Position numbers and translations under genes: made by a program. From positions 3,158,369-3,222,368 of the forward strand of contig JAWPML010000001.1 in the NCBI GenBank assembly GCA_033344915.1: a stretch of 64,000 nucleotides of DNA, written 5' to 3'. This DNA comes from Acidimicrobiales bacterium (lineage in GTDB: Bacteria > Actinomycetota > Acidimicrobiia > Acidimicrobiales > Aldehydirespiratoraceae). How positions within the stretch are numbered: the first letter of the stretch is position 1; every line of letters starts with the position of its first letter. Below, piece after piece: positions 1 to 64,000 of this stretch. The notes under the pieces are model-generated. The model saw only the letters and a program-made list of their open reading frames with translations. It had not been told where the DNA came from and searched no databases.

Positions 1-2
1 CC

Positions 3-677
3 ATCTTCCGCGCCTTCCGCGGTGAGGAGAAGCTGCACTTCGACGGCGACTTCTACTCGTTCAGCCTGCTGCCGGCGCAATGGTCACCCGGTCCGATCGA
101 CGCGCCGGACCCCCCGATCTTCGTCAGCGCCGTCCTGCCCTGGATGAGCCGGATGGCCGGCGAGATCTGCGACGGCATCCACATCCACCCGTTCAACTCG
201 GCGCAGTACCTCACCGACGTGCAACGTCCCCACGTCGAGGAGGGCGTGGCGCGCGCCGGCCGCGACCTGGCCGATGTGACGTTCGAGATCCCGGTCATGA
301 CGCCGGTGGGCGACACGGACGAGGAGCTGGCGGAGACCCGCGAGGCGGCCCGCCAGATGATCGCCTTCTACGGCTCCACCCGCACCTACTCGCCCGTCTT
401 CGAGACGCACGGATTCGACGGCCTGTCCGATCAGCTCCACGCCAAACAACGCGAGGGCGATCTCGCCGGCCTGGTGGGCCTGATCACCGACGACGTGCTC
501 GACCACTACACCGTGTCGGGCAGCTGGTCGACGCTCGGGGCCAATCTCGTGGAGCGCTACCGCGACGTCGCGCCGACGGCTCGGCTCATGACCTACACGG
601 CGTCCAGCCAGCTGCGGAAGCACCCGGATGTCCTGGACCGCTGGGCCCAGGTCGCCCGCGACGTCGCGAACGCCTGA
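3..677 (+). CDS. LLM-class F420-dependent oxidoreductase, C-terminal part
   Basis: The frame is open from the window edge, so the N-terminus lies outside. The visible 224 residues resemble the C-terminal half of the luciferase-like (bacterial luciferase/F420 TIM barrel) family: the segment DPPIFVSAVLPWMSRMAGE, followed by DGIHIHPF, matches the strand-helix region that lines the flavin/F420 pocket. Members oxidise or reduce small organic substrates with coenzyme F420 or FMN; the substrate cannot be told from this fragment. The gene ends 21 bases before a convergent membrane-protein gene. The family call is good; the F420 preference is inferred from the actinobacterial setting. Confidence 0.75.
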   Translation: MFRAFRGEEKLHFDGDFYSFSLLPAQWSPGPIDAPDPPIFVSAVLPWMSRMAGEICDGIHIHPFNSAQYLTDVQRPHVEEGVARAGRDLADVTFEIPVMTPVGDTDEELAETREAARQMIAFYGSTRTYSPVFETHGFDGLSDQLHAKQREGDLAGLVGLITDDVLDHYTVSGSWSTLGANLVERYRDVAPTARLMTYTASSQLRKHPDVLDRWAQVARDVANA

Positions 678-698
678 GCCGAGCGGTCCGGCGGTCAC

Positions 699-1433
699 TC
701 ACGCCGTGGACGGGGCCTCGGCCTCCATCGTCGAACGCGTGTGCCACAGGAAGGCGGCACCCATCACGGTGCAGACCACGCCGAGACCGGCGAGCAGTCC
801 GGCGATGCCGAGGGCGAGTTGCAGGGCGCTGTGGGTCACCGCTCCGACGCCGAGCTCGCCGACCAACGCGTGCACGGTGCCGCTCCACGCCAGTTCGCGA
901 GCCGGCCCGTCGAGGATGTCGGTCCGGTTGAAATCGGTCCAGTAGCGGCCGTCGACGGCAACCGTGTAGGCGCCGGGCTCGAGCACCTCGCCCTGATACG
1001 CCTCGACCACACCGTTGTAGGTGCCGTCGGGGTCCAGCGCGCCGGACTCGATGCCGGCGTCGATCGTCGCCTGGTCCAGGACGACCGTCTGCTCACCATG
1101 GAGCGTGTGGTAGACGATCGTGCCCATCTGGACCATGTACTCCGTGGCCGAATTGACCAGCGGATCGCCCGGGTCGAGGTCGCCGTCGACGATCGGGAAC
1201 GCCCAGTCGTCCTCGACCAGGCTGAGGATCGCCTCGCCCCCCTCGACCTGACCGCGGTCGATCAGCTGACCGTCGTCGTTGTAGGTGAGCGTGACGCCCT
1301 GGGCCGAGCTGAATGCGCTCAGGGAGTCGTAGCCGGCCTGCGCCTTGCTGTACGCGACGCCGGCACCGACGAAGTAGCCGACACCGACGACGATGAGGAA
1401 AACGCCGAGGACGCCGAGTGGTTTCTTGAGCAT
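699..1433 (-). CDS. Hypothetical two-TM membrane protein
   Basis: I do not recognise this 244-residue protein. It has an N-terminal hydrophobic helix (about residues 5-27), a polar extracytoplasmic region of roughly 170 residues, and a C-terminal hydrophobic helix (about 205-230), ending in a short charged tail. This resembles a membrane-tethered extracytoplasmic domain. No catalytic motif is visible. The start ATG at 1433 is followed by a normal membrane-anchor sequence. Its own upstream region (1434-1551) carries direct repeats of TTCGTGA on the minus strand. It converges on the LLM oxidoreductase gene. Confidence 0.6.
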   Translation of the reverse strand: MLKKPLGVLGVFLIVVGVGYFVGAGVAYSKAQAGYDSLSAFSSAQGVTLTYNDDGQLIDRGQVEGGEAILSLVEDDWAFPIVDGDLDPGDPLVNSATEYMVQMGTIVYHTLHGEQTVVLDQATIDAGIESGALDPDGTYNGVVEAYQGEVLEPGAYTVAVDGRYWTDFNRTDILDGPARELAWSGTVHALVGELGVGAVTHSALQLALGIAGLLAGLGVVCTVMGAAFLWHTRSTMEAEAPSTA

Positions 1434-1551
1434 GGGGGTGTGCCTTTCGTTGCGCTCGTGAAAGGAGTCACGAACTCACGAAAGAGGACTCTGCCGGTGT
1501 CCCGGCGGGCTCGGCAGGGCCGAAGGTCCCGGCTCGGCGATCCGTGGCGCT

Positions 1552-1920
1552 CTAGTTCTCGGCGTCGACGGCGTGGGCCCGCAGCATCTGGAGCGGGACG
1601 ACCTCGAGCGCCCGCTCGTGGGTGGCGGTCAGCCGGACCGGCGCGGCGGCCCCGGCCAGCGCCGCCTCCAGCCAGCGGGCCGCGCAGACGCACCAGCCGT
1701 CGCCGGGTTGCAGGCCGGCGAATCCCCACTCGGGGCGGGGTGTCGACAGGTCGTTGCCCGCCTCCTTCGAGAACTCCAGGAAGCGCGTGGTCACCGTCGT
1801 GCAGACCGTGTGGGAACCGACGTCCTCCTCCGACGTGTTGCAGCACCCGTCACGGAAGAACCCCGTGACGGGATCGGTCCCACAGTCCGCGAGCTCCCCG
1901 CCGAGCACGTTCTTGGCCAT
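1552..1920 (-). CDS. DUF2237 family protein
   Basis: This 122-residue protein matches the DUF2237 family end to end: it starts MAKNVLGGELADCGTDP, then GFFRDGCCNT, DVGSHTVC, FSKEAGNDLSTP and the tail GDGWCVCAARW. The many conserved cysteines suggest metal or redox chemistry, but no function is established for the family that I can name. It is divergent from the GNAT gene, and a long hairpin repeat (1964-2038) lies in the shared upstream region. The length is normal for the family. Confidence 0.85.
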   Translation of the reverse strand: MAKNVLGGELADCGTDPVTGFFRDGCCNTSEEDVGSHTVCTTVTTRFLEFSKEAGNDLSTPRPEWGFAGLQPGDGWCVCAARWLEAALAGAAAPVRLTATHERALEVVPLQMLRAHAVDAEN

Positions 1921-1963
1921 GGCCCATCAAACCACGGCAGTAGATTCCCAACCATGACCCACC

Positions 1964-2038
1964 CCCCTACCCCCTCGTTCTGGGTGAACGGAGGCGCGGA
2001 TTCCAGCGCTCTGTTCACCCAGAACGAGGGGGTAGGGG
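1964..2038. repeat. Long palindromic dispersed repeat, copy A
   Basis: The arms 1964-1993 and 2009-2038 form a 30-bp stem with one G.T wobble, and the loop can pair further. The inner 51 bases (1976-2026, starting CGTTCTGGGTGAACGG) recur at 25705-25755 with two differences, both of which keep base pairing. The element sits between divergent DUF2237 and GNAT genes and ends about 10 bases before the GNAT start. No transposase is nearby, so it looks like a REP-type intergenic element. Confidence 0.9.
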
Positions 2039-2048
2039 TGGGGGTGGG

Positions 2049-2540
2049 GTGATGGAGCTTCGCTTGGCGACGGTTGCCGATGCGGCGGCGATCCGGGACA
2101 TCTACAACCGCGAGGTCACCGAGACGACGAACACCTTCGATCTCGAACCCCGCACGCTCGAGCAGCAGCGGGACTGGCTCGCCGAACGGCTCGGCGCCCT
2201 CGGCGTGGTCGTGGCGGATATCGACGGTCGGGTGGCCGGCTTCGCGTCACTGTCCGAGTACCGCCCGCGGGCCGCGTACCGCACGACGGTCGAAAGCAGT
2301 GTCTACGTTGCCGAGTGGGCCCGCGGCGAAGGCGTCGGCCGGGCGATGATGGTCGAGCTGGTCGATGTCGCGACGCAACGCGGCTTCCACACGATCATCG
2401 CCAACATCGTCGGCGGCCACGAGGCGAGCATCGCCCTGCACCACGCGGCGGGGTTCGAGATCGTCGGCACCCAGCGCGAGGTCGGCCGGAAGTTCGGCAA
2501 GTGGCTCGACCTCACCGTCATGCAGCGCATGCTCCGGTGA
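2049..2540 (+). CDS. GNAT family N-acetyltransferase (phosphinothricin/methionine-sulfone acetyltransferase type)
   Basis: This 163-residue protein has the GNAT fold of the Pat/YncA group: an N-terminal LRLATVADAAAIRDIYN strand-helix, VAGFASLSEYRPR, then the acetyl-CoA loop ARGEGVGRAMM (about residues 95-105) and the ANIVGGHEASIALHHAAGF segment typical of phosphinothricin acetyltransferase-like enzymes. It should acetylate the amino group of a small amine or amino-acid analogue; the true substrate is unknown. The start is GTG at 2049 or ATG at 2052. A G-rich stretch and the end of the hairpin repeat lie just upstream, so the repeat may affect its expression. Confidence 0.85.
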   Translation: MMELRLATVADAAAIRDIYNREVTETTNTFDLEPRTLEQQRDWLAERLGALGVVVADIDGRVAGFASLSEYRPRAAYRTTVESSVYVAEWARGEGVGRAMMVELVDVATQRGFHTIIANIVGGHEASIALHHAAGFEIVGTQREVGRKFGKWLDLTVMQRMLR

Positions 2541-2546
2541 CGCGAA

Positions 2547-2572
2547 GAACCCGGTGCCGAAGCACCGGGTTC
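2547..2572 (-). terminator. Hairpin after tRNA-Tyr
   Basis: A perfect 11-bp GC-rich stem (2547-2557 with 2562-2572) closes a tetraloop that reads TTCG on the minus strand, an unusually stable UUCG loop. It lies between the 3' ends of the convergent GNAT gene and tRNA-Tyr, 15 bases past the tRNA, and could end both transcripts. There is no strong U tract. Confidence 0.7.
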
Positions 2573-2587
2573 TCACGAGTTGTCTTG

Positions 2588-2670
2588 TGGGCCGAGAAGG
2601 ATTTGAACCTTCGTAGGCGTAAGCCGACGGGTTTACAGCCCGTTCCCTTTGGCCGCTCGGGCACCGACCC
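2588..2670 (-). tRNA. tRNA-Tyr (GTA)
   Basis: The minus strand folds as a class II tRNA of 83 bases. The acceptor stem GGGTCGG pairs with TCGGCCC (discriminator A), the anticodon loop CTGTAAA gives anticodon GTA, the variable arm is long as expected for tRNA-Tyr, and the T arm is GAAGG TTCAAAT CCTTC. CCA is not encoded. A TATTCT -10 box lies at 2682-2687, upstream on the same strand. Confidence 0.96.
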
Positions 2671-2736
2671 AGGACCCTCAGAGAATACCGGGAGCGGACG
2701 CCGGTGCGACCTCGATTCGGTCGGGAACCGTCGCCG

Positions 2737-4122
2737 TCAGGACGTGGGCGACGCGGCGCGCGTCTCGACCCACGCGCCGTACCCGCCCAGGATGTCGGAG
2801 ACATCGGCGAACCCGGCTCGCCGCAGCACGCTCGCGCCGACCGACGACCGGTAGCCGCCGGCGCAGAACACGACGGTGGGCGTGTCGGGGTCGAGTTCGT
2901 CGAGCCGCTTGGGCAGCTCCCCGACCGGGATCCCGACTGCGCCGGGGATGGACCCGAGGGCGAACTCACCCGGATTGCGGATGTCGACCAGCTGGAGGCC
3001 GGCGACCTCGTCGGCGCGTACGTCGTACTCGGCCGCCGTCAGCCGCGAGGCGCGCTGGACACGGTCCGGGTGGGCGGCCATCACCGCTTGGGGATGGCGC
3101 AGATGACCGACGACCCGATCGAAACCGATACGGGCGAGCCGGTTCTTCGCCTCGAGCTCGAACCCGTCGTCGACGACGAGCACGATGTCGACGTCGGACG
3201 GCACGACCGAACCCGCGAACTCCGCGTAGCGGCCGTTGAGCCCGACATTGACCGATCCGGTCAGATGACCGTGGCCGAACTCCTCGGGGCCCCGACCGTC
3301 GAGGATCAGCGCACCGGCCGCGACCTTTGCGTCGAACTCGTCGAGGTCGAGCGGCGTCGGCGGCTCGGTCTCGTCGAGCAGCTCACGGTTCTTGCGGTTG
3401 AGCACGGCGTCGTAGACGAAGTAGTCGGGCGCCGGGGGCTGCCCCTCGGTGACGAGCTCGACGAAGGTCTCGCGGTCCGGGGCGAGCAGGGCGTAGTTGC
3501 TCTCCCGCTGGTCGCCGATCGTCGACCAGGTGTCGGTCGACAGGTTCTTGCCGCAGGCCGAACCGGCTCCGTGGGCGGGGTACACGCGGGTGGTGTCGGG
3601 CAACGGCATCAGCTTCTGGTGGAGGCTGTCGTAGAGCTGATCGGCCAGCTCGTCACGGGTGTAGCCGATCGACGCCAGCAGATCGGGGCGGCCGACGTCG
3701 CCGATGAACAACGTGTCGCCGGTGAGGACCGCATAGGGCTCCTCGCCGGGTTGCTCGCGCACGACGATGCTGATCGATTCCGGGGTGTGCCCCGGCGTGT
3801 GGAGGATCTCCAGCTCGACTTCGCCGAGAGAGATGCGCTCCCCGTCGGTGAGCTTGCGCGACGGGAACTCGGTCTCGGCCACCGACGAGAACGCGATCTC
3901 GGCGCCGGTGGCGGCCGCGAGCTCGAGATGGCCGGACAGGAAGTCGGCGTGGAAGTGGGTCTCGATCACGAGCTCGATGCGAAGGCCCGCGGCCTCGGCG
4001 TCGGCGACGTACTCGTCGATGTCACGGCGGGGGTCGACGACCACGGCACGGCCGCTCGTCTCGTCGCCGATCAGGTAGGACGCCTGCGACAGGCAGTCGA
4101 GGTAGTACTGGGTGAACTTCAT
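2737..4122 (-). CDS. MBL-fold persulfide dioxygenase-like protein with two rhodanese domains
   Basis: This 461-residue protein has an ETHE1-like metallo-beta-lactamase domain (residues 1-250) with THFHADF at 55-61 giving His56, His58 and Asp60. Two rhodanese domains follow (about 265-355 and 370-460). The first lacks the catalytic cysteine (VVDDG at the loop). The second keeps CAGGYRS with Cys420. This is the architecture of CstB/Blh-type enzymes, which convert glutathione- or small-thiol persulfide to sulfite or thiosulfate. The start ATG at 4122 has GAAGGAAGGA upstream and overlaps the stop of the preceding rhodanese gene by 4 bases, so translation is coupled. It is the last gene of the SulP operon. 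The exact substrate is inferred. Confidence 0.87.
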   Translation of the reverse strand: MKFTQYYLDCLSQASYLIGDETSGRAVVVDPRRDIDEYVADAEAAGLRIELVIETHFHADFLSGHLELAAATGAEIAFSSVAETEFPSRKLTDGERISLGEVELEILHTPGHTPESISIVVREQPGEEPYAVLTGDTLFIGDVGRPDLLASIGYTRDELADQLYDSLHQKLMPLPDTTRVYPAHGAGSACGKNLSTDTWSTIGDQRESNYALLAPDRETFVELVTEGQPPAPDYFVYDAVLNRKNRELLDETEPPTPLDLDEFDAKVAAGALILDGRGPEEFGHGHLTGSVNVGLNGRYAEFAGSVVPSDVDIVLVVDDGFELEAKNRLARIGFDRVVGHLRHPQAVMAAHPDRVQRASRLTAAEYDVRADEVAGLQLVDIRNPGEFALGSIPGAVGIPVGELPKRLDELDPDTPTVVFCAGGYRSSVGASVLRRAGFADVSDILGGYGAWVETRAASPTS

Positions 4123-4421
4123 GGGTTCGTTCCTTCCTTCCAGGCGAGCATGCCGCCCGCGAGATTGACGACGTCGGCGAATCCCGCGGCGGTGAGCGCC
4201 TCGCATGCCGCGGTGCTGCGTGCCCCGCTGCGGCAAAGGACGACGACGCGCTGTGCCGGGTTCAGCTCGCCGGCGCGAACCGGGAGGTCGCCGAGCGGGA
4301 TGTTGCGAGCGCCGGGGAGGGTGCCCGTCTCCTCGAGTTCGTGAGGCTCGCGGACGTCGATGAGTTGGGTGCTGTCGTCGACGACGGTCGGATAGTCGAC
4401 GACGGGATGGTCGCGATGCAT
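4119..4421 (-). CDS. Single-domain rhodanese sulfurtransferase
   Basis: This 100-residue protein is one rhodanese fold with the active-site loop CRSGARS (Cys63) and the typical LIDVREPHEL and GGMLAWK motifs. It should carry persulfide sulfur on the cysteine and pass it to a thiol acceptor, here plausibly the MBL-rhodanese encoded next. The stop overlaps the next start (ATGA). The start at 4421 (MHRDHPVVDY) lies one base past the stop of the upstream gene, so it is also likely coupled. A longer reading frame exists upstream, but that part is antisense-like sequence of the preceding gene. Confidence 0.85.
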   Translation of the reverse strand: MHRDHPVVDYPTVVDDSTQLIDVREPHELEETGTLPGARNIPLGDLPVRAGELNPAQRVVVLCRSGARSTAACEALTAAGFADVVNLAGGMLAWKEGTNP

Positions 4422-4422
4422 G

Positions 4423-5001
4423 TCAGGCCGCCTCCGCGTGCAGGTCACGCAGGACCGACTCGATGTCACAGCTCGTGCGGTTGTAGGGCAGTCGGCCGAG
4501 CATGTTGGCCATCGCGCACGTGTTGGAAACGGCCGAGTAGAGGAGGCCGCCACCGACGCCCGCGGCGAGCCACTTGGCCTTCGGCACGGCGATGCTCGTC
4601 AGCACCCCGGCGACCACGAGCGAGCCGGCGACGAGTCGGACCTGACGATCCATTGCCCACCGCTCGACGTCGCCCTGGGCGACCTCACCGTCCGCGGCCT
4701 GCCAGGCGGCGATACCGCCTTCGAGGATGTGGAGCCGCTCCTTGCCGGCGCCGCGGAGGGCACCGTGGGCCTGGCTGGCTCGGCCCCCCGATTGGCAGAC
4801 GAGGACGACCGGGTGGGCGACGTCGGCGAGATCGGCCACGTGCTCCCCCAGCGTGTCGAGCGGAACGTTGAACGAGCCCGGGATGTGGACCGTCTCGAAC
4901 TCGCCGCCGGTGCGCACATCGAGCACCCGGGTGGTCGGGTCGTCGACGCGGAGCCGCTGGAGCTCGGCGGTCGAGATGGTGTCGGTTGCGGGAATGGTCA
5001 T
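4423..5001 (-). CDS. Rhodanese-DUF2892 membrane protein (YgaP-like)
   Basis: Residues 10-105 form a rhodanese domain with the loop CQSGGRA (Cys69). Residues 117-185 form a DUF2892 membrane hairpin with two hydrophobic helices and the conserved LGRLPYNR segment. This is the YgaP layout: an inner-membrane sulfurtransferase with its catalytic domain in the cytoplasm. The start ATG at 5001 has GGAGAC upstream and overlaps the carbonic anhydrase stop by 4 bases. It places persulfide transfer at the membrane in the same operon as the anion transporter. Confidence 0.87.
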
Positions 5002-5564
5002 GTTGTCTCCAGTGAGGGATGGATCGGTGGAAGAGAAGGGTCGGTGACGTCGTCGAGACAGCCGGTCGCGAGGTCGTGGACCGCGCCGACGAGAGCGAGC
5101 CGACCGGCGCGGGTCGCCCGGCCGGTCGGACCGTCGTGGGCGGCGAGGGCACGGAGCGTCGCGGTGACGTTGTGGCGGACGATCGCCGGCTCCTCGGCGT
5201 GCGGATGCTGGTCGATGACCGCGCAGATCGGCGCGGTGACCGCGGCGAGCTCGCCGTCACAGTCCCCCGCGAACGCGGCGGCCACCGCGCCACAGTGCGT
5301 GTGGCCGAGCACGATCAGCAGTTCGACGCCGAGTTGCTCGACGGCGTAGTCGAGGCTGGCGAGTGCCCGCGGTCCGGCGGTGTTGCCCGCGACGCGAACG
5401 ACGAACAGGCTCCCGGCCGGCTGGTCGAAGACGACCGACGGCGGCACCCGGGCGTCGGAGCATGCCAGCACCGCGACCGAGGGTCGATGTTCGGGCACGC
5501 GGCCATCGGCCGGCGCGCCGGCTTGCTCGTGGGCGGCGAGGAGGTCGGACCAGAGCTCAGACAC
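4998..5564 (-). CDS. Beta-class carbonic anhydrase
   Basis: This 188-residue protein has the beta-carbonic anhydrase zinc site: CSDARVPP at 35-42 (Cys35, with the Asp37-Arg39 dyad) and HTHC at 88-91 (His88, Cys91). It interconverts CO2 and bicarbonate in the cytoplasm. I chose the GTG start at 5564 because GGAGG lies 7 bases upstream and the downstream residues fit the family; the longer frame is spurious. It overlaps the SulP stop by 8 bases and the next gene by 4. SulP with carbonic anhydrase suggests bicarbonate exchange or supply, but sulfate or sulfite counter-transport is equally possible. Confidence 0.92.
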
Positions 5565-7308
5565 GATGCACCTCCGACCCGCTGGTGGACGCCGGGCGTT
5601 CGTCGATGCCGTGGCGGCGTTGGTCGGACGGCGCCGTCCGGGCGGCGCGGATCGCCACGACCGCATCGTGGGTGGAGGTGTGGATCCGCTCGTCGAGCGC
5701 GTCCCACAAGCCGGCGCGGCGGAGCACGTCACGGACCGGGCCCTTGGCGTCGGCGAGGTGCAGCGTGACTCCGCGATCGTCGAGATCGGGCAGGAGTTCA
5801 TGGAGCATCTCCACGCCCGTGGCGTCGATGTCGTTGATGCCCGACGCGTCGAGCAGGAGGGCACGGGGCTCGGCGGTCAGTGCCGCGCCCCGCTCGGCGA
5901 GCAGTCGCTTCACGGCGGCGGCGTTGGCGAACGAGAGGGCGGCGTCGACCCGGACGATGTCGATTCCCGGGTCGGTGGCGACTTCGGGGAACCGCTCGAC
6001 GTTGCGGTAGCTCGTCGTCCCGTCGACATGGCCCAACACCGCGCTGTGGGGCATCGACATGCGGGCGAACACCACGAGCATCGAGGCGACGACGGCGACC
6101 CCGATGCCCAGCTCGATCCCCAGCACGAGGGTGGCGACGAATGCCACGGCCAGGCCGATCAGGTCGCTGCGCTTCACCCGCGCGATGTGGCGCATCTCGG
6201 CGACGTCGACGAGCCCGACCACTGCGGCGATGATGATCGCGCCGAGGGCGGCGTTGGGCAGCGAGGACAGCAGGGGCGTGAAGAACGCGATGGTGGCGAG
6301 GACGATGGCGGCGGTGACGACCGAGGCGAGCGGGGTCCGGGCGCCCGCCGAGTCGTTCACGGCCGTGCGGGAGAAGCCGCCGGTCACGGGGTAGCCGCCG
6401 AAGAGGCCGGCGGCCACGTTGGCGGCGCCGAGTCCGATCAGCTCCTGGTTGGCGTCGACGTCGTAGCGGTGCCGTCGGGCGTACACCTTGGCGACGGCGA
6501 TCGACTCCATGAAGCCGACGAGCGTGATGACCATCGCCGCCACGGCGAGGTCACCGATCAGCGAACCGCCCACGTCGGGCAGCCCGAAGGCGGGCAGCGA
6601 ATCGGGGATGTCGCCCACGACCGCGACGTCGTGGGACTCGAGGTCGAACGCCTCCACGGCGAGGATCGAGCCGACGACAACGGCGAGGGCGGCCGGCACC
6701 TGCGGGACGAAGCGCTTCATGGCGAAGAGGGCGACCAGGGCGACGAGCCCGAGCGCGAGCGTGGGTCCGTTGGTGTCGCCAACGCCCCGGCCGACCTCGC
6801 GCACCGTCTCGTAGAAGTGGTCCTGACGCTCGACCGAGATTCCGAGCAGGTGCTTCGCCTGCGAGAAGCCGATGATGATCGCCGCGGCCGCGGTGAAACC
6901 GACCAGGACCGAGTGGCTCAGCAGGTTGACGAGAAATCCGAGTCGCGCGATGCCGAGGACCAGATGGACCACGCCGACCATCAGCGCGAGCAGCGCCGCG
7001 GCGGCGAGATAGCCGGCGGTCCCCTCCTCGACGTGTGGCGCCAGCGCGGAGGCGGTGAGGAGCGAGACGATCGCGACCGGGCCGACCGCGAGCTGGCGGG
7101 AGGACCCGAAGAACGCGTAGACGAGCACCGGCACGGTGGCGGCGTAGAGACCGACCTCGGGCGGCAGGCCGGCGAGGAGGGCGTAGGCCATCGCCTGGGG
7201 CACCAGCATGGCGCCGATGGTGAGACCGGCGGTGACGTCGGGGCGCAGGTCGCTGCGGTCGTAGCTCGACCCCCAGTCGAGTATCGGGAACACACGGCGC
7301 GGCTGCAT
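5557..7308 (-). CDS. SulP family anion transporter with STAS domain
   Basis: This 583-residue protein has the SulP/SLC26 signature [20 protein letters not shown] near residues 36-56, about 12 hydrophobic segments, and a C-terminal STAS domain (about 440-555). The family moves sulfate, bicarbonate or other anions. I place the start at ATG 7308 rather than the TTG at 7344: a TTGACA -35 (7339-7344) and TACATT -10 (7316-7321) with 17-base spacing put transcription at the ATG, so the mRNA is probably leaderless. A perfect 30-bp palindrome overlaps this promoter. It is the first gene of a five-gene operon ending at 2737. Confidence 0.9.
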
Positions 7309-7344
7309 ATGTCCAAATGTACGTACATTTGGACATAATGTCAA
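7308..7344 (-). promoter_or_regulatory. SulP operon promoter overlapped by a 30-bp perfect palindrome
   Basis: Minus strand: -35 TTGACA (7344-7339), a 17-base spacer, -10 TACATT (7321-7316), then 7 bases to the ATG. The palindrome 7308-7337 is perfect over 30 bp (half-site TATGTCCAAATGTAC) and covers the spacer, the -10 and the start point. A dimeric repressor bound here would block RNA polymerase. The GntR-type regulator encoded immediately upstream is the obvious candidate, by inference only. Confidence 0.8.
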
Positions 7345-7371
7345 CCCCTGCCGCCCGATGACCGCGCCGGG

Positions 7372-8133
7372 TCAGGCCGCGGAGGGGCGCAGCTGGGCGA
7401 CCGCGCCGGTCGACCAGTCGGTGACGAAGCGGAACCGGTCGCCGCGGATCAGGGTGGTCCGCCATTCGATCGGCGTGCCGTCGCGGCTCCCGAGGCGCTC
7501 GAGGAAGAACACGGCGTCACCCGCCGCGAGCCCGAGCGGCCCCCGGTCCGTGGCCGTCGGGACGGTCGGCGTCAACCGCTCCCAGCCCTGATTCGGCACC
7601 GGCGCGCCGATGGCGGCCAGCTCCGCGTAGAGCGCCGTGTGGCTCCAGTCCACATGCAGAAGGGGTTCGGCGATCGAGGCGGGCAACCACGCCCGGTCGA
7701 GGGCGAGCGGATCGTCGCCGGCGAGCCGCAGCCGCTCGAGGAAGACCAAGGGGGCATCCTCCGCGAGGCCGAGATGCCCGGCGGCCGCCGCGTCGGTGAC
7801 GGCCTCGAGCGCGAGGACCTCGCTGGTCTGGCTGACGCCCGTCGACTCGACGGACTGGAACAGGCTGTAGAGGGTGCCGAGCGACTGCTCGAACTCCGAG
7901 CGGTTGACCACGGTCCCCTTGCCCCGCTCGCGCCGCAGCACCCCCATCTTGTTGAGGTGCCGGATCGCCTCGCGCACGGTGTGGCGGCTGACGCCGTAGA
8001 CCTCGGTCAGTTCGAGATCGGTGGGAAACGGGCCATCGTCGAACTCGCCGGTGTCGAGCCGGCGGCGGAGCTCGGCTTCGAGCTGGGCCCAGAGCGGCAG
8101 CGGGCTCTCGCGGTCGAGCGGTTGCGGCGTCAT
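7372..8133 (-). CDS. GntR family transcriptional regulator, HutC/UTRA type
   Basis: This 253-residue protein has an N-terminal winged helix-turn-helix (residues 10-75, containing LTEVYGVSRHTVREAIRHL) and a UTRA ligand-binding domain (about 95-240) ending ERLGSRDGTPIEWRTT. HutC-type GntR proteins repress neighbouring genes and let go when a small ligand binds the UTRA domain. It lies 63 bases upstream of the SulP operon on the same strand, and the operon promoter carries a 30-bp palindrome. A TGTCCGGACA palindrome in its own upstream region suggests autoregulation. The ligand is unknown. Confidence 0.88.
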   Translation of the reverse strand: MTPQPLDRESPLPLWAQLEAELRRRLDTGEFDDGPFPTDLELTEVYGVSRHTVREAIRHLNKMGVLRRERGKGTVVNRSEFEQSLGTLYSLFQSVESTGVSQTSEVLALEAVTDAAAAGHLGLAEDAPLVFLERLRLAGDDPLALDRAWLPASIAEPLLHVDWSHTALYAELAAIGAPVPNQGWERLTPTVPTATDRGPLGLAAGDAVFFLERLGSRDGTPIEWRTTLIRGDRFRFVTDWSTGAVAQLRPSAA

Positions 8134-8192
8134 GGCGGGCTCCCGAGTCGTGGGTGCCTTCCACAGTACATCCGAATCAACGCATCACCTGA

Positions 8193-8202
8193 TGTCCGGA
8201 CA
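8193..8202. promoter_or_regulatory. Short palindrome upstream of the GntR gene
   Basis: TGTCCGGACA is a perfect 10-bp palindrome 60 bases upstream of the GntR start. It shares the ATGTCC half-sequence with the 30-bp palindrome at the SulP promoter (both extend to ATGTCC). It may be a second, weaker operator for the same regulator; this is inference from shared sequence and position. Confidence 0.35.
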
Positions 8203-8244
8203 ATTCGCCCGAGGCCGGCCGCTCTCGTGGGAGCTCCCCGGGAC

Positions 8245-10053
8245 TCAGCCCGCCGCCCGGGGCTGTACCACGACCTCGGCCAGCGGCATCGGTGTGGGCT
8301 GGTCGCCGGGCTTCACGTCGCGCAGCTCGTGGACCCCGGCGACAACCGAGCAGTACTCGGTGATCTGGTCGACCTCGGCATCGCTCAGGTGGGCGAACCG
8401 GAGGTAGGCGACATGGTGGTTCCCGTCGCGTGACGAGCGACGCACGGCCGTCGGACAGTCGAACCGGATGACGGATCCGTCGACCTGCGGCAGCGCGAAC
8501 GCGATTCGGACGTTGTCGCCGACCCTCAGCGGCTTGGCGGACACGACGTCGATGCCGAACGGGGACACACCGATCACGCCCATGCGTCCGTCGCTGGCCA
8601 ACACCGTGAGCTCGTCGAACGTGCGGAAGTTCTGACGGAGCTGACGAAGCTTCAGCGCTGATCGGGCCTGGAGCGCCATCACCCACAGCCAGGTCCCGAG
8701 GCCGAGTGCCGCGAGCGTGGCGAAGTCGCCGTGCGAGGGACGCAGGATGCCCATTCCGAACACCAACAGCGTCACCGCGAGCGAGACCTGCAGGGTGCCG
8801 AGGAAGGCCTGCCGGGCGCGAGCACCCGGCGCGCGGTCCACGAGCTCGGAGCCGAGTGGCTTGTCGGGGAGAGCCCGGCGCGCCACGGCGAGATCGGTGG
8901 TCAGCAGGCGCAGGTCGTTGCTCATCCACGCCTGGAAGCCGATGGATTCCTGTGCGGCGCGGCGGTACAGCAACGACGACACCTGCCAGGCACCCCACAG
9001 CAGCACGAGCGGCGCGGGGTCGGCCACGAGCGGCAACGAGGACGTGTACAACACCGCGAAGAGCAGGCCGATCAGTACCAGCCGCTGGATGCTCCGTCCG
9101 ACGTGGAGGTCGGCGGCCCGCAGAACCCGGCGGCTGAGCCGCGTGGCGTGCTCGTTGCGCCGCGGCGCATCCCGGTCCACGAGCACGGTGAGCCGTTCGT
9201 GCAGATCGCGCGCCCAGCGGTGGAGGTGTCGGTCGTCGTTCCAGGGGGCGAGTCGCCGGGCGACCTGCACCGGCACGTCGACGATGCGCCAGCCGGCCGC
9301 CTGGAGGCGGACGCCGGTCGACATGGTCACGCCCTCGCGGCCGCGGCTCATGCCGCCGATCTCGCGGATGGCGCTTCGCCGCACGACGGCCATGCCCGGC
9401 CACCAGGGCAGGGCTCCCTCGTCGGAGAGCTTCGCGACCATGAGCTCGTCGCGGCGACGGTGCTCGCCGTAGCCGCCGTAGTCGATCGCCGTTGCCGCAT
9501 TCGTGTTCTGGACGCGGCTGACCACGACCCCGACCTCGGGATCGTCGAAGGCCACGGCGGAGACCTCGAGGATGTCGGGCATCACGACGAGATCCGCGGG
9601 CATCACGAGCGAGTAGAGCGACGTGCACTCCTCCATCGCCCGATCGATCAGCTCACCCAGATCGGCGCCGAACCCGCCGACGATGCGGGTGAGACCGAGG
9701 CGGGTGGCGAGGGCGGCGACGTCGGGACGATCGTCACGGTCGACGATGCGCAGATTGGTGTAGCCCTGGATGAGTCGGGCGGAGAGCACCGCGGCGCGCA
9801 CCTCGCTCGCGGGTTCGTCGGTGACGATCACGATCACGTCGGCGTCCGGCGCCATCGACTTCTCGGGCGAGCGGTCGTCGGGGCGGGGCTCGCCGAGCAG
9901 CGACATCTCCATGTGGAGACGGACGAAACCGAACGCCTCCGCCGCCAGCAGCAGGAAGAACATGACGGGATTCGCGCCATCGGACGTGAACAGGAGCCGC
10001 CACGCGAGATAGACGACCCCGGTCACGATCGCGGAGATCCGAAGGAGAGTCAT
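8245..10053 (-). CDS. Glycosyltransferase family 2-like membrane protein with C-terminal PilZ-like domain, catalytic motifs degenerate
   Basis: The 602-residue protein has two N-terminal TM helices (about 3-20, 28-47), a GT2/cellulose-synthase-like domain (70-290), more TM helices (about 310-350, 420-465) and a C-terminal PilZ-like region (470-580). The overall order is that of BcsA. The catalytic signatures are altered: the DxD position reads PAD (152-154), the TED position reads VTMSTG (242-247), and QxxRW reads HLHRW (276-280). In PilZ, RxxxR is present (RQNFR 473-477), but D/NxSxxG reads GVSPFG (495-500). It may be a pseudoenzyme or a divergent polysaccharide synthase under c-di-GMP control. 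The ATG at 10053 follows GGAAG. It is divergent from yajQ, whose product is also reported to bind nucleotides. Confidence 0.72.
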   Translation of the reverse strand: MTLLRISAIVTGVVYLAWRLLFTSDGANPVMFFLLLAAEAFGFVRLHMEMSLLGEPRPDDRSPEKSMAPDADVIVIVTDEPASEVRAAVLSARLIQGYTNLRIVDRDDRPDVAALATRLGLTRIVGGFGADLGELIDRAMEECTSLYSLVMPADLVVMPDILEVSAVAFDDPEVGVVVSRVQNTNAATAIDYGGYGEHRRRDELMVAKLSDEGALPWWPGMAVVRRSAIREIGGMSRGREGVTMSTGVRLQAAGWRIVDVPVQVARRLAPWNDDRHLHRWARDLHERLTVLVDRDAPRRNEHATRLSRRVLRAADLHVGRSIQRLVLIGLLFAVLYTSSLPLVADPAPLVLLWGAWQVSSLLYRRAAQESIGFQAWMSNDLRLLTTDLAVARRALPDKPLGSELVDRAPGARARQAFLGTLQVSLAVTLLVFGMGILRPSHGDFATLAALGLGTWLWVMALQARSALKLRQLRQNFRTFDELTVLASDGRMGVIGVSPFGIDVVSAKPLRVGDNVRIAFALPQVDGSVIRFDCPTAVRRSSRDGNHHVAYLRFAHLSDAEVDQITEYCSVVAGVHELRDVKPGDQPTPMPLAEVVVQPRAAG

Positions 10054-10120
10054 GGCTTCCGCGTCGGCACCGGGCGGTGCGTCTTGAGCCTCGCCCGCGC
10101 CGCTTTGGTACGTTCCGCTC

Positions 10121-10609
10121 ATGCCGACGTTCGATGTTGTCTCCGAAGTCGACGAGCAGGAAGTGCGCAACGCCGTCGACCAAGCCGCCCGTGAAGTCAG
10201 TCAGCGATTCGACTTCAAGAACACCAACTCGTCCGTGGCGATGGGCGACGGCGTGATCGACATGGCGTCGCTCTCCGAGGACCGGCTGGCCGCTCTTCGC
10301 CAGGTCCTCGAGGAGAAGCTCGTCCGCCGCAAGGTCAGCCTCAAGGTGCTGGACTACGGCACGGTCGAGAACGCGTCCGGCGGCACCGTCCGCCAGACGG
10401 CCACACTCCAGGCGGGCATCAACCAGGAGAAGGCGAAGGAGCTGAACAAGTTCATCAAGGCGCTCGGACTCAAGGGCGTGCAGTCCTCGACCCAGGGCGA
10501 CCAGCTACGCGTGTCCGGCAAGAAGCGCGATCATCTGCAGGATGTCATCGCCGCGCTGAAGGAGGAGGACTTCGGTCTCCCCCTCCAGTTCACCAACTTC
10601 CGCGACTGA
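10121..10609 (+). CDS. yajQ: YajQ family nucleotide (c-di-GMP)-binding protein
   Basis: The 162-residue protein matches YajQ throughout: MPTFDVVSEVDEQEVRNAVD at the N-terminus, FDFKNTNS, and the C-terminal VSGKKRDHLQDVIAALK with FPLPLQFTNFRD-like ending (here GLPLQFTNFRD). YajQ proteins bind nucleotides; some (Xanthomonas XC_3703) bind cyclic di-GMP and act as transcription co-regulators. The start ATG has a TACGTT -10 box 6 bases upstream, so the mRNA is probably leaderless. It is divergent from the PilZ-like glycosyltransferase gene, so the two may share control. Confidence 0.92.
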   Translation: MPTFDVVSEVDEQEVRNAVDQAAREVSQRFDFKNTNSSVAMGDGVIDMASLSEDRLAALRQVLEEKLVRRKVSLKVLDYGTVENASGGTVRQTATLQAGINQEKAKELNKFIKALGLKGVQSSTQGDQLRVSGKKRDHLQDVIAALKEEDFGLPLQFTNFRD

Positions 10610-10612
10610 GGT

Positions 10613-11458
10613 TCACAACGCCCGCAGGCGGGCGATGCGCTGTTCGGTCGGCGGGTGGGTGCTGAACCACTTGGACACGCCGCCTCGGCCGCGGGCCTGG
10701 GCGCTCAGCGGGTTGATGATGTAGTGGCTCGCCTGGTTCGGGTCGATGTTGACCGGGATCTGGTGGGCGTAGGCGTCGAGCTTCTCGAGGGCCCGCGCCA
10801 GTGGCTCGCCGGTGCCGATCAACTTGGCCGCCGACTCGTCGGCCTGGAACTCGCGACTGCGGCTCACCGCGGCCTGGATGAGCATCGCCGCGATCGGCGC
10901 GAGGATCGCGAACGCCAGCTCGCCGATCGGGTTGCGATCGCGCCCGCCCCGTCCGCTGAACATCGCCCCCCACATCGCGATGCGGGCCGCGAACGTGATC
11001 GCCATGCCGATGGCGGCGGCGACCGAGCCGATGAGGATGTCCCGGTTGCGGATGTGGGCCAGCTCGTGGGCGAGCACCCCGCGCACCTCGTCCCAGCTCA
11101 TGGCGTCGAGCAGACCGACGGTGACGGCCACGGCTGCGTTGTTCGGGTTGCGGCCCGTGGCGAACGCGTTGGGCTGGGGGTTGGGCGACACGTAGAGCTT
11201 CGGCATCGGCATGCCGGCCTGCGTGGTCAGCTCCTCCATGATCTGGTGGTACTGCGGCATCTGCTCGCGGGTGACCGGCTGGGCCTTCGCCGACTTGATG
11301 GCGAGCTTGTCCGAGAACCAGTACGAGCCACCGACCATCACGAGCGCGATGACCAGCCCGATCACGAGTCCACCGCTGCCGCCGAGCGCGCCACCACCGA
11401 CGATGATCAGGCCACCGAGGGCGGCGAGCAGGGTGAATGTCTTGGCTGTGTTGACCAT
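10613..11458 (-). CDS. htpX: HtpX-type M48 zinc metalloprotease
   Basis: This 281-residue membrane protease has two N-terminal TM helices (about 8-26, 30-48), the zinc motif HELAH at 131-135, two further hydrophobic segments, and the third ligand region SREFQAD. HtpX cleaves misfolded membrane proteins on the cytoplasmic side. The start is ATG 11458 with AGGAGG upstream; a longer frame exists but has no such site. It converges on yajQ with only 3 bases between the stops. Confidence 0.93.
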
Positions 11459-11537
11459 CTGGGTCGAATACCTCCTGGGTGGTTCAACGGTAGAGGGGGG
11501 CACCGAAATTCCCCGTCAAGACACGGTTTCGCGAACG

Positions 11538-12038
11538 TCACACCTCGCCGACGTCGTAGTACCCCGAGTGGACGTAGCGCACGGGCACGCCGGCTCGTTC
11601 GTACATCTCGACGATGCCGGGATGGTCCTCGACCGCGAGCCGGATGTCAGCCCCCGCCGCGAGGAGGGCGGCGAGCACGTCCGCCTTGACCGCCGGCGAA
11701 TGGCGCTCGTCGCCGTCGGCGCGCAGGACGAGCAGTTCGACCGGGAGATCCCGTTCCGCGAGCCACTGTTCGGTCATGTCGATGGTCACGGCGGGTCGGG
11801 CGGTCACGACGACGACCTGATGGTCGACCGCGGTAGCGCGCAGGTCCGCCAGGCCGTCGGCGAGCGCGGCATCCTTCCCGGCCCGGGAGTTGAACATCGC
11901 CCAGTTCGGCGGATCCTCCCGCAGGTACTGCTGGCGGTGGGATGCGTCGGAGAGCACACCGTCCATGTCGAAGATCGCGACCGGGCGATCGAACCCCGGT
12001 TCGACGCGCCACCGCCAGTGGGCGGGCCAGTCGGTCAC
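11538..12038 (-). CDS. HAD-like phosphatase (polynucleotide kinase 3'-phosphatase type)
   Basis: The 166-residue protein has HAD motif I FDMDGVLSD (Asp24, Asp26), motif II in VVVVTARP, and the late acidic motif VEDHPGIVEMYERAGV. The spacing and the WAMFNSRAGKD segment resemble the phosphatase domain of T4 polynucleotide kinase and related HAD proteins. It should hydrolyse a phosphomonoester; the substrate is not known. The GTG start at 12038 overlaps the acetyl-CoA synthetase stop (GTGA), so the two genes are co-translated. Confidence 0.78.
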   Translation of the reverse strand: MTDWPAHWRWRVEPGFDRPVAIFDMDGVLSDASHRQQYLREDPPNWAMFNSRAGKDAALADGLADLRATAVDHQVVVVTARPAVTIDMTEQWLAERDLPVELLVLRADGDERHSPAVKADVLAALLAAGADIRLAVEDHPGIVEMYERAGVPVRYVHSGYYDVGEV

Positions 12039-14026
12039 TCCTCGTCGCTGGCCGCGGCACCTTCGGCGATGGCGGCCACGACCCCCGGGTCGGCCAGCGT
12101 GGTCGTGTCGCCGAGATCGCGTCCGTCGGCGACATCACGCAACAGGCGGCGCATGATCTTCCCCGACCGGGTCTTCGGGAGATCCGGAACGATGAACACG
12201 GCCTTCGGTCGCGCCGTCGGCCCGAGCTTCTTGGCGACGTGCTGGCGCACCTCCTCCCCCAGTTCGTCGCTGGCGTCGGCCGTGCCGACGAGGATGACGT
12301 AGCCGACGATCGCCTGGCCGGTGACATCGTCCGTCGCGCCGACGACGGCGGCTTCCGCGACCGCCTCGTGGTCGACCAGCGCCGACTCGACTTCCGCGGT
12401 GGAGATGCGATGGCCGGAGACGTTCATCACGTCGTCCACCCGCCCGAGCAACCACAGATAGCCGTCGGCATCGAGTCGGGCGCCGTCGCCCGCGAAGTAG
12501 CGGCCCTCGTAGGTCGACCAGTACGTCTCGCGGTAGCGGTCCGGGTCGCCCCAGATGCCCCGCAACATCCCCGGCCACGGTCGGGTGATGGTGAGATAGC
12601 CGCCGCCTTCGGTCACCGGCTCACCGGCATCGTCGACGACCTCGGCGAAGACCCCGGGGATCGGCTGGGTGGCGGACCCCGGCTTGGTCGTGGTCACGCC
12701 CGGCAGCGGGGAGATCATGTGTCCACCCGTCTCCGTCTGCCACCACGTGTCGACGATCGGACACGTTCCGCCCCCGATGTGCTCGTGGTACCACATCCAC
12801 GCCTCGGGGTTGATCGGCTCGCCGACGGTGCCGAGCACCCGCAGGCTCGAGAGGTCGTGACCCTCCGCCCACTGGGGCCCCCACTTCATGAACGTGCGGA
12901 TGGCCGTCGGAGCCGTGTAGAGCTGGGTCACGCCGTAGCGCTCGATGATGTCCCAGAGTCGGTCCTTCCTCCATCCGGCTCGGTCACCCTCGCGCTCCTC
13001 GGGACGCGGCGTGTCGGGCGTGCCCTCGTACATCACGGACGTGCAGCCGTTCGCGAGCGGGCCGTAGACGATGTAGCTGTGGCCGGTGACCCAGCCGATG
13101 TCGGCCGCGCACCAGTAGACATCGGTCTCCGGCTTCAGATCGAAGACGTACTTGTGAGTGAACGCCACCTGGGTGAGATAGCCACCCGTCGTGTGCATGA
13201 TCCCCTTCGGCTTCGCCGTGGTGCCCGACGTGTAGAGGATGTAGAGGAGCTGCTCGGCGTCCATCGGCTCGGCCGGGCAGTCCGCCGGGGCGTCGGCCAT
13301 GAGGTCGTGCCACCAGTGATCCCGGCCGGCGACCATCACCGGCGCGGTGTCGCAACGGTTGACGACGACCACGTTCTCGACCGACGGCGCGCCGGCGGCG
13401 AGCGCGGCGTCGACGTTCGGCTTCAACGCGGATGGTTCGCCCCGCCGGTAGCCGGCGTCCGCCGTGATCACGAGCTTGGCCTCGGCGTCCTCGCAGCGGT
13501 CGGTGATCGCGTCCGGCGAGAACCCGCCGAAGATCACCGAGTGGGCCACGCCGATGCGGGTGCAGGCAAGCATGGCGATCGGCAGCTCGATCACCATGGG
13601 CATGTAGATCGCGACACGATCGCCCCGCTCCAGACCGAAGCCCTTGAGGACGTTGGCGAACTTCTGCACCTCGGTGAGCAGGTCGGCATAGGTGAGCGTC
13701 AGCGTGTCGCCCGGCTCACCCTCCCAGTGGAACGCGACCTTGTCGCCGAGCCCGGCCGCCACATGCCGGTCGAGACAGTTCTCCGAGAGGTTGAGCTCGC
13801 CGCCCACGAACCACGTGGCGAACGGCAGGTCCCATTCGAGCACGGTGTCGAAGTCCTTGGACCAGGTCAGCAGCTCGCGGGCCTGGCGGGCCCAGAACGC
13901 CTCGAAGTCGGCGTCCGCCTCGTCGTACAGCGACCCGTCGCCGGCGTTGGCCCCGGCGACGAACTCCGGTGACGGCGGGAACCGCCGATCCTCGCTCTCG
14001 TAGATCTCGATCGAACCGTCAGCCAT
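12035..14026 (-). CDS. acs: Acetyl-CoA synthetase (AMP-forming)
   Basis: The 663-residue protein matches Acs over its full length: the P-loop YTSGTTAKPKGIMH, the acetate pocket WWQTETGGHMISP, the hinge region ARLDADGYLWLLGR, and the C-terminal PKTRSGKIMRRLLR with the lysine that is acetylated for regulation. It activates acetate through acetyl-AMP to acetyl-CoA in the cytoplasm. A GGGAG ribosome site precedes the ATG at 14026. A TAATGT -10 lies at 14061-14066, giving a leader of about 30 bases. The 3' end overlaps the HAD phosphatase gene. Confidence 0.96.
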   Translation of the reverse strand: MADGSIEIYESEDRRFPPSPEFVAGANAGDGSLYDEADADFEAFWARQARELLTWSKDFDTVLEWDLPFATWFVGGELNLSENCLDRHVAAGLGDKVAFHWEGEPGDTLTLTYADLLTEVQKFANVLKGFGLERGDRVAIYMPMVIELPIAMLACTRIGVAHSVIFGGFSPDAITDRCEDAEAKLVITADAGYRRGEPSALKPNVDAALAAGAPSVENVVVVNRCDTAPVMVAGRDHWWHDLMADAPADCPAEPMDAEQLLYILYTSGTTAKPKGIMHTTGGYLTQVAFTHKYVFDLKPETDVYWCAADIGWVTGHSYIVYGPLANGCTSVMYEGTPDTPRPEEREGDRAGWRKDRLWDIIERYGVTQLYTAPTAIRTFMKWGPQWAEGHDLSSLRVLGTVGEPINPEAWMWYHEHIGGGTCPIVDTWWQTETGGHMISPLPGVTTTKPGSATQPIPGVFAEVVDDAGEPVTEGGGYLTITRPWPGMLRGIWGDPDRYRETYWSTYEGRYFAGDGARLDADGYLWLLGRVDDVMNVSGHRISTAEVESALVDHEAVAEAAVVGATDDVTGQAIVGYVILVGTADASDELGEEVRQHVAKKLGPTARPKAVFIVPDLPKTRSGKIMRRLLRDVADGRDLGDTTTLADPGVVAAIAEGAAASDEE

Positions 14027-14202
14027 CGTCGCTGCTCCCCTGCTGGTCGCTGGACTGGTGACATTACCCAGCGCGGTCGCGTGCGGCCTTCTGAGCGCCG
14101 TTCATCACACGAGCACTACGATCGGCGCGACTTTCGGCGAGGTTGGGACGTCGGGAGTCGTTGGCGGGTCACGACTCTGTGGCCCTCGAGAGGGAGAACC
14201 AC

Positions 14203-14565
14203 GTGATTCAAGAATTCAAGGAATTCATCAACAAGGGCAACATCGTCGAACTGGCCGTGGCATTGGTCATGGGCCTGGCGTTCAAGCCGATCGTCGACGC
14301 CTTCGTCGACGGCGTGCTCATGCAGATCGTCGCCGCGATCGTGGGCGAGCCGAACTTCGACAGCCTCACGTTCGACATCAGCGACACGCCGATCTTCTAC
14401 GGCAGCGTCATCACCGCGATCGTGAGCTTCCTGTTCGTGGCCGCCGCCGTCTTCATGGTGCTCAAGGCGTACAACGCCACCAAGGCCGCCGAGGAAGAGG
14501 CCGACAGCGGCCCCAGCGAAGTGGACCTCCTCACCGAGATCCGCGACTCCCTCGCCAACCGCTAG
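14203..14565 (+). CDS. mscL: Large-conductance mechanosensitive channel
   Basis: The 120-residue protein is typical MscL: IQEFKEFINKGNIVELAVAL at the N-terminus, pore helix VMGLAFKPIVDAFVDGVLMP-like, a periplasmic loop, a second TM helix (about 65-90) and the C-terminal DLLTEIRDSL helix. It opens under membrane tension to release solutes. The start is GTG 14203 with AGGGAG upstream; an ATG at 14143 would add 20 residues of no conserved sequence. A TACGAT -10 box lies at 14117-14122, in the region shared with divergent acs. Confidence 0.95.
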   Translation: MIQEFKEFINKGNIVELAVALVMGLAFKPIVDAFVDGVLMQIVAAIVGEPNFDSLTFDISDTPIFYGSVITAIVSFLFVAAAVFMVLKAYNATKAAEEEADSGPSEVDLLTEIRDSLANR

Positions 14566-14605
14566 TTGAGACGGCGGGGTCAGAGTCCCGTCCCATCTTC
14601 GTGAC

Positions 14606-14629
14606 GCGGCGGCCCTTCGGGGCCGTCGC
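14606..14629. terminator. Hairpin between mscL and osmC-like gene
   Basis: A 10-bp stem (14606-14615 with 14620-14629, one G.T pair) closes a TTCG tetraloop on the plus strand. It lies between the convergent mscL and OsmC stops, where a shared terminator is expected. The U tract is weak. Confidence 0.6.
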
Positions 14630-14637
14630 TGTCGCGC

Positions 14638-15069
14638 TCAGCCGACGAAGATCGTCTCGGTGGTGAAGGTCACGCCGTGATCGATCGTCTTGTGGACGGG
14701 GCACCGCTGGGCGATGCCGGCGAGTCGTTCCCGTTGCTCGTCGTCGAAGGACCCCTCGATGAAGATCTCGCTGCGGACCCGGTCGATGTAGCCGGTCTCG
14801 TCGTCGTCGCAGTCCCCGCAGTCATCCGCGTGGACCTTGTCGATCTCGTACCGGGCCGACACCGAGTCGAGCTCCCAGCCCTTTCGCCGGCAGTACATCG
14901 AGATGGTGATCGCCGTGCACGCCGCCACCGCCGAGATCAGCAGCTCGTAGGGGTTGGGTCCCGTGTCGGACCCCCCGAGGTCGGTGGGCTCGTCGGCGTG
15001 CCAGACGTGGTCGCCGGCGCGTAGTTCGACGGCGAAGCCCGAGGTGAGATCAGCGGTGATTGTGGCCAT
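14638..15069 (-). CDS. OsmC family peroxiredoxin-like protein
   Basis: This 143-residue protein has the two redox cysteines of the OsmC/Ohr/YhfA fold: Cys51 in AACTAITISMYCRRKGW and Cys123 in QRCPVHKT. The family reduces organic hydroperoxides with a cysteine pair. The sequence pattern (SDTGPNPYELL, RRKGWELD) fits the YhfA-like subgroup better than Ohr. The ATG at 15069 has a TACGCT box 7 bases upstream, a leaderless arrangement. It is divergent from the crotonase gene with 30 bases between starts, so their promoters must overlap. Confidence 0.88.
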   Translation of the reverse strand: MATITADLTSGFAVELRAGDHVWHADEPTDLGGSDTGPNPYELLISAVAACTAITISMYCRRKGWELDSVSARYEIDKVHADDCGDCDDDETGYIDRVRSEIFIEGSFDDEQRERLAGIAQRCPVHKTIDHGVTFTTETIFVG

Positions 15070-15099
15070 GCGGCGCAGCGTAGGGAAAGCTGCAGGCCC

Positions 15100-15894
15100 A
15101 TGGGCACCAACGCGAATGGCGAACCGGCAGCGACGTACGAACGGGTCGGTCACGTCGCGACGATCACCTACAACCGTCCGGAGGCCATGAACGCGGTGAA
15201 CGGCGCCATGCGCGAAGCCCTCGACGAAGCGTGGACGCGGTTTCGCGAGGACGAGGACGCATGGGTCGGGATCGTCACCGGCACCGGCCGCACGTTCTGT
15301 GCGGGCGCGGATCTGCGCGACGGGAAAGGCTCGACCGGCACCTGGCCGGGCTCGTTCTGGGAGTGGCCGACCATCACGACGTTCGAGAGCGGCATGGAGG
15401 TGTGGAAGCCCACCATCGCCGCGGTCAACGGCCCGTGCATCGGCTACGGGTTGACCGCGGTGCTGGCCTGTGACTTCGTGCTCGCGAGCGACCGGGCGAC
15501 GTTCGCCTACCCGGAGGTGACGATCGGCGTCGCCACGATCGTCGGGGCCCTCCGACTGCCGAAGCACGTGGCGATGCCCGACGCGCTCGAGTTGCTCCTG
15601 ACCGGCGATCCGATCGACGCGGACCACGCCCAGCGGATCGGACTCGCGTGGCGGGTCCACGAGCACGAGGCCCTCATGGACGAGGCCCGCCGGCTGGCCG
15701 ACCGTCTCTGCCAGGGAGCGCCGCTCGCGGTCCGCGCGACCAACGAGATGGCCCACCGGGGAACGGAGCTGCCCTGGACCGATGCCGTGCGGATGGGTGA
15801 GGCGATGCGCCGCGTGGTGAGCCAGAGCGAGGACTCCGCCGAGGGCGGCCGCGCCTGGGCGGAGAAGCGTGATCCCGACTGGAAGGGCCGCTGA
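15100..15894 (+). CDS. Enoyl-CoA hydratase/isomerase (crotonase) family protein
   Basis: The 264-residue protein has the crotonase fold: VATITYNRPEAMNAVNGAM, the oxyanion-hole segment FCAGADLRDGKG (about 66-77), and the second oxyanion region AAVNGPCIGYGLTAVLACD. The glutamate of classic hydratases in this helix (GGGxE) is replaced by Thr, while the second catalytic Glu is kept in YPEVTIGV. It may be a hydratase with one acid residue or another crotonase activity (isomerase, thioesterase). The promoter overlaps that of divergent osmC. Confidence 0.85.
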   Translation: MGTNANGEPAATYERVGHVATITYNRPEAMNAVNGAMREALDEAWTRFREDEDAWVGIVTGTGRTFCAGADLRDGKGSTGTWPGSFWEWPTITTFESGMEVWKPTIAAVNGPCIGYGLTAVLACDFVLASDRATFAYPEVTIGVATIVGALRLPKHVAMPDALELLLTGDPIDADHAQRIGLAWRVHEHEALMDEARRLADRLCQGAPLAVRATNEMAHRGTELPWTDAVRMGEAMRRVVSQSEDSAEGGRAWAEKRDPDWKGR

Positions 15895-15913
15895 GCGGGC
15901 CGGACGGTGCCGC

Positions 15914-17776
15914 CTACATCACCGGCAGCAGCACGGTGAACGTCGTGCCCCGGCCCTCTTCGGTCGTGAATCGGAGATCCCCACCCCAGGCCCGTACATT
16001 GCGTCGACTCGCGGCGAGACCGATCCCGTTGCCGTCCTCCTTCGTCGTGAAGTGCGGCTCGAACACACGGTCGAGGAACGGGGCGGGAATGCCGCAGCCG
16101 TTGTCGATCACGTTGATCGCGATGTGATCGCCGGCCGAACCGTTCTCGGTCGCGTCGTCCTCGTCGAGGACGACAGTGGTCACCTCGATGCGGATCTTGC
16201 CGCGGGGCTCCACGGCATCGCGGGCGTTGACCACGAGGTTGGTGACGATGCGTTCGATGCCGGAGCGGTCCGCGGCGGCCATGAGACCGTCGGTGCGATC
16301 CTCGAACGACAGGTCGGCCTGATGGTCGACGAGCACCCGAAGCATGTTGGTGAGCTCGGCGACGAGCGGCCCGACCTCGAGCGGCTGGACACGGCCCCGA
16401 CTGGGACGGCTCATCGCCATCAGATCCTCGGCGATGTTGCAGGCGCGATCAACGGCCTCCTCCGCCGCCCGTACGCGGTCCGCCTCCTCCGTCTCCTGAT
16501 CCATGAGGCCGAGCTGCATCCCGATCGAGGAGAGCAGATTGTGGAGATCGTGCGCGGCGCTGCCGACGACCCCGGCGACCGAGCCGAGCGCGGCGCCCTC
16601 GACCAACATGCCATCGACCGCGCGACGGTCGGTCACGTCCTCGAGGGTGCCGACGATGCCGTAGGCGTTCGCGGCGGTACCGGAACGGCTCATCGTGAGC
16701 CGCAGCTCGCGGGCATCGGGGCTGGTGCGGGTGCGCAACTCGGTCACGAGCGGAGCCGAACCGTCCCACATCGCGAGCTCGCTGCGAACCCGGACGACGT
16801 CGGCGGCGTCGAAGCGGTCCATCCATCCGGTGTCGAGCAGCTCGGACGGATCGACGCCCAGCTCGTTGGCGATGCGGGCGTTGACGTAGCGCCAGCGATT
16901 CTCCGCATCGGCGAGGAAGATACCGATGGGCGCCATCTCCACCAGCGTGTTGAAGATGGACTGGTTCGCCGCCTTCTCGGCTTCCACCGCGCGACGGGCG
17001 GTCACATCGCGGGCGTTGAGCACGATCCCGCGCACGATCGGGTCCGAGCGATAATCGGTGAACAGGGCTTCGACGACGACCCACTCGCCGTCGGCGCGGA
17101 GCAGGCGGAGATCGACGGGTCCCATGGTGACGCCCGGGTCCTCCAACGCCGCGACGAACAGCGCTCGCATCGTGTCCAGATCGTCGGTGTGGATGAAGGA
17201 GATCCAGTTCTCCTGCATCACCGTGGTCGACCGTTCGAGCAGCGTCGCGACCGTCGGCGTGATGTAGTCGATCGAACCACCCTCGTCGAGGATCGCGATG
17301 ATGTCGCCGGCACTCGAGACGATCGACCGCAGGCGCCGTTCCGACTGACCGAGGCGCCGCTTCGCCATCACCCGGCTGGTGACGTCGCGCATCGTCGACA
17401 GCACACCGCCGACGCCGGGCTCGTCGAGCAGGTTCGTCGACATCCGCTCGACCCAACGCCACGTGCCGTCCGCGTGGCGCGCCCGGAACTGGATCCGGCG
17501 GCTGCCGCCCGGCTCCATCCGCAGCTCGGCGCCGATCTGCTGACAACGCTCGACGTCCTCGGGGTGGATGAGCGACCAGCCCGCCGCATTCAGGTACTCG
17601 GAGGGCGCGTAGCCGAGAACGGAGCGGACGGACTCCGAGACCCAGATCAGGTTGTCGTCCACGTCGACCAGGGTCTGGAACTCGGTCGCCTGGGCGAGGG
17701 TCGCGGCGGCGAGCGCGGCCGGAACCGTCGATGACGGTCCTGCCCCAGTTCGTCCTGTCGCGATGACCTCGGTCAC
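15914..17776 (-). CDS. Multi-PAS sensor histidine kinase
   Basis: About 620 residues, with three PAS/PAC units in a row (roughly 15-140, 140-265, 270-390), then an HDLHNLL phospho-acceptor box with His409, and a HATPase domain with N box LVVNARDAVEP, G1 DNGCGIP, F box and G2 GNGIGLA, ending at residue 620. No TM segment is evident, so it is probably a soluble sensor. I chose the GTG at 17776 because GGGAGTTGGA precedes it; the frame upstream is a shadow of the divergent regulator. Its likely partner is the DosR-like regulator transcribed away from it, 286 bases upstream. Confidence 0.85.
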   Translation of the reverse strand: MTEVIATGRTGAGPSSTVPAALAAATLAQATEFQTLVDVDDNLIWVSESVRSVLGYAPSEYLNAAGWSLIHPEDVERCQQIGAELRMEPGGSRRIQFRARHADGTWRWVERMSTNLLDEPGVGGVLSTMRDVTSRVMAKRRLGQSERRLRSIVSSAGDIIAILDEGGSIDYITPTVATLLERSTTVMQENWISFIHTDDLDTMRALFVAALEDPGVTMGPVDLRLLRADGEWVVVEALFTDYRSDPIVRGIVLNARDVTARRAVEAEKAANQSIFNTLVEMAPIGIFLADAENRWRYVNARIANELGVDPSELLDTGWMDRFDAADVVRVRSELAMWDGSAPLVTELRTRTSPDARELRLTMSRSGTAANAYGIVGTLEDVTDRRAVDGMLVEGAALGSVAGVVGSAAHDLHNLLSSIGMQLGLMDQETEEADRVRAAEEAVDRACNIAEDLMAMSRPSRGRVQPLEVGPLVAELTNMLRVLVDHQADLSFEDRTDGLMAAADRSGIERIVTNLVVNARDAVEPRGKIRIEVTTVVLDEDDATENGSAGDHIAINVIDNGCGIPAPFLDRVFEPHFTTKEDGNGIGLAASRRNVRAWGGDLRFTTEEGRGTTFTVLLPVM

Positions 17777-17822
17777 TCCAACTCCCACCGATGAGACGGC
17801 GCGCGCCGTTCCTGTGACCCAA

Positions 17823-17914
17823 TCGGCCCATACCGCCGCGATCTCAGTGTTTCGGCGCAGATCCGCCGAATTCCCGAGCGATTCGCCGGCGCCACCAGGT
17901 CTTTCGGCCCATAC
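17823..17914. promoter_or_regulatory. Divergent kinase/regulator promoter region with direct repeats
   Basis: Between the kinase and regulator genes, TCGGCCCATAC occurs at 17823-17833 and again at 17904-17914, 81 bases apart in the same orientation. The second copy reads AGGTCTTTCGGCCCAT (17897-17912), loosely like the half-sites bound by DosR-family regulators. This could be an autoregulatory site; the match is partial. Confidence 0.35.
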
Positions 17915-18062
17915 GACCGATGACCGGTGTCCCCAATTCGCGCCCGCCACCTCACGGAGCGTGGTGGACGCTTGAGAGCCCGGCGCGAAGGCCGACAGGG
18001 TCCCCAACGTGAAGCTGTGGATCCTCCTCGGAGGTGACACCGGTGAGAGGGACGAACCAGCG

Positions 18063-18734
18063 ATGACCATCACGATCTTTCTGCTCGACGACCATGAGAT
18101 GGTGCGTCGGGGCCTCCGGGACATCCTGGCGGCGGAGCCGGACTTCGACGTGGTCGGCGAAGCCGGCACCGTGACGGAGGGCGTGAAGGGCATCGTCGAG
18201 CTGAAGCCGGATGTGGCGCTCGTGGACGTCGTGCTCCCCGACGGGAACGGCGTCGAGGTCTGCGAGGCGCTCGGCCAGCACGCACCGAACGTCAGCATTC
18301 TCGTGCTCACGTCGTTCTCGGACGACGACACGCTGTTCGCGGCGATCAACGCCGGCGCCTCCGGCTATGTCCTCAAGCGGGTCGGCTCGGACGAACTCAT
18401 CAAGTCCGTGCGCGGCGTCCATGCCGGTCAGTCGCTGGTCGACCCCCGGCTCACCGACCGCATGTTCGACCGCTTGCGTGCCGGCCAGTCCGACGACGAG
18501 GAACGCCTGGCCGAACTCAACGACCGCGAGCGAAGCCTGCTCGAGCTCGTCGCCGAGGGTCTGACCAATCGCCAGATCGGCGACCGGCTGCACCTCTCCG
18601 AGAAGACGGTGAAGAACTACGTGTCGACCATGCTCAAGAAGCTCGGCATGGACACCCGCACCGAAGCGGCCGTCTTCGCCACCCAGCTCGCGGCCAAGCG
18701 CTCGACCGAAGCCCTCGCCGACCGCGGCGGCTGA
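18063..18734 (+). CDS. NarL/DevR (DosR)-like response regulator
   Basis: The 223-residue protein has a receiver domain (phospho-acceptor Asp55 in VALVDVVLPDGNG) and a C-terminal LuxR HTH. The DNA-binding part, GLTNRQIGDRLHLSEKTVKNYVSTMLKKLGM, followed by RTEAAVFAT, is close to mycobacterial DosR/DevR, which controls the hypoxia/NO dormancy programme. Start ATG 18063 follows a GAGAGGGAC site; the upstream in-frame ATG at 18009 would add 18 unlike residues. The divergent partner kinase has PAS domains rather than the heme GAF domains of DosS/DosT, so the signal may differ. Confidence 0.88.
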   Translation: MTITIFLLDDHEMVRRGLRDILAAEPDFDVVGEAGTVTEGVKGIVELKPDVALVDVVLPDGNGVEVCEALGQHAPNVSILVLTSFSDDDTLFAAINAGASGYVLKRVGSDELIKSVRGVHAGQSLVDPRLTDRMFDRLRAGQSDDEERLAELNDRERSLLELVAEGLTNRQIGDRLHLSEKTVKNYVSTMLKKLGMDTRTEAAVFATQLAAKRSTEALADRGG

Positions 18735-18825
18735 CCCCCGTACCCCTCCACCCCCCTCCAGGAAAAACCACCCGGAACTGGCGTGTGCATCGCCGGGAAC
18801 GTGGGTGCGGGCTACGCCACTTCGG

Positions 18826-19614
18826 CTAGGAGGAGGGGGAGCCGAAGATGTGGGGATACATGGCGGTGGTCGCCTGGCTCATCATGTCGACCCGCTCGGC
18901 ACGGGGTACCTGCGCGGCGAACTCGAGTCCCTCGTCGGCGAGGTGACGGCCGCCCTTCGGCAGGACGTCGAGCGCGCCGCGCACGACATCGCGGGGATCC
19001 ACCATCGGCGCGAACATCGCGTCGAGATCCGGGTTGTGCCCGACGAACGCGGGTGTCTCCATGCTCGGCGCGACCACGGCCTGCGTGTGCACGCCGGAGT
19101 CACGGATCTCCCAGCCGATCGCCTCGACGAGGTTCACGGTGAACGCTTTCGTCGCGCTGTAGAGCCCGACGCCACCGACGCCGGCGAGGGCGGAGCCACT
19201 ACTCGTCACCATGAACCCGCCGCGTCCGCGCGCCACCATCGGGGGGAGGGACCAGGCGGCGAGTTCGGTGACCGCACCGGCGTTCACGCCAAGGGTGAGG
19301 CGCCGTTCCTCGGCGGTCATGTCGAGGAAGTGCTTGACGAAGCTCACGCCCGCGTTCGCCACCGCGAGCCCGATCTCCAGGTCGCCGACGACCGCTGACA
19401 ACGCCTCGATCCAGCCGGGATCCGTGACGTCGACGACGAGCGTTCGGGTGTCGCCGTCGAGCCCGGCGGCCACGTCGACGACGGCGTCGTTGCGGTCGAC
19501 CATCACGACGCCCAGGCCCCGTTCGTGGAGTTCCTCGACGAAGGCGAGCCCCACACCCTGGGCGGCGCCGGTGACAACGGCCCACGGCCCGTACTGGTCG
19601 GGAAAGTCGATCAT
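18826..19614 (-). CDS. Short-chain dehydrogenase/reductase
   Basis: The 262-residue protein has the SDR nucleotide motif VVTGAAQGVGLA, the NAG motif (VANAGVS), Ser in VTSSGSALAG, and the catalytic YSATK. It uses NAD(P)H on an unknown alcohol or ketone. The start is ATG 19614, with TAGGGT 8 bases upstream (leaderless type). The longer frame overlaps tRNA-Arg and is rejected. It converges on the DosR-like gene; the 91 bases between (18735-18825) hold nothing I can identify. Confidence 0.87.
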   Translation of the reverse strand: MIDFPDQYGPWAVVTGAAQGVGLAFVEELHERGLGVVMVDRNDAVVDVAAGLDGDTRTLVVDVTDPGWIEALSAVVGDLEIGLAVANAGVSFVKHFLDMTAEERRLTLGVNAGAVTELAAWSLPPMVARGRGGFMVTSSGSALAGVGGVGLYSATKAFTVNLVEAIGWEIRDSGVHTQAVVAPSMETPAFVGHNPDLDAMFAPMVDPRDVVRGALDVLPKGGRHLADEGLEFAAQVPRAERVDMMSQATTAMYPHIFGSPSS

Positions 19615-19695
19615 GGGCGCCGACCCTAGCCCTGTCGCGCCCGGGCGAACCACGGGGTCGTCGCTGCCTTCGGGCACACTACGCTCGACCACCCG

Positions 19696-19767
19696 GCCCC
19701 CGTAGCTCAGTGGATAGAGCATCGGTTTCCTAAACCGTGAGCGGAAGTTCGATTCTTCCCGGGGGCG
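19696..19767 (+). tRNA. tRNA-Arg (CCT)
   Basis: A 72-base cloverleaf. The acceptor GCCCCCG pairs with CGGGGGC (discriminator G), the D arm is GCTC...GAGC, the anticodon loop TTCCTAA gives CCT, and the T arm is GGAAG TTCGATT CTTCC. There is a T.T mismatch at the outer pair of the anticodon stem. CCA is not encoded. TACGCT at 19680-19685 is a good -10 about 10 bases upstream. Confidence 0.95.
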
Positions 19768-19784
19768 CGAGGAAGGACCACGCC

Positions 19785-21089
19785 GTGCAGGTACGTCTCC
19801 GACAACTCACCGATCAGGTTCTCAACCGGTTCTTCGCCATTCCGATGTTGTTCGTCGGGCTCGGCGCGATCCTGTCCCTGCTCGTCCGGGCGATCGACAC
19901 ATCCGACCTGGCGCAGTCGCTCCCCACGGCGATGCAGACCACCGTGCAGAGCGGCCGCGTGCTCCTCGCGACCATCGCCGGCGGACTTCTCACATCGGTC
20001 ACCCTCCTCCTGTCGCTGATGCTCGTCGCGGTGCAACTCGCGAGCACCCAGTACTCGCCGCGGACCCTGCGCAACTGGATCGGGGACAAGACGCTGCAGA
20101 TCACGGTCGGCGTGGTCCTCGGCACCTCGGTCTTCTGCCTGCTCGTCCTGCGCGACACCCGGCGTCTGTCGGAGGGCACCGCCGACACACCGCCCACCGA
20201 GCTCGTCCCCCACGTCGGTGTGCTCGTGGCCGTCGCACTCGGGATCGTGTCGTTGATCCTCGTCGTGAAATCCGTCGACCACCTCGCCGACAGCCTGCGG
20301 GTCGGGCGGGTGGGCCAGCGCATCATGGCGGCCACACTGTCGACCATCCAACAGCGAAGCAGCGTCGCCGGCGGCGAGGGCGACGCTCGCAGTCCCGTCG
20401 TCCCAGCCGACACCGCGTTCCCGGATCACGCCGAACCCGTCACCACCCCGCAGGCGGGGTGGGTGCAGCAGGTCGACATCGACGCCCTGCTCGAGGCCAT
20501 GCCGAGCGGTGCGACGTCGTGGATCGCGGCGCCCCTCGGCGACTATGTGCTCCCCGACGCCCCGCTCGTGTGGACTACCGCCGACACCGCGGAGTGCGAG
20601 CACGGCATCCGGGACGCGTTCGCCATCGGGGACACCCGCACGATGCAGCAGGACGCGGCCTACGGCATCCTGCGGCTGACCGACATCGCCGTGCGCGCCC
20701 TCTCCCCCGGCGTCAACGACCCCAACACGGCGGCGGACATGGTGGCGCACCTCAACGTCATCCTCCTGCGCCTGTGGGAGCTCCCGCCCGAGCCGAGCCA
20801 CCATCGCGCGGAGGACCGCACCGTGATCGTGACGCCGGTGACGCACGCGGAGTACCTCCACCTCGCCTTCGACCCCATCCGGCGCTACGGCGCGGCGGAC
20901 CCGGTGGTCATCGAGACGCTCGTCCGCGCCCTCACCCAACTCGTCGCGGAGGTCGAGCGCCGCGATCTCCCCGGGCCGACCGAGCCGTTGGTCGAGATGG
21001 TCGAGCTCGTCAGGTCCACGGCAGACCGGACGCAGTTCTCCCCCCAGGACCGCGAACGTCTCGACGCCATCGCGGATCCGCAGTCATGA
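19785..21089 (+). CDS. DUF2254 membrane protein
   Basis: This 434-residue protein has four N-terminal TM segments (about 18-36, 55-85, 100-120, 140-160), then a large cytoplasmic region with the motif TALSPGVNDPNTA-like (here VRALSPGVNDPNTAADMV) typical of DUF2254. Function is unknown; family members are predicted inner-membrane proteins. The GTG start at 19785 follows GAGGAAGG, 18 bases after the tRNA-Arg. The frame upstream of it lies inside the tRNA and is not real. It overlaps the next oxidoreductase gene by 4 bases. Confidence 0.87.
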   Translation: MQVRLRQLTDQVLNRFFAIPMLFVGLGAILSLLVRAIDTSDLAQSLPTAMQTTVQSGRVLLATIAGGLLTSVTLLLSLMLVAVQLASTQYSPRTLRNWIGDKTLQITVGVVLGTSVFCLLVLRDTRRLSEGTADTPPTELVPHVGVLVAVALGIVSLILVVKSVDHLADSLRVGRVGQRIMAATLSTIQQRSSVAGGEGDARSPVVPADTAFPDHAEPVTTPQAGWVQQVDIDALLEAMPSGATSWIAAPLGDYVLPDAPLVWTTADTAECEHGIRDAFAIGDTRTMQQDAAYGILRLTDIAVRALSPGVNDPNTAADMVAHLNVILLRLWELPPEPSHHRAEDRTVIVTPVTHAEYLHLAFDPIRRYGAADPVVIETLVRALTQLVAEVERRDLPGPTEPLVEMVELVRSTADRTQFSPQDRERLDAIADPQS

Positions 21090-22135
21090 CCGTTCGTGTC
21101 GGCTTCGTCGGCTGCGGGCTCATCGCCGGGTTTCACGCGGCCGGACTGGCGCCTGTCCCCGATGCCGAGATCACGGCGGTGTTCGACGTCGACGACGCCC
21201 GGCGCCGCCGGTTCGCCGACGCGCAGGCGGCGCGCGCCGTGGCGTCGGTCGACGAACTCATCGACGCGGTCGACGCGGTCTACGTCACCACCTGGACCGC
21301 CGCCCACCCCGAAGTCGTGGACGCCGTCGTGGACGCCGGGCTCCCCGTGTTCTGCGAGAAGCCCCTCGGCGTCGATCTCGCGGCCGCGCAGGCCATGGCG
21401 GCGAGGGTCCGCGCCGCGGGCGTCGTCAACCAGGTCGGGCTCGTGTTGCGCTCGTCCCCGGCGTTTCGATGGCTGCGGGAGCAGGTGCATTCGGGCCGGC
21501 ACGGCGCACCGATGAGCATGGTGTTCCGCGACGACCAGTACCTGCCCACGCGGGGCATGTACGCGTCGACCTGGCGTGGCGACCCCGCGCTCGCGGGCTC
21601 GGGCGCGCTGCTGGAGCACTCCATCCACGACCTCGATCTGATCGAGTGGATCCTCGGCGACGTCGTGTCCGTCAACGCCGTCACCGCGTTCGCCCACGAC
21701 ATCGACGGCATCGAGGACCAGGCGAGCGTGATCCTGCGCACCGCCGAGGGCGCACAGGCGGTGCTCAGTTCGACCTGGCACGACATCGACAGCCGCCCCA
21801 GCCAACGATCGGTGGAGGTGTTCTGTCGCACCGGCCACTTCGCCGTCGACGGCGACTGGTTCGGGCCCGTCCGCCGCCAGACGAGCGACGACGAGGACCT
21901 CGTGCTCGACGGCCACGACCTCGTCGACGCGATCCGGCCGATCGACGGCGTCGACGGCAATCCCGACGCCGACTTCGTGCACGCCGTGCAGACCGGACAG
22001 GCCGCCCACCCCGACTTCGCGGTGGCCGTGCGGGCCCACGTGCTCGCCGACGCGGCCTACCGGAGCGCGGCGGCCGGTGGCGCACCGGTCGACGTGCGCG
22101 TCACCAGATCCGACGAGCGGCCGCCCACCGGCTGA
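21086..22135 (+). CDS. Gfo/Idh/MocA family oxidoreductase
   Basis: The 349-residue protein has an N-terminal Rossmann fold (VGFVGCGLIAGFHAAGL, residues 5-21), the family signature FCEKPLGVDLAAAQAM around 89-104, and the C-terminal alpha/beta domain with EHSIHDLDLIEWILG. These enzymes oxidise or reduce sugars, inositols or related alcohols with NAD(P). The substrate is unknown. The ATG overlaps the DUF2254 stop, so the genes are coupled, though their roles show no obvious link. The 3' end overlaps the convergent response regulator by 35 bases. Confidence 0.88.
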   Translation: MTVRVGFVGCGLIAGFHAAGLAPVPDAEITAVFDVDDARRRRFADAQAARAVASVDELIDAVDAVYVTTWTAAHPEVVDAVVDAGLPVFCEKPLGVDLAAAQAMAARVRAAGVVNQVGLVLRSSPAFRWLREQVHSGRHGAPMSMVFRDDQYLPTRGMYASTWRGDPALAGSGALLEHSIHDLDLIEWILGDVVSVNAVTAFAHDIDGIEDQASVILRTAEGAQAVLSSTWHDIDSRPSQRSVEVFCRTGHFAVDGDWFGPVRRQTSDDEDLVLDGHDLVDAIRPIDGVDGNPDADFVHAVQTGQAAHPDFAVAVRAHVLADAAYRSAAAGGAPVDVRVTRSDERPPTG

Positions 22136-22757
22136 GTTCGTTGCGGTTGGACAACTGGAGCTTGCGCAGGACAGCCGACGCGTGGGTCTCGACCGTCTTC
22201 ACCGAGATCGTGAGCTGCGCAGCGATCTCCTTGTAGGTGTAGCCCCGCGCCAGATGGCGCAGCACTTCCTTCTCGCGCTTCGTGAGCTGGTCGAGATCGT
22301 CGTCGGCCGCCTCCACCGCGGGCGCGGGCGCCGCGCCGGCGAAGGCATCGAGCACGAAGCCCGCCAGCCGGGGCGAGAAGACGGCGTCACCCTCGCTCAC
22401 CCGGATGATCGCGTCGACGAGATCGTCGGCGGAGATCGACTTCGTCACGTATCCCCGCGCGCCGGCCCGGACGACGTCGATCACGTCCTCGGCGGCGTCG
22501 GACACGGAGAGGGCGAGGAAGGACGTGTCGACGCCCGCAGCGTCGACGGCCTCGATCACCTCCCGACCGGTGCCGGACGGCAGGTGCACGTCGAGCAGCA
22601 CCACGTCGGGCGACCACTGCTCGATCACGGCGACGGCGTCCGCGACGTCGTCGGCCTCGGCCACGACGGTCACCCGCTCGCCCAACTCGGACCGGACGCC
22701 GCTGCGAAACATCTGATGGTCGTCGACGAGCACGACACGGGGCGGGGCGACGGGCAT
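22101..22757 (-). CDS. NarL/LuxR response regulator of the PspC kinase
   Basis: The 218-residue protein has a receiver domain with Asp56 in DVVLLDVHLPSG and a LuxR HTH (LTKREKEVLRHLARGYTYKE onward, then VKTVETHASAVLRKL). It lies 2 bases downstream of a PspC-domain histidine kinase on the same strand, and the two form a two-component system likely sensing envelope state. The gene's 3' end runs 35 bases into the convergent oxidoreductase gene. Confidence 0.93.
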   Translation of the reverse strand: MPVAPPRVVLVDDHQMFRSGVRSELGERVTVVAEADDVADAVAVIEQWSPDVVLLDVHLPSGTGREVIEAVDAAGVDTSFLALSVSDAAEDVIDVVRAGARGYVTKSISADDLVDAIIRVSEGDAVFSPRLAGFVLDAFAGAAPAPAVEAADDDLDQLTKREKEVLRHLARGYTYKEIAAQLTISVKTVETHASAVLRKLQLSNRNELSRWAAARRIW

Positions 22758-22759
22758 GG

Positions 22760-23971
22760 TCAGACCGTATCCCTGCGGGGCGCGCCGACGGCCGGAGCGA
22801 ACAGCTCGACCTCCGTGCCCGCACCCGGTGAGGAGCTGATCGCGGCGGTACCGCCGACGCGCTCCATCCGTCCGACGATCGACTCCCGCACGCCGAGCCG
22901 GTCCTCGGCCACCGCGTCCGGATCGAACCCGGCGCCGGTGTCCCGGACGAAGACGCGCACGCCGTCGTCATCGACCTCGGCGTAGACCGACACGCGGTCC
23001 TGTCCGCTCCACTTCGCCGCGTTGGTGGCCGCCTCGCCCATGGCCCCGACGAGCGCCTCGAGCGCCGTGTCCATCGGAATGTCACCGACGACGACCGTCT
23101 CGACGGCGATGTCGAAGCGGTCCTCGACCACACCCGTCATCCGTTCGACCGAGTTGCGGAAGGTCGTGGCGGCGGGATCGTCGGAATCGGCGTAGAGCCA
23201 GCGGCGGAGCTCCCGCTCCTGTTGGCGCGCCAGTTGGGCGATCACCTTGGGGTCGTCGGTGCGCTGGATGAGCGCGAAGGTCTGGAGCACCGAGTCGTGG
23301 AGGTGTGCGGCCATGTCGGCGCGGGCATCGGCGTGCAGGCGACGGCGCCGCTCGTCGGTGCGTTCTCTCATCAGGCCGGTGATCCACGGGCCGACGATCA
23401 GGGCCGCGCCGGACAGTACGAGCACGGTCGCGAGCAGGCTTGAGCGCACGACATCGAACGAGAGGTCGCCGGCGATCAATGCCGTGATCCCGAGCCCGAC
23501 GACGATGATCCCAGCCGCGACCCGCAAGGCTTCGGAGCGGGTCGAGTCGAAGTTCGGACGGACGTACCAGACCACGCCACCGACCGCGAGGCCGACGTTG
23601 AGCACGGGCCACGCGACGACCGGCGGCAGGCCGAGACCGAGCGCGTCCTGGACGAGCACCACCCCGACCACGATCAGGGCGAGCCCCACGCCGCGGCGGA
23701 CCTCCGGTGCCTCCTCCGCGGCGACCGCGGTGGCGCCCTCTGGCATGACGAGCATCGCCAGCAGGTAGAGCGGCGCGCCGACCCCGGTGACGCCCAGGAC
23801 CACGGCCGCGATGCGCATGACCTGCGGGTCGACGTGGACCGCGCGCGCCAACCCGGCGCACACGCCGCCGACGACCCGGTCGTTCGTCGAACGGGCCGGG
23901 ATCTGGCTGACGCGCGTCGCGTCGGCGGGCGTCGCCGGATCGGGAGTGGCCGTGTCGTTCACGCCCTCCAT
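22760..23971 (-). CDS. PspC-domain histidine kinase (HisKA_3 type)
   Basis: The 403-residue protein begins with a PspC domain (about 26-80, DRVVGGVCAGLARAVHVDP and a TM helix), then more TM helices (about 93-110, 120-137, 152-172, 180-200), and a HisKA_3 box AAHLHDSVLQTF with His225, followed by a HATPase domain (DTGAGFDPD, LGVRESIVGRM). PspC plus NarL-type kinase is a common actinobacterial envelope-stress sensor. It is transcribed away from a PspC/LiaF-like gene, so the sensor and a probable partner membrane protein share a promoter region. Confidence 0.92.
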   Translation of the reverse strand: MEGVNDTATPDPATPADATRVSQIPARSTNDRVVGGVCAGLARAVHVDPQVMRIAAVVLGVTGVGAPLYLLAMLVMPEGATAVAAEEAPEVRRGVGLALIVVGVVLVQDALGLGLPPVVAWPVLNVGLAVGGVVWYVRPNFDSTRSEALRVAAGIIVVGLGITALIAGDLSFDVVRSSLLATVLVLSGAALIVGPWITGLMRERTDERRRRLHADARADMAAHLHDSVLQTFALIQRTDDPKVIAQLARQQERELRRWLYADSDDPAATTFRNSVERMTGVVEDRFDIAVETVVVGDIPMDTALEALVGAMGEAATNAAKWSGQDRVSVYAEVDDDGVRVFVRDTGAGFDPDAVAEDRLGVRESIVGRMERVGGTAAISSSPGAGTEVELFAPAVGAPRRDTV

Positions 23972-24091
23972 GCTCGCACGAAGCGACGGGAAATGGCTCG
24001 GGGCCGCACCCGGAGCCGCCCCCGAGTCCTCAGGGTCGAATCAGGGTTGACCCCGATGGGCGGACGGCGGGCGGGACGCCATGGTGGAGCC

Positions 24092-25408
24092 ATGAACGAC
24101 CCGACCGACCAGGATCCGCCTCCCCCGGATCCGACCGAGGAGATCCCCCTTCCTCCTCCGTCCGCGGGTCCCACCGGGCCGCCCCGACGGCTGCGCCGCA
24201 GCCGCGACGATCGCATGATCTCGGGCGTGTCCGGCGGGATCGCGGAGTACTTCGCGATCGACCCCATCATCGTGCGGCTGGGCTTCTTCGCCCTCGCCCT
24301 GCTCGGGGGCAGCGGGATCGGCATCTACCTCATCGCGTGGCTGGTGATGCCCGACGCCACCGAGGACGAGAGTGCCGCCCTCAACGCCCTGCGCGGGGGT
24401 GACCGGCCCGGCGGACGGTCGATCGTCGCCCTGGTTTTGGTCGTCCTCGGGATCCTCATCTTCTCCGGGTCACTCTTCTGGTCGCCGTTCGACGGCGGCC
24501 TGTTCCTGCCCCTCTTGGTCCTCGCCGCGGGCATCGCCCTGCTCGTGTGGCCGGCCGACGGCCCCCGGTTCCACGACTCCTGGGCCCATCCCGACGCCGA
24601 CTGGCGCCGCGAACGCGAGGCCATGCGCGGCGAGTGGCGGCGCGAGCGTCAGGCCTGGCGGGACAGCCGTCGCCAGTGGCGACACGGCTATCGACGTGGC
24701 GTGCAGCCCGACGACGCGTCACCGACCGACACCGCCGGTCCCCCACCACCGCGCCCACGCCGCCCCCGGCCCCCGCGACCGCGTCCGTTCCTCGGCCCGC
24801 TCGCGATCGCCACGCTCCTCGCGTTCGCGGGGCTGACGGTGCTCGCCGACGAGGTCGGCTGGTGGGACACGGAACCCGCCTCGTTCCTCGCCATCTGCCT
24901 GATGATCATCGGCACGGTGCTCGTCGTGTCGGCGGTGCTGGGCCGGGCCCGCGGCCTCATCTGGTTGGGCGTCTTCATCCTGCCCGCCGCATGGGCCGTC
25001 GCCGCCATCGATCTGACCTGGTGGGACGGCGTCGGCGAGGAGTTGGTCACCGTCGATGCGGTCGAGGAGCTCCAGGACGAGTACCGCTTCGGCATCGGCC
25101 AGTTCCACGTCGATCTCTCGGACCTCGACCTGGAGGGCGGGACCCACGACCTCGCCGTCGGCCTCACCATCGGCGAGCTGAAGGTCTTCGTGCCCGAGAC
25201 CATGGAGGTCGAGATCGACCTCGACGGTCGCATGGGATCCGTCATCGTCCGCGACGGCGATCTCCGCCTGAACGACGACGGCATCGACACCGAACTGGAC
25301 CGGGTCGTCGGTGATCCCACGGGCGGCACGCTCGTCCTCGACGTGGACATCGGCATCGGCGAAGCCGAGGTCGTCGTCTGCGGATCAGGAGACGTGCCGT
25401 GCCCCTGA
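24092..25408 (+). CDS. PspC and LiaF-like C-terminal domain membrane protein
   Basis: The 438-residue protein has a proline-rich N-terminus, a PspC domain (about 35-95, RMISGVSGGIAEYFAIDPI), several TM helices, an Arg/Trp-rich cytoplasmic loop (about 175-210), further TM helices and a C-terminal beta-rich domain (about 335-438) with ELQDEYRFGIGQFHVDLSDL, like the toast-rack domain of LiaF. LiaF-type proteins restrain or tune the neighbouring NarL-type two-component system. The ATG at 24092 follows GGTGGAG. It is divergent from the kinase. Confidence 0.85.
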   Translation: MNDPTDQDPPPPDPTEEIPLPPPSAGPTGPPRRLRRSRDDRMISGVSGGIAEYFAIDPIIVRLGFFALALLGGSGIGIYLIAWLVMPDATEDESAALNALRGGDRPGGRSIVALVLVVLGILIFSGSLFWSPFDGGLFLPLLVLAAGIALLVWPADGPRFHDSWAHPDADWRREREAMRGEWRRERQAWRDSRRQWRHGYRRGVQPDDASPTDTAGPPPPRPRRPRPPRPRPFLGPLAIATLLAFAGLTVLADEVGWWDTEPASFLAICLMIIGTVLVVSAVLGRARGLIWLGVFILPAAWAVAAIDLTWWDGVGEELVTVDAVEELQDEYRFGIGQFHVDLSDLDLEGGTHDLAVGLTIGELKVFVPETMEVEIDLDGRMGSVIVRDGDLRLNDDGIDTELDRVVGDPTGGTLVLDVDIGIGEAEVVVCGSGDVPCP

Positions 25409-25488
25409 TCGCCCTCCCCCTCCTACCCTTCTGCCTTGTCGGACTCGTGCTCGCCATCGTGTTCGACGTCACCTCCCGGGAGCTCTGA
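25399..25488 (+). CDS. 29-residue single-TM small membrane protein
   Basis: A short gene missed by length cut-offs. It reads GTG then PLIALPLLPFCLVGLVLAIV, then FDVTSREL and stop. One hydrophobic helix fills residues 2-21 and the tail is charged. Support: AGGAG at 25387-25391 lies 7 bases before the GTG, the start overlaps the end of the PspC gene (stop 25406-25408), and its TGA overlaps the ATG of the next gene (TGATG). The triple overlap and ribosome site argue for real translation within the operon. Role unknown; it may modulate the PspC proteins. Confidence 0.6.
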   Translation: MPLIALPLLPFCLVGLVLAIVFDVTSREL

Positions 25489-25694
25489 TGGAACGCCATC
25501 CCCTCGACCCTGTCGCCCTCGTCACCGGACTGCTGTTCGGGCTCGCCGGCCTGGCGATCTTCGCCGACCAGCAGTGGGACGACGTCGACGTCACCGCCTT
25601 CGCCGGCGCCGGCGTCATGGTCATCGCCCTGCTGCTCGCCGGCCTCGTGGTCGCCCGCTACGTCCAGGACTCCCAACCCCCACCTCCGGGATGA
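25488..25694 (+). CDS. Small two-TM membrane protein
   Basis: A 68-residue protein with two hydrophobic helices (about 9-26 and 37-58) joined by an acidic loop (QQWDDVDV) and a Pro-rich tail. I do not recognise the family. The ATG overlaps the TGA of the 29-residue gene and GGGAG lies upstream, so it belongs to the PspC operon. It ends 10 bases before a dispersed hairpin repeat. Confidence 0.65.
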   Translation: MERHPLDPVALVTGLLFGLAGLAIFADQQWDDVDVTAFAGAGVMVIALLLAGLVVARYVQDSQPPPPG

Positions 25695-25704
25695 CCAACC
25701 CCTT

Positions 25705-25755
25705 CGTTCTGGGTGAACGGGGGCGCGGATTCCAGCGCTCCGTTCACCCAGAACG
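25705..25755. repeat. Long palindromic dispersed repeat, copy B
   Basis: 49 of 51 bases match copy A at 1976-2026. Arms 25705-25722 and 25738-25755 pair over 18 bp. Relative to copy A, one difference changes an A-T pair to G.T and the other changes a G.T pair to G-C, so pairing is kept. The copy sits between the PspC operon and the mshC-like gene. Confidence 0.9.
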
Positions 25756-25789
25756 GGGATGGGTGGGAGGGTGGCGCTACCGTGACGCC

Positions 25790-26974
25790 GTGCGCCTGTA
25801 CGACACGGCCCGGGGCGAGGTCGTTCCCTTCGAGCCCGGCAACGAGGTCTCGATCTACGTCTGCGGGATCACCCCCTACGACTCGACCCACCTCGGCCAC
25901 GCCAACACCTACGTCACCTACGACCTGCTGATCCGACGGTTGGAGGACCTCGGCCACACGGTCCGCCTGGTGCGCAACATCACGGACGTCGACGACTCGA
26001 TCCTGCCGAAAGCCCGCGAGCTCGGCGTCGACTTCCTCGAGCTCGCGGCCGCCGAGACCGCCCGCTTCCACGGCGACATGGAGGCGCTCGACACCCGGCC
26101 CGTCCACGCCGAGCCGCACGCGACCAAGTGGATCACCGAGATGGTCGAGCTGATCGCGACGCTCGACGCGAACGGCCACGTCTACGTCGTGGACGGAACG
26201 GTGTTCTTCGACGTCTCGACGTTTCCGGGTTTCGGCGCGGTCAGCGGCTACGACGAAGCCACCATGATCGAGTACTCGGCCGAACGTGGCGGCCGCCCGG
26301 ACGATCCCCGCCAGCGCAACCCGCTCGACTTCGTGCTCTGGCAGCCGTCGCTCGACGACGAGCCGAGCTGGGACTCCCCGTGGGGACCCGGGCGACCGGG
26401 CTGGCACATCGAGTGCAGCGCCATGTCGATGGGGATCCTCGGCACCACGATCGACCTGCACGGCGGCGGCAGCGACCTGATCTTCCCGCATCACGAGTGC
26501 GAGCGGGCCCAGAGCGAGGCCGCCACCGGCGAACCGTTCGTGCGCCACTGGATGCACTGCGGCATGGTCGCCTACGAGGGCACGAAGATGTCCAAGTCGC
26601 TCGGCAACCTCGTGTTCGTCAGCGAGCTCTCGAAGACCGCGGACCCCCGCGCGATCCGGCTCGCGCTGATGGGGCACCACTATCGCGACAACTGGGAGTG
26701 GTTCGACCACGACATCGACGAGGCGTCCGCCCTACTCGACCGGCTGGTCGCCGCGGCCGAGGCGACGGCCGGGCCCGACCCCGCGCCGTACGCGGCCCGC
26801 GTTCGTGCCGCCCTGGACGACGACCTCGACGCCCCGACGGCGAGGTCGGCGCTCGCCGATCTCGCCGACGCGATATCCGCCGGAGGCGACGACGCGTCGG
26901 CGCCTATCGTGTTGGCCGAACTGGGCGCGCTCGTCGGCGTCGCCCTCGACCGTCCCGCCCCGTCCCGGTCCTGA
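25790..26974 (+). CDS. mshC: Cysteine:glucosaminyl-inositol ligase (MshC-like, mycothiol synthesis)
   Basis: The 394-residue class I aaRS-like protein has YVCGITPYDSTHLGHANTYV (Cys25; HLGH 34-37), the pattern of MshC rather than CysRS (which has CGPTVYD). Other features are WHIECSAM (Cys209), FPHHE (His234) and KMSKS (266-270). MshC joins cysteine to GlcN-inositol using ATP in mycothiol synthesis. The GTG start at 25790 follows GGGAGG and fits the shared RLYDT N-terminus. It is followed 20 bases later by cysS, its paralogue. A second CysRS is the main alternative, but the GITPYD motif argues against it. Confidence 0.8.
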   Translation: MRLYDTARGEVVPFEPGNEVSIYVCGITPYDSTHLGHANTYVTYDLLIRRLEDLGHTVRLVRNITDVDDSILPKARELGVDFLELAAAETARFHGDMEALDTRPVHAEPHATKWITEMVELIATLDANGHVYVVDGTVFFDVSTFPGFGAVSGYDEATMIEYSAERGGRPDDPRQRNPLDFVLWQPSLDDEPSWDSPWGPGRPGWHIECSAMSMGILGTTIDLHGGGSDLIFPHHECERAQSEAATGEPFVRHWMHCGMVAYEGTKMSKSLGNLVFVSELSKTADPRAIRLALMGHHYRDNWEWFDHDIDEASALLDRLVAAAEATAGPDPAPYAARVRAALDDDLDAPTARSALADLADAISAGGDDASAPIVLAELGALVGVALDRPAPSRS

Positions 26975-26994
26975 TCTCCCCCACCCGAGCTCCC

Positions 26995-28371
26995 ATGCGC
27001 CTCTACGACACCGAATCCGGCGAGATCCGCCCCCTCGATCTCCGCGACCCCGGCAAGGTCTCGCTCTACGCCTGCGGGCCGACCGTGTACGACCATCCCC
27101 ACCTGGGCCATGCCCGTCAGGCGATGACCTACGACATCGTGCGCCGCTATCTGGAGTGGACCGGGCTCGAGGTGCACCACGCGGCCAACGTCACCGACAT
27201 CGACGACAACATCATCAATCGGGCCAACCAGGAGGGCTCGACCGAGCCGGAGATCGCGGCCACCTGGAAGGACGTCTACGACGCCGCCATCTTCGACGGG
27301 CTCGACATCCTCCGCCCCCACACCCGCCCCCACGCGACGGAGTACGTGGACGAGATGGTCGCCTTCATCCAGACGTTGGTGGACAACGGCAGCGCCTACG
27401 CCACCGACTCCGGCGTCTATCTCCGGGTCGCGTCCGTGGAGGACTACGGCGGGCTCGTGCACCGCTCGCTCGACGACCTGCGCGAGGGCGCCGGCGCCCG
27501 CGTGGAGGTCGACGAGAACAAGGAGGACCCGCTCGACTTCGCGCTCTGGAAGGCCGCCAAGCCGGGCGAGCCGACCTGGCCGTCGCCGTGGGGCGAGGGC
27601 CGACCCGGCTGGCACATCGAGTGCGTCGCCATGAGCCTGGACGTGCTCGGCGACGGGTTCGACCTCCACGGCGGCGGCACCGATCTCGTGTTCCCCCACC
27701 ACACGAACGAGCGGGCCGAGGCGATCGCCGCGGGGCGCGAGTTCGCCCGCCACTGGATGCACAACGCGATGCTCAACATCGAGGGCGAGAAGATGTCGAA
27801 GTCGCTCAACAACTTCCGCACGATCCAGGATCTGCTCGACGAGCATCCACTCAACGGGCGGGCGCTGCGCCTCCTGCTCCTGCAGACGCACTATCGCAAG
27901 ACGATGGAGATCAACGCCGAGGTCATGGACCAGGCCCGCGGCGGCATCGAACGCATCGACGCGATGGCCCGCAAGGCCGCGGCCGCCGGCGTCTCGACCG
28001 ACGGTGCCACCCTCGACGCCGGTGCCGTCGCGGCGTTCCGCGCCGCGATGGACGACGACATGGGTACGCCCGAAGCGGTGGCGACGATCTTCGAGACCGT
28101 GCGCCGGGCCAACGCCGCGCTCGACGCCGGTGAGGACGCGTCCGGCCTCGTGGCCACCGTGATCGACCTGGCCGACGCGCTCGGCATCCGCGTCGGCGAC
28201 GCCAGTGGCGGTGGCGACGACGACGCCGAGATCGACGCACTGGTCGCGGCCCGCACCGACGCCCGCTCGGCGAAGGACTTCGCCGAAGCGGACCGACTGC
28301 GCGACGAGCTCACCGCCCGCGGCATCGTCGTCGAGGACACGCCGTCCGGGCCGATCTGGCATCGCGGGTGA
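26995..28371 (+). CDS. cysS: Cysteinyl-tRNA synthetase
   Basis: The 458-residue protein has the CysRS zinc and ATP motifs: YACGPTVYDHPHLGHA (Cys27), DLDDPLD-like LDFALWKAAKPGEPTWPSPW, WHIECVAM, FPHHTNE and KMSKS (about 266). The C-terminal helical anticodon domain ends SGPIWHRG. It charges tRNA-Cys. It is adjacent to the mshC-like gene, and the two share the RLYDT start. Other residues and the conventional motif set make it the housekeeping enzyme. Confidence 0.95.
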   Translation: MRLYDTESGEIRPLDLRDPGKVSLYACGPTVYDHPHLGHARQAMTYDIVRRYLEWTGLEVHHAANVTDIDDNIINRANQEGSTEPEIAATWKDVYDAAIFDGLDILRPHTRPHATEYVDEMVAFIQTLVDNGSAYATDSGVYLRVASVEDYGGLVHRSLDDLREGAGARVEVDENKEDPLDFALWKAAKPGEPTWPSPWGEGRPGWHIECVAMSLDVLGDGFDLHGGGTDLVFPHHTNERAEAIAAGREFARHWMHNAMLNIEGEKMSKSLNNFRTIQDLLDEHPLNGRALRLLLLQTHYRKTMEINAEVMDQARGGIERIDAMARKAAAAGVSTDGATLDAGAVAAFRAAMDDDMGTPEAVATIFETVRRANAALDAGEDASGLVATVIDLADALGIRVGDASGGGDDDAEIDALVAARTDARSAKDFAEADRLRDELTARGIVVEDTPSGPIWHRG

Positions 28372-28391
28372 CCTGACCTAACGTCGCCGGC

Positions 28392-29573
28392 ATGGATCGC
28401 GGCGGCGACATACCCGAGGGTCTGGAGATCCTCGACGCCGAGGGTGCCGTCATCGCGTCGGGGCTCGAGGCTGCCGAGACGTCCGCCGAGGAGCCGGATG
28501 ACGCCCCACGATCGCGCCGCTGGCCGCTCGTCGTCGGTGCCGCTGCGATCGTCGCGGCCGTCGGCGTCGTGCTCGTCCTCCTCTTCACCGACGACGAACC
28601 GGCCACCGAGCCACCAGCGCCGCTCGGCATGCTCGCCGGCGCCGGACTCACCGTCGCCCCGGAGGGTGCCGCGACCTACCCGCTTTTCGGCCGCGAGTGG
28701 CAGCACGAGCTGATGGTCGGCACCCCGTCCGGGTGGACGTTCATCGATCTGAACACCGGCGCCCAGCGCACCGTTCCCGTCCCGGACGAGAGCACGACGG
28801 ACGCGACCGTCCGCGACGGCACGGTCTTCGTCCTCGTCGACGACACGGTCCACCGACTCGAGGGAGACCGGCTGACCGAAGTCTGGACCGCCGACGTTTC
28901 GGCCTTGTTCAGCTCTGTCGCCCTCGCGAACGGCATCGCCGTGCTCGAGAACCGCGAGAGCGGGCCCCGGATGTTCGACGTCGCGACCGGAACGGAACTC
29001 CAGCCGGGCCCGAGTCGGAGGATCGTGCTCGCCGCCGGCCTTGCCTACGCCCAGCACGGGCAGCACATCCTCGCCTTCGACGGCTCGGGCACGCCGTCGA
29101 CGTGGGCCACCGGGGAGCTGCTGGCCGCGGGCGCCTCGGCCGTCATCTGGCGGTCCTGCGACGGCACGGACTGCACCTTCTGGGCGGGGACACCCGAGGA
29201 CCCGCACGCCGCACAACTCGACACGACGACCGCTCGCCATGTCTTCCTCGAACGCCCCGACTACTACGCCGAGTTTCTCACGCTCGAGATTGAGCTGATG
29301 AGCCCGACCGGACGGCTTGCCTGGTCGATCAGCTCGGATCCGAGCACGTTCGAGTTCGAGTTCGAACTCGTCGATCTCATCACGGGCGACTTCACCCTCA
29401 TCGAGCTCGCGGAGTCGGCCGGCGGCCTCGGAGTGTTCGACCCCAGCGAGTCTGTATTTGTCATCCACGCGGACGGCGAGGTGCTGGTCGTCGACACGGC
29501 CACGGGATCGGTCGTCGCCATACCGGGAGTGGAGGCGAGCTCCGGCACGCTCCTCTTCGTACCGTCCGGCTGA
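28392..29573 (+). CDS. Membrane-anchored beta-propeller-like protein
   Basis: A 393-residue protein with a short acidic cytoplasmic N-terminus, one TM helix (about 45-66), and a long extracytoplasmic part of repeated short strands with Trp, Phe and Asp turns suggesting a beta-propeller (TPSGWTFIDLNTG, DGTVFVLVDDTVHRLEGDRL, GEVLVVDTATGSVV). A cysteine pair occurs near RSCDGTDCTFW. No enzyme motif. TAACGT lies 7 bases before the ATG, in a 16-base stretch repeated at the next gene's start, so both may be controlled alike. Confidence 0.65.
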   Translation: MDRGGDIPEGLEILDAEGAVIASGLEAAETSAEEPDDAPRSRRWPLVVGAAAIVAAVGVVLVLLFTDDEPATEPPAPLGMLAGAGLTVAPEGAATYPLFGREWQHELMVGTPSGWTFIDLNTGAQRTVPVPDESTTDATVRDGTVFVLVDDTVHRLEGDRLTEVWTADVSALFSSVALANGIAVLENRESGPRMFDVATGTELQPGPSRRIVLAAGLAYAQHGQHILAFDGSGTPSTWATGELLAAGASAVIWRSCDGTDCTFWAGTPEDPHAAQLDTTTARHVFLERPDYYAEFLTLEIELMSPTGRLAWSISSDPSTFEFEFELVDLITGDFTLIELAESAGGLGVFDPSESVFVIHADGEVLVVDTATGSVVAIPGVEASSGTLLFVPSG

Positions 29574-29591
29574 GCGCCTAACGTCGCCGGC

Positions 29592-30659
29592 ATGCCGATC
29601 CTCGATCCGCCGGCCACGCTCCACCCCCTTCCACCCCAGCCCGCGGGCGTCCCCTGGCCCACCGACGAGTGGCCGACCGGACCGCTCCCCGACCATGTGG
29701 ACAGCGCCGCGCTCGACCGGCTGCTCGACCGGGCCTTCGGCCCCGAGCCCGAGCCCGAGTTCGGCGAGTCGGCGGCCACGCTCGTCGTCCACGAGGGGCG
29801 GCTCGTCGTCGAGCGCTACGGGCCGAACGCCGATGCCTCCACGCCGCTCCTCTCATGGTCGATGGCGAAGTCGGTCACCCATGCGCTCGTCGGCCTGCTC
29901 GTGGACCGCGGCGAACTGGATCCCCACGCGCCGGCGGCCGTGCCCGAGTGGACGGCGGACGATCCCCGCGCCGCGATCACCCTGCACCAGATGCTGCGCA
30001 TGGTCGACGGCCTCGAGTTCAACGAGGCCTACGCGATCCCCGAGCACGGCGAGGAGGCGGCCTGGTCACACTGCATCGACATGCTCTTCGGCGCCGGCAC
30101 CGACAACCCGGCGGCCTACACCGCGGCGCGCCCGGCCGCTCACGAGCCGGACACGGTCTTCAACTACTCCAGCGGCACGACCAACCTCCTCGCCCGGATC
30201 GTGGGCGACCACATCGGTCGTGGCAACGAGGCCCGGGCCTGGATGCACGAACACCTCTTCGGTCCGATCGGCATGCACAGCGCCGACCCGACGTTCGACA
30301 CCGCCGGCAACTTCATCGGGAGCTCCTACCTCCACGCGACCGCCCGCGACTGGGCTCGGTTCGGGTTGCTGTACCTGCGGGGCGGTGAGTGGGACGGTCG
30401 ACAGCTCATCAACCGCGAGTGGGTCGACGACGCCCGCACCACACGGGCCCGCGACGAGGACGGCGGCGAGTACGGCGCCCACTGGTGGACGTATCCCGAC
30501 GGACGCGGCCGCTTCTTCTGCAGCGGCTTCGAGTGGCAGCGGGTCGCCTGCGTGCCGTCGTCGGATCTGGTCGTCGTGCGCCTCGGCACCACGCCGGAGG
30601 ACGACTACCCGACCCTCGTGACCTGGTTCGACGAGCTGATCGCCCACTTCGACCACTGA
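29592..30659 (+). CDS. Serine hydrolase of the beta-lactamase/class C family
   Basis: The 355-residue protein has the SxxK motif SMAK (Ser90-Lys93) and the Tyr motif NYSSG (Tyr192), with a third motif region near residues 305-320. The fold is that of penicillin-binding proteins, esterases and class C beta-lactamases. There is no clear signal peptide, so a cytoplasmic esterase or amidase is possible. The start ATG has TAACGT 7 bases upstream. The 3' end is 37 bases before the HD-GYP gene. Confidence 0.85.
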   Translation: MPILDPPATLHPLPPQPAGVPWPTDEWPTGPLPDHVDSAALDRLLDRAFGPEPEPEFGESAATLVVHEGRLVVERYGPNADASTPLLSWSMAKSVTHALVGLLVDRGELDPHAPAAVPEWTADDPRAAITLHQMLRMVDGLEFNEAYAIPEHGEEAAWSHCIDMLFGAGTDNPAAYTAARPAAHEPDTVFNYSSGTTNLLARIVGDHIGRGNEARAWMHEHLFGPIGMHSADPTFDTAGNFIGSSYLHATARDWARFGLLYLRGGEWDGRQLINREWVDDARTTRARDEDGGEYGAHWWTYPDGRGRFFCSGFEWQRVACVPSSDLVVVRLGTTPEDDYPTLVTWFDELIAHFDH

Positions 30660-30696
30660 CCTCATCGTCGGGGCACGTGCCGCCGATGGAACCGAT

Positions 30697-32601
30697 GTGG
30701 GAGAGGTTTCCGAGACTCGTCGATGGCGGGGCCGACCGTGGCTCAGCCGGACCATTCGCCTCACCGCGCACGCGATTCCGTTCGTCGTGGTCACCGCCGC
30801 GATCTGGAAGGTCCACAGTTCGCTACCCACGCCCGACAACCGCACGGAAGCGATCCTTCGCTGGGTCGGCTTCTCGATCCTCTCGACCGCGGCCCTGATC
30901 TGGCTGGACAAGCTCGCCCGCCGCCTCCTCCCGCTCGCCACCCTCTTCAAGCTGTCGCTGATCTTCCCCGACGAAGCGCCGTCGCGATTCTCGATCGCCC
31001 TGCGCCAGAACACCACGCGCAGCCTCCAACGGGAGCTCGAAGCGGGCGAGCTCGACCCGGGCACTCCCCAGGAGGCGGCGGAGCTGCTACTCACCCTCGT
31101 GGCGGAGCTGAGTCGGCACGACCGGCTCACCCGTGGCCATGCGGAGCGGGTCCGGGCGTACGCGGAGATGGTCGGCGCGGAGATCGGGTTGACCGACGAG
31201 GAACGATCGAAGCTCCAGTGGGCCGCCCTGCTCCACGACATCGGCAAGCTGAAGGTGCCCGCGTCGATCCTGAACAAGACCGGCCGCCCGACGCCGCGCG
31301 AGTGGGAGCGGCTCAAGACCCATCCCGACGAGGGGTGGGCGCTGATCGCACCCTTGCGGCCGTGGCTCGGCGAGTGGGCGCGAGCCGTCCGCGATCACCA
31401 CGAACGGTGGGATGGAGGCGGCTACCCCCGAGGGCTCGCGGGGACGCAGATCTCGCGGGCGGGTCGCATCGTCGCGGTGGTCGACGCGTTCGACGTCATG
31501 ACCTCGACGCGCTCGTACAAGGAGCCGATGTCGGTCGCAGACGCACGGGCCGAGCTGGCATCGTGCGCGGGATCCCACTTCGACGCCGAGATCGTCCGCG
31601 CCTTCCTCGCGGTCGGCATCGGACGTCTGCGCCTCGTCATGGGGCCGCTCAGCTGGTTGGCACAACTTCCCGCGGTCGCCCGCCTCCCGGTCGGACAGAT
31701 CCCGACCGCCGCAGTCTCGACGGCAGCCGCCGCGACCGTCGCCGTCGCGTCCGCGGTCGTGCCGCCCGCCGCGGTGGAGGAGGCGCCGCCCGCTGCGTCA
31801 CGCGAGGTCGCAACCGTCGAGCCCGCCGAGGACGTCACCCCGCCGGACACCGGTCGCGTCGAACCGGTGGTCATCGTGACCAGTACGACCACGACCACCG
31901 AACCACCCACGACGACCGCAGCACCGACGACGACCGAGCCGCCGACGACCACCGCCTCCACCACGACGCGACCCCCCACCACCACGACAACGACCACGAC
32001 GACCACGACCACGACGACCACGACCACCACCGCGCCGCCGACCACGACCACGGTGGCGTTGGATCCACTGGCGCAGGCCTACCTGGGCAGCAACGGTGAG
32101 GGGCCGACAGCCTCGGTCCTGCCGTTGAGCGGACCGCCGACCGCGGCGACCCTGCCCAACTACGACACCGAGCTGAACGAGGATCCGGGACGCACCATCG
32201 CGCGCTCGAACGAGATCGGCACGGAAGTCAGCTCCCCCGAAGCACAGGTGTGGGCCCTGCACTTCGCGTCGGCCTGGCCGGCAACCGGCACCCCGAGCGT
32301 CGAGATCTGGGTGGCCGCCGCAGGCTTCGCCGAGGGCAGCCGGAGCGCGTTCACCGTGCATCTCGCGGAGTGTGACGCGGTCGACTCCTGTGTATCGCTC
32401 GGCAAGAAGACGACCGCGTTCGACCAGGACGACTTCGGCGACGATTTCGGCCGGGTGTCCGTCGTTCTCCCGCCGATCGACGAGGTCATCGACGCCGACC
32501 ACTGGGTTGCGATCGGGATCACGGTTCCGATGTCGTCGGATGACGACGTGTGGCTCGCGTTCGACACGACGAGCTACCCCGCCCGCGGCTACCTGAACTG
32601 A
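30697..32601 (+). CDS. HD-GYP protein with an external poly-threonine stalk and C-terminal domain
   Basis: 634 residues: two TM helices (about 22-38, 52-70), a cytoplasmic HD-GYP domain (about 125-310; HD at His180-Asp181 in LLHDIGKLKVP, DHHERWDGGGYPRGL with GYP 242-244), a third hydrophobic region (about 335-360), then a Pro/Thr linker (396-452, near-pure Thr at 428-445) and a C-terminal beta-sandwich-like domain with a Cys pair (AECDAVDSC). HD-GYP domains hydrolyse cyclic di-GMP. The C-terminal part should be outside the cell, an unusual layout: most HD-GYP proteins have sensory N-termini. The GTG start is weakly supported. The gene converges on the PQQ-like gene with 3 bases between stops. 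Confidence 0.85.
   Translation: MGEVSETRRWRGRPWLSRTIRLTAHAIPFVVVTAAIWKVHSSLPTPDNRTEAILRWVGFSILSTAALIWLDKLARRLLPLATLFKLSLIFPDEAPSRFSIALRQNTTRSLQRELEAGELDPGTPQEAAELLLTLVAELSRHDRLTRGHAERVRAYAEMVGAEIGLTDEERSKLQWAALLHDIGKLKVPASILNKTGRPTPREWERLKTHPDEGWALIAPLRPWLGEWARAVRDHHERWDGGGYPRGLAGTQISRAGRIVAVVDAFDVMTSTRSYKEPMSVADARAELASCAGSHFDAEIVRAFLAVGIGRLRLVMGPLSWLAQLPAVARLPVGQIPTAAVSTAAAATVAVASAVVPPAAVEEAPPAASREVATVEPAEDVTPPDTGRVEPVVIVTSTTTTTEPPTTTAAPTTTEPPTTTASTTTRPPTTTTTTTTTTTTTTTTTTAPPTTTTVALDPLAQAYLGSNGEGPTASVLPLSGPPTAATLPNYDTELNEDPGRTIARSNEIGTEVSSPEAQVWALHFASAWPATGTPSVEIWVAAAGFAEGSRSAFTVHLAECDAVDSCVSLGKKTTAFDQDDFGDDFGRVSVVLPPIDEVIDADHWVAIGITVPMSSDDDVWLAFDTTSYPARGYLN
31978..32034 (+). repeat. ACC/ACG threonine codon microsatellite
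   Basis: About 18 consecutive Thr codons, written as mixed ACC, ACG and ACA triplets (31981-32034), inside the HD-GYP gene. The mixed triplets suggest amino-acid selection rather than pure slippage, but the tract could still vary in length. Similar but shorter Thr tracts occur in the proteins at 32605 and 45585. Confidence 0.8.
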
Positions 32602-32604
32602 CGA

Positions 32605-34140
32605 TCAGCCCTCGGGATCACCGAGCGCGTAGATGAAGCCGGCCCGCGTGCCGACGACGATCCGGCCGTCCCAGACCGCCGGCGTCGACTCGATACAGCC
32701 GCCGAGTTCGACCTCCCACAGCGGTGTCGGTTCGACCATCGTGTCGCTCACGTCGAAGCCGCGGAGCACGCCGGCACAATCGCCCTGGATCCAGACATCG
32801 TCGACGATGACCGGCGAAGCCCACGTCGGCCCCGGAAGTTCGAGGCTCCACCGCTCCTCGCCGGTGTCGCGATCGAGTCCCAGCACCTTGCCGGTGTCGG
32901 TCGGCACGATGAGGAGGTCGCGGTGCAGACCCGGCGTCGCCCACACACCCGAGTCGAGACGGGGTCGCTCGTCCACCCCCCAGACGAGGGGATCGTCCGG
33001 GTTCGACGGGTCGAGTTTGATGATCTGGCCGACCTCCTGGCTGCGGGCGTTGCCCCGCTCGTACTCGATGCCGGCATAGATCATCCCGAACTCGTCGATC
33101 ACCAGCGACGCATCGATGTCGTCGCCGGCCCAGTAGCGCAGCACCCGGGTCGGCTCGACGCCGGCGTCGAGGTCGGTGATGTCCCACCCCTGGATCAGTC
33201 CGCCGGAGTTCGCGAAGTAGACGACGTTGCCGCTGATCGCGACGGAGTTCTCGATCGAGACATTGCCGCCGACGAGGCGGAGGAGTTCGTCGTCCCAGCC
33301 GGGGGTGTTGAAGACCAGCTCCGGCGCCACCGTGACGAAGCCGTCCGCGTCGTAGCCGCGATTCAGCTTCACGATGTGGAACTGGGAGTTCTCGCCACCG
33401 ATGAAGAGATAGTCGTCGATGACGAGGCCGGCACCGTCCCAGTCGTTGTTCCACCGGGTCGGGGACACGTCCGTCGCGCTCAGCGCCCACAGCTCCTCCG
33501 GCTCGGCCCGGTCGAACGCGACGACCCGGTAGAAGTTGTCGCGACTCCCCGTGTAGAGCAGCGGGTAGCCATCGGGGTCGATCGTGACGGATCCCTTGAT
33601 GATGTCGCCGGTCGGGAAATCGGGCAGGAGGCGCCGGCCGTCGTCGGCGGCGAGGAAGTGCACGTTGCGGCTGTAGGCCCCGAGCGCCACCCAGGTCTCG
33701 CCCTCGTACTCGAAGATCGAGGGCTGCCCGGTCCACCCGGACCCGCACCAGTTGATCACCTGCGAGCCGACGGACGAGTTCGAACACATCGCCCCGTCCT
33801 CCGGGAACCGCCACACCACCTCGGGCGCGGCCGGCACCGGGCCCGCGCCGTAGAACGTGCGGGTCGGGTTGCCGCGGAACGTGAGGAGACCCTCGACGGT
33901 GTCGCCCCACGGCTGACTCGACGATGCGGGGTCGACCCATCCGTCGTACGGCGGAAGCGTCGTCGTGGTCGTCGTGGTCGTGGTCGTGGTCGATGTCGTC
34001 GGGACGGTGGTGGTGGCTGACGTCGCGTCGACGGACCCACCCGTCTCGTCATCGGTCGACGCCGGCCAGATCAGGGTGAGAACCAGCAGGATCGCGACGC
34101 CCGCCAGCCCGATGTTGAGCCGCCGAACGATGGCGCTCAA
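32605..34140 (-). CDS. PQQ-type beta-propeller protein, membrane-anchored
   Basis: The 511-residue protein has an N-terminal signal anchor (about 10-26), a Thr-rich linker (about 41-62), and repeated PQQ-like blades (GETWVALGAYSRNVHFLAADDGR, DLLIVPTDTGKVLGLDRDTGEERW, GRIVVGTRAGFIYALG at the end). It is probably an extracytoplasmic binding or assembly scaffold; quinone binding is not shown. The start is TTG 34140, which is the only candidate; a TACGGT box lies about 20 bases upstream. It converges on the HD-GYP gene. Confidence 0.8.
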   Translation of the reverse strand: MSAIVRRLNIGLAGVAILLVLTLIWPASTDDETGGSVDATSATTTVPTTSTTTTTTTTTTTLPPYDGWVDPASSSQPWGDTVEGLLTFRGNPTRTFYGAGPVPAAPEVVWRFPEDGAMCSNSSVGSQVINWCGSGWTGQPSIFEYEGETWVALGAYSRNVHFLAADDGRRLLPDFPTGDIIKGSVTIDPDGYPLLYTGSRDNFYRVVAFDRAEPEELWALSATDVSPTRWNNDWDGAGLVIDDYLFIGGENSQFHIVKLNRGYDADGFVTVAPELVFNTPGWDDELLRLVGGNVSIENSVAISGNVVYFANSGGLIQGWDITDLDAGVEPTRVLRYWAGDDIDASLVIDEFGMIYAGIEYERGNARSQEVGQIIKLDPSNPDDPLVWGVDERPRLDSGVWATPGLHRDLLIVPTDTGKVLGLDRDTGEERWSLELPGPTWASPVIVDDVWIQGDCAGVLRGFDVSDTMVEPTPLWEVELGGCIESTPAVWDGRIVVGTRAGFIYALGDPEG

Positions 34141-34871
34141 ACCACCAGTCGGAGCTGATGAACCGTAGGCTCCGAGTCATGACCGTCCGTGCCACGCCGC
34201 CCACCCGCGTTCTGTTGTGGCGTGGCGCGACGCGGGCGTGCGCGGTGTGCGGACGGCGCGGCCTGACCCGCCGATGGGTGGCGCTGGCGGACACGTGTCC
34301 GCGATGCGGGTTCGAGTTCGAGCGCAAGCCGGGGCACTTCGTCGGCGCCGTCGGCATCAACACGATCGTCGTCTTCGGGCTGATCCTGATCTCGATCGTC
34401 ACCGGCGTGATCCTGATGTGGCCGCGCCCCGAGGCCGCGCCGCTCCTCGCCGTCGCCCTTCCCATCGCGATCATCATGCCGTGGCTCTTCCACGCCACCG
34501 CCAAGACCATCTGGGTCGCGATCGACCTCGGCATGAAGCCGCTCGAGGCCGGCGAGGCCCTCGGCGGACCCGAGGAACGCGCGACGCAGAAGGGGTGACC
34601 GAGCCGTCCGAACGGCATCGGGAAGATCGTCCAGCTCACGGCGGGGCGCCCAGGGCGCGCGGCCCACGTCGACCTGGTCGTCGCGACGATCGACCAGCGT
34701 CCACCCGGACGGCGGCTTGGAACGGGCGAGGTGCTCGGCGCACAACGCGGCGCCGTAGCGCGCCCCGGTCGGATCATCGAGCGAGACCAGTTCGGCACGA
34801 CGCTCCGACCGGTGCAGCAACAACACCCCGGCCCGAGGACGAGAACATCCAGGGCGAGCGCACGTTGCCAT
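34137..34871 (-). CDS. DUF3499-like zinc-finger protein, open frame extends antisense to DUF983 gene
   Basis: Residues 1-100 read MATCARPGCSRPRAGVLLLH, then ALCAEHLARSKPPSGWTLVDRRDD, and a tail SPLLRRAF. This is the DUF3499 pattern with conserved Cys4, Cys9 and Cys44. The ATG at 34871 has TACCTT 6 bases upstream (leaderless). The family is only about 100 residues long, but the frame has no stop until 34137, giving 244 residues; the last 140 are antisense to DUF983. Either the protein is longer, or a frameshift or error has removed the stop near 34590. The first 100 residues are reliable; the 3' end is not. Confidence 0.6.
   Translation of the reverse strand: MATCARPGCSRPRAGVLLLHRSERRAELVSLDDPTGARYGAALCAEHLARSKPPSGWTLVDRRDDQVDVGRAPWAPRRELDDLPDAVRTARSPLLRRAFLGSAEGLAGLERLHAEVDRDPDGLGGGVEEPRHDDRDGKGDGEERRGLGARPHQDHAGDDRDQDQPEDDDRVDADGADEVPRLALELEPASRTRVRQRHPSAGQAAPSAHRARPRRATPQQNAGGRRGTDGHDSEPTVHQLRLVV
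34179..34598 (+). CDS. DUF983 family zinc-ribbon membrane protein
   Basis: A 139-residue protein with a four-cysteine zinc ribbon (Cys21, Cys24, Cys40, Cys43: CAVC then CPRCGFEFERKPGHF) and two TM helices (about 60-80 and 90-115). This is the DUF983 layout, seen near respiratory genes in other bacteria; function is not established. I prefer the ATG at 34179 to the one at 34158 because TAGGCT lies 7 bases upstream of it, matching other leaderless genes here. Its 3' half lies antisense to the DUF3499 frame. Confidence 0.85.
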   Translation: MTVRATPPTRVLLWRGATRACAVCGRRGLTRRWVALADTCPRCGFEFERKPGHFVGAVGINTIVVFGLILISIVTGVILMWPRPEAAPLLAVALPIAIIMPWLFHATAKTIWVAIDLGMKPLEAGEALGGPEERATQKG

Positions 34872-34935
34872 GGGCTGAAGGTACAAGCGGCTCGAGCTCA
34901 ACCGGTGGACAGGCGCGCTGACTACGATCGCCGCG

Positions 34936-35616
34936 ATGATCGTTGCGTTCGATGCCGACGACACGCTGTGGCACAACGAGGACAAGTTCCAGGAGACCCA
35001 CCGTGAGTTCGAGGCCCTCCTCGCGCCCTGGGCGGACGCCGAGACGGTGGAGGCCCATCTCACGGAGGTCCAGCGGGCCAACCTCCCCCGCTACGGGTTC
35101 GGTGCGAAGGCGTACATGCTCTCCATGATGGAGGCCGCGCTCGACATCTCGGATCACGAGGCGCCGCCCGAGACGATCCGCGAGATCATCCGTCTCGGCC
35201 AGGCGATCCTCGATCGGCCGACCGAGCTGCTCGAGGGTGTGCACGACGTGCTGGAATCGCTCGCCCATCTTCCGTTGATGTTGATCACCAAGGGTGACCT
35301 CTACGCACAGCACGCGAGCATCGAGAAGAGCGGACTGTCCGAGTACTTCTGGCGGATCGACGTCGTCGCCCACAAGGACCCCGGCACCTACGCCGAGGTC
35401 CTCGAACGCCACGCCGTCCCCGTGGAGAAGTTCGTCATGGTGGGTAATTCGGTGAAGTCGGACGTCCTCCCCGTGATCGAACTCGGCGGACGGGCGGTCC
35501 ACGTCCCGTACCACGTCACCTGGTCCCTCGAACAGGTCGACCACGACCCGGACCACGAGTTTCCGACCCTCGACCGTCTGACCGACCTACCCGACCTCCT
35601 GGAGACCTGGACATGA
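34936..35616 (+). CDS. HAD family hydrolase
   Basis: The 226-residue protein has HAD motif I FDADDTLWHN (Asp6, Asp8), a helical cap, motif II in LMLITKGD, and the motif III/IV region HKDPGTYAEVLE with MVGNSVKSDVLP. It should be a phosphatase with a Mg2+ centre; substrate unknown. The DADDT motif, where the fourth Asp is natural, is common in YjjG/phosphoserine-type HADs. TACGAT lies 7 bases upstream of the ATG. It overlaps the next gene by 4 bases, starting a three-gene unit. Confidence 0.86.
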   Translation: MIVAFDADDTLWHNEDKFQETHREFEALLAPWADAETVEAHLTEVQRANLPRYGFGAKAYMLSMMEAALDISDHEAPPETIREIIRLGQAILDRPTELLEGVHDVLESLAHLPLMLITKGDLYAQHASIEKSGLSEYFWRIDVVAHKDPGTYAEVLERHAVPVEKFVMVGNSVKSDVLPVIELGGRAVHVPYHVTWSLEQVDHDPDHEFPTLDRLTDLPDLLETWT

Positions 35617-36065
35617 CCGGATGGCATCTCGCCCAACTCAACGTGGCCACGCTGCGACAGCCGATCGACCATCCGGACACCGCGGAGTTCACCGACAATC
35701 TCGACCCGGTGAACGCGGCCGCCGAGGCGAGCCCCGGCTATGTCTGGCGACTCCAGGACGAGAGCGGCAACGCCACGTCGTTCCAACGCGACGGCGACCC
35801 CCTGCGCATCCCCAACCTGACGGTCTGGGAGTCGATCGACGCGCTGAAGGACTATCTGTACGGGGACGCGCACGTGCCGTTCCTGCGCAAGCGTCGTCAG
35901 TGGTTCGAGGCGCACGCCGAGGCGCATTTCGTCATGTGGTGGATCCCGGCGGGCCACATCCCGACGCTCGAGGAAGCCGAAGCGCGCCTGGCGACGCTGC
36001 AGGCCGAGGGTCCGACGCCCGACGCGTTCACCTTCGCGACGTCGTTCGACCCGCCGTCCGGATGA
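35613..36065 (+). CDS. DUF3291 domain protein
   Basis: A 150-residue protein with the DUF3291 pattern: HLAQLNVATLRQPIDHP near the start, FTDNLDPVNAAAEASPGYVW, and FLRKRRQWFEAHAEAHFVMWW. The fold is a dimeric alpha-beta barrel like antibiotic-biosynthesis monooxygenases. Function unknown. The ATG overlaps the HAD stop and its stop overlaps the next ATG, so the three genes are translated together. Confidence 0.86.
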   Translation: MTGWHLAQLNVATLRQPIDHPDTAEFTDNLDPVNAAAEASPGYVWRLQDESGNATSFQRDGDPLRIPNLTVWESIDALKDYLYGDAHVPFLRKRRQWFEAHAEAHFVMWWIPAGHIPTLEEAEARLATLQAEGPTPDAFTFATSFDPPSG

Positions 36066-36418
36066 GGCGGCTCGAGGGGCCCGAGCTCGTCGCCTACGAC
36101 CTCGTCCCCCGAGCCGTGCTGGAGCGGGTACGGGTGCAACAGGTCCCCGTGCTCCCCCCGGGGGCGTCGGGCATGACGGTCGGCCGGTTCGTCTTCCTCC
36201 GCCGAGACGACGATCGCACGGGCACTCGCGAGCTCCTCGCTCACGAGCTGGTCCACGCCCACCAGTACGCCGAACAGGGATTGGTCGGCTTCCTCGCCGA
36301 CTACCTGCGGGACTATGCGACCGGGCTCCGGCGCCACCGATCCCACCGGGCCGCCTATCTCTCGATCCCGGCCGAGGCCGAGGCACGATCGCACGCGGCC
36401 GCCTGGCGCACGCGGTGA
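36062..36418 (+). CDS. DUF4157-like putative metalloprotease domain protein
   Basis: A 118-residue protein with the zinc-binding pattern HELVHAHQYA (His61, His65), preceded by GRFVFLRRDD and followed by Arg/Tyr-rich helices (DYLRDYATGLRRHRSHRAAY). DUF4157 domains carry HExxH and are often found in larger toxins or phage proteins; here it stands alone, and nothing else suggests a toxin. ATG overlaps the DUF3291 stop by 4 bases. It could be a small protease or a zinc-binding remnant. Confidence 0.7.
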   Translation: MRRLEGPELVAYDLVPRAVLERVRVQQVPVLPPGASGMTVGRFVFLRRDDDRTGTRELLAHELVHAHQYAEQGLVGFLADYLRDYATGLRRHRSHRAAYLSIPAEAEARSHAAAWRTR

Positions 36419-36469
36419 CGCTCGTCATAGGGCGCCGCGGCTGACCCGCGCCCTCCTACCCTCGATCCG

Positions 36470-37906
36470 ATGCGATTCCTGGACCCACCGGCACGGCAGT
36501 ACTCGCCGCGGGTCGTCCAGGTCGTCGCCCTCATCGGCGTCGCCGCGAGCTCGTTCACCATCACCGTCCTGTCGGCCGCCCTCCCGACCATCGCCGACGA
36601 CCTCGACTCCTCGACGGGCACCGTCACCTGGGTGATCGCCGGGCCCCTGCTCGCGTTCGCGGTGTTCACCCCGATGGCGGGCAAGCTCGGCGACCTCTAC
36701 GGGCACCGACGCATGTACCTGCTCGGGTTCACCGGGGCGGCCGTCATGTCGCTCGTCACCGCCGCGTCACCGAATGCCGCGTTCCTGATCGGCGCCCGGA
36801 TCCTCGCGCAGGCGTTCTCCTCCTCGACGGGCCCGTCGGCGCTCGCGTTGATGATGCAGGCGTTTCCCGACGACCGGCGAACCTCGGTGGCCGGCGTGTG
36901 GTCGGCCGTGCTGGCGGCATCACCCGCCCTCGGTGTGGTCGTCGGCGGCCCCCTCATCGACGCGACGAGCTGGCGCACGCTCTTCGTGATCCAGAGCGTC
37001 GGCATGGCCGTCGCGGTGATCGCCGCATCACGGGTCCTCCCCGACAGCGAGCGCCGCGACGACCTGACGTTCGACCTCTGGGGCGGACTCTTCCTCGCCG
37101 CCGGCATCGCCACGATCCTCATCCCGCTGAACCGGGCGAGCTCGCTCGGTTGGGATCACCCGGTGGTGGCCGGCGGCCTGGCGCTGTCGCCGGTCTTCCT
37201 GATCGGTTTCGTCGTCTGGGAGCGGCGCACCGCCCACCCACTGATCGAGCTCGCCGTACTGCGCGAACGAAATGTCGCGCTCCCGCTCGTCAGCCAACTC
37301 TTCCTGAACGGCCCCTACATGGCGGGGCTCGTCATCACCTCGCTGATGCTCGGCGCGACGTCGACGTTCGCCTACAGCACGACCGCGATCTCCCTGCTGA
37401 TCCTGCCCCGTCCGATCATGTTCGCCATCGGCGCGTGGGTGGCGGGCTGGCTGACCGAACGATTCGGCGGACGGCCCGTGGTGATGCTCGGGTGCACCGG
37501 GATCTCCGCCGGCCTGCTCGCCATCGGCATCGGTGCGGTGACCGGCGAGATCGGCTTCGTCGTGGCCGGGGTGGCCACCGCGGGGGCGGGCAGCGGCATC
37601 GCGCGGCCGCCGATCATCGCCGCACTCACCGATGCGGTCGGCGACCGAGACCTCGGCGTCGGCACCGGCATGCTCAACATGGCCGGTCAGATCGGGGCCG
37701 CGGCTGGTATCAGCCTGCTCTCCGCGCTCGTCACCGACACCAGCACCCCCGAACGCTTCCGTTTCGTGTTCGTGATCGGCGCGGCCGTGTCGACGCTCGC
37801 CATCGGCATCGCCGGCGCGATCCGGTTCTCCGAGACACTTCCGGCAGCCCGCACGACCCCGTCGCCGACTGCGCCCTACTCGGCGACGGTGGACGTCCGG
37901 AAGTAG
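36470..37906 (+). CDS. MFS transporter, DHA2-type drug/proton antiporter
   Basis: A 478-residue protein with about 14 TM helices and the MFS motifs GKLGDLYGHRRMYLLG (loop 2-3) and GPSALALM. It matches the drug:H+ antiporter-2 (EmrB/QacA) group, though substrate cannot be told. TACCCT lies 7 bases before the ATG. There is no regulator gene adjacent. It converges on the 3-hydroxyacyl-CoA dehydrogenase gene with 4 bases between stops. Confidence 0.9.
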   Translation: MRFLDPPARQYSPRVVQVVALIGVAASSFTITVLSAALPTIADDLDSSTGTVTWVIAGPLLAFAVFTPMAGKLGDLYGHRRMYLLGFTGAAVMSLVTAASPNAAFLIGARILAQAFSSSTGPSALALMMQAFPDDRRTSVAGVWSAVLAASPALGVVVGGPLIDATSWRTLFVIQSVGMAVAVIAASRVLPDSERRDDLTFDLWGGLFLAAGIATILIPLNRASSLGWDHPVVAGGLALSPVFLIGFVVWERRTAHPLIELAVLRERNVALPLVSQLFLNGPYMAGLVITSLMLGATSTFAYSTTAISLLILPRPIMFAIGAWVAGWLTERFGGRPVVMLGCTGISAGLLAIGIGAVTGEIGFVVAGVATAGAGSGIARPPIIAALTDAVGDRDLGVGTGMLNMAGQIGAAAGISLLSALVTDTSTPERFRFVFVIGAAVSTLAIGIAGAIRFSETLPAARTTPSPTAPYSATVDVRK

Positions 37907-37910
37907 CGAC

Positions 37911-38768
37911 TCAGTAGGTGTAGAAGCCCTGGCCGGTCTTGCGGCCGAGCTGGCCCGCCGTCACCATCCGGCGCAGCAGCGGGGGCGGCGCGAGGAAGCG
38001 CTCGGCGAACTCCTCGTGGAGCGACTCGGCGGCGAGCAGCAACACGTCCAGACCGACGAGGTCCGACAACGTCAGCGGACCCATCGGATGTCCCGCGCCG
38101 AGCTGCATCGCCTCGTCGATGTCCTCGGCCGACGCATGGCCGGCCTCGTACATCGCGATCGCCTGACAGAGATACGGGATCAACAGCGCGTTCACGATGA
38201 AGCCGGAGCGGTCCTTGCAGACCACCACCCGCTTGCCCAGCCGGTCGGTGGCGAACATCGACACGGCCGCGAGCACCGCTGCGTCGGTCCGCTGCGTCTC
38301 GATCACCTCGACCAGCTTCATCACGGGCGCGGGATTGAAGAAGTGCATCCCGCACACCTGCGCGGGCCGGCCGGTGGCCATCGCGATGTCGATGATCGGG
38401 ATGGACGAGGTGTTGGTCGCGAGGATGGCGTCGTCGCGGGCGATGTCGTCGAGCTCGGTGAAGATCGAGAGCTTCAGCTCGCGGATCTCCGGGGCCGCCT
38501 CGATGATCAGATCACACGGGGCGAGATCGGCGAGTTGCATCGTCCAGGTGATGGCACCGGCGGCCTCGTCGCGAGCGGCGGCGTCGAGCTTTCCCCGCTC
38601 CACCGCCTTGTCGAGCGAACCCTGGACGCGGGCCTGGCCGGCCTCCACGGCTGCGGCGTCGATGTCGCGGGCCACGACCGACACGCCCGACTTCGCGAGC
38701 ACCTCGATGATGCCGGAGCCCATCGCGCCGGTACCCACGACCCCGACCGTGTCGATCGAGCCCGTCAC
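37911..38768 (-). CDS. 3-hydroxyacyl-CoA dehydrogenase (hydroxybutyryl-CoA type)
   Basis: The 285-residue protein has the NAD-binding VGVVGTGAMGSG (residues 7-18), the conserved CDLIIEAAPE, TNTSSIPI, HFFNPAPVMKLVEVI and the C-terminal GAGHPMGPLTLSDLVGLD. It oxidises 3-hydroxyacyl-CoA with NAD+ in fatty acid or polyhydroxybutyrate metabolism. I place the start at GTG 38768 because upstream residues do not match the family and it falls next to the cyclophilin stop. With the thiolase at 43.8 kb and crotonase at 15.1 kb, the window holds scattered beta-oxidation enzymes. Confidence 0.92.
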   Translation of the reverse strand: MTGSIDTVGVVGTGAMGSGIIEVLAKSGVSVVARDIDAAAVEAGQARVQGSLDKAVERGKLDAAARDEAAGAITWTMQLADLAPCDLIIEAAPEIRELKLSIFTELDDIARDDAILATNTSSIPIIDIAMATGRPAQVCGMHFFNPAPVMKLVEVIETQRTDAAVLAAVSMFATDRLGKRVVVCKDRSGFIVNALLIPYLCQAIAMYEAGHASAEDIDEAMQLGAGHPMGPLTLSDLVGLDVLLLAAESLHEEFAERFLAPPPLLRRMVTAGQLGRKTGQGFYTY

Positions 38769-38769
38769 G

Positions 38770-39327
38770 TCAGTCCGCTTCCTCGATCGTGACCGAGTTG
38801 ATGACCACGTCGGTGGTCGGTCGATCGCTGCGGTCGGTCTCGACACGCTGCATCTCGTCCACGACCTCGAGTCCCTTCACGACCTTGCCGAACAGGGAGT
38901 ACTGCGGGGGCAGGCCGACGCCGCTGGCGCCCGAGACGATGAAGAACTGGCTGCCGTTGGTGTTCGGGCCGGCGTTCGCCATCGCGAGGGAGCCGATCTC
39001 GTAGCGTCCCGGGGCCGGAAGCTCGTCGTCGAACTTGTAGCCGGGGCCACCACGGCCCGTGCCGGTCGGGTCGCCGCCCTGGCACATGAACCCGTTGATG
39101 ATGCGATGGAAGACGATGCCGTCGTAGTACTTGTAACGAGCGAGCGTCACGAAGTTGTTGACCGTCTTCGGCGCGGCGGCGGCATCGAGCGCGATCACCA
39201 TGTCGCCCAATGTGGTGCTCATCGTGGCGGTGTAGCGCTTCGCCGGATCGATGCACATCTCCGGCGCGGAATCGAACTCACGCTGCTGCGGGCTCGAGCC
39301 GTCGGCGTTGGGGCACGGGGTAGCCAT
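38770..39327 (-). CDS. Cyclophilin-type peptidyl-prolyl isomerase
   Basis: The 185-residue protein has a short N-terminal extension, then a cyclophilin core: VNNFVTLARYKYYDGIVFHR, GFMCQGGDPTGTGRGGPGY, and NGSQFFIV. It catalyses proline cis-trans isomerisation. No signal peptide is visible, so it is probably cytoplasmic. The ATG at 39327 follows GAGAGGATG. It lies one base from the dehydrogenase start downstream, suggesting an operon. It is divergent from the small zinc-ribbon gene. Confidence 0.9.
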   Translation of the reverse strand: MATPCPNADGSSPQQREFDSAPEMCIDPAKRYTATMSTTLGDMVIALDAAAAPKTVNNFVTLARYKYYDGIVFHRIINGFMCQGGDPTGTGRGGPGYKFDDELPAPGRYEIGSLAMANAGPNTNGSQFFIVSGASGVGLPPQYSLFGKVVKGLEVVDEMQRVETDRSDRPTTDVVINSVTIEEAD

Positions 39328-39441
39328 GGAACATCCTCTCGAAAGCTCACCGACACTCGCGACGAGCCCCGTCGAGACTACGGCCCCGACGGGACGGAGC
39401 ATCACCCAGCCGCACGGCACGGCGTGCATAGGGTGATCCCC

Positions 39442-39615
39442 GTGCAGGAGATGACCGCACCGGACAGCGCAGGCGTCGTCGCCGACCATCCGCTGTGCTG
39501 CGGACGCTGCGATGTCGCCTGGCGGGGCGCGAAGGGCGACCTCTGCTGGGTCTGCGGCGACCCCGGCGTGCCCCGCGGGGAAGTGCGCATCGTCGAGGAC
39601 GAACCCGCCGCCTGA
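39442..39615 (+). CDS. 57-residue zinc-ribbon protein
   Basis: A small gene below usual length cut-offs. TAGGGT at 39429-39434 lies 7 bases before the GTG. The product has two cysteine pairs, CCGRC and CWVC, spaced as in zinc ribbons, and an acidic tail. Reading frame and promoter geometry match other genes here. Function unknown; small zinc ribbons often bind nucleic acid or act as accessory factors. An alternative ATG lies at 39451. Confidence 0.6.
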   Translation: MQEMTAPDSAGVVADHPLCCGRCDVAWRGAKGDLCWVCGDPGVPRGEVRIVEDEPAA

Positions 39616-39640
39616 CCCCGTCCCGGTCGATCGCGGTGGC

Positions 39641-40204
39641 TCAACCCGCGAACAGGTGGGCGGTCCAGATCACGTCGTCGACCACCACGATGCCGATCCC
39701 GATCGCCCGGTAGCGGGGACTCACGATGTTCGCTTCGTGCGAGGGGCTGGCCACGAACGCGTCGATCAACACGGCGACGCTCGGTCCGTAGCCGACGTTC
39801 TCCCCGGCCGCGGTCCACGCGTCATCCTCGACCACGTCGTAGATCAACGAGGAGTGGTGGAGCCGGGCGTCGACCGCGATCCGGGCGGCCCACGCCTGCG
39901 CCAGGGCGTCCAGTTCGTCGTCGGCCACCAGCGGGTCGAGTCCTGCCGCGTGACGGAGGTCGTTCAGCGCGTGGCGGGTCTCCTCGGCGAGCGTCGGGGC
40001 GACCGTCGTGGTCGTGACGCGGACCGGCCCGTCCGTCGCGACGTCCGCTCGCGCGGCCGTCGCAATCGGCGGGGACGACGTCACCGTCGATTCGACGCCA
40101 CTCGGCGTACTCGTCGGGGCAGCGGCCGCGCCGGGGAACACGAGCCAGCTCGCGACGGTCAACGTCACGGCGAGCCCGAATCCCGCCGTCGTGCCGTAAC
40201 GCAT
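39641..40204 (-). CDS. CAP-superfamily extracellular protein
   Basis: The 187-residue protein has an N-terminal signal peptide (about 1-29, hydrophobic GFGLAVTLTVASWLVFPGAA), a short Pro/Thr linker, and a CAP/SCP domain (about 75-187) with RHALNDLRHAAGLDPLVADDEL, HHSSLIYDVV, AAGENVGYGP and VASPSHEANIVSP. CAP domains are secreted and bind lipids or act in envelope processes. The start is ATG 40204, with a G-rich site 5-10 bases upstream. It is adjacent to, and on the opposite strand from, the MBL gene. Confidence 0.85.
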   Translation of the reverse strand: MRYGTTAGFGLAVTLTVASWLVFPGAAAAPTSTPSGVESTVTSSPPIATAARADVATDGPVRVTTTTVAPTLAEETRHALNDLRHAAGLDPLVADDELDALAQAWAARIAVDARLHHSSLIYDVVEDDAWTAAGENVGYGPSVAVLIDAFVASPSHEANIVSPRYRAIGIGIVVVDDVIWTAHLFAG

Positions 40205-40294
40205 GCATCCCCCCGGTCGCCGACTCCCGACCACGGGCGAGTATGTCAGCGCGCCCGGGTGCGGTCGGCGACCCTCGCGGCCTATGTTTGGGCC

Positions 40295-40903
40295 GTGACG
40301 CTGCACTGGGATGACAGCCGGGTCGAGGTCCATCGGGTGGTCGTCGGACCCGTCGACAACAACGTCTTCGTGATCCGGTGCCGGGAAACCGGCGAAGGGG
40401 TCCTCCTCGACGCCGCCAACGAGCACGACCGGCTGCTCGAGCTGTGCCAGAAGCTCGACGTGCGCACCGTGCTCGAGACCCACGGCCACTGGGACCACAT
40501 CCAGGCGATACCGGCCATCCGCGATGCGGGCTATCGCGTCGGTGTCACCGCCGAGGACGCCGCCATGCTCCCCAGCTACGACTATCTGCTCGAGGACGAG
40601 TCGGTGATCGAAGTGGGCCGCCTCCGGATCCACACCCACCACACCCCCGGGCACACCCCCGGGTCGATGTCCTTCAGCGTCGAGGACACCCCGCTGCTCT
40701 TCACCGGCGACACCCTCTTTCCGGGCGGGCCGGGCGCGACCGGGTTCGAGGGCGGAGACTTCCCCACCATCCTGCGCAGCATCGAGGACCGCATGTTCCG
40801 CGTGTTCGATGCCGACACCATCGTGCTCCCCGGCCACGGCGCCGACACCACGATCGGGGCCGAGTCGCCCTCGCTCGACGAATGGGCCGCCCGCGGTTGG
40901 TGA
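40295..40903 (+). CDS. MBL-fold metallo-hydrolase (glyoxalase II-like)
   Basis: The 202-residue protein has the metallo-beta-lactamase motif HGHWDH (63-68) and TPGHTPGSMSF, FTGDTLFPGG. The short length fits the glyoxalase II-like hydroxyacylglutathione or other thioester hydrolase subgroup. TATGTT lies 6 bases before the GTG at 40295 (leaderless type). The long frame upstream is antisense to the CAP gene and is not real. Confidence 0.87.
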   Translation: MTLHWDDSRVEVHRVVVGPVDNNVFVIRCRETGEGVLLDAANEHDRLLELCQKLDVRTVLETHGHWDHIQAIPAIRDAGYRVGVTAEDAAMLPSYDYLLEDESVIEVGRLRIHTHHTPGHTPGSMSFSVEDTPLLFTGDTLFPGGPGATGFEGGDFPTILRSIEDRMFRVFDADTIVLPGHGADTTIGAESPSLDEWAARGW

Positions 40904-40954
40904 TCCCGACGCCGGATCCTCAAGACCCGAGCCCGGAGGCCGACGGGACCGGAG

Positions 40955-41890
40955 ATGATGACTCCGCCCGTCATCGAGAACGAACCCGCTCGCCTGGCCT
41001 CGGTCGAGTCACTGCGCGTTCTCGACACGCCTGCCGACGCCGCCTTCGACGAGCTGGTCGAACTCGCGGCGTGGACGTGTCATGTCCCGATCGCGGCGTT
41101 GTCCCTCATCGACCATGACCGGCAGTGGTTCAAAGCGCAGGTCGGTCTCCCCTTCGCGGAGACCGCTCGCGACATCACCTTCTGTGCCCACACGATCACC
41201 GAGGAACAGACGCTGATCGTCCCGGATGCGACGCTCGATCCCCGCTTCCGCACCAGCCCGTTCGTGACCGGCGATGCCGAGATCCGCTTCTACGCCGGTG
41301 CCTCGATCACGGTCGACGACGATCTCCCCGTCGGCGCGCTGTGCGTCATGGACACCCGCCCGCGTTCGCTGTTCGCGGACGAACGCCGCGCCCTCGAGAT
41401 CCTCGCCCGTCAGGCCGGGGATCGGCTCCACGCCATCCGTCTCGAGTGGCGGGCCCTCGATGCGCTCACCGGCGCGGCCGCGCCCGTCGCCGCCGAGCGC
41501 TGGCTGCAGGACCAGCCCACGGACCGGGACCGCGCGGTCGTGCACGTCGACATCGACGGCCTCGCCGAGATCAACACCGGGGCGGGAGACGACGCCGGGG
41601 ACCACGCCCTCGCCGACACCGCCGCCCGCCTTCGCGAGGCCGCGCCCGCTCATTCGATGGTCGCGCGGATCGGCGACGACGAGTTCGCCGTGATCCTCGA
41701 GGGCGAGCCGCTCGAGGACCTCACCGCCACCGTCCAGACGCTCCGGGCGGCGTTCGAGCCGACCGACGCGCCCGCCTTCGACGTCTCGATGGGCCTCGCG
41801 ACCGCCGGCCCCGGCGACAGCGGTCAGGATCTCGTCGAGGCCGCGGCCGCGGCCACCGCGATGGAGAAGCAGCTCCGACGAGCCGAGTGA
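40955..41890 (+). CDS. GAF-GGDEF protein with degenerate GGDEF motif
   Basis: The 311-residue protein has an N-terminal GAF domain (about 12-160; SLIDHDRQWFKA, FCAHTI) and a C-terminal GGDEF-like domain (about 165-305) with metal-binding VHVDIDG (Asp199) and the signature reading GDDEF (240-244) in place of GGDEF. The altered second glycine suggests weak or no diguanylate cyclase activity, though divergent motifs can still be active. It may be a GTP-binding sensor. Two ATGs in tandem (40955, 40958) make the start uncertain by one residue. Confidence 0.85.
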   Translation: MMTPPVIENEPARLASVESLRVLDTPADAAFDELVELAAWTCHVPIAALSLIDHDRQWFKAQVGLPFAETARDITFCAHTITEEQTLIVPDATLDPRFRTSPFVTGDAEIRFYAGASITVDDDLPVGALCVMDTRPRSLFADERRALEILARQAGDRLHAIRLEWRALDALTGAAAPVAAERWLQDQPTDRDRAVVHVDIDGLAEINTGAGDDAGDHALADTAARLREAAPAHSMVARIGDDEFAVILEGEPLEDLTATVQTLRAAFEPTDAPAFDVSMGLATAGPGDSGQDLVEAAAAATAMEKQLRRAE

Positions 41891-41914
41891 TCGGGGTCAG
41901 CCGTCGACCCCGAT
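41890..41914. terminator. Stem-loop at the ends of convergent genes
   Basis: A 9-bp stem (41890-41898 with 41906-41914) with a 7-base loop lies at the 3' ends of the GAF-GGDEF gene and the convergent membrane protein, partly inside the latter's last codons. Likely a shared terminator; no U tract. Confidence 0.5.
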
Positions 41915-42394
41915 GGCGACGTCGGTGTCCTTTCGCTCCTTCACCGTCACCCGGGGGTAGTCACGCAGCTGGAGTTCGCGGACGCCACTCCATCCCTCGG
42001 CACACAGCACACCGTCGGCGGTGATGCGCACGCCGGTGTCGTAGGTCCGCGAGAGCATCCAGGTGCCCGCGCCGATCACGCCGGGCAGGATGACGAGCCA
42101 GAACACGATCAGGTCGGCGGAGGACGGCGCGACCACGGCCGCGACGGCACCGACCAGGACGAGGACCGGGGTGATGCCGACCACGACACGCGCAGCCGTT
42201 CGTGCACCGGGGCCGTACCCACGGGGGAGCTCGTACAACAGGGCATCGCTCGTGTCGTCGCCGGCGCGGGCCGCCCGGATCGCCGCCCGCAGCTCGGTGG
42301 CCTCGCGCGCCGGCCGCCGTCGACACCGGACCCGATCCCGCGGCGCGTTCTTCGTGCCGACCGAGTGCCAGCAGTTGATGTCCATGCCCCTCAT
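41897..42394 (-). CDS. Hypothetical two-TM membrane protein
   Basis: A 165-residue protein with an Arg-rich N-terminus, two hydrophobic helices (about 70-89 and 93-112), and a C-terminal part that could be a small beta domain (RITADGVLCAEGWSGVRELQ). I do not recognise it; the layout resembles small PH-like membrane proteins. The ATG at 42394 follows AGGAAG; an internal ATG at 42385 is also possible. It is divergent from the lipoprotein gene. Confidence 0.55.
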   Translation of the reverse strand: MRGMDINCWHSVGTKNAPRDRVRCRRRPAREATELRAAIRAARAGDDTSDALLYELPRGYGPGARTAARVVVGITPVLVLVGAVAAVVAPSSADLIVFWLVILPGVIGAGTWMLSRTYDTGVRITADGVLCAEGWSGVRELQLRDYPRVTVKERKDTDVAIGVDG

Positions 42395-42504
42395 CGTGAC
42401 AGCTTCCTGGGAGCCTGCTGAGGACGGCGAACACCACCGGGAACCAACGAGGGTCGCCGACCGTCAGAACGGCCGAGAACAACCATCCCCCGAGGAGTAC
42501 CCCC

Positions 42505-43080
42505 GTGAAGAAGTTCCTGATCGTGATGACAGTCGTGATGGCCGTCGTGGCCGCCGCCTGCAGCGACGACGCCGACACGTCGGTCGGTTCCGACGAGCCG
42601 ACGGACGACGGCACCGTGGTCGACGGGCCGACGAGCGACGACGACGATGGCACGAGCGACGATGGCACCGTCGACCCGAGCGACGGCGAGCCGACGGACG
42701 GACCCGGCGACGACGTTCCGCTCGGTGCCGGTCCCTACCCGATCGCCGACCTGACGATCACCTACCAACTCGCCGAGGACGACGACCCGGTGGCCTACCA
42801 GCTCGCCTGTCTGGGCGACACCGCGACGGTCATGGGCGAGGGCGCGCCGACGACGGCCGACCGGATGTGCCTCGCCCTCCACGACGACGCCGTGCGCGAC
42901 CGGGTGGTGCACGGTCCACCGACCGACGTCGCGTGCACCGAGCAGTACGGCGGTCCGCAGATCGCCACGATCGTCGGCACGCTCGACGGTGAGGAGATCG
43001 ACACCAGCTTCGACCGGGCGAACGGATGCGGAATCGGCGACTGGGACCTCTTCGGCGACTTCCTGCCGTCCGCCGGCTGA
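42505..43080 (+). CDS. Lipoprotein with a subtilisin-inhibitor-like C-terminal domain
   Basis: The 191-residue product starts with a lipoprotein signal and lipobox AAAC (Cys19), then an acidic Asp/Thr/Gly linker (about 20-75), and a cysteine-bearing domain (about 80-185). That domain's pattern, CLG...MCLAL...CTEQYGGPQIATIVGTLDG...NGCGIGDWDL, resembles subtilisin inhibitor-like (SSI) domains (two disulfides, Tyr-Gly-Gly-Pro, Gly-x-x-x-Gly). It may anchor a protease inhibitor at the cell surface. The GTG start at 42505 follows GAGGAG. The SSI assignment is by motif only. Confidence 0.6.
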   Translation: MKKFLIVMTVVMAVVAAACSDDADTSVGSDEPTDDGTVVDGPTSDDDDGTSDDGTVDPSDGEPTDGPGDDVPLGAGPYPIADLTITYQLAEDDDPVAYQLACLGDTATVMGEGAPTTADRMCLALHDDAVRDRVVHGPPTDVACTEQYGGPQIATIVGTLDGEEIDTSFDRANGCGIGDWDLFGDFLPSAG

Positions 43081-43210
43081 GCGGCCGCGATGGGCCGAGC
43101 GATTCACTCCGGTGGATCGTTCGGCCCGTTCACGCGAAGACAACCGGCCCTGACGCCGAGAGTACGTCTACCGGGGTCCAGTGGGGACCAGGGACACGAC
43201 CGAGGAGACG

Positions 43211-43675
43211 ATGATGAGCAGCGCCGAGCAGATCCAGGAAGCACTCCGCAAGACGTTGGAGCCGGGTGAACGCGTCGAGGCGTTCCGGCCCGTCGTCGCC
43301 GGCAAGGTCGAGGATCGGGCCTACGAGACCACCCTCGCCCTGCTCGGGCCGTCGGTGTTCAGCCGAGCCGCCGCCGGCTCGATGACCGGGGACGGCGCGA
43401 TGCCGAACCGCACCAACCTCGTCGTCGTCACCGACCGGCGGGTGCTGTGGTGTCACAAGCCCCGCATCGGCAACGAGATCCACGTCGGCGGCTTCGACTC
43501 GCTGGGCGCGGTGCACTCGGTCGAGGTCGTGCCCGCCCGCATCGCCCTGGCGAAGCTGCGCTTCACCATGGCCGACTGGTCCGTCGCCCAGTTCGACCTG
43601 CCATCGGATCATCGGGCCGCCGACTTCGCCAACGACATCATGAAGCTCCTGCTCCGGGTGCCGGCCGCCGCCTGA
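43211..43675 (+). CDS. Hypothetical PH-like/YdaT-type protein
   Basis: About 154 residues, beginning MMSSAEQIQEALRKTLEPGE. The central part (VVVTDRRVLWCHKPRIG, then SVEVVPARIALAKLRFTM) resembles bacterial PH-like domains that start with a membrane-associated or coiled segment. No function assigned. GAGGAG precedes the tandem ATGs. It ends ahead of a strong terminator (43711-43736). Confidence 0.6.
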   Translation: MMSSAEQIQEALRKTLEPGERVEAFRPVVAGKVEDRAYETTLALLGPSVFSRAAAGSMTGDGAMPNRTNLVVVTDRRVLWCHKPRIGNEIHVGGFDSLGAVHSVEVVPARIALAKLRFTMADWSVAQFDLPSDHRAADFANDIMKLLLRVPAAA

Positions 43676-43710
43676 GGGATACCCCACACCATCACCCCAT
43701 CCCTCGTGAA

Positions 43711-43745
43711 GAGGCCCACCCTCCGGGGTGGGCCTCCTCGGTTTT
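43711..43745 (+). terminator. Rho-independent-like terminator
   Basis: An 11-bp GC stem (43711-43721 with 43726-43736), a four-base TCCG loop, then a T-rich run ending TTTT. It follows the PH-like gene by 35 bases and precedes the thiolase promoter, so it should isolate the two genes. Confidence 0.8.
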
Positions 43746-43793
43746 CGGAGGCGAGCGGTACCATCGAGCCCACCCCGACAGCCAGGAGTCCCC

Positions 43794-44975
43794 GTGTCCG
43801 ACACCGTCATCCTCACCGGCGCTCGCACCCCGATCGGCCGGTTCAACGGCGGCCTCGCCGGATTCAGCGGAACGGCCCTCGGCGGGCTCGCGATCGCCGA
43901 GGCACTGGCCCGTGCCGGCATCACCGGCGAACAGGTGGACTACGCCTACATGGGCCAGGTCGTGATGGCCGGCGCCGGCCAGGTCCCCGCCCGCCAGGCG
44001 GCGTTCGCCGGAGGGATCCCGATGACGGTGCCGTCGACCGGGCTCAACAAGGCCTGCCCATCGGGCCTCAACGCCATCCAGCAGGCCCATCGCCTCATCG
44101 CGCTCGGCGAAGCCGAGATCGTGGTGGCCGGCGGGATGGAATCGATGACCCAGGCGCCGTACCTGCTCCTCGATGGTCGCACGGGCTACGGCTACGGCAA
44201 CGCGACGCTGCCCGACGCGCTCACCCACGACGGACTCTGGTGCTCGTTCGAGTCCGAGCTGATGGGCGCGGGCACCGAGCGCCACGCCGCCGCGGCCGAC
44301 ATCAGCCGCGAGGAGATGGACCGGATCTCGGCGCTGTCCCACGACCGTGCGGCGCGGGCCCAGAAGGACGGCCTGTTCGAGGACGAGATCGTCCCGGTCG
44401 AGATCCCGCAGCGCAAGGGTGATCCGATCGTCCTCGCCGAGGACGAGGGCATCCGCGTCGGCACCACCGTCGAATCGCTCGGCGGGCTGCGTGGCGCGTT
44501 CGCGGACGGTGGCAACGTCACCGCCGGCAACGCCTCCCAACTCTCGGACGGCGGCGCCGCCGTCGTCGTGACCACGAAGGCCATGGCCGAGAAGCTCGGC
44601 GTGGAGCCTCTCGCCGAGATCGTCGACTACGCCGAGGTCGCCGGACCCGACACCTCGCTGCTCACCCAGCCGAGTCGATCGACGCGCAAGGCGCTCGACC
44701 GGGCCGGGATGCAGCTCAGCGACGTCGACCTGTTCGAGTTCAACGAGGCGTTCGCCGCCGTGTCGATCGCGTCCATGGCCGAACTCGGCCTCCCCGAGGA
44801 TGTGGTCAACGTGAACGGCGGCGCGATCGCCCTCGGCCATCCGATCGGCATGAGCGGCACCCGCCTCGCCATCACGCTGGCCTACGAACTCCAGCGCCGG
44901 GGCGGCGGCATCGGGGCGGCCGCCCTGTGCGGCGGGGGCGGCCAGGGCGACGCCATGCTCCTCAAGGTCACGTGA
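43794..44975 (+). CDS. Acetyl-CoA acetyltransferase (thiolase)
   Basis: The 393-residue protein has the thiolase residues: Cys88 in NKACPSGLNA, His349 in GGAIALGHPIGMSG, and Cys379 in ALCGGGGQGDA. It condenses or cleaves acetyl-CoA units (beta-oxidation or acetoacetyl-CoA synthesis). The GTG start at 43794 follows AGGAG with good spacing; the longer frame crosses the terminator. It precedes the EthD-like gene by 10 bases. Confidence 0.94.
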   Translation: MSDTVILTGARTPIGRFNGGLAGFSGTALGGLAIAEALARAGITGEQVDYAYMGQVVMAGAGQVPARQAAFAGGIPMTVPSTGLNKACPSGLNAIQQAHRLIALGEAEIVVAGGMESMTQAPYLLLDGRTGYGYGNATLPDALTHDGLWCSFESELMGAGTERHAAAADISREEMDRISALSHDRAARAQKDGLFEDEIVPVEIPQRKGDPIVLAEDEGIRVGTTVESLGGLRGAFADGGNVTAGNASQLSDGGAAVVVTTKAMAEKLGVEPLAEIVDYAEVAGPDTSLLTQPSRSTRKALDRAGMQLSDVDLFEFNEAFAAVSIASMAELGLPEDVVNVNGGAIALGHPIGMSGTRLAITLAYELQRRGGGIGAAALCGGGGQGDAMLLKVT

Positions 44976-44985
44976 GCCCCGGTCG

Positions 44986-45588
44986 GTGCACAGACTCCAT
45001 GCGCTCGACGCCCTGACCATCGTCGCCACCAAGCCCGTCGGTGTTGCGCCGGCCGACTGGGAGTCGGCCACGGCAACCGCGCTCGACGCCGTCGACGCCG
45101 GCATCTTCCGCGTCGACCCACCAGCGCCGGTCGGGCGGCCCGGCGCGGGTCACAGTCATGTGATGCTCGGCGCGGAGCCCCCGCCGCGCGCCGCCGGTTT
45201 CGAGACGGCCCAGGCGGACGTGCGCACCGACCGCTGGCTCCGCCACGGTGCCACGCTCACGCCGGACCCCGAGTCCGACGTCACCGCGCTGATCGTCGCC
45301 GAGGTCCTCACGACCGATGCGTCGCGCCTCGCCGAGTGGGACGAGTGGTACGACCGCGTCCACCTCCCCGACATGATGTCGTGCGGCGCGTTCGTCGGCG
45401 GCACGCGCTGGCGCCGAGCAGACCCGCGCCCCGGTACCGCCAACCATCTGACCGTCTACGAGATCGCAGGGATGGACGTGAGTGAGGCGGTCGAGGCCTC
45501 CGCGGCGATCATGCCTGGTCTCATCGATGCCGGCCGCAAACACGAGTGCCACGCCGGTGGGCTCACCCTGGCCCTCACCCGCGTGTGA
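44986..45588 (+). CDS. Dimeric alpha-beta barrel (EthD-like) protein
   Basis: A 200-residue protein. The C-terminal half (about 105-200) contains LAEWDEWYDRVHLPDMMSCG, then FVGGTRWRRAD, which resembles EthD or related ferredoxin-like monooxygenase/stress proteins. The N-terminal half is not recognised. The GTG start follows directly after the thiolase (10 bases). The stop overlaps the DUF3152 start (GTGA), which ties these unrelated genes in one unit. Confidence 0.6.
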   Translation: MHRLHALDALTIVATKPVGVAPADWESATATALDAVDAGIFRVDPPAPVGRPGAGHSHVMLGAEPPPRAAGFETAQADVRTDRWLRHGATLTPDPESDVTALIVAEVLTTDASRLAEWDEWYDRVHLPDMMSCGAFVGGTRWRRADPRPGTANHLTVYEIAGMDVSEAVEASAAIMPGLIDAGRKHECHAGGLTLALTRV

Positions 45589-46277
45589 GGCACCTGCTGA
45601 TCGCCGTGGTCCTCGTCGCCGCGGCATGCACCGGGGCCGACGAAGCCGCCACCGAAACGACGACGACCACATCCCCGTCGACGACGAGCACCACGACGAC
45701 TCCCACGACGACGACGCCGAGCCCGACCGTCACGACGACGAGCACGAGCAGCACGACGACCAGCACGACGACCACGACGCTCGCGCCACCGGCGCTGCTC
45801 CACGAGGGCACCCCGATGCTGCGCTTCGCCGTCGAGGTCGGTGACGGCGTCACCGACCTGACCCGCGACGATCTGGCGCGCTTCGTCGTCGACACCCTCG
45901 GCGACGGGCGCAGTTGGATCGGCCGCGGCGCCGGGTTCGAGCTGGTGGACGACGACGGCGAGTTCACGATCATCGTCGCCCTCCCGGCCGACGTCGATCG
46001 GATGTGCGCGCCGCTCGAGACGAACGGGCGGTTCTCCTGTGCCCGCAACGGCTGGATCGCCATCAACTCGCTGCGCTGGTTCGGCGCGACGGACGAGTGG
46101 CCCGGCGATCTCGAGACGTACCGGCGCTATCTCGTCAACCACGAGGTCGGGCACTACATCGTCGGTGCCGGTCACGACTCCTGTCCGGGTGCGGGCGAGC
46201 CCGCGCCGATCATGATGCAGCAGACGAAGGGACTCGACGGCTGCGAACCCAACGGCTGGGTGCTCACCGACGGCTGA
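45585..46277 (+). CDS. DUF3152 lipoprotein, putative zinc metallopeptidase
   Basis: The 230-residue product has a lipobox VAAAC (Cys15), a long Thr/Ser linker (about 22-66), and the DUF3152 core: MCAPLETNGRFSCARNGWIAIN, HEVGHYIVGAGHDSC (HEVGH 186-190, third His 197) and IMMQQTKGLDGCEPNGWV. The HExxH suggests zinc protease activity at the cell surface. Compared with the usual spacing, one residue is inserted between the second and third histidines, which could alter metal geometry. GTG overlaps the preceding stop. Confidence 0.83.
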   Translation: MRHLLIAVVLVAAACTGADEAATETTTTTSPSTTSTTTTPTTTTPSPTVTTTSTSSTTTSTTTTTLAPPALLHEGTPMLRFAVEVGDGVTDLTRDDLARFVVDTLGDGRSWIGRGAGFELVDDDGEFTIIVALPADVDRMCAPLETNGRFSCARNGWIAINSLRWFGATDEWPGDLETYRRYLVNHEVGHYIVGAGHDSCPGAGEPAPIMMQQTKGLDGCEPNGWVLTDG

Positions 46278-46335
46278 CGGTTCACGCTCCGTCCGTCCCG
46301 CCCGAGTAGCCGTTTGCCGTCGCCCGTGGCACGCT

Positions 46336-46345
46336 AACGATCGTT
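46336..46345. promoter_or_regulatory. Operator-like palindrome upstream of SDR gene
   Basis: AACGATCGTT is a perfect 10-bp palindrome 58 bases before the SDR start at 46403. It is flanked by TAACGA, a possible -10 core, so a repressor here could control the SDR gene. No regulator is adjacent; this is a weak call. Confidence 0.35.
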
Positions 46346-46402
46346 CACTTGTCACGTTCCGGCGAGCGCCGGACAGCGATCACGCCCCAGGAGGGGTTCC
46401 AC

Positions 46403-47338
46403 ATGAGCAAGCTTCTCGAGGGCAAGGTCGCCCTGATCACCGGCGCCGGCCGCGGCATCGGCCGCGAACACGCCCTGATGATGGCCGAGCACGGTGCGTC
46501 CATCGTCGTCAACGACCTCGGCGGCGACATCCACGGCGAGGGGGGCGACGCCACGCCGGCCCAGGAAGTCGTGGCGGAGATCGAGGCGATGGGCGGCAAG
46601 GCCGTCGTCAACGGGGGCAACGTCGCCAAGTTCGACGAGGCCAAGGCCATGATCGACCAGGCCGTCGACTCCTTCGGCGACATCAACATCGTCGTGAACA
46701 ACGCCGGCATCCTGCGTGACCGCATGCTCTTCTCGATGACCGAAGAGGACTGGGACGCCATCATGGCCGTCCACCTCAAGGGCACCTTCGGCCCCGCCCA
46801 CCACGCGTCGGTGCACTGGCGGGCCAAGGCCAAGGCCGGCGAAGACGTCTACGGCCGCATCATCAACACCGCATCGCCGTCCGGCATCTACGGCAACGTC
46901 GGCCAGACCAACTATGGCGCGGCCAAGGCCGGCATCGCCGCCTTCTCGATCATCGCGGCGCAGGAACTCGTCAAGTACGGCGTCACCGTGAACTGTCTCG
47001 CGCCGACCGCCGTGTCGCGTCTCACCATCCCGCTCATGGGCGGCGAGGAGAACCTGTCCGACGAGGTCATGGAGGCCATGTCGCCCCGCTGGATCTCGGT
47101 GGTCACCACCTGGCTCGCCTCGCCCGAGGCGGCCAACGTCACCGGTCGCGTCTTCGACGTGCGGGGTCCGAAGCTCGGCATCGCCGAGGGCTGGCACCTC
47201 GGCCCGGTCGAGACCCAGACCGACGACCCCCAGGACATGGGGCCGGTCATGGAGAAGCTGATGAAGGCCGCTCGCCTCAACGCCAACATGAACGGCACCG
47301 ACCACGAGGGTCCGGGCTTCCCCGGTCAGGGAATCTGA
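46403..47338 (+). CDS. SDR oxidoreductase (FabG/hydroxyacyl-CoA dehydrogenase type)
   Basis: The 311-residue protein has the SDR cofactor motif LITGAGRGIGREHALMMAEHG and the active-site NNAGILRDRML, NTASPSG and YGAAKAG. The sequence around DLGGDIHGEGGDATPAQEVV is typical of the (3R)-hydroxyacyl-CoA dehydrogenase domain of peroxisomal multifunctional enzyme-like proteins. It probably acts on acyl-CoA intermediates. GGAGGGG precedes the ATG. A palindrome AACGATCGTT lies upstream. It converges on msrA with 4 bases between stops. Confidence 0.9.
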   Translation: MSKLLEGKVALITGAGRGIGREHALMMAEHGASIVVNDLGGDIHGEGGDATPAQEVVAEIEAMGGKAVVNGGNVAKFDEAKAMIDQAVDSFGDINIVVNNAGILRDRMLFSMTEEDWDAIMAVHLKGTFGPAHHASVHWRAKAKAGEDVYGRIINTASPSGIYGNVGQTNYGAAKAGIAAFSIIAAQELVKYGVTVNCLAPTAVSRLTIPLMGGEENLSDEVMEAMSPRWISVVTTWLASPEAANVTGRVFDVRGPKLGIAEGWHLGPVETQTDDPQDMGPVMEKLMKAARLNANMNGTDHEGPGFPGQGI

Positions 47339-47342
47339 GGGC

Positions 47343-47990
47343 TCAGCCTGCGGGCTCGAGGTCGTAGCGGACCTGGCAGACGCCGTGGTTGCAGTAGCCG
47401 CCGGGGTTCCGGTGGAGATACTGCTGGTGGTACTCCTCGGCGAAGTAGAAGGTCGGCGCATCCACGACGGTGGTCTCGATCTCACCGAATCCCGCGTCCT
47501 TCAACGCCCCCTGGTACCTGGCCTTGCTCGCCTCGGCCGCGGCTCGCTGCTCCTCGTCGAAGACGTAGATCTCGCTGCGGTACTGGGTGCCGATGTCGTT
47601 GCCCTGGCGCATGAACTGGGTCGGATCGTGGACCTCCCAGAACACCTTGAGCAGTTCGTCATAGCTCACGACCTCGGGGTCGTAGACGACGAGCACGACC
47701 TCGTTGTGACCCGTGCGCCCGGAGCACACCTCCTCGTAGAGCGGGTTGGGCGTGTGCCCACCGGCATAACCGACGGCGGTGGTGTACACGCCGTCGAGCT
47801 GCCAGTAGAAGCGCTCGGCGCCCCAGAAGCAGCCGAGGCCGAACACGGCGGTCTTCATCCCGTCGGGGTAGGGGCCGGCGAGCGGCGTGCCGAGCACGAG
47901 ATGGGCGTCCGGGACGGGCAACGGATCGGGACGACCCGGCAGGGCATCCTCGGGAGCGGGCATCTGCTGCTTGTCACGTCCGAACAACAT
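47343..47990 (-). CDS. msrA: Peptide methionine-S-sulfoxide reductase
   Basis: The 215-residue protein has the MsrA active site GLGCFWG (Cys54), then [51 protein letters not shown] and the C-terminal [13 protein letters not shown] with two recycling cysteines. It repairs oxidised methionine. The start ATG 47990 follows GAGGAG; about 45 residues precede the family core. It is divergent from the LAXTG gene, and an inverted repeat lies between them. Confidence 0.95.
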
Positions 47991-48027
47991 GGGGACTCCT
48001 CGTGCGACGCGAAGGTCGCGATCAACT

Positions 48028-48085
48028 GGTCGGGAACGACCTTACGCTGACTCAACGCCGACCACAGCCCGTTCGTTCCCGACCA
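48028..48085. repeat. Inverted repeat between msrA and the LAXTG gene
   Basis: GGTCGGGAACGAC at 48028-48040 is repeated inverted at 48072-48085 (12 of 13 bases), 31 bases apart. A direct repeat CCGACCACAG also occurs twice in this span. Both lie between divergent promoters, so a dimeric regulator may bind and loop. Nothing identifies it. Confidence 0.5.
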
Positions 48086-48093
48086 CAGACCGT

Positions 48094-48106
48094 GACAACT
48101 GGTCAT
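48094..48106. promoter_or_regulatory. TGACAACTSGTCA motif, copy 1
   Basis: TGACAACTGGTCA lies 82 bases before the LAXTG gene start, near a TACTGT -10 box. The same motif (C for G at position 9) occurs at 52208-52220 upstream of the amidohydrolase. The inverted TGAC/GTCA ends suggest an operator. Two sites in 64 kb is weak evidence. Confidence 0.3.
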
Positions 48107-48187
48107 CTGTTCGCTACTGTGCGTGGTATCCCGCGAGGCGAGTGGGACCATGTTCCGCACATGCGGACCTGCGTTGGAGGACTGAAA

Positions 48188-48742
48188 ATGCGGCGTTTCC
48201 TTGCGACCGTGACGATTGCGGCGATCGGTGTCGGCGCTGTGGGTGCCGGGATGGCGCTGGCGGCGGATCTCGACATCGTGCCGGCCGAACCCGAGATCGG
48301 CCTGGCCGAGCTCACGATCACCGTGACCGACTTCGCGCCCGACACGGCGATCTACGCGGTTCCCTGTCAGACACCGGCCGAGGGCGAGGAGCTCGATCTG
48401 GGCGCGTCGGGTTGCGACATCGCCGAGGTCGAGGTCGCGGTCACCGATGGCGACGGCAACGCCACCATCGTGGTCGCCTGGGAGATCCCCGAGGACGGGA
48501 TCACGGTCTATGTCGGTGACGAAGCTCGCGAGCACGAGGTCATGCAGGTGGTGACCCCGAAGATGGACGACAGCGAGACGACCGAACCCGAGGTCGAGGT
48601 CCTGGGGACCACGGTCGTCGAAGAGGACCTCGCCGACACCGGCCCCCGTGAGGTGATGCTGGCCACGATGCTCGGCACGCTGCTCATCGGCGTCGGCATG
48701 GGGTTCCGCCGCGCCGAACGCTGGCAGACCGTCCGCGCCTGA
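48188..48742 (+). CDS. Surface protein with LAXTG sortase-type anchor
   Basis: The 184-residue protein has an N-terminal signal peptide (about 1-26, cleavage near ALAADLD), an acidic extracytoplasmic region rich in beta strands (IDITVTDFAP-like), and a C-terminal LADTG motif (148-152) followed by a hydrophobic segment (about 158-174) and a basic tail. LAXTG is the sorting signal of class E sortases in actinobacteria. It may be covalently attached to the cell wall. GGAGG precedes the ATG at 48188. The sortase itself is not in this window. Confidence 0.75.
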   Translation: MRRFLATVTIAAIGVGAVGAGMALAADLDIVPAEPEIGLAELTITVTDFAPDTAIYAVPCQTPAEGEELDLGASGCDIAEVEVAVTDGDGNATIVVAWEIPEDGITVYVGDEAREHEVMQVVTPKMDDSETTEPEVEVLGTTVVEEDLADTGPREVMLATMLGTLLIGVGMGFRRAERWQTVRA

Positions 48743-48799
48743 TCGACACCGCCTGACCGACTTCACCGGCGTGGCCCGACGCCGCTAGCTTGCGTCGCC

Positions 48800-49585
48800 G
48801 TGACGGACATCCCGACCGGCCCCCGTTCCCTGCCCTCGCAGATGGGCGCACACATGCGACTCGTCGACGGCGAGCCCGAGTGCTGGCTCGAGGTCACCCC
48901 GGAGCGCAGCCATCGCGGCATCGCGCTCGGTGCCTGTCTCGTGATGCTCGCCGACGTCGGTGCGGGCTACGCGGCCGAGCTCGCGTCCGAGGACGACTGG
49001 AGCTTCACCGTCGACATCGGCGTCCGACGCTCGCCCGGGACGTCGGCCGAGTTCCGGGGCCGTCCGGTCGTGCAGCGCGCCGGTCGGACCGTCTCGATCG
49101 ACCTGCCGCTGGTGGACGACACGGGCGGGGCCACGGCGACCGCCGTCTCGACGTTCATCCGCCTCCCCCGTCGGCCCCAGGATCCGCCCCGGCCCGACTT
49201 CCCGATCGACTCGATGTCGTGGGCGGCCGCGCCCGAGGCGCCCCTCGCCGAGCTGTTGGGCGCCGAGGAGACGTCGCGGGGGCTGACGGTCGAGCTGGGT
49301 CCGCAGCTGCTCAACCCGGCCGGCATCCTCCAGGGTGGCGTGTCCGCCCTGCTCGCCGAACTCGCCGCCCTGCGCATCCTGGAGGCCGAGGCAGGCCCGC
49401 TCGTCACGACGGGCTTCGACGTCCGCTACGTGACCATGGGCCGCGTCGGCCCCTTCGACGCCGTCGTCGATCCCGTCGGCCCCCACGCCGCCGCCGTGAA
49501 GGTCCTCGACCGCGGCGCCGACGACGCCGTGGTCACCCACAACCTCCTCTCCTTCACCGCTTCACCCGGTTCACCTGGGGTCTGA
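48800..49585 (+). CDS. Hotdog-fold acyl-CoA thioesterase, C-terminus extended by a repeat
   Basis: The 261-residue protein contains two hotdog units: an N-terminal one with SHRGIALGACLVMLADVGAGYA and a C-terminal one with NPAGILQGGVSALLAELAALR, both PaaI-like helix regions. Thioesterases of this group hydrolyse acyl-CoA. TAGCTT lies 8 bases before the GTG. The last residues SPGV and the stop come from a dispersed GGGGTCTGACCCC repeat, so the true C-terminus was likely altered by that insertion. Confidence 0.8.
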   Translation: MTDIPTGPRSLPSQMGAHMRLVDGEPECWLEVTPERSHRGIALGACLVMLADVGAGYAAELASEDDWSFTVDIGVRRSPGTSAEFRGRPVVQRAGRTVSIDLPLVDDTGGATATAVSTFIRLPRRPQDPPRPDFPIDSMSWAAAPEAPLAELLGAEETSRGLTVELGPQLLNPAGILQGGVSALLAELAALRILEAEAGPLVTTGFDVRYVTMGRVGPFDAVVDPVGPHAAAVKVLDRGADDAVVTHNLLSFTASPGSPGV

Positions 49586-49597
49586 CCCCCGCTTCAC
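49570..49597. repeat. GGGGTCTGACCCC dispersed repeat, copy 1
   Basis: The 28-base unit TTCACCTGGGGTCTGACCCC plus CGCTTCAC contains a 13-base palindrome (49577-49589) and flanking TTCAC direct repeats. An identical copy is at 54000-54027. It supplies the PGV-stop end of the thioesterase gene; TTCAC repeats extend further upstream here (49551-49570). Confidence 0.9.
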
Positions 49598-49601
49598 GCT
49601 G

Positions 49602-52130
49602 TCAGTTGGGGAGCTTGGCGGCCTCGCCGTCGAGGGTGACGGTCGCGGCACCGGCGAAGTCGCGCGACGACCTGCCGACGCGTAGGACGTAGTCGCCGGC
49701 GTCCACCCACCAACCCGGCTCCTGGCGATGGAGGCCGTCGCCGTCGGCCGGAACCGGCATTCCCTCCTGGAGCTCGTCCCAGATCGGGTCGCCGACGTCG
49801 TAGTACGCGAACGCCCGCGCCTCGAGCTCGATCGTCACCGTCTCGGTCGCGCCCGGTTCGAGGGTCACCTTCCGGAAGCCCTTCAGCTCGCGGACCGGGC
49901 GCGCGATCACCGGATCAACCGGCTCGACGTAGACCTGCACGACCTCGGATCCGGCTCGGTCACCCGTGTTGGTGACATCGACCTCGACCGTGATGGTGTC
50001 GCCGGGTGCAGCCTGGGCGGCCGCCCGGGGCGCCGACATCGAGAACGTCGTGTAGCCGAGTCCGTAGCCGAACGGCACCGCCGGCTCGATCGCCATCGCG
50101 TCGTGGAACCGATGGCCACTGAACACGCCCTCGCCGTAGCGAACGACGCTGTTGTCGCCCGGGTAGTTCGGGTACGCGCCGAAATGCTCGTAGCGCGCCC
50201 CGATCGTGGTGGGCGCCCGGCCGGACGGCTCCACGTCGCCAAGCAGCATGTCGACGACCGCGTCGCCGAGCTCCTGGCCACCGAAGCCGACGCTGAGCAC
50301 CGCCGCCGGATCGTCGATCCAGCTCATGTCGTGCGGCGCGCCGACGTTGAGCACCACGACCGTCTTCGGGTTGGCCGCGCTCACGCGCCGGATGAGCTCC
50401 GGCTGGTCACCTGGCAACTCCCACAGCTCGCGGTCGCGACCTTCGGTCTCCCAGTCGTCGTTCGTGCCGACGACCACCACGGCGATGTCGCTCGTCGCCG
50501 CCAGCGCCTCCGCCCGGCCGAGCAGGTCCTCCTCGACCATCGCGATCAGGCCGAGCTTGAACCCGGACAGCAGCATGGAGTCACGGCTCGAGTACTCCAC
50601 CACGACCTCGACCGGCGTGCCGGCCTCCAGTTCGATCGCCGCCGGGATCTCGACCGTGCCCATCCCGAAGTAGTCGCCGCCGCGCTCGTACTCGCCCTCC
50701 GTGGCGTCGAGGACGGCCTCGCCGTCGACGAGCACCCGAGCCCGGCCGCACTGGACGAGACGGAACTCGTGGGGGCCGGTGATCGTCGGGACCACCGTCG
50801 CTCGCGCGATGAGGGAGTACGCCTCGGCGGACACGCCGGGGGTCGGCGCGCCGAACGCGAGGATCGACAGGTCCCCCGTCTCCCGCTCCGCGAGCACATC
50901 GCCCTGATGGAAGTGGCCGTCGTAGTACTCGAGCCGCGCCGTCCCCCGGAGCAGCGGTCGGGCGATCGACGGTGTGGTGCGATCGATGTCGCTGCCCTTC
51001 TCCCAGACGACCTCCGCGTGCGGGAGACGCTCGGTGAACGCCTCGAGCGGTGACGTCGCCCGATAGGCGTTCACCTTCGCCGAACCGCCGCCCATCGTCT
51101 TCGCGTTGAACGCGCTCGGCCCGATCAGGGCGACCTTCGAGAGTGAGGCAACATCGAGCGGGAGTGTGCCGTCGTTGCGCAACAGCACCGAACCGGCGGC
51201 GGCCGCGGCCCGGATCAGCTCGCGATCCTCGGGGCGATCGAGTGTGCCCTCCGTGAAGTCGCCGTCGCCGTCGAGCGCGCCGGTCCGCTCCATGACTCGC
51301 AGGACGTCGAGCACGATCGCGTCGAGCGCGTCCTCGGAGACGTCCCCCGCCTCCACGGCCGCCTTCAGGTGGGGGCCGTAGAACCGGCCCTCGCCGGGCA
51401 TCTCCAGGCTGAGACCGGCGTTCGCCATCTCGGCCGTCGAGCGGGCCGCGAACCAGTCGGTCACGACGAAGCCGTCGAAGCCCCAGTCGTCGCGCAGCAC
51501 GGTGGTGAGCAGCCACTCGTGTTCGGAGCAGAACGTGCCGTTCAGGCGGTTGTATGCGCTCATGATCCCCCACGCGCCACCGTCCTTCACCGCGTGCTCG
51601 AACGGGACGAGGTACATCTCCCGCAGGGTGCGCTCGTCGACGATGGTGTCGATCGAGTTGCGCTCGAACTCCGAATCGTTGGCCACGAAATGCTTCGCCG
51701 TGGTGGCGACGCCCTGCGCCTGCACCCCGCGCACGAACGCGGCGGCCAGCCGGCCGGTCAGGATCGGATCCTCGCTGTAGCACTCGAAGTTGCGGCCACC
51801 CTTCGGCGAGCGGTGCAGGTTGATCGTGGGTGCGAGCAGGACGCTGGCCCTCTTGGCCGCCGCCTCCTCGCCGAGCAGCGATCCCAGCTTCTCGACCAGA
51901 TCCGGATCCCAGGTGGACCCGAGCGCCGCGCCCGACGGGATGCACGCCGTCCTGGCCCCAGTGCCCATCAACCCGTCGCCGCGGGCACCGTTGGGACCGT
52001 CGGTGACCTTCATCTTCGGGATGCCGAGCTTCTCGTTGGGCCGGGTGTGCCACATGTCGTGACCGGTGACCGCTGCGACCTTGTCGTCGAGGTCCATGTC
52101 GGCCAGGAGGGCGTCGATGCGTTCGCTCAT
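49602..52130 (-). CDS. Glycoside hydrolase family 3 (beta-glucosidase) with PA14 domain
   Basis: An 842-residue GH3 enzyme. The N-terminal TIM barrel contains the nucleophile Asp225 in GFVVTDWFA, then a GH3 C-terminal domain interrupted by a PA14-like unit (about 395-540; TARLEYYDGHFHQGDV to VLDATEG), and a C-terminal fibronectin III-like domain (about 680-780; VDVTNTGDRAGSEVVQVYV). It likely releases glucose or other sugars from beta-glucosides; the PA14 unit often shapes substrate choice. There is no signal peptide. The start is ATG 52130 (TACGTT 6 bases upstream). It is divergent from the amidohydrolase. Confidence 0.92.
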   Translation of the reverse strand: MSERIDALLADMDLDDKVAAVTGHDMWHTRPNEKLGIPKMKVTDGPNGARGDGLMGTGARTACIPSGAALGSTWDPDLVEKLGSLLGEEAAAKRASVLLAPTINLHRSPKGGRNFECYSEDPILTGRLAAAFVRGVQAQGVATTAKHFVANDSEFERNSIDTIVDERTLREMYLVPFEHAVKDGGAWGIMSAYNRLNGTFCSEHEWLLTTVLRDDWGFDGFVVTDWFAARSTAEMANAGLSLEMPGEGRFYGPHLKAAVEAGDVSEDALDAIVLDVLRVMERTGALDGDGDFTEGTLDRPEDRELIRAAAAAGSVLLRNDGTLPLDVASLSKVALIGPSAFNAKTMGGGSAKVNAYRATSPLEAFTERLPHAEVVWEKGSDIDRTTPSIARPLLRGTARLEYYDGHFHQGDVLAERETGDLSILAFGAPTPGVSAEAYSLIARATVVPTITGPHEFRLVQCGRARVLVDGEAVLDATEGEYERGGDYFGMGTVEIPAAIELEAGTPVEVVVEYSSRDSMLLSGFKLGLIAMVEEDLLGRAEALAATSDIAVVVVGTNDDWETEGRDRELWELPGDQPELIRRVSAANPKTVVVLNVGAPHDMSWIDDPAAVLSVGFGGQELGDAVVDMLLGDVEPSGRAPTTIGARYEHFGAYPNYPGDNSVVRYGEGVFSGHRFHDAMAIEPAVPFGYGLGYTTFSMSAPRAAAQAAPGDTITVEVDVTNTGDRAGSEVVQVYVEPVDPVIARPVRELKGFRKVTLEPGATETVTIELEARAFAYYDVGDPIWDELQEGMPVPADGDGLHRQEPGWWVDAGDYVLRVGRSSRDFAGAATVTLDGEAAKLPN

Positions 52131-52207
52131 CCGCCGAACGTAGTCCGCACCGTCTCGGCGCGACATCTGGTGTCCGACACCGCAACACCTTCCGCACGGT
52201 TCAAACC

Positions 52208-52220
52208 TGACAACTCGTCA
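52208..52220. promoter_or_regulatory. TGACAACTSGTCA motif, copy 2
   Basis: TGACAACTCGTCA occurs here, 58 bases before the amidohydrolase start and between it and divergent GH3. It matches the motif at 48094-48106 apart from one base. It is a possible operator; no regulator is known. Confidence 0.3.
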
Positions 52221-52278
52221 GAAACCGTCGGTGGGTCATACGATGAACGGCAGTTCTGGCAACGGAGGAACCCCGAAC

Positions 52279-54015
52279 ATGCTCGACGTCATCATCAAGG
52301 GCGGCACCGTGGTCGACGGCACCGGCGCCGCCGGTGTCAAAGCCGACATCGGCGTGCGCGACGGGCGCATCGTCGCCGTCGGCGAGGTCACCGAGGACGC
52401 CACGGAGACGATCGACGCCACCGGCATGGTCGTCTGCCCCGGCTTCGTCGACCCCCACACCCACTACGACGCCCAGCTCTTCTGGGACCCCCACGCCACG
52501 CCCTCCAACCTGTTCGGGGTGACGTCGATGGTCGCCGGCAACTGCGGCTTCACGCTCGCGCCGCTGGGCGACGAGAGCGACGGCGAGTACCTGAAGCACA
52601 TGATGACGAAGGTCGAGGGCATGGCCCTCGAGGCGCTCGAGATCGGCGTGCCGTGGAACTGGAACAGCTTCGGCGAGTACCTCGATCGCGTCGCCGACTC
52701 CGGCACGGCGATCAACGTGGCGTTCATGGTCGGTCACTGCGCCCTGCGCCGCATGGTCATGAAGGACGATTCGGTCGGCCACGAGGCCACGCCCGAGCAG
52801 ATCGCGGAGATGCGCCAGCTCCTCAAGGAGTCGATCGAGGCCGGCGGGTTCGGCTTCTCGACGGGCCGTTCGTTCACCCACTCCGACGCCGACGGTCAGC
52901 CGGTGCCGAGCCGCTGGGCGGCCTGGGACGAGGTGCTCGAACTCTGCGACGAGACCGCCCAGCACGAGGGGACCACGCTCGAATGGGTTGCCGACGGCTG
53001 CCTCAGCGGCTTCGACGACAGCGAGGTCGAGCTGATGACCAAGATGTCGGTGACCGCCGACCGGCCCATCAACTGGAATGTCCTCACCATCGACTCCGCC
53101 CGTCCGGAGGCCTACCAGAATCAGATCGCCGCCTGCGAGAAGGCGAACGCCGAGGGCGCCCGGGTCGTCGCCCTCACCATGCCGATCCTCGTCGGCATGA
53201 ACATGAGCCTGCGAACGTTCTGCGCCCTGTTCCAACTGCCGGGGTGGATGGACTACTTCGACATGTCCATCGAGGACCGGATGGAGAAGTTCCGCGACCC
53301 GGAGGTCGTGACCTGGCTGGAGAACCAGGCGGCGCGGCCCGAGGCCGGCGTGTTCTCCCGGCTGACCGGCTGGGACAACTACATGGTCGGCGACACGTTC
53401 TCCGAGGCCAACGAGGGGCTCAAGGGCCGCACGGTGGGCGACATCGCCCGCGAGCGGGGCAAGCGCGCCTTCCACACGATGGTGGAGATCGCGCTCGAGG
53501 ACGACCTGAAGACCGTGTGGTGGCCGCTGCCCACCGACGACGACCCCGAGTCGTGGCGACTCCGGGCGCAGGCCTGGGAGCACGACGCGGTGATGATCGG
53601 CGGCTCCGACGCCGGTGCCCATCTGGACCGCATGGCCGGGGCGCCGTACACCACGGCGTGGATCCAGGACTGCCTGCACGGCCGCCAGCTGACCTCGATG
53701 GAGAACGCGATCCGCCACATGACCGAGGTGCCCGCCCGTCTGTTCGGCTTCACCGAGCGGGGCCGGATCGCCGAGGGGTGGCACGCGGACATCGTCGTGT
53801 TCGATCCGGAGACGATCGGTGCGACGGACGTGGAGCTCGTCTTCGACCTGCCGGGCGACTCCAAGCGACTCTGGAGCACCGCCACCGGCATCAAACGCGT
53901 CCTCGTGAACGGCGTGGTCGCCGTCGCCGACGGCGAGGCCACCGGCGCGATCCCCGGCAAGGTCCTCCGCTCCGGCATCGACACCGAAACCGTCACCGCT
54001 TCACCTGGGGTCTGA
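52279..54015 (+). CDS. D-aminoacylase-like amidohydrolase (N-acyl-D-amino-acid deacylase family)
   Basis: The 578-residue protein has the amidohydrolase start DVIIKGGTVVDGTG, the metal-binding HTH pattern DPHTHYDAQ (His60, His62), and the late motif GGSDAGAHLD. The long insertion and AYTTAWIQDCLHGRQL region fit the D-aminoacylase/dihydroorotase-like group, which removes acyl groups from D-amino acids. I chose ATG 52279 (GGAGGAA upstream) over ATG 52231. The C-terminal SPGV and stop come from a copy of the GGGGTCTGACCCC repeat at 54000-54027. Confidence 0.88.
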   Translation: MLDVIIKGGTVVDGTGAAGVKADIGVRDGRIVAVGEVTEDATETIDATGMVVCPGFVDPHTHYDAQLFWDPHATPSNLFGVTSMVAGNCGFTLAPLGDESDGEYLKHMMTKVEGMALEALEIGVPWNWNSFGEYLDRVADSGTAINVAFMVGHCALRRMVMKDDSVGHEATPEQIAEMRQLLKESIEAGGFGFSTGRSFTHSDADGQPVPSRWAAWDEVLELCDETAQHEGTTLEWVADGCLSGFDDSEVELMTKMSVTADRPINWNVLTIDSARPEAYQNQIAACEKANAEGARVVALTMPILVGMNMSLRTFCALFQLPGWMDYFDMSIEDRMEKFRDPEVVTWLENQAARPEAGVFSRLTGWDNYMVGDTFSEANEGLKGRTVGDIARERGKRAFHTMVEIALEDDLKTVWWPLPTDDDPESWRLRAQAWEHDAVMIGGSDAGAHLDRMAGAPYTTAWIQDCLHGRQLTSMENAIRHMTEVPARLFGFTERGRIAEGWHADIVVFDPETIGATDVELVFDLPGDSKRLWSTATGIKRVLVNGVVAVADGEATGAIPGKVLRSGIDTETVTASPGV

Positions 54016-54027
54016 CCCCCGCTTCAC
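54000..54027. repeat. GGGGTCTGACCCC dispersed repeat, copy 2
   Basis: Identical over 28 bases to 49570-49597. It forms the 3' end of the amidohydrolase gene (PGV-stop), just as copy 1 does for the thioesterase, and sits 27 bases before the next gene. Confidence 0.9.
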
Positions 54028-54053
54028 CTCGGCCGTGTGAGTAGGTTCGCGTC

Positions 54054-54467
54054 ATGAGCGAATCCCTCGAACTCGGCTGCTTCTCCGTCTCGCTGCAGGT
54101 CCAGGACCTCGACGCGTCCATCGCCTTCTACGAGAAGCTCGGCTTCACCGCGCTCGGCGGCGATGACAGCTACCGCATGCTGGCCAACGGCACGACGGTC
54201 ATCGGCCTGTTCGCGGGCCACATCGAGGAGACGATCCTCACGTTCAATCCCGGACTCGGTCAGGACTTCGCCCAGACGTCCATCGACCAAGGCGGCGATG
54301 CGATGCCCGAGCCGGTCGCCGACTTCACCGACGTCCGGGTGATCGAGAAGCGCCTCGAAGACGCCGGCGTGGCACTCGAGGCCCGGACGGAGTCGGCCGA
54401 GGGCCCGGCCCACATCCTCGTGCGCGATCCCGACGGCAACCTCCTCATGTTCGACCAGTTCTTCTGA
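54054..54467 (+). CDS. VOC family (glyoxalase/bleomycin resistance) protein
   Basis: The 137-residue protein has the VOC fold with two beta-alpha-beta units: SVSLQVQDLDASIAFYEKLGF and the second half LVRDPDGNLLMFDQFF. VOC proteins bind divalent metals or sequester ligands; the metal site (residues near His-Glu) is not clear here. TAGGTT lies 6 bases before the ATG. The stop TGA is the first part of a 47-base palindrome shared with the convergent gene. Confidence 0.86.
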   Translation: MSESLELGCFSVSLQVQDLDASIAFYEKLGFTALGGDDSYRMLANGTTVIGLFAGHIEETILTFNPGLGQDFAQTSIDQGGDAMPEPVADFTDVRVIEKRLEDAGVALEARTESAEGPAHILVRDPDGNLLMFDQFF

Positions 54468-54507
54468 GAAAGTATTGGGGTCTGACCCCGGCGTACTTTC
54501 TCAGAAG
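54461..54507. repeat. GGGGTCTGACCCC palindrome, copy 3, spanning both stops of convergent genes
   Basis: A 47-base palindrome. Arms CTTCTGAGAAAGTA (54461-54474) and TACTTTCTCAGAAG (54494-54507) flank a GGGGTC-T-GACCCC core, with short 2- and 4-base flanks. It contains the TGA of the VOC gene (54465-54467) and the TCA (TGA on the minus strand) of the FMN-barrel gene (54501-54503). Its arm sequence differs from copies 1 and 2, but the core is the same. Confidence 0.9.
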
Positions 54508-54941
54508 CGTTTGGCGAAATCGCCGGAGAACCAGCGCTCGGGGCGGAGGCGGATGAGGAGTTCGTCGTGGGCGCCCTCGCCGCGGGTGGCCTCGATGTAC
54601 GCCGCGCCGATCTCGTCACCGAGGTAGCGCACGGCCATGGTGGTCGCCTCGGCGACGGTGCCCTCGTCGCGCGCGACGATCGGGCCCTCCACGGAGACGT
54701 ACTTCGGTGGCATCGACTCGTCCTGCGCGCACAGCGAGATGCGGGTACCGACGTCGCACAGGCGCCCCTTGCGGGAGTCGGCCGGCGTCAGCATGAGGAC
54801 GTCGCCGTTGTCGTCGACGCGGTACCAGATGGGCACCGTCACCGGCCCCCGTCCCTCCTCGGGAATGGACACGATGCCGGTGTGGAGATCCGCGAGGAAC
54901 GTCTCGCGCTCCTCCTTCGTCATCACGATCGAGTCGGCCAT
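54501..54941 (-). CDS. Pyridoxamine 5'-phosphate oxidase-like (FMN/F420 split-barrel) protein
   Basis: The 146-residue protein has the split-barrel pattern: TFLADLHTGIVSIPEEGRGPVTVPIWY, GDVLMLTPADSRKGRL and the C-terminal LRPERWFSGDF. These bind FMN or F420 and reduce or oxidise small substrates; in actinobacteria many use F420. The last codons and stop lie in the palindrome shared with the VOC gene. It is one base downstream of the LEH gene, so an operon. Confidence 0.84.
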   Translation of the reverse strand: MADSIVMTKEERETFLADLHTGIVSIPEEGRGPVTVPIWYRVDDNGDVLMLTPADSRKGRLCDVGTRISLCAQDESMPPKYVSVEGPIVARDEGTVAEATTMAVRYLGDEIGAAYIEATRGEGAHDELLIRLRPERWFSGDFAKRF

Positions 54942-54942
54942 G

Positions 54943-55308
54943 TCAGCCTCCGGTCAGCCCGCTCATGTCGAAGTAGTCGCGCCAGCGGGCGATCTTGCCG
55001 TCCCGCAGCTCGAACGTGCCCATCACCTCGATCGGGGTCGGGTTTCCCCCGATCACGAAGGTGTCGACCCGCTCGTTGAGCACCAGATCACCGTCGGACA
55101 CCTCGTTGCGCGTCTCGAACAGGATCGAATCCGCCATCGCCAGGAAGCCCTCGATCGCCTCCCGCACGGCCTCCCGACCCTCGGCCGGCTCCATCGGCAT
55201 GTTGTGGTACACGATGTCGTCGGTGAAGTGATCCATGATCGCGTCGATGTCCTGGGCGGCCCAGGCATCGGCGAGCGACTGCACGACGGCTCGGTTCTCG
55301 GCGGTCAT
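54943..55308 (-). CDS. SnoaL/limonene-epoxide hydrolase-like protein
   Basis: The 121-residue protein has the NTF2/SnoaL fold with the limonene-1,2-epoxide hydrolase pattern: LADAWAAQDIDAIMDHFTDDIVYHN, RNEVSDGDLVLNERVDTF and RDYFDMSGLTGG. Catalytic Asp-Arg-Asp residues appear in VLNERVD and RWRDYFD. It may open an epoxide or be a polyketide-cyclase-type protein. AGGACC precedes the ATG at 55308. It is followed 1 base later by the FMN-barrel gene. Confidence 0.85.
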   Translation of the reverse strand: MTAENRAVVQSLADAWAAQDIDAIMDHFTDDIVYHNMPMEPAEGREAVREAIEGFLAMADSILFETRNEVSDGDLVLNERVDTFVIGGNPTPIEVMGTFELRDGKIARWRDYFDMSGLTGG

Positions 55309-55511
55309 TCGTGGTCCTTTCGGAGGTGGATCTCGTCCTGGGCACCCTAGGTGGGCCGTTCGACCCAGACCACCGGGGGAAGTTGGGTCCTACGGCCCCC
55401 TGTCCGCGGCCACGTTCCGCTACACCTCCGGGCGATCCGGTCCGAAGACATGGGGGCCGACAGGTGTCGTCAGCGAGGCGACCGGCCGGAAAGGGATCGG
55501 AGGTGGGCTCG

Positions 55512-56552
55512 ATGCGCCAGCATCTGGACCGGCAGAACACGGGCAGCGTCTACCTCGACCGGCCGATCAGTCGCCCCGATCGACGGCCCACGAAGGGTCG
55601 GCGTCTCAGCCGGAGTTTCACCGCCAGCCTCTGCCTGCTCGTCGGGCTCACCTCGCTCGGATTGGCCGGCCTCGTCGCCGGACTCCGCACGTTCGTGTTC
55701 GACTCCGACCCGCTCGTGGCCGCGTTGGAGGAGACGCTGGACGACCCGGCGGCCCGGGCGGAACTCGAAGCGCAGGTCGCCGCCGGCATCGAAGAGGGCC
55801 TCGTCGGTCAGGACCTCACCGCGATCGCCGCTGTCTACGACCTCGACGTGGTCGCCGAAGCGAACCGCATCGCGCTGACCGTGCTCGACGACCCGACCGT
55901 GCGGACCGAGCTGCAGGCCCTCGTCGAGGAAGCCCATGGGCGCGTGCTCATCGAGTCGACCGACGCCGACCTCGACCTCCAACCGATCTCCCTCGCCGTG
56001 CTCGCCGTCGTCGAGCGGGAGTCGCCCCGCCTCGGCGCGATCATCCCACCGGATGCGACGCTCTGGATGATCGACGCCTCGGCGTTCCCCGATTTCAGCT
56101 GGGCGGCTGCGCTCGCCGACCGTGTCCAGTTCTCACTGCTCCTCGGCACCCTTCTGCTACCGCTCGGCGTCGCCGTGCACCCCCATCGGCATCGCGCCGC
56201 CGCGTGGATCGGCCGATCGCTGCTCATCGGCGGCCTCGTGGGCGCACTCATCGCGGTCGGCGGGCCCTACGTCGCCGGCAGTCTGTCCGGCTACCGCACC
56301 GTGGAGATCGGCGTGCGGGCGATGACCATCAGGCTTCTCGCCCCGGCCGCGATCGTCGGCCTGGTCGGCATGGGCCTCGTGTCGCTCGCAGCCGTCCTCA
56401 AGCATCGCGAGAAGGCCCGGATCGCCGACGAGGGCGCCGCCGCGGCGTTTGGCTACAACGAGCCGCCGCTGTGGCACCAGCCGGCGAAGCCGACGCTCGA
56501 TCTCGCCCAACGCGGGCTCGTCGACGTGAACCATCCGCTGACGAACATCTGA
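55512..56552 (+). CDS. Hypothetical multi-TM membrane protein
   Basis: A 346-residue protein. One N-terminal TM helix (about 37-60), a long extracytoplasmic region of about 135 residues with acidic helices, then four hydrophobic segments (about 205-225, 238-260, 268-285) with basic loops, and a cytoplasmic tail. I do not recognise a family. Start ATG 55512 has GGAGGT upstream; a nearby in-frame GTG is less well placed. The 203-base region before it (55309-55511) shows no other gene. Confidence 0.6.
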   Translation: MRQHLDRQNTGSVYLDRPISRPDRRPTKGRRLSRSFTASLCLLVGLTSLGLAGLVAGLRTFVFDSDPLVAALEETLDDPAARAELEAQVAAGIEEGLVGQDLTAIAAVYDLDVVAEANRIALTVLDDPTVRTELQALVEEAHGRVLIESTDADLDLQPISLAVLAVVERESPRLGAIIPPDATLWMIDASAFPDFSWAAALADRVQFSLLLGTLLLPLGVAVHPHRHRAAAWIGRSLLIGGLVGALIAVGGPYVAGSLSGYRTVEIGVRAMTIRLLAPAAIVGLVGMGLVSLAAVLKHREKARIADEGAAAAFGYNEPPLWHQPAKPTLDLAQRGLVDVNHPLTNI

Positions 56553-56574
56553 CCGTCGCGTCAGGCGAGCCCCG

Positions 56575-57714
56575 TCAGGCGCCTCGCCGGGCCTCGGCCG
56601 CGGCGTGCGCCGCGAAGATCACCCGGGCGGAACGCGTGCCGCCGACCGTGCCGTCCTGCATCCGGTTCATCACGTAGACGACCGTCATCTCGTTTTCCAC
56701 GTCGACGACCGCGAACGATCCGCCCCAGCCGGCCCAGAACAGGGTGCGGTCGTTGACGCCCATCGGCATGCCTTCCGACGGCAGCCCGAACCCGATGCCG
56801 AACCTCGTCGGCAGCCCGAGGACGAGATCGGTGCCGTCCGCTTGCACCTCGAAGCAGCGCTCGATCGTCGCCGGCGAGAGCAGGCGATGGCCGTCGACCA
56901 CGCCGCCCCGGGCGAGGCACGACACGATGCGGGCGACGGACCGGGCGTTGCCGTGTCCGTTGCTCGCCGGCTGCTCGAAGCGGCGCCAGCGATCCGAGTT
57001 GACCATGGACGCGTGGGACGGCTCCCCGCGGCCGACCCTCGCCGCGAATCCGTCGCCGGCGGGAACGGACACGTCGATCTCGTCCGTACGCATCTCGGCG
57101 ATCCGGGGGAACGCGGCGTCGGGGGTGCCGATGTGGAAGTCGGCGTCGAGCGGGCCGGCGATCTCGTCGCGAAAGAACGTGCCGAGCGAGCGGCCGTCGA
57201 CCCGGCGGACGATCTCCCCGAGCAGTGGGCCCTGGGTCGACGAGTGGTACCCGGACGCCGTGCCCGGCTCCCACCAGGGCGCCTGGCCGGCCAGCCGTTC
57301 GACACAGAACGGCGTGTCGTAGATCTGCTCCTCGGTGATCGGCTCGTCGTAGCCGGCGACTCCCGCGGTGTGGCTGAGGACGTGCTTCACGAGCACGCCC
57401 TCCTTCCCGTTGGCCCCGAACTCGGGCCAATACGTGGCGACGGGTTCGTCCACCGAGAGCCCGCCGCGGTCGTGGAGCACGAGGACGCAGAGCGCCGCCA
57501 TCATCTTCGTGGTCGACCAGACGTTGACGATCGTGTCGCGTTCCCAGGGTTGCGTCGCCGCGAGGTCACGGTGTCCGCCCCACAGGTCGACGACGATCTC
57601 GTCACCGGCGATCACGCACGCAGAGGCACCGAGGTCACCCTCGGCGAAGTTCTTCGCGAAACCGTCGCGCACGCCCGCCCACACCGGATCGCAGTGCCCG
57701 TGGATCTCGGTCAT
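56575..57714 (-). CDS. Serine hydrolase, beta-lactamase/class C family
   Basis: The 379-residue protein has the SxxK motif STTK (about 72-75), the Tyr motif YHS (about 147) and conserved HTAG at VLSHTAGVAGYDE. It is similar in fold to the hydrolase at 29592, but the motifs differ (YHS versus YSS). It may be an esterase such as EstB. The ATG overlaps the SDR stop by 4 bases, so the two are coupled. It converges on the membrane protein gene. Confidence 0.87.
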   Translation of the reverse strand: MTEIHGHCDPVWAGVRDGFAKNFAEGDLGASACVIAGDEIVVDLWGGHRDLAATQPWERDTIVNVWSTTKMMAALCVLVLHDRGGLSVDEPVATYWPEFGANGKEGVLVKHVLSHTAGVAGYDEPITEEQIYDTPFCVERLAGQAPWWEPGTASGYHSSTQGPLLGEIVRRVDGRSLGTFFRDEIAGPLDADFHIGTPDAAFPRIAEMRTDEIDVSVPAGDGFAARVGRGEPSHASMVNSDRWRRFEQPASNGHGNARSVARIVSCLARGGVVDGHRLLSPATIERCFEVQADGTDLVLGLPTRFGIGFGLPSEGMPMGVNDRTLFWAGWGGSFAVVDVENEMTVVYVMNRMQDGTVGGTRSARVIFAAHAAAEARRGA

Positions 57715-58541
57715 GTCGTCTCCTCGTTCGCCAGCAGGTCGCGATCGCGGACCAGTTCCTGCGCGTGGACGGTGCGTCCCCGGAACGCGGCGGCGTCCGG
57801 GTGAGTGCACACCCAGGCGATGGCCGCACCGATCCCGGCCGGCGTGCCGGGGGTGAAGTTGTTCTCGTACTGCTTCGCCCGGCCGGACGCGATCTGTCGT
57901 TCGGTCGGCACGTGCCCGGGATCGATGTTGAACGCCTGGATGCCGTCGTCGCGGTGCTCGACCTCGAGGAGGGGCGCGACCCGCTCGAAGGCGGCCTTCG
58001 TCATCGCGTACCCCATCCCCCATCCGCCCTGACCGATCCGGTTCGTCGGCGTCGCCCGGGCGGTCGCCGAGATGATGTTGACGATCGTGCCGCCACCGGC
58101 CTCGACCATGCCGGGGAGCACCGCTCGCACGACGGCGAGCTGGGCGAAGAGGTTGCCCTCGAACAGGTTCGCGAGCATGTCGTCGGTGAGATCGAGGAAC
58201 TCGATCATCGCGCCGGGACCCTGGTAGATCGCGTTGTTGACGACCACGTCGAGCGGGCCGAGCTCGGCGTGCGCGGTGGCGACCGCGGCGACGACCGAGG
58301 ACCGGTCGAGCAGGTCCATGAAGACGGGCACGGCTCGCCCGCCGGCCGCCTCGATCGCGGCCGCGGTGGTGTCGAGCCCGCCGGGCACGACCACCGATTC
58401 GTCGCCCTCGAGCCGTCGGTCGCCGTCCACCATCGTCCGGGCCGAGATCGCGACGTCGAACCCGGCACCCGCCAGCGCGATGGCCGTGGCCTTGCCGATG
58501 CCCCGGCTCGCGCCGGTCACCAGAGCGGTGGGTCGTGTCAT
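57711..58541 (-). CDS. Short-chain dehydrogenase
   Basis: The 276-residue SDR has LVTGASRGIGKATAIALAGAGF, the NNAIYQ segment, NIISATA and the catalytic YAMTK. It lacks the usual NNAG (reads NNAI), which is tolerated in some SDRs. Substrate unknown. TAGCGT lies 8 bases before the ATG. It is the first gene of a two-gene operon with the serine hydrolase. Confidence 0.88.
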   Translation of the reverse strand: MTRPTALVTGASRGIGKATAIALAGAGFDVAISARTMVDGDRRLEGDESVVVPGGLDTTAAAIEAAGGRAVPVFMDLLDRSSVVAAVATAHAELGPLDVVVNNAIYQGPGAMIEFLDLTDDMLANLFEGNLFAQLAVVRAVLPGMVEAGGGTIVNIISATARATPTNRIGQGGWGMGYAMTKAAFERVAPLLEVEHRDDGIQAFNIDPGHVPTERQIASGRAKQYENNFTPGTPAGIGAAIAWVCTHPDAAAFRGRTVHAQELVRDRDLLANEETT

Positions 58542-58563
58542 CTCGCCCGACGCTAGGCGCGGG

Positions 58564-59799
58564 TCACACGTCGATGCGATCCTCGGGAGCCTTGTGGAGC
58601 TCGTAGGCCGCGTGCAGAGCGGCGACGGCGTCCTCCGCCTGCGCCTCGCGCACCACGCACGAGATGCGGATCGCCGAGGTGGAGATCATCTCGATGTTGA
58701 TGTCGTGGCCGGACAGCGTCTCGAACATCGTCGCTGCGACACCCGGGTTGGTCTGCATGCCGGCGCCGATGAGGCTCACCCGGGCGATGTCGCCGTCCGC
58801 GATCACGGCGTCCGCGCCCAGCTGGTCGGTGATGGAGGTCACCGCGTCCTCGGCGACCTGGACCTGCTCGTGGGGCAGCGTGAAGCTGATGTCGGTACGC
58901 CCCTCCGCCGAGACGTTCTGCACGATCATGTCGACGTTGACCTCCGCATCGGCGAGCCGCCGGAAGAGCAGCGCGGCGACGCCGGGGCGATCGCTCACCC
59001 CCGAGACGGTCATCTTCGCCTCGGACGTGTCGTGGGTGATCGCCGAGATGATGGCGCGTTCCATGGAGGCCTCCTCGGTGACCCAGGTTCCCGGCACCCA
59101 GGAGAACGCACTGCGGACGTGCAGCGTGACTCCGTAGGACCGGGCGAGCTCGACCGACCGCATGGCCGGCTTCGGACAACCGGTGGCGGTCATCTCGAGC
59201 AGTTCGTCGAATGAGATGTGATCCATCTTGCGGGCGTCGGGCACGAGCCGGGGATCGGTCGTGAACACGCCGGGCACGTCGGTGTAGAGCTCGCAGGCGT
59301 CCGCCCCCAGCGCATGGGCCAGCGCGACCGCCGTGGTGTCCGATCCGCCCCGGCCGAAGAACGTGACGTCGTTGTCGGTCGACACGCCCTGGGATCCGCC
59401 GACCACCGGCACCTTGCCGGCGTCGAGCGCGTCGCGGATTCGATACGGGTTGACGTCCAGGATCTTGGCGTTGCGGTGCGAGGTGTCGGTCTTGAATCCG
59501 GCCTGGCTGCCCGTGAAGGACGCGCTCTCGATCCCGCGGTCGTGCAAGGCCATCGAGACGAGGGCGCAGGCCTTGCGCTCGCCGCCGGTGATCAGCATGT
59601 CCATCTCCCGCCCCGGCTTCGACGTGGACACCTGCTCGGCGAGCAGCAGCAGCTCGTCGGTCTCCTTGCCCATCGCGGACACGACGAGCACGACCTCGTC
59701 GCCCCGACGCCGACAGCGCGCGACATGATCGGCCACCTCGCGGATGCGATCCGGATCACCGACCGAGGTGCCACCGAACTTCTGGACGTACAGGGCCAC
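58564..59799 (-). CDS. lysC: Aspartate kinase
   Basis: The 411-residue protein has the aspartokinase motifs KFGGTSVGD (7-15), GGSDTTAVALAHALGA and TDPRLVPDARKMDHISFDELLEM, and a C-terminal pair of ACT domains (about 265-405) that bind lysine/threonine for feedback. It phosphorylates aspartate, the first step to lysine, threonine and methionine. TACCCT lies 6 bases before the GTG at 59799; the long upstream frame is spurious. No asd gene is adjacent. Confidence 0.95.
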   Translation of the reverse strand: MALYVQKFGGTSVGDPDRIREVADHVARCRRRGDEVVLVVSAMGKETDELLLLAEQVSTSKPGREMDMLITGGERKACALVSMALHDRGIESASFTGSQAGFKTDTSHRNAKILDVNPYRIRDALDAGKVPVVGGSQGVSTDNDVTFFGRGGSDTTAVALAHALGADACELYTDVPGVFTTDPRLVPDARKMDHISFDELLEMTATGCPKPAMRSVELARSYGVTLHVRSAFSWVPGTWVTEEASMERAIISAITHDTSEAKMTVSGVSDRPGVAALLFRRLADAEVNVDMIVQNVSAEGRTDISFTLPHEQVQVAEDAVTSITDQLGADAVIADGDIARVSLIGAGMQTNPGVAATMFETLSGHDINIEMISTSAIRISCVVREAQAEDAVAALHAAYELHKAPEDRIDV

Positions 59800-59840
59800 G
59801 GCAAAAGGGTACCGGTGCGCCCGCCGGACCCCCGCGGACT

Positions 59841-60362
59841 TCAGCGAGAAACGAACATCTCGACGCTGCGGGAGCCGTCGACGCGCAGGCCGCCCACGAT
59901 CAGATCGGGATGGACGTCGTCGACCGCGACTCCGGGAGGAAGATCGACCAGCAGCGCCCGCCGCCGCGGCTCCTCGAACAACGCCACGACCGGTGCGGTG
60001 AGGTCGAGTCGGGCCGCGTCGAACGCGTCGCGGAAGTCGAGCGGGAGCTCGTGGACGAGCAGGCGTTCGCCCGCCGGCCACGCCGCGACCCGGACCCACT
60101 GCGGCTTGTCCTGCCGATTGCGCAGGCCGGCATCGCGGATCCGGCGTACGAGCGTGCGACTGTCGACCACGACGGCACCGAGATCGACGGCGCGACCCCG
60201 GTCGATCACGTCGACGTCGTAGTGGTCTCCCTGGAAACCGAGTCGACGCTTGCCGAGACCACGGGCGAACTCGTGCAGTTCGGCGTAGGACGCATCGCTC
60301 ACGAGGTGGGCCCAGCGGGTCCCCCGCCAGTGCCATCGCGCCTCGTCCACCAGGATCGCCAC
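59841..60362 (-). CDS. DUF4031 family protein
   Basis: The 173-residue protein has the DUF4031 N-terminus: MAILVDEARWHWRGTRWAHL, VSDASYAELHEFARGLG and FQGDHYDVDVIDR. Function unknown. It is upstream of lysC by 41 bases, on the same strand, but shows no clear link. The C-terminal half (PAGERLLVHELPLDFRDAFD onward) may be a separate regulatory part. Confidence 0.83.
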   Translation of the reverse strand: MAILVDEARWHWRGTRWAHLVSDASYAELHEFARGLGKRRLGFQGDHYDVDVIDRGRAVDLGAVVVDSRTLVRRIRDAGLRNRQDKPQWVRVAAWPAGERLLVHELPLDFRDAFDAARLDLTAPVVALFEEPRRRALLVDLPPGVAVDDVHPDLIVGGLRVDGSRSVEMFVSR

Positions 60363-60415
60363 ACGGGCACCGTACCGGCGCCGTCCGGCGTCGGGTCCGT
60401 GAAAGACTCTCGCTC

Positions 60416-60820
60416 GTGGTCGATGCGGACGCGAGCGAGATCCTGCTGCGGGTGCCGGCGCGCGCGCCCTACGCCCGGATCGTCCGGGTCGGCGCGGCTG
60501 CGCTCGCCCTCCGTCAGGGCATGGGATTCGGCGAGATCGACGATCTCCGCCTCGCCATCGACGAGGCGATGATCGTCCTGCTCGACGGGTTGGATGACGA
60601 CACCGAGTCGCCCGAGGTCGACATCGACGTGGTGTTCCGCGTCGACGACGGCCGGTTCGAGCTCGAGGCCACCCGCGGCACCACGGGCGTCGTCAGCGAG
60701 GCGGCCGTGCACCGATTCGATGCGATCGCCGGCGGGCTCGTCGACGACTACGACATCGACCCCGAACACGGCTGGCTGCGGCTCTGCAAGACGCCCACCC
60801 CGACCACCGACGACGACTGA
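60416..60820 (+). CDS. RsbW-like anti-sigma/ATPase domain protein
   Basis: A 134-residue protein resembling the histidine-kinase-like ATPase of anti-sigma factors: VPARAPYARIVRVGAAALAL and an N-box-like DLRLAIDEAMIVLLDG (about 42-57), while the G boxes are reduced (EATRGTTGVVS). It could regulate a sigma factor by binding or phosphorylating an anti-sigma antagonist. No sigma gene is nearby. The start GTG is not well supported (no clear -10 or ribosome site). Confidence 0.65.
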   Translation: MVDADASEILLRVPARAPYARIVRVGAAALALRQGMGFGEIDDLRLAIDEAMIVLLDGLDDDTESPEVDIDVVFRVDDGRFELEATRGTTGVVSEAAVHRFDAIAGGLVDDYDIDPEHGWLRLCKTPTPTTDDD

Positions 60821-60847
60821 CGGCGCGGCGGCGCTCACGGCGATCGC

Positions 60848-61285
60848 CTAGCGGCCGCTGGACCCGAACCCGGTCTCGCCTCGCTCCGTGTCGTCCAGCA
60901 CCTCGACTTCGACGAAGGCGACATCGGCCACCGCCTGCACGACGAGCTGCGCGATGCGCTCCCCCCGCATGATCTCGAACGGCGTGTCCGGGTCGAGGTT
61001 GACCAGGCACACCTTCAGCTCCCCGCGATAGCCGCTGTCGACCAGGCCGGGCGTGTTGAGCACGGTCACCCCGTGCTTCGCGGCGAGACCGCTGCGCGGC
61101 TGCACGAACCCGGCGTAGCCCTCCGGCAGCGCGATCGCGATGCCGGTCGGCACGACGGCCCGACCACCGCCGGGGGCGAGCACCACGGTCTCCCGCGCAA
61201 CCAGATCGACACCGGCGTCGCCGGACTTCGCGTAGGCCGGCAGCGGAAGCTCGGGGTCGAGACGCAGGACGGGCAGGTCGATCAC
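60848..61285 (-). CDS. dut: dUTP diphosphatase
   Basis: The 145-residue trimeric dUTPase has [16 protein letters not shown] (motif 1), [11 protein letters not shown] (motif 3 with Ser), [14 protein letters not shown] (motif 4) and a C-terminal [11 protein letters not shown] (motif 5). It converts dUTP to dUMP, keeping uracil out of DNA. TAGGGT lies 6 bases before the GTG start. It is divergent from orn with closely spaced leaderless promoters. Confidence 0.95.
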
Positions 61286-61339
61286 GGCCGCACCCTAGCG
61301 AGCCAACGGTCGGGCCGGCTCGCCGTCTACCCTGGCCCG

Positions 61340-61888
61340 ATGCTCGCCTGGATGGATCTCGAGATGACGGGGCTCGACCCCGACCGCCACACGATCGTCG
61401 AGATCGCCACGCTGCTGACCGACGACGATCTCGACATCGTCGCGGAGGGCCCCGACCTGATCGTCCACGCGACCGCGGACGAGCTCGCCCACATGGACGA
61501 CTTCGTCACCGACATGCACACCCGTAGCGGTCTCCTCGAGGAGATCACCGCCTCCACGATCAGCCTCGAAGAAGCCGGGGCGCAGACCCTCGCCTTTCTC
61601 CGCGAGCACATCGACGAGCCCCGCAGCGTGCCGCTGTGCGGCAACTCGATCGGCACGGATCGCCGCTTCCTCGCGAAGCAACTCCCCGATGTCGAGGAGT
61701 TCCTGCACTACCGGTCCGTCGACGTGTCGACGCTCAAGGAACTCGCCCGGCGCTGGCATCCCGAGGCGTTCGCGTCGGCCCCCAAGAAGGCGGCGGGCCA
61801 TCGGGCGCTCGACGACATCCGCGAGAGCCTCGACGAGCTCCGTCACTATCGCGCCGCCCTTTTCGTGAGTTCCGCGTCATCCCAATAG
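61340..61888 (+). CDS. orn: Oligoribonuclease
   Basis: The 182-residue DEDD exonuclease has WMDLEMTGLDPDRHTIVEIA (Asp6, Glu8) at the N-terminus, then VDVSTLKELARRWHP and HRALDDIRESL (the last HxD). Orn degrades short RNA, including pGpG, the breakdown product of cyclic di-GMP. TACCCT lies 6 bases before the ATG; the longer frame on the same strand overlaps dut and is not real. It is divergent from dut. Confidence 0.95.
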   Translation: MLAWMDLEMTGLDPDRHTIVEIATLLTDDDLDIVAEGPDLIVHATADELAHMDDFVTDMHTRSGLLEEITASTISLEEAGAQTLAFLREHIDEPRSVPLCGNSIGTDRRFLAKQLPDVEEFLHYRSVDVSTLKELARRWHPEAFASAPKKAAGHRALDDIRESLDELRHYRAALFVSSASSQ

Positions 61889-61897
61889 GGTGCCCGG

Positions 61898-62977
61898 GTG
61901 CCCGAACCCGTGTACCGCAAACAAGAACAGGAACCCGCCTCCGAGGAGGTGACCGAAGTCGCGCCCGGCATCCTGCGCATGCAGCTGCCGATCTCGATGC
62001 CCGGGCTCGGTCACGTCAACACCTACGCCCTGGAGGACGAGCACGGATTCGCCCTGGTCGACCCGGGCCTCCCCGGTCCGGAGTCGTGGGAGGCGCTGAT
62101 GCGGCGGCTGAAGACGGCGGGGATCCCGCTGGCGCGGGTCCACACGGCGATCGTCACCCACTCGCACCCGGACCACTTCGGGGGCGCGGACCAGCTCCAC
62201 GAGGACGCCGGCGCCGAGGTGTTGACCCACGAGTCCTTCCGCTCGATGGTCACCGAAGCCAACGACGACATCGACATGGATCTCCTGGACGCCAGCGAGG
62301 ACGAACTGCTCGAGATCTGGAAGCGTCGCTTCGAGGAGTTCGAGCCGACGCCGTGGGGCACCCGCCGCGAGCCGCCGCCCGACGAGGCGATCCGCCGGTG
62401 GATCGTCATGGGCGAGGGGGGCCACAAGCGCTTCCGCGGGCCCGAGCCGACCGTACGCGTCGCGGACGACGAGGCCGTGCGCCTGGCCGGACGGGACTGG
62501 TTCGCGGTCCACACCCCGGGTCACACCATCGACCATCTCTGCCTCTGGGACCCGGAGCACGGTGTCCTCCTGGCCGGCGACCACGTCCTGCCGACCATCA
62601 CGCCCCACATCGCCGGATCGACCGAGGTCGACGACCCGCTCGCCACGTTCTTCGCGTCACTCGACAAGGTCGCGGCGCTGCCGGGGCTCACCTGTGCGCT
62701 CCCTGCCCACGGCCATCCGTTCGAGGACCTCGCCGGGCGCTGCACCCACATCCGCGAGCACCACGACGATCGCCTGCAGATCCTGCGCGACGCCGCGGAG
62801 GACAACATCGACGCGCCGGTCCAGGCGTGGATGAAGGTGCTGTTCAAGGAGCGGTCGTGGGGGGAGATGGCGGCGTCGGAGACCTACGCCCATCTCGAGC
62901 ATCTGCGGGTGATCGGCGAGGCGGCCACGCGACGCGACGACGACGGCCTCCTGCGCTTCACGCTCCCTGCTGCCTAG
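61898..62977 (+). CDS. MBL-fold metallo-hydrolase
   Basis: The 359-residue protein has the metallo-beta-lactamase motif THSHPDHFGG (His88, His90, Asp92, His93), VHTPGHTIDHLCLW and LLAGDHVLP, and a C-terminal winged-helix-like region (ESDEKGEF-type, here ERSWGEMAASETYAHLEHL). This layout is that of the LACTB2/hydroxyacylglutathione hydrolase-like group with an added C-terminal domain. It hydrolyses an ester, thioester or RNA. TAGGGT lies 6 bases before the GTG. The 3' end overlaps the thioesterase gene by 4 bases. Confidence 0.87.
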   Translation: MPEPVYRKQEQEPASEEVTEVAPGILRMQLPISMPGLGHVNTYALEDEHGFALVDPGLPGPESWEALMRRLKTAGIPLARVHTAIVTHSHPDHFGGADQLHEDAGAEVLTHESFRSMVTEANDDIDMDLLDASEDELLEIWKRRFEEFEPTPWGTRREPPPDEAIRRWIVMGEGGHKRFRGPEPTVRVADDEAVRLAGRDWFAVHTPGHTIDHLCLWDPEHGVLLAGDHVLPTITPHIAGSTEVDDPLATFFASLDKVAALPGLTCALPAHGHPFEDLAGRCTHIREHHDDRLQILRDAAEDNIDAPVQAWMKVLFKERSWGEMAASETYAHLEHLRVIGEAATRRDDDGLLRFTLPAA

Positions 62978-63720
62978 AGGGGGCGGACGCGAGCGACGCT
63001 CCCGGCGACACCGTCGGTCGTGAGCCATGTGTCGACACCGCCGTCGACCGGCTGCCAACGCAACCGGACCTCCGTCCCGCGCTCCACCCCCGGGCCGTGT
63101 TCGAGTTCGGCACGACACGCCTCCCGATCGACGCCGGCGCGGTCGAGTGCCTCCTCGACCGCCATCCACTGGGCCGCGTTGTTGACGTGGCCGAGGACGT
63201 CGAGATCGGCGAAACGGACGGGCCACGGATCGTCGTGCACGCCCTCGGGCCAGGCGGACGGCAGGGTCGTGCGGGCGGAGATCTGGCGTTGACCGGCGCT
63301 GGCCCCCCACGTGTCGAAGAACGCCTCGGGCAACTTGGCCGGCCGGCCGGTCTCACCGTCGACGTGGACCCAGACGGTGCACCCCTCGGCATGGGCGCCC
63401 TGATCGCCCCGCAGCTGCGTGCGCCGCTCCGCCCAGCGTCCGCCGTAGCCGCTGCACCAGGTGGCCAGGTCCACCCACTCCTCGAACACGGGGGCACGGT
63501 GCACCTCGACGAGCGTGCGTCGCACGACCCAGTTGTTCGGATTCGCCATCGTGCTGTCGGCGGCGTCGTCGCGGGCGATGTCCTGGAGATGGCGCACGAG
63601 CGCGTCCAGGCGGCACCGGCCGGTGGGGTCGACATCGGCCAGCCGGATCCGGCGACCCGTCTCGAAGACGCGCCCGTTCGTCGGCCGTTCGGTGATTTCT
63701 GCCGCACCCGGTTCAGCCAT
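62974..63720 (-). CDS. Acyl-ACP thioesterase-like hotdog protein
   Basis: The 248-residue protein has a double-hotdog layout as in FatA/FatB-like acyl-ACP thioesterases: RIRLADVDPTGRCRLDALVRHLQD, NPNNWVVRRTLVEVHRAPVF, and, in the second half, RFADLDVLGHVNNAAQWMAV with the conserved DxxxHVNN. It should release fatty acids from acyl-ACP or acyl-CoA. The start is ATG 63720; the ORF above it has no ribosome site. It converges on the MBL gene. Confidence 0.85.
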   Translation of the reverse strand: MAEPGAAEITERPTNGRVFETGRRIRLADVDPTGRCRLDALVRHLQDIARDDAADSTMANPNNWVVRRTLVEVHRAPVFEEWVDLATWCSGYGGRWAERRTQLRGDQGAHAEGCTVWVHVDGETGRPAKLPEAFFDTWGASAGQRQISARTTLPSAWPEGVHDDPWPVRFADLDVLGHVNNAAQWMAVEEALDRAGVDREACRAELEHGPGVERGTEVRLRWQPVDGGVDTWLTTDGVAGSVARVRPL

Positions 63721-63892
63721 CGCCCGGCACCGTAGTTCCCTGCAATTGGAAGGGAAAACCACCCTGTCGGCGACCGCGGGAACGCGATCGGGTCGAAAAG
63801 CCGGAGAAAATGCCGATTAATCAGTTGACGGCCGCGGGATAGTCCGCGACCGTGGCAGCCGCCGGAAGGACCGGCCGCGATCAGGAGTCGTC

Positions 63893-64000
63893 ATGGACAC
63901 GATCATGTGCAACGAGCATTTCAACGGCATGGCCGTCGATGCGCGCACGCGTGTGTATGCGACGACCGGTCTTGCCATTGCGACCTCGTGGGCCTTTGTC
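63893..64000 (+). CDS. Start of an unidentified protein (partial)
   Basis: The frame from ATG 63893 stays open to the window edge: MDTIMCNEHFNGMAVDARTR followed by a hydrophobic VYATTGLAIATSWAFV. AGGAG lies 6 bases upstream. The last residues could begin a TM helix. Too short to identify. The region before it (63721-63892) holds a TTGACG (63825-63830) and the palindrome GATTAATC, but no clear gene. Confidence 0.5.
   Translation, partial: MDTIMCNEHFNGMAVDARTRVYATTGLAIATSWAFV

Follow-up and report, generated by a model that had tools for sequence, protein, structure and literature searches.

The window analysed here (the whole 64,000-nucleotide stretch, from a 4.48-Mb actinobacterial genome) contains an operon that probably encodes the core of a GntR-controlled pathway in which sulfane sulfur is oxidized to sulfite and sulfate, a SulP protein exports the oxyanion and a carbonic anhydrase is an optional helper. 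The operon, its conserved residues, the operators it has in common with other sulfur genes, its retained linkage in relatives and one replacement of SulP by TauE can be read directly from the sequence. The operon is a variation on known cst/bigR-type circuits.

Organization of the operon

All genes between 2737 and 8133, the GntR/UTRA gene included, lie on the minus strand (Table 1). In transcript order from SulP the junctions are an 8-base overlap, a 4-base overlap, a 1-base gap and a further 4-base overlap, as the first-pass annotation had described for a five-gene leftward unit, and on this anatomy SulP, the carbonic anhydrase, the two rhodaneses and the CstB-type gene form one real operon. 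The GntR/UTRA gene is found, as was also claimed, just upstream of it. The mechanically called SulP reading frame begins at a TTG (7344); we took the ATG as the start. One promoter-like site occurs across positions 2000-8400 (0.3 expected in shuffled sequences), before SulP and within the palindrome, and the SulP mRNA is probably leaderless because the TACATT element ends 7 nt before the ATG.

Table 1. Features of the SulP operon and its control region, in window coordinates
Feature	Position	Strand	Details
CstB-type protein: persulfide dioxygenase (MBL), pseudo-rhodanese, active rhodanese	2737-4122	-	461 aa; Pfam Lactamase_B and 2 Rhodanese
Single-domain rhodanese	4119-4421	-	100 aa; active Cys63; Pfam Rhodanese E 1.2e-18
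YgaP-like rhodanese with C-terminal transmembrane domain	4423-5001	-	192 aa; active Cys69; Pfam Rhodanese and YgaP-like_TM
Beta-carbonic anhydrase	4998-5564	-	188 aa; GTG start; Pfam Pro_CA E 1.4e-29
SulP/SLC26 anion transporter with STAS domain	5557-7308	-	583 aa; ATG start
Perfect 30-bp palindrome, predicted operator	7308-7337		26-bp core 7310-7335; two strand copies of TGTACGTACATT span 7316-7329
SulP operon promoter, sigma-70-like	7316-7344	-	TTGACA 7344-7339, 17 nt, TACATT 7321-7316
GntR/HutC-type repressor (predicted) with UTRA	7372-8133	-	253 aa; Pfam GntR and UTRA
Second operator copy TGTCCGGACAAT	8193-8204	+	60 bp 5' of GntR start; G000:C1:3166561-3166572

The CstB-type enzyme and the rhodaneses

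The order of metallo-beta-lactamase, inactive rhodanese and active rhodanese characteristic of CstB spans the full length of the protein, which matches two structures end to end: 3tp9 (E 8.5e-88) and 3r2u (E 2.1e-60). The latter, whose table entry reads only metallo-beta-lactamase family protein, we take to be S. aureus CstB. Residues H56, H58, D60, H112, D136, H184, C190 and C420 are each conserved in at least 53 of the 54 sequences compared, that of the window among them; H56, H112 and C190 are invariant and D136 is present in 53, giving a cysteine near the site together with the iron ligands, which we presume to be the His, His, Asp set of ETHE1-type enzymes. The first rhodanese of the window protein has a loop without cysteine (V317-D318-D319), and the second carries C420 and R425, invariant in all 54 sequences, in agreement with the earlier description of the former as inactive and the latter as active. 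Domains, full-length structural matches and conserved residues together thus predict that the enzyme first noted as persulfide dioxygenase-like is of the CstB type. Active-site residues are equally constant in the single-domain rhodanese (C63 and R68 in 9/9 sequences) and in the YgaP-like one (C69, R74, C162 and C178 in 20/20).

A survey of plasmids with the CstB-type protein returned 180 matching records. The three that were opened, two from Mycolicibacterium (H1, 72%; H3, 69%) and one from Rhodococcus opacus (H10, 55%), each carry a metal-sensitive (CsoR-type) regulator gene nearby, and H3 and H10 also carry TauE; no SulP is annotated on these three stretches, for which the gene table is incomplete.

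SulP and the carbonic anhydrase

SulP belongs to the SulP/SLC26 family, with Sulfate_transp and STAS domains above their curated cut-offs and a TIGR00815 score of 511 bits (cut-off 380). Most SulP genes carry the annotation sulfate permease, with no direction given. The best solved match is Sultr4;1 (7lhv, 384.7 bits), and Q38, Y42, E268, S313 and R314 align with its Q112, Y116, E347, S392 and R393. Positions Q112, Y116, S392, R393 and E347 are kept in 100, 100, 91, 101 and 97 of 101 sequences, window included. All five residues of the sulfate-binding and proton-coupling (E347) set are therefore present in the window protein, a likeness that does not by itself prove the substrate, and since Sultr4;1 was assayed as a proton/sulfate symporter it counts against our export reading. 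Pointing the other way is one relative (L191) in which TauE occupies the place of SulP ahead of the YgaP-like rhodanese, the single rhodanese and CstB, with the same operator core upstream. In another locus (L209) TauE adjoins SulP, and the two are therefore not mutually exclusive everywhere; no TauE match lies within the 64-kb window. The carbonic anhydrase retains C35, D37, R39, H88 and C91 in 9/9 sequences of at least 80% coverage, and bicarbonate exchange by SulP is an unproven proposal.

Conservation of the linkage

Across 59 loci drawn from many phyla, 41 have a dioxygenase-like or rhodanese gene within 3 kb of SulP, the remaining 18 counting against our reading; within 1.5 kb the figure is 45/66, versus 0/20 in another SulP clade. 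Among 24 close loci, window included, CstB is near SulP in 22 and the carbonic anhydrase in 14, no carbonic anhydrase being found within 9 kb in the other ten, some of which are cut by contig ends. Six of the 24 hold an SQR-like gene inside the cluster (best model type III SQR, 238 bits, below the cut-off of 525). In the genome analysed here, the sole match to this kind of SQR is weak (E 6.1e-6 over 117 residues) and lies elsewhere, which also counts against our reading. These layouts were obtained by tblastn; rough GC-frame gene calling misses genes, among them the carbonic anhydrase of the window. The 24-locus count leaves out SulP relatives at 45-49% identity (L076-L080), whose stretches contain no full CstB except one of 35% in L080, and three of which keep GntR or NrfD/MoOR. 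The complete five-gene set in window order is seen in three of the 24 loci (the window, L032 and L033); a contig end truncates L034. The exact set is thus local and the SulP-CstB core is not.

The operator and its regulon

The 26-bp core of the palindrome has no other copy in the genome, even with up to three mismatches allowed, and among 51 family genomes it matched only the window's own; it was discarded as a regulon marker and a 12-base core was used instead. The core TGTMCGKACAWT occurs at five sites in the genome, each no more than about 60 bp from a gene start, and relaxing its ninth base to C or T (TGTMCGKAYAWT) adds no site. The genes behind these sites are SulP, GntR, a SoeABC-like molybdoenzyme (NrfD/MoOR), a second CstB and a peroxiredoxin-like gene. 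By sequence, then, the GntR gene has its operator in common with the SulP operon and other sulfur genes, and the copy before it suggests autoregulation.

Of the 53 distinct operator sites in the 51 family genomes, 39 lie ahead of a SulP, CstB, NrfD/MoOR, SQR-like, Prx-like or GntR gene; the 14 that adjoin none of these count against our reading. Of the 22 genomes that encode a GntR relative, 18 have gene-linked sites, versus 2 of the 29 others; these two, in which no GntR was found, are likewise unfavourable. A form of the core motif stands ahead of SulP in 26/32 loci, the window counted among them, versus 41 of 6,660 random windows. Its absence in the other six tells against our reading, as does its occurrence in only 7 of 21 loci at GntR's own promoter and only 12 of 30 at that of CstB. 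A CstR-type operator precedes SulP in 10/32 loci versus 16/6,660 control windows; the window itself lacks one, which tells against our reading too. By these controls, both the operator before SulP and the linkage of SulP exceed chance. The first-pass annotation had looked to conserved gene order with the same palindrome: the SulP-CstB linkage and the core before SulP bear this out, while the full 26-bp palindrome was not found in the 50 other family genomes. The link of SulP to persulfide chemistry is thus kept in both gene order and operator.

The SoeABC-like enzyme, unlinked to the SulP operon in the genome, comprises a molybdenum subunit, an FeS subunit and an NrfD-type anchor; its Pfam domains were seen in a relative (L069) with genes 67% and 79% identical. 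SoeABC sulfite dehydrogenase is a molybdoenzyme without an obvious Tat signal, with an FeS part and an NrfD-type anchor. The regulon enzyme resembles it in these parts, with FeS and NrfD here fused in one protein, and no Tat motif was seen by eye in the molybdenum subunit at seven starts. Its nearest solved relative is 2vpw, named thiosulfate reductase.

The GntR/UTRA regulator

The regulator has a winged helix-turn-helix and a UTRA domain, which place it in the GntR/HutC group, and contains no cysteine. It therefore lacks the conserved reactive cysteine of the persulfide sensors CstR, BigR/SqrR and FisR, and thiol sensing was set aside for it. Of 42 sequences compared, 13 are without any cysteine; the commonest cysteine column, at the window's Gly176, is filled in 16, none of them more than 59% identical to the window protein, and thiol sensing may occur in these distant relatives. 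The AlphaFold model (mean pLDDT 85.4) has YvoA, DasR and PhnF as its nearest solved folds, YvoA and DasR, whose structures contain sugar phosphates, ranking at least as high as PhnF; the best NCBIfam model is PhnF (104.2 bits, below the cut-off of 156.8). Oxyanion sensing by analogy with PhnF would be a guess. The operon has GntR in place of a CsoR-family CstR, and the one PF02583 match in the genome (C1:4244636) lies beside metal-ATPase-like and MerR-like genes (named by eye).

Proposed pathway and alternatives

The enzyme reactions, the repression, the substrate and direction of SulP, the inducer and the role of the carbonic anhydrase are what we infer. Persulfide sulfur would arise from sulfide, or from thiosulfate or thiols via the rhodaneses, and the CstB-type enzyme would turn it into sulfite. 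The rhodanese domain could combine sulfite with sulfane sulfur to give thiosulfate; alternatively, the unlinked SoeABC-like molybdoenzyme of the regulon could oxidize sulfite to sulfate, and because it carries the same operator, pointing to sulfate, thiosulfate is not the sole likely product. SulP would export the resulting oxyanion, the role of TauE in the cst, bigR and yrkD clusters, and the carbonic anhydrase might supply bicarbonate as counter-ion or buffer the acid formed by oxidation. The GntR protein would repress by binding TGTMCGKACA over the -10 element, and, because it has no cysteine, is probably induced by a small molecule that the UTRA domain binds. A more specific version, which we consider less likely than not, is that the cysteine-free regulator responds to one of the sulfur oxyanions sulfite, thiosulfate and sulfate rather than to a thiol, so that its product would switch on the whole persulfide-to-sulfate pathway, and that SulP and the carbonic anhydrase form an electroneutral sulfur-oxyanion/bicarbonate exchanger in the role of TauE, the SulP clade acting likewise in many phyla.

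YeeE/YedE proteins have a role with thiosulfate, and such a pair (named by eye) lies behind the second CstB and its copy of the operator. The regulon might then serve thiosulfate use, in feeding and not detoxification: thiosulfate would be imported by this pair or by SulP and split by rhodaneses, CstB and the molybdoenzyme would oxidize the pieces, and UTRA would sense thiosulfate or sulfite. The three rhodanese-bearing proteins of the operon and the lack of an SQR of the searched kind fit this reading, which we nevertheless regard as unlikely, since the SQR-like genes in clusters of relatives and the CstR-type regulator and operator before SulP there fit sulfide or persulfide better.

SulP-carbonic anhydrase gene pairs and the bicarbonate transporter BicA exist, and it is conceivable, though improbable, that the two genes are a bicarbonate uptake pair merely sharing an operon with rhodanese genes. 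The 14 loci with a nearby carbonic anhydrase agree with this, as do three (L221, L253 and L270) that have one and lack any dioxygenase-like or rhodanese neighbour within 3 kb. Against it, CstB accompanies SulP more often than the carbonic anhydrase does, TauE replaces SulP in L191, and CstR-type operators precede SulP in 10/32 loci; moreover, the NCBIfam BicA model scores 152 bits, far below its cut-off of 880, and a BicA-type transporter was rejected. Least probable is a sulfate importer for assimilation set in a sulfur-recycling operon, suggested by the SulP family name and the closeness to the symporter Sultr4;1 and contradicted by the operator common to dioxygenase and molybdoenzyme and by the TauE replacement.

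Relation to known systems

The S. aureus cst operon includes TauE, and BigR belongs to the ArsR family. As far as the accessible parts of the reports describe them, several circuits resemble the proposed persulfide-oxidizing operon. The cst operon (PMC8148161) likewise has a CstB-type dioxygenase-rhodanese with a pseudo-rhodanese in a repressor-controlled unit; it comprises CstR, CstA, CstB and SQR, whereas no CstR, TauE or SQR lies beside the operon here, which has instead a cysteine-free GntR/UTRA, SulP and a carbonic anhydrase. In Streptomyces coelicolor, actinobacterial removal of sulfane sulfur also combines regulator (ScCsoR), dioxygenase (PDO), rhodanese and exporter without SQR (PMC7533328); that regulator senses by Cys37, whereas the GntR here is cysteine-free, SulP takes the place of the sulfite transporter, and the operator is also found at a molybdoenzyme gene. 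The bigR operon (PMC5823870) shares a repressor-controlled dioxygenase, sulfur transferase and exporter, there TauE-related. BigR acts through Cys42-Cys108, so that repressors of persulfide oxidation in both reports use a cysteine that the window GntR lacks, and its Blh is a DUF442-ETHE1 protein, the Blh NCBIfam model scoring 59.5 bits here (cut-off 625). The mto clusters of Methylophaga thiooxydans (PMC6548844) have sulP beside pdo and sqrB; the permease was higher as protein on dimethylsulfide and as transcript on methanol, and the accessible part of that report mentions no carbonic anhydrase, GntR, CstB fusion or operator.

The 12-base site names the members of a regulon, so that induction, binding and transport become testable together. 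A SulP clade with dioxygenase-like and rhodanese neighbours across phyla, together with one TauE replacement, provides a concrete export hypothesis for vaguely annotated transporters. In this actinobacterial lineage, reactive sulfur is apparently destroyed by means of an oxidizing enzyme, rhodaneses and an anion transporter under one repressor, and the same wiring is seen again among its relatives.

Operon organization and its predicted operator

The operon and its regulator form a run of six genes on the reverse strand, in the order GntR/UTRA regulator, SulP transporter, beta-carbonic anhydrase (CA), YgaP-like rhodanese with a transmembrane domain (RhoTM), single-domain rhodanese (RhoS) and a CstB-type MBL-rhodanese-rhodanese protein, in a host genome that is a single contig of 4,481,363 bases. 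Starting at SulP, successive genes overlap by 8 bases, overlap by 4 bases, lie 1 base apart and again overlap by 4 bases, which bears out the five-gene unit with an adjoining GntR/UTRA gene described in the first-pass annotation. A tRNA-Tyr gene (gta) lies directly past the operon end. A scan of positions 2000-8400 gave one sigma-70-like promoter, TTGACA-17-TACATT, 7 nt upstream of the SulP ATG, and we infer that the SulP operon mRNA is leaderless. The -10 element lies inside a perfect 30-bp palindrome.

Five distinct sites in the host genome match the core of this palindrome, TGTMCGKACAWT (the reversed pattern, used as a control, gave one match). Because all five units carry the core upstream, they are predicted to form one regulon; the YeeE/YedE-like and peroxiredoxin-like labels of its members were assigned by eye. 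A second GntR gene, 58-59% identical to that of the window, lacks an exact operator site, and the 11 kb surrounding it contain none of the sulfur genes searched for.

Coordinates of the operon, core sites and related features (G, genome; C, contig; L, fetched locus)
Feature	Location	Strand	Context
Six-gene run	window 2737-8133	-	GntR/UTRA to CstB-type gene
Palindrome	window 7308-7337		contains -10 element
tRNA-Tyr (gta)	window 2587-2670	-	past operon end
Core site 1	window 7316-7329		before SulP
Core site 2	window 8193-8204		before GntR
Core site 3	C1:1420152		before FeS-NrfD fusion, then molybdopterin oxidoreductase (MoOR)
Core site 4	C1:2854074		before second CstB (65% identical), then two YeeE/YedE-like genes
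Core site 5	C1:1361235		before peroxiredoxin-like gene
Second GntR	G000:C1:2162367-2163113 (L178:5368-6120)		host genome
TGTCCGGACAAT	L161 (G036:C58)		before shared gene
TGTCCGGACAAT	L187 (G037:C12)		before shared gene
TGTCCGGACAAT	L186 (G038:C87)		before shared gene
TGTCCGGACAAT	L159 (G040:C55)		before shared gene
TGTCCGGACAAT	L175 (G044:C30)		before shared gene

Conservation of the predicted operator in relatives

The expectation that the palindrome is kept alongside the gene set holds for its core form, TGTMCGKAYA, rather than for the full palindrome. The core form precedes SulP in 26 of 32 loci (the window among them, all with SulP at least 55% identical and sufficient sequence upstream); of 6660 random 160-base windows drawn from the fetched loci, 41 contain it. 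The 32 loci are not all independent, since some named and unnamed loci may come from one species. A second palindrome, ATACCCC..GGGGTAT, which we take to be a CstR-type operator, lies upstream of SulP in 10/32 loci versus 16/6660 windows, and is absent from the region upstream of the window SulP. CsoR-family genes are divergent from SulP in L033, L036, L037 and L038; these genes and the palindrome together seem to point to additional control of SulP by a persulfide sensor in some members of the group. Six loci lack the core form: L062 and L067 have near forms (by eye), L068 and L071 the CstR-type operator, and L073 and L074 none of the three upstream of SulP. The core is also found upstream of GntR (7/21 loci) and CstB (12/30), and is absent upstream of clustered NrfD (0/11) and clustered SQR-like genes (0/11); an unlinked SQR-like gene in L164 does carry it.

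Across 51 family genomes there are 69 strand hits (reversed control, 13), representing 53 distinct sites in 27 genomes. By our reading of the adjoining genes, 39 sites precede CstB, SulP, NrfD/MoOR, SQR-like, peroxiredoxin-like or GntR genes, two of them SQR-like at only 27-28% identity, and 14 lie elsewhere. With those two weak sites uncounted, 18 of the 22 genomes that have a GntR relative contain linked sites, as do 2 of the 29 that have none; these genomes are related and hence not independent. Some of the 14 may be real targets, because five of them (TGTCCGGACAAT), in five genomes of a single genus, lie 37 nt upstream of the same uncharacterised gene, which may belong to the regulon too.

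Conservation of the gene set

Among 24 close loci (SulP at least 57% identical, window included, neighbours within 9 kb), CstB is present in 22, RhoTM in 16, CA in 14, GntR in 14, RhoS in 8, NrfD, MoOR and CstR in 7 each and an SQR-like gene in 6. The two loci without CstB are L034, which is cut by a contig end, and L040, where the SulP match is truncated. The core of the set is therefore SulP with CstB, and CA, RhoTM and RhoS vary from locus to locus; of the SulP-CA-rhodanese-MBL order raised in the first-pass annotation, it is SulP and CstB that are widely shared. A second SulP, of another clade (SulP2), lies inside or adjoining the same cluster in L033, L036, L037 and L040, and the first three of these also contain a DsbB-like gene and a thioredoxin-rhodanese fusion, divergent to GntR.

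A wider scan by SulP alignment covered one genome per species (84,980 species) and kept the best 80 of at least 584 relatives, picked by SulP with neighbours ignored; 59 had 3 kb on both sides and 21 were dropped at contig ends. Within 3 kb of SulP, a dioxygenase-like gene, defined as one matching the MBL portion of CstB at identities down to 27%, occurs in 34 of these 59 loci, a rhodanese in 24 and one or the other in 41; CA is found in 9, SQR-like genes in 5 and YeeE/YedE-like genes in 11. The 41 linked loci from these best 80 span, among others and by names we assigned from record titles, Actinomycetota, Bacteroidota, Bacillota, Rhodothermota, Deinococcota, Gemmatimonadota, Myxococcota, Pseudomonadota, Chloroflexota and Cyanobacteria. 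At 1.5 kb, 45 of 66 loci from the same best 80 have a dioxygenase-like or rhodanese gene and 20 loci of the other clade in the window's family (55-72% like SulP2) have none of the sought genes, the two sets being unlike in species spread and one of the 20, L018, having a shorter left flank. In L204, L211 and L225 (haloalkaliphilic or related Bacillota) a SulP-CA pair sits within a larger CstR/rhodanese/dioxygenase-like/DUF302 cluster. CstB, NrfD, MoOR and SulP occur together in L210, L214, L228 and L238 (Bacteroidota), with an SQR-like gene in two of the four, which suggests a sulfide-to-sulfate island beyond Actinomycetota.

Enzymes and transporter

The product of the last gene is related over its full length to 3tp9 and 3r2u; the latter, named only as a metallo-beta-lactamase family protein, we take to be S. 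aureus CstB. Across 54 sequences, that of the window among them (at least 34% identity and 90% coverage), H56, H112 and C190 never vary and D136 is found in 53. C420, in the second rhodanese, is present in all of them, while the first rhodanese loop of the window protein lacks Cys, in agreement with the earlier reading of an inactive first and an active second rhodanese. Both remaining rhodaneses keep CX4R loops (YgaP-like 20/20, single 9/9). The presumed beta-CA ligands C35, H88 and C91 and the D37-R39 pair are kept in 9/9 sequences of at least 80% coverage, a count that left out shorter matches such as L037 and L066.

The best alignment partner of the window SulP is Sultr4;1, for which passages of PMC8298490 describe roles for Arg393, Ser392, Gln112, Tyr116 and Glu347. 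Their counterparts R314, S313, Q38, Y42 and E268 are retained in 101, 91, 100, 100 and 97 of 101 sequences, which shows an anion site and possible proton coupling; the substrate is not given by these residues. The nearest named relatives among the best 80 of at least 584 are MAGs titled Acidimicrobiales, Actinomycetes, Miltoncostaea, Ilumatobacter and Ilumatobacteraceae.

TauE matches occur in 3 of 153 loci searched. In L191, TauE is immediately upstream of RhoTM, RhoS and CstB and is preceded by the operator core TGTACGTACA and a small lipoprotein-like gene (by eye); DsbB and GntR genes adjoin, and no SulP match in the genome of L191 (G077) reaches E 1e-120. TauE and SulP can also co-occur, since in L207 TauE sits several kb away from SulP, next to a partial CstB match, and in L209 it lies between SulP and such a match. 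The single clear exchange of TauE for SulP hints strongly at equivalence but does not amount to a pattern. Plasmids of Mycolicibacterium chubuense and Rhodococcus opacus have a CstB-like gene close to genes for a CsoR-type regulator, TauE and DUF302.

Proposed function

In the proposed mechanism, the GntR repressor would occupy the -10 region of the SulP promoter. The appearance of its ligand would switch on the operon together with the genes for the molybdoenzyme, the second CstB and the peroxiredoxin-like protein. Persulfide would be converted to sulfite and then to thiosulfate or sulfate, and SulP would move the resulting anion outward. Both oxidations would release acid, and the carbonic anhydrase may be present in answer to this acid or for exchange with bicarbonate. 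The natural reading of the molybdoenzyme is a putative SoeABC-type cytoplasmic sulfite oxidation, because no Tat motif was seen in seven starts checked by eye and, in L069, its FeS and NrfD parts form one fused protein.

Among the open-licence literature matches listed, there was no account of a SulP-CA-rhodanese-CstB operon or of a GntR regulon over sulfane sulfur, persulfide or SoeABC. Papers on S. coelicolor (PMC7533328) and Xylella/Agrobacterium (PMC5823870) describe circuits that combine a regulator, a dioxygenase, a rhodanese and a sulfite transporter, and a paper on B. licheniformis describes a like circuit with YrkJ as a hypothetical TauE (PMC9918477); for Methylophaga, sulP is reported to cluster with pdo and sqrB (PMC6548844). 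The first-pass annotation had proposed sulfide detoxification coupled to bicarbonate exchange, and the exchange is not well supported by the comparison. The comparison does give good support to sulfane-sulfur oxidation or detoxification as the probable core role of the operon, which is a variation on the known regulator-dioxygenase-rhodanese-transporter circuits.
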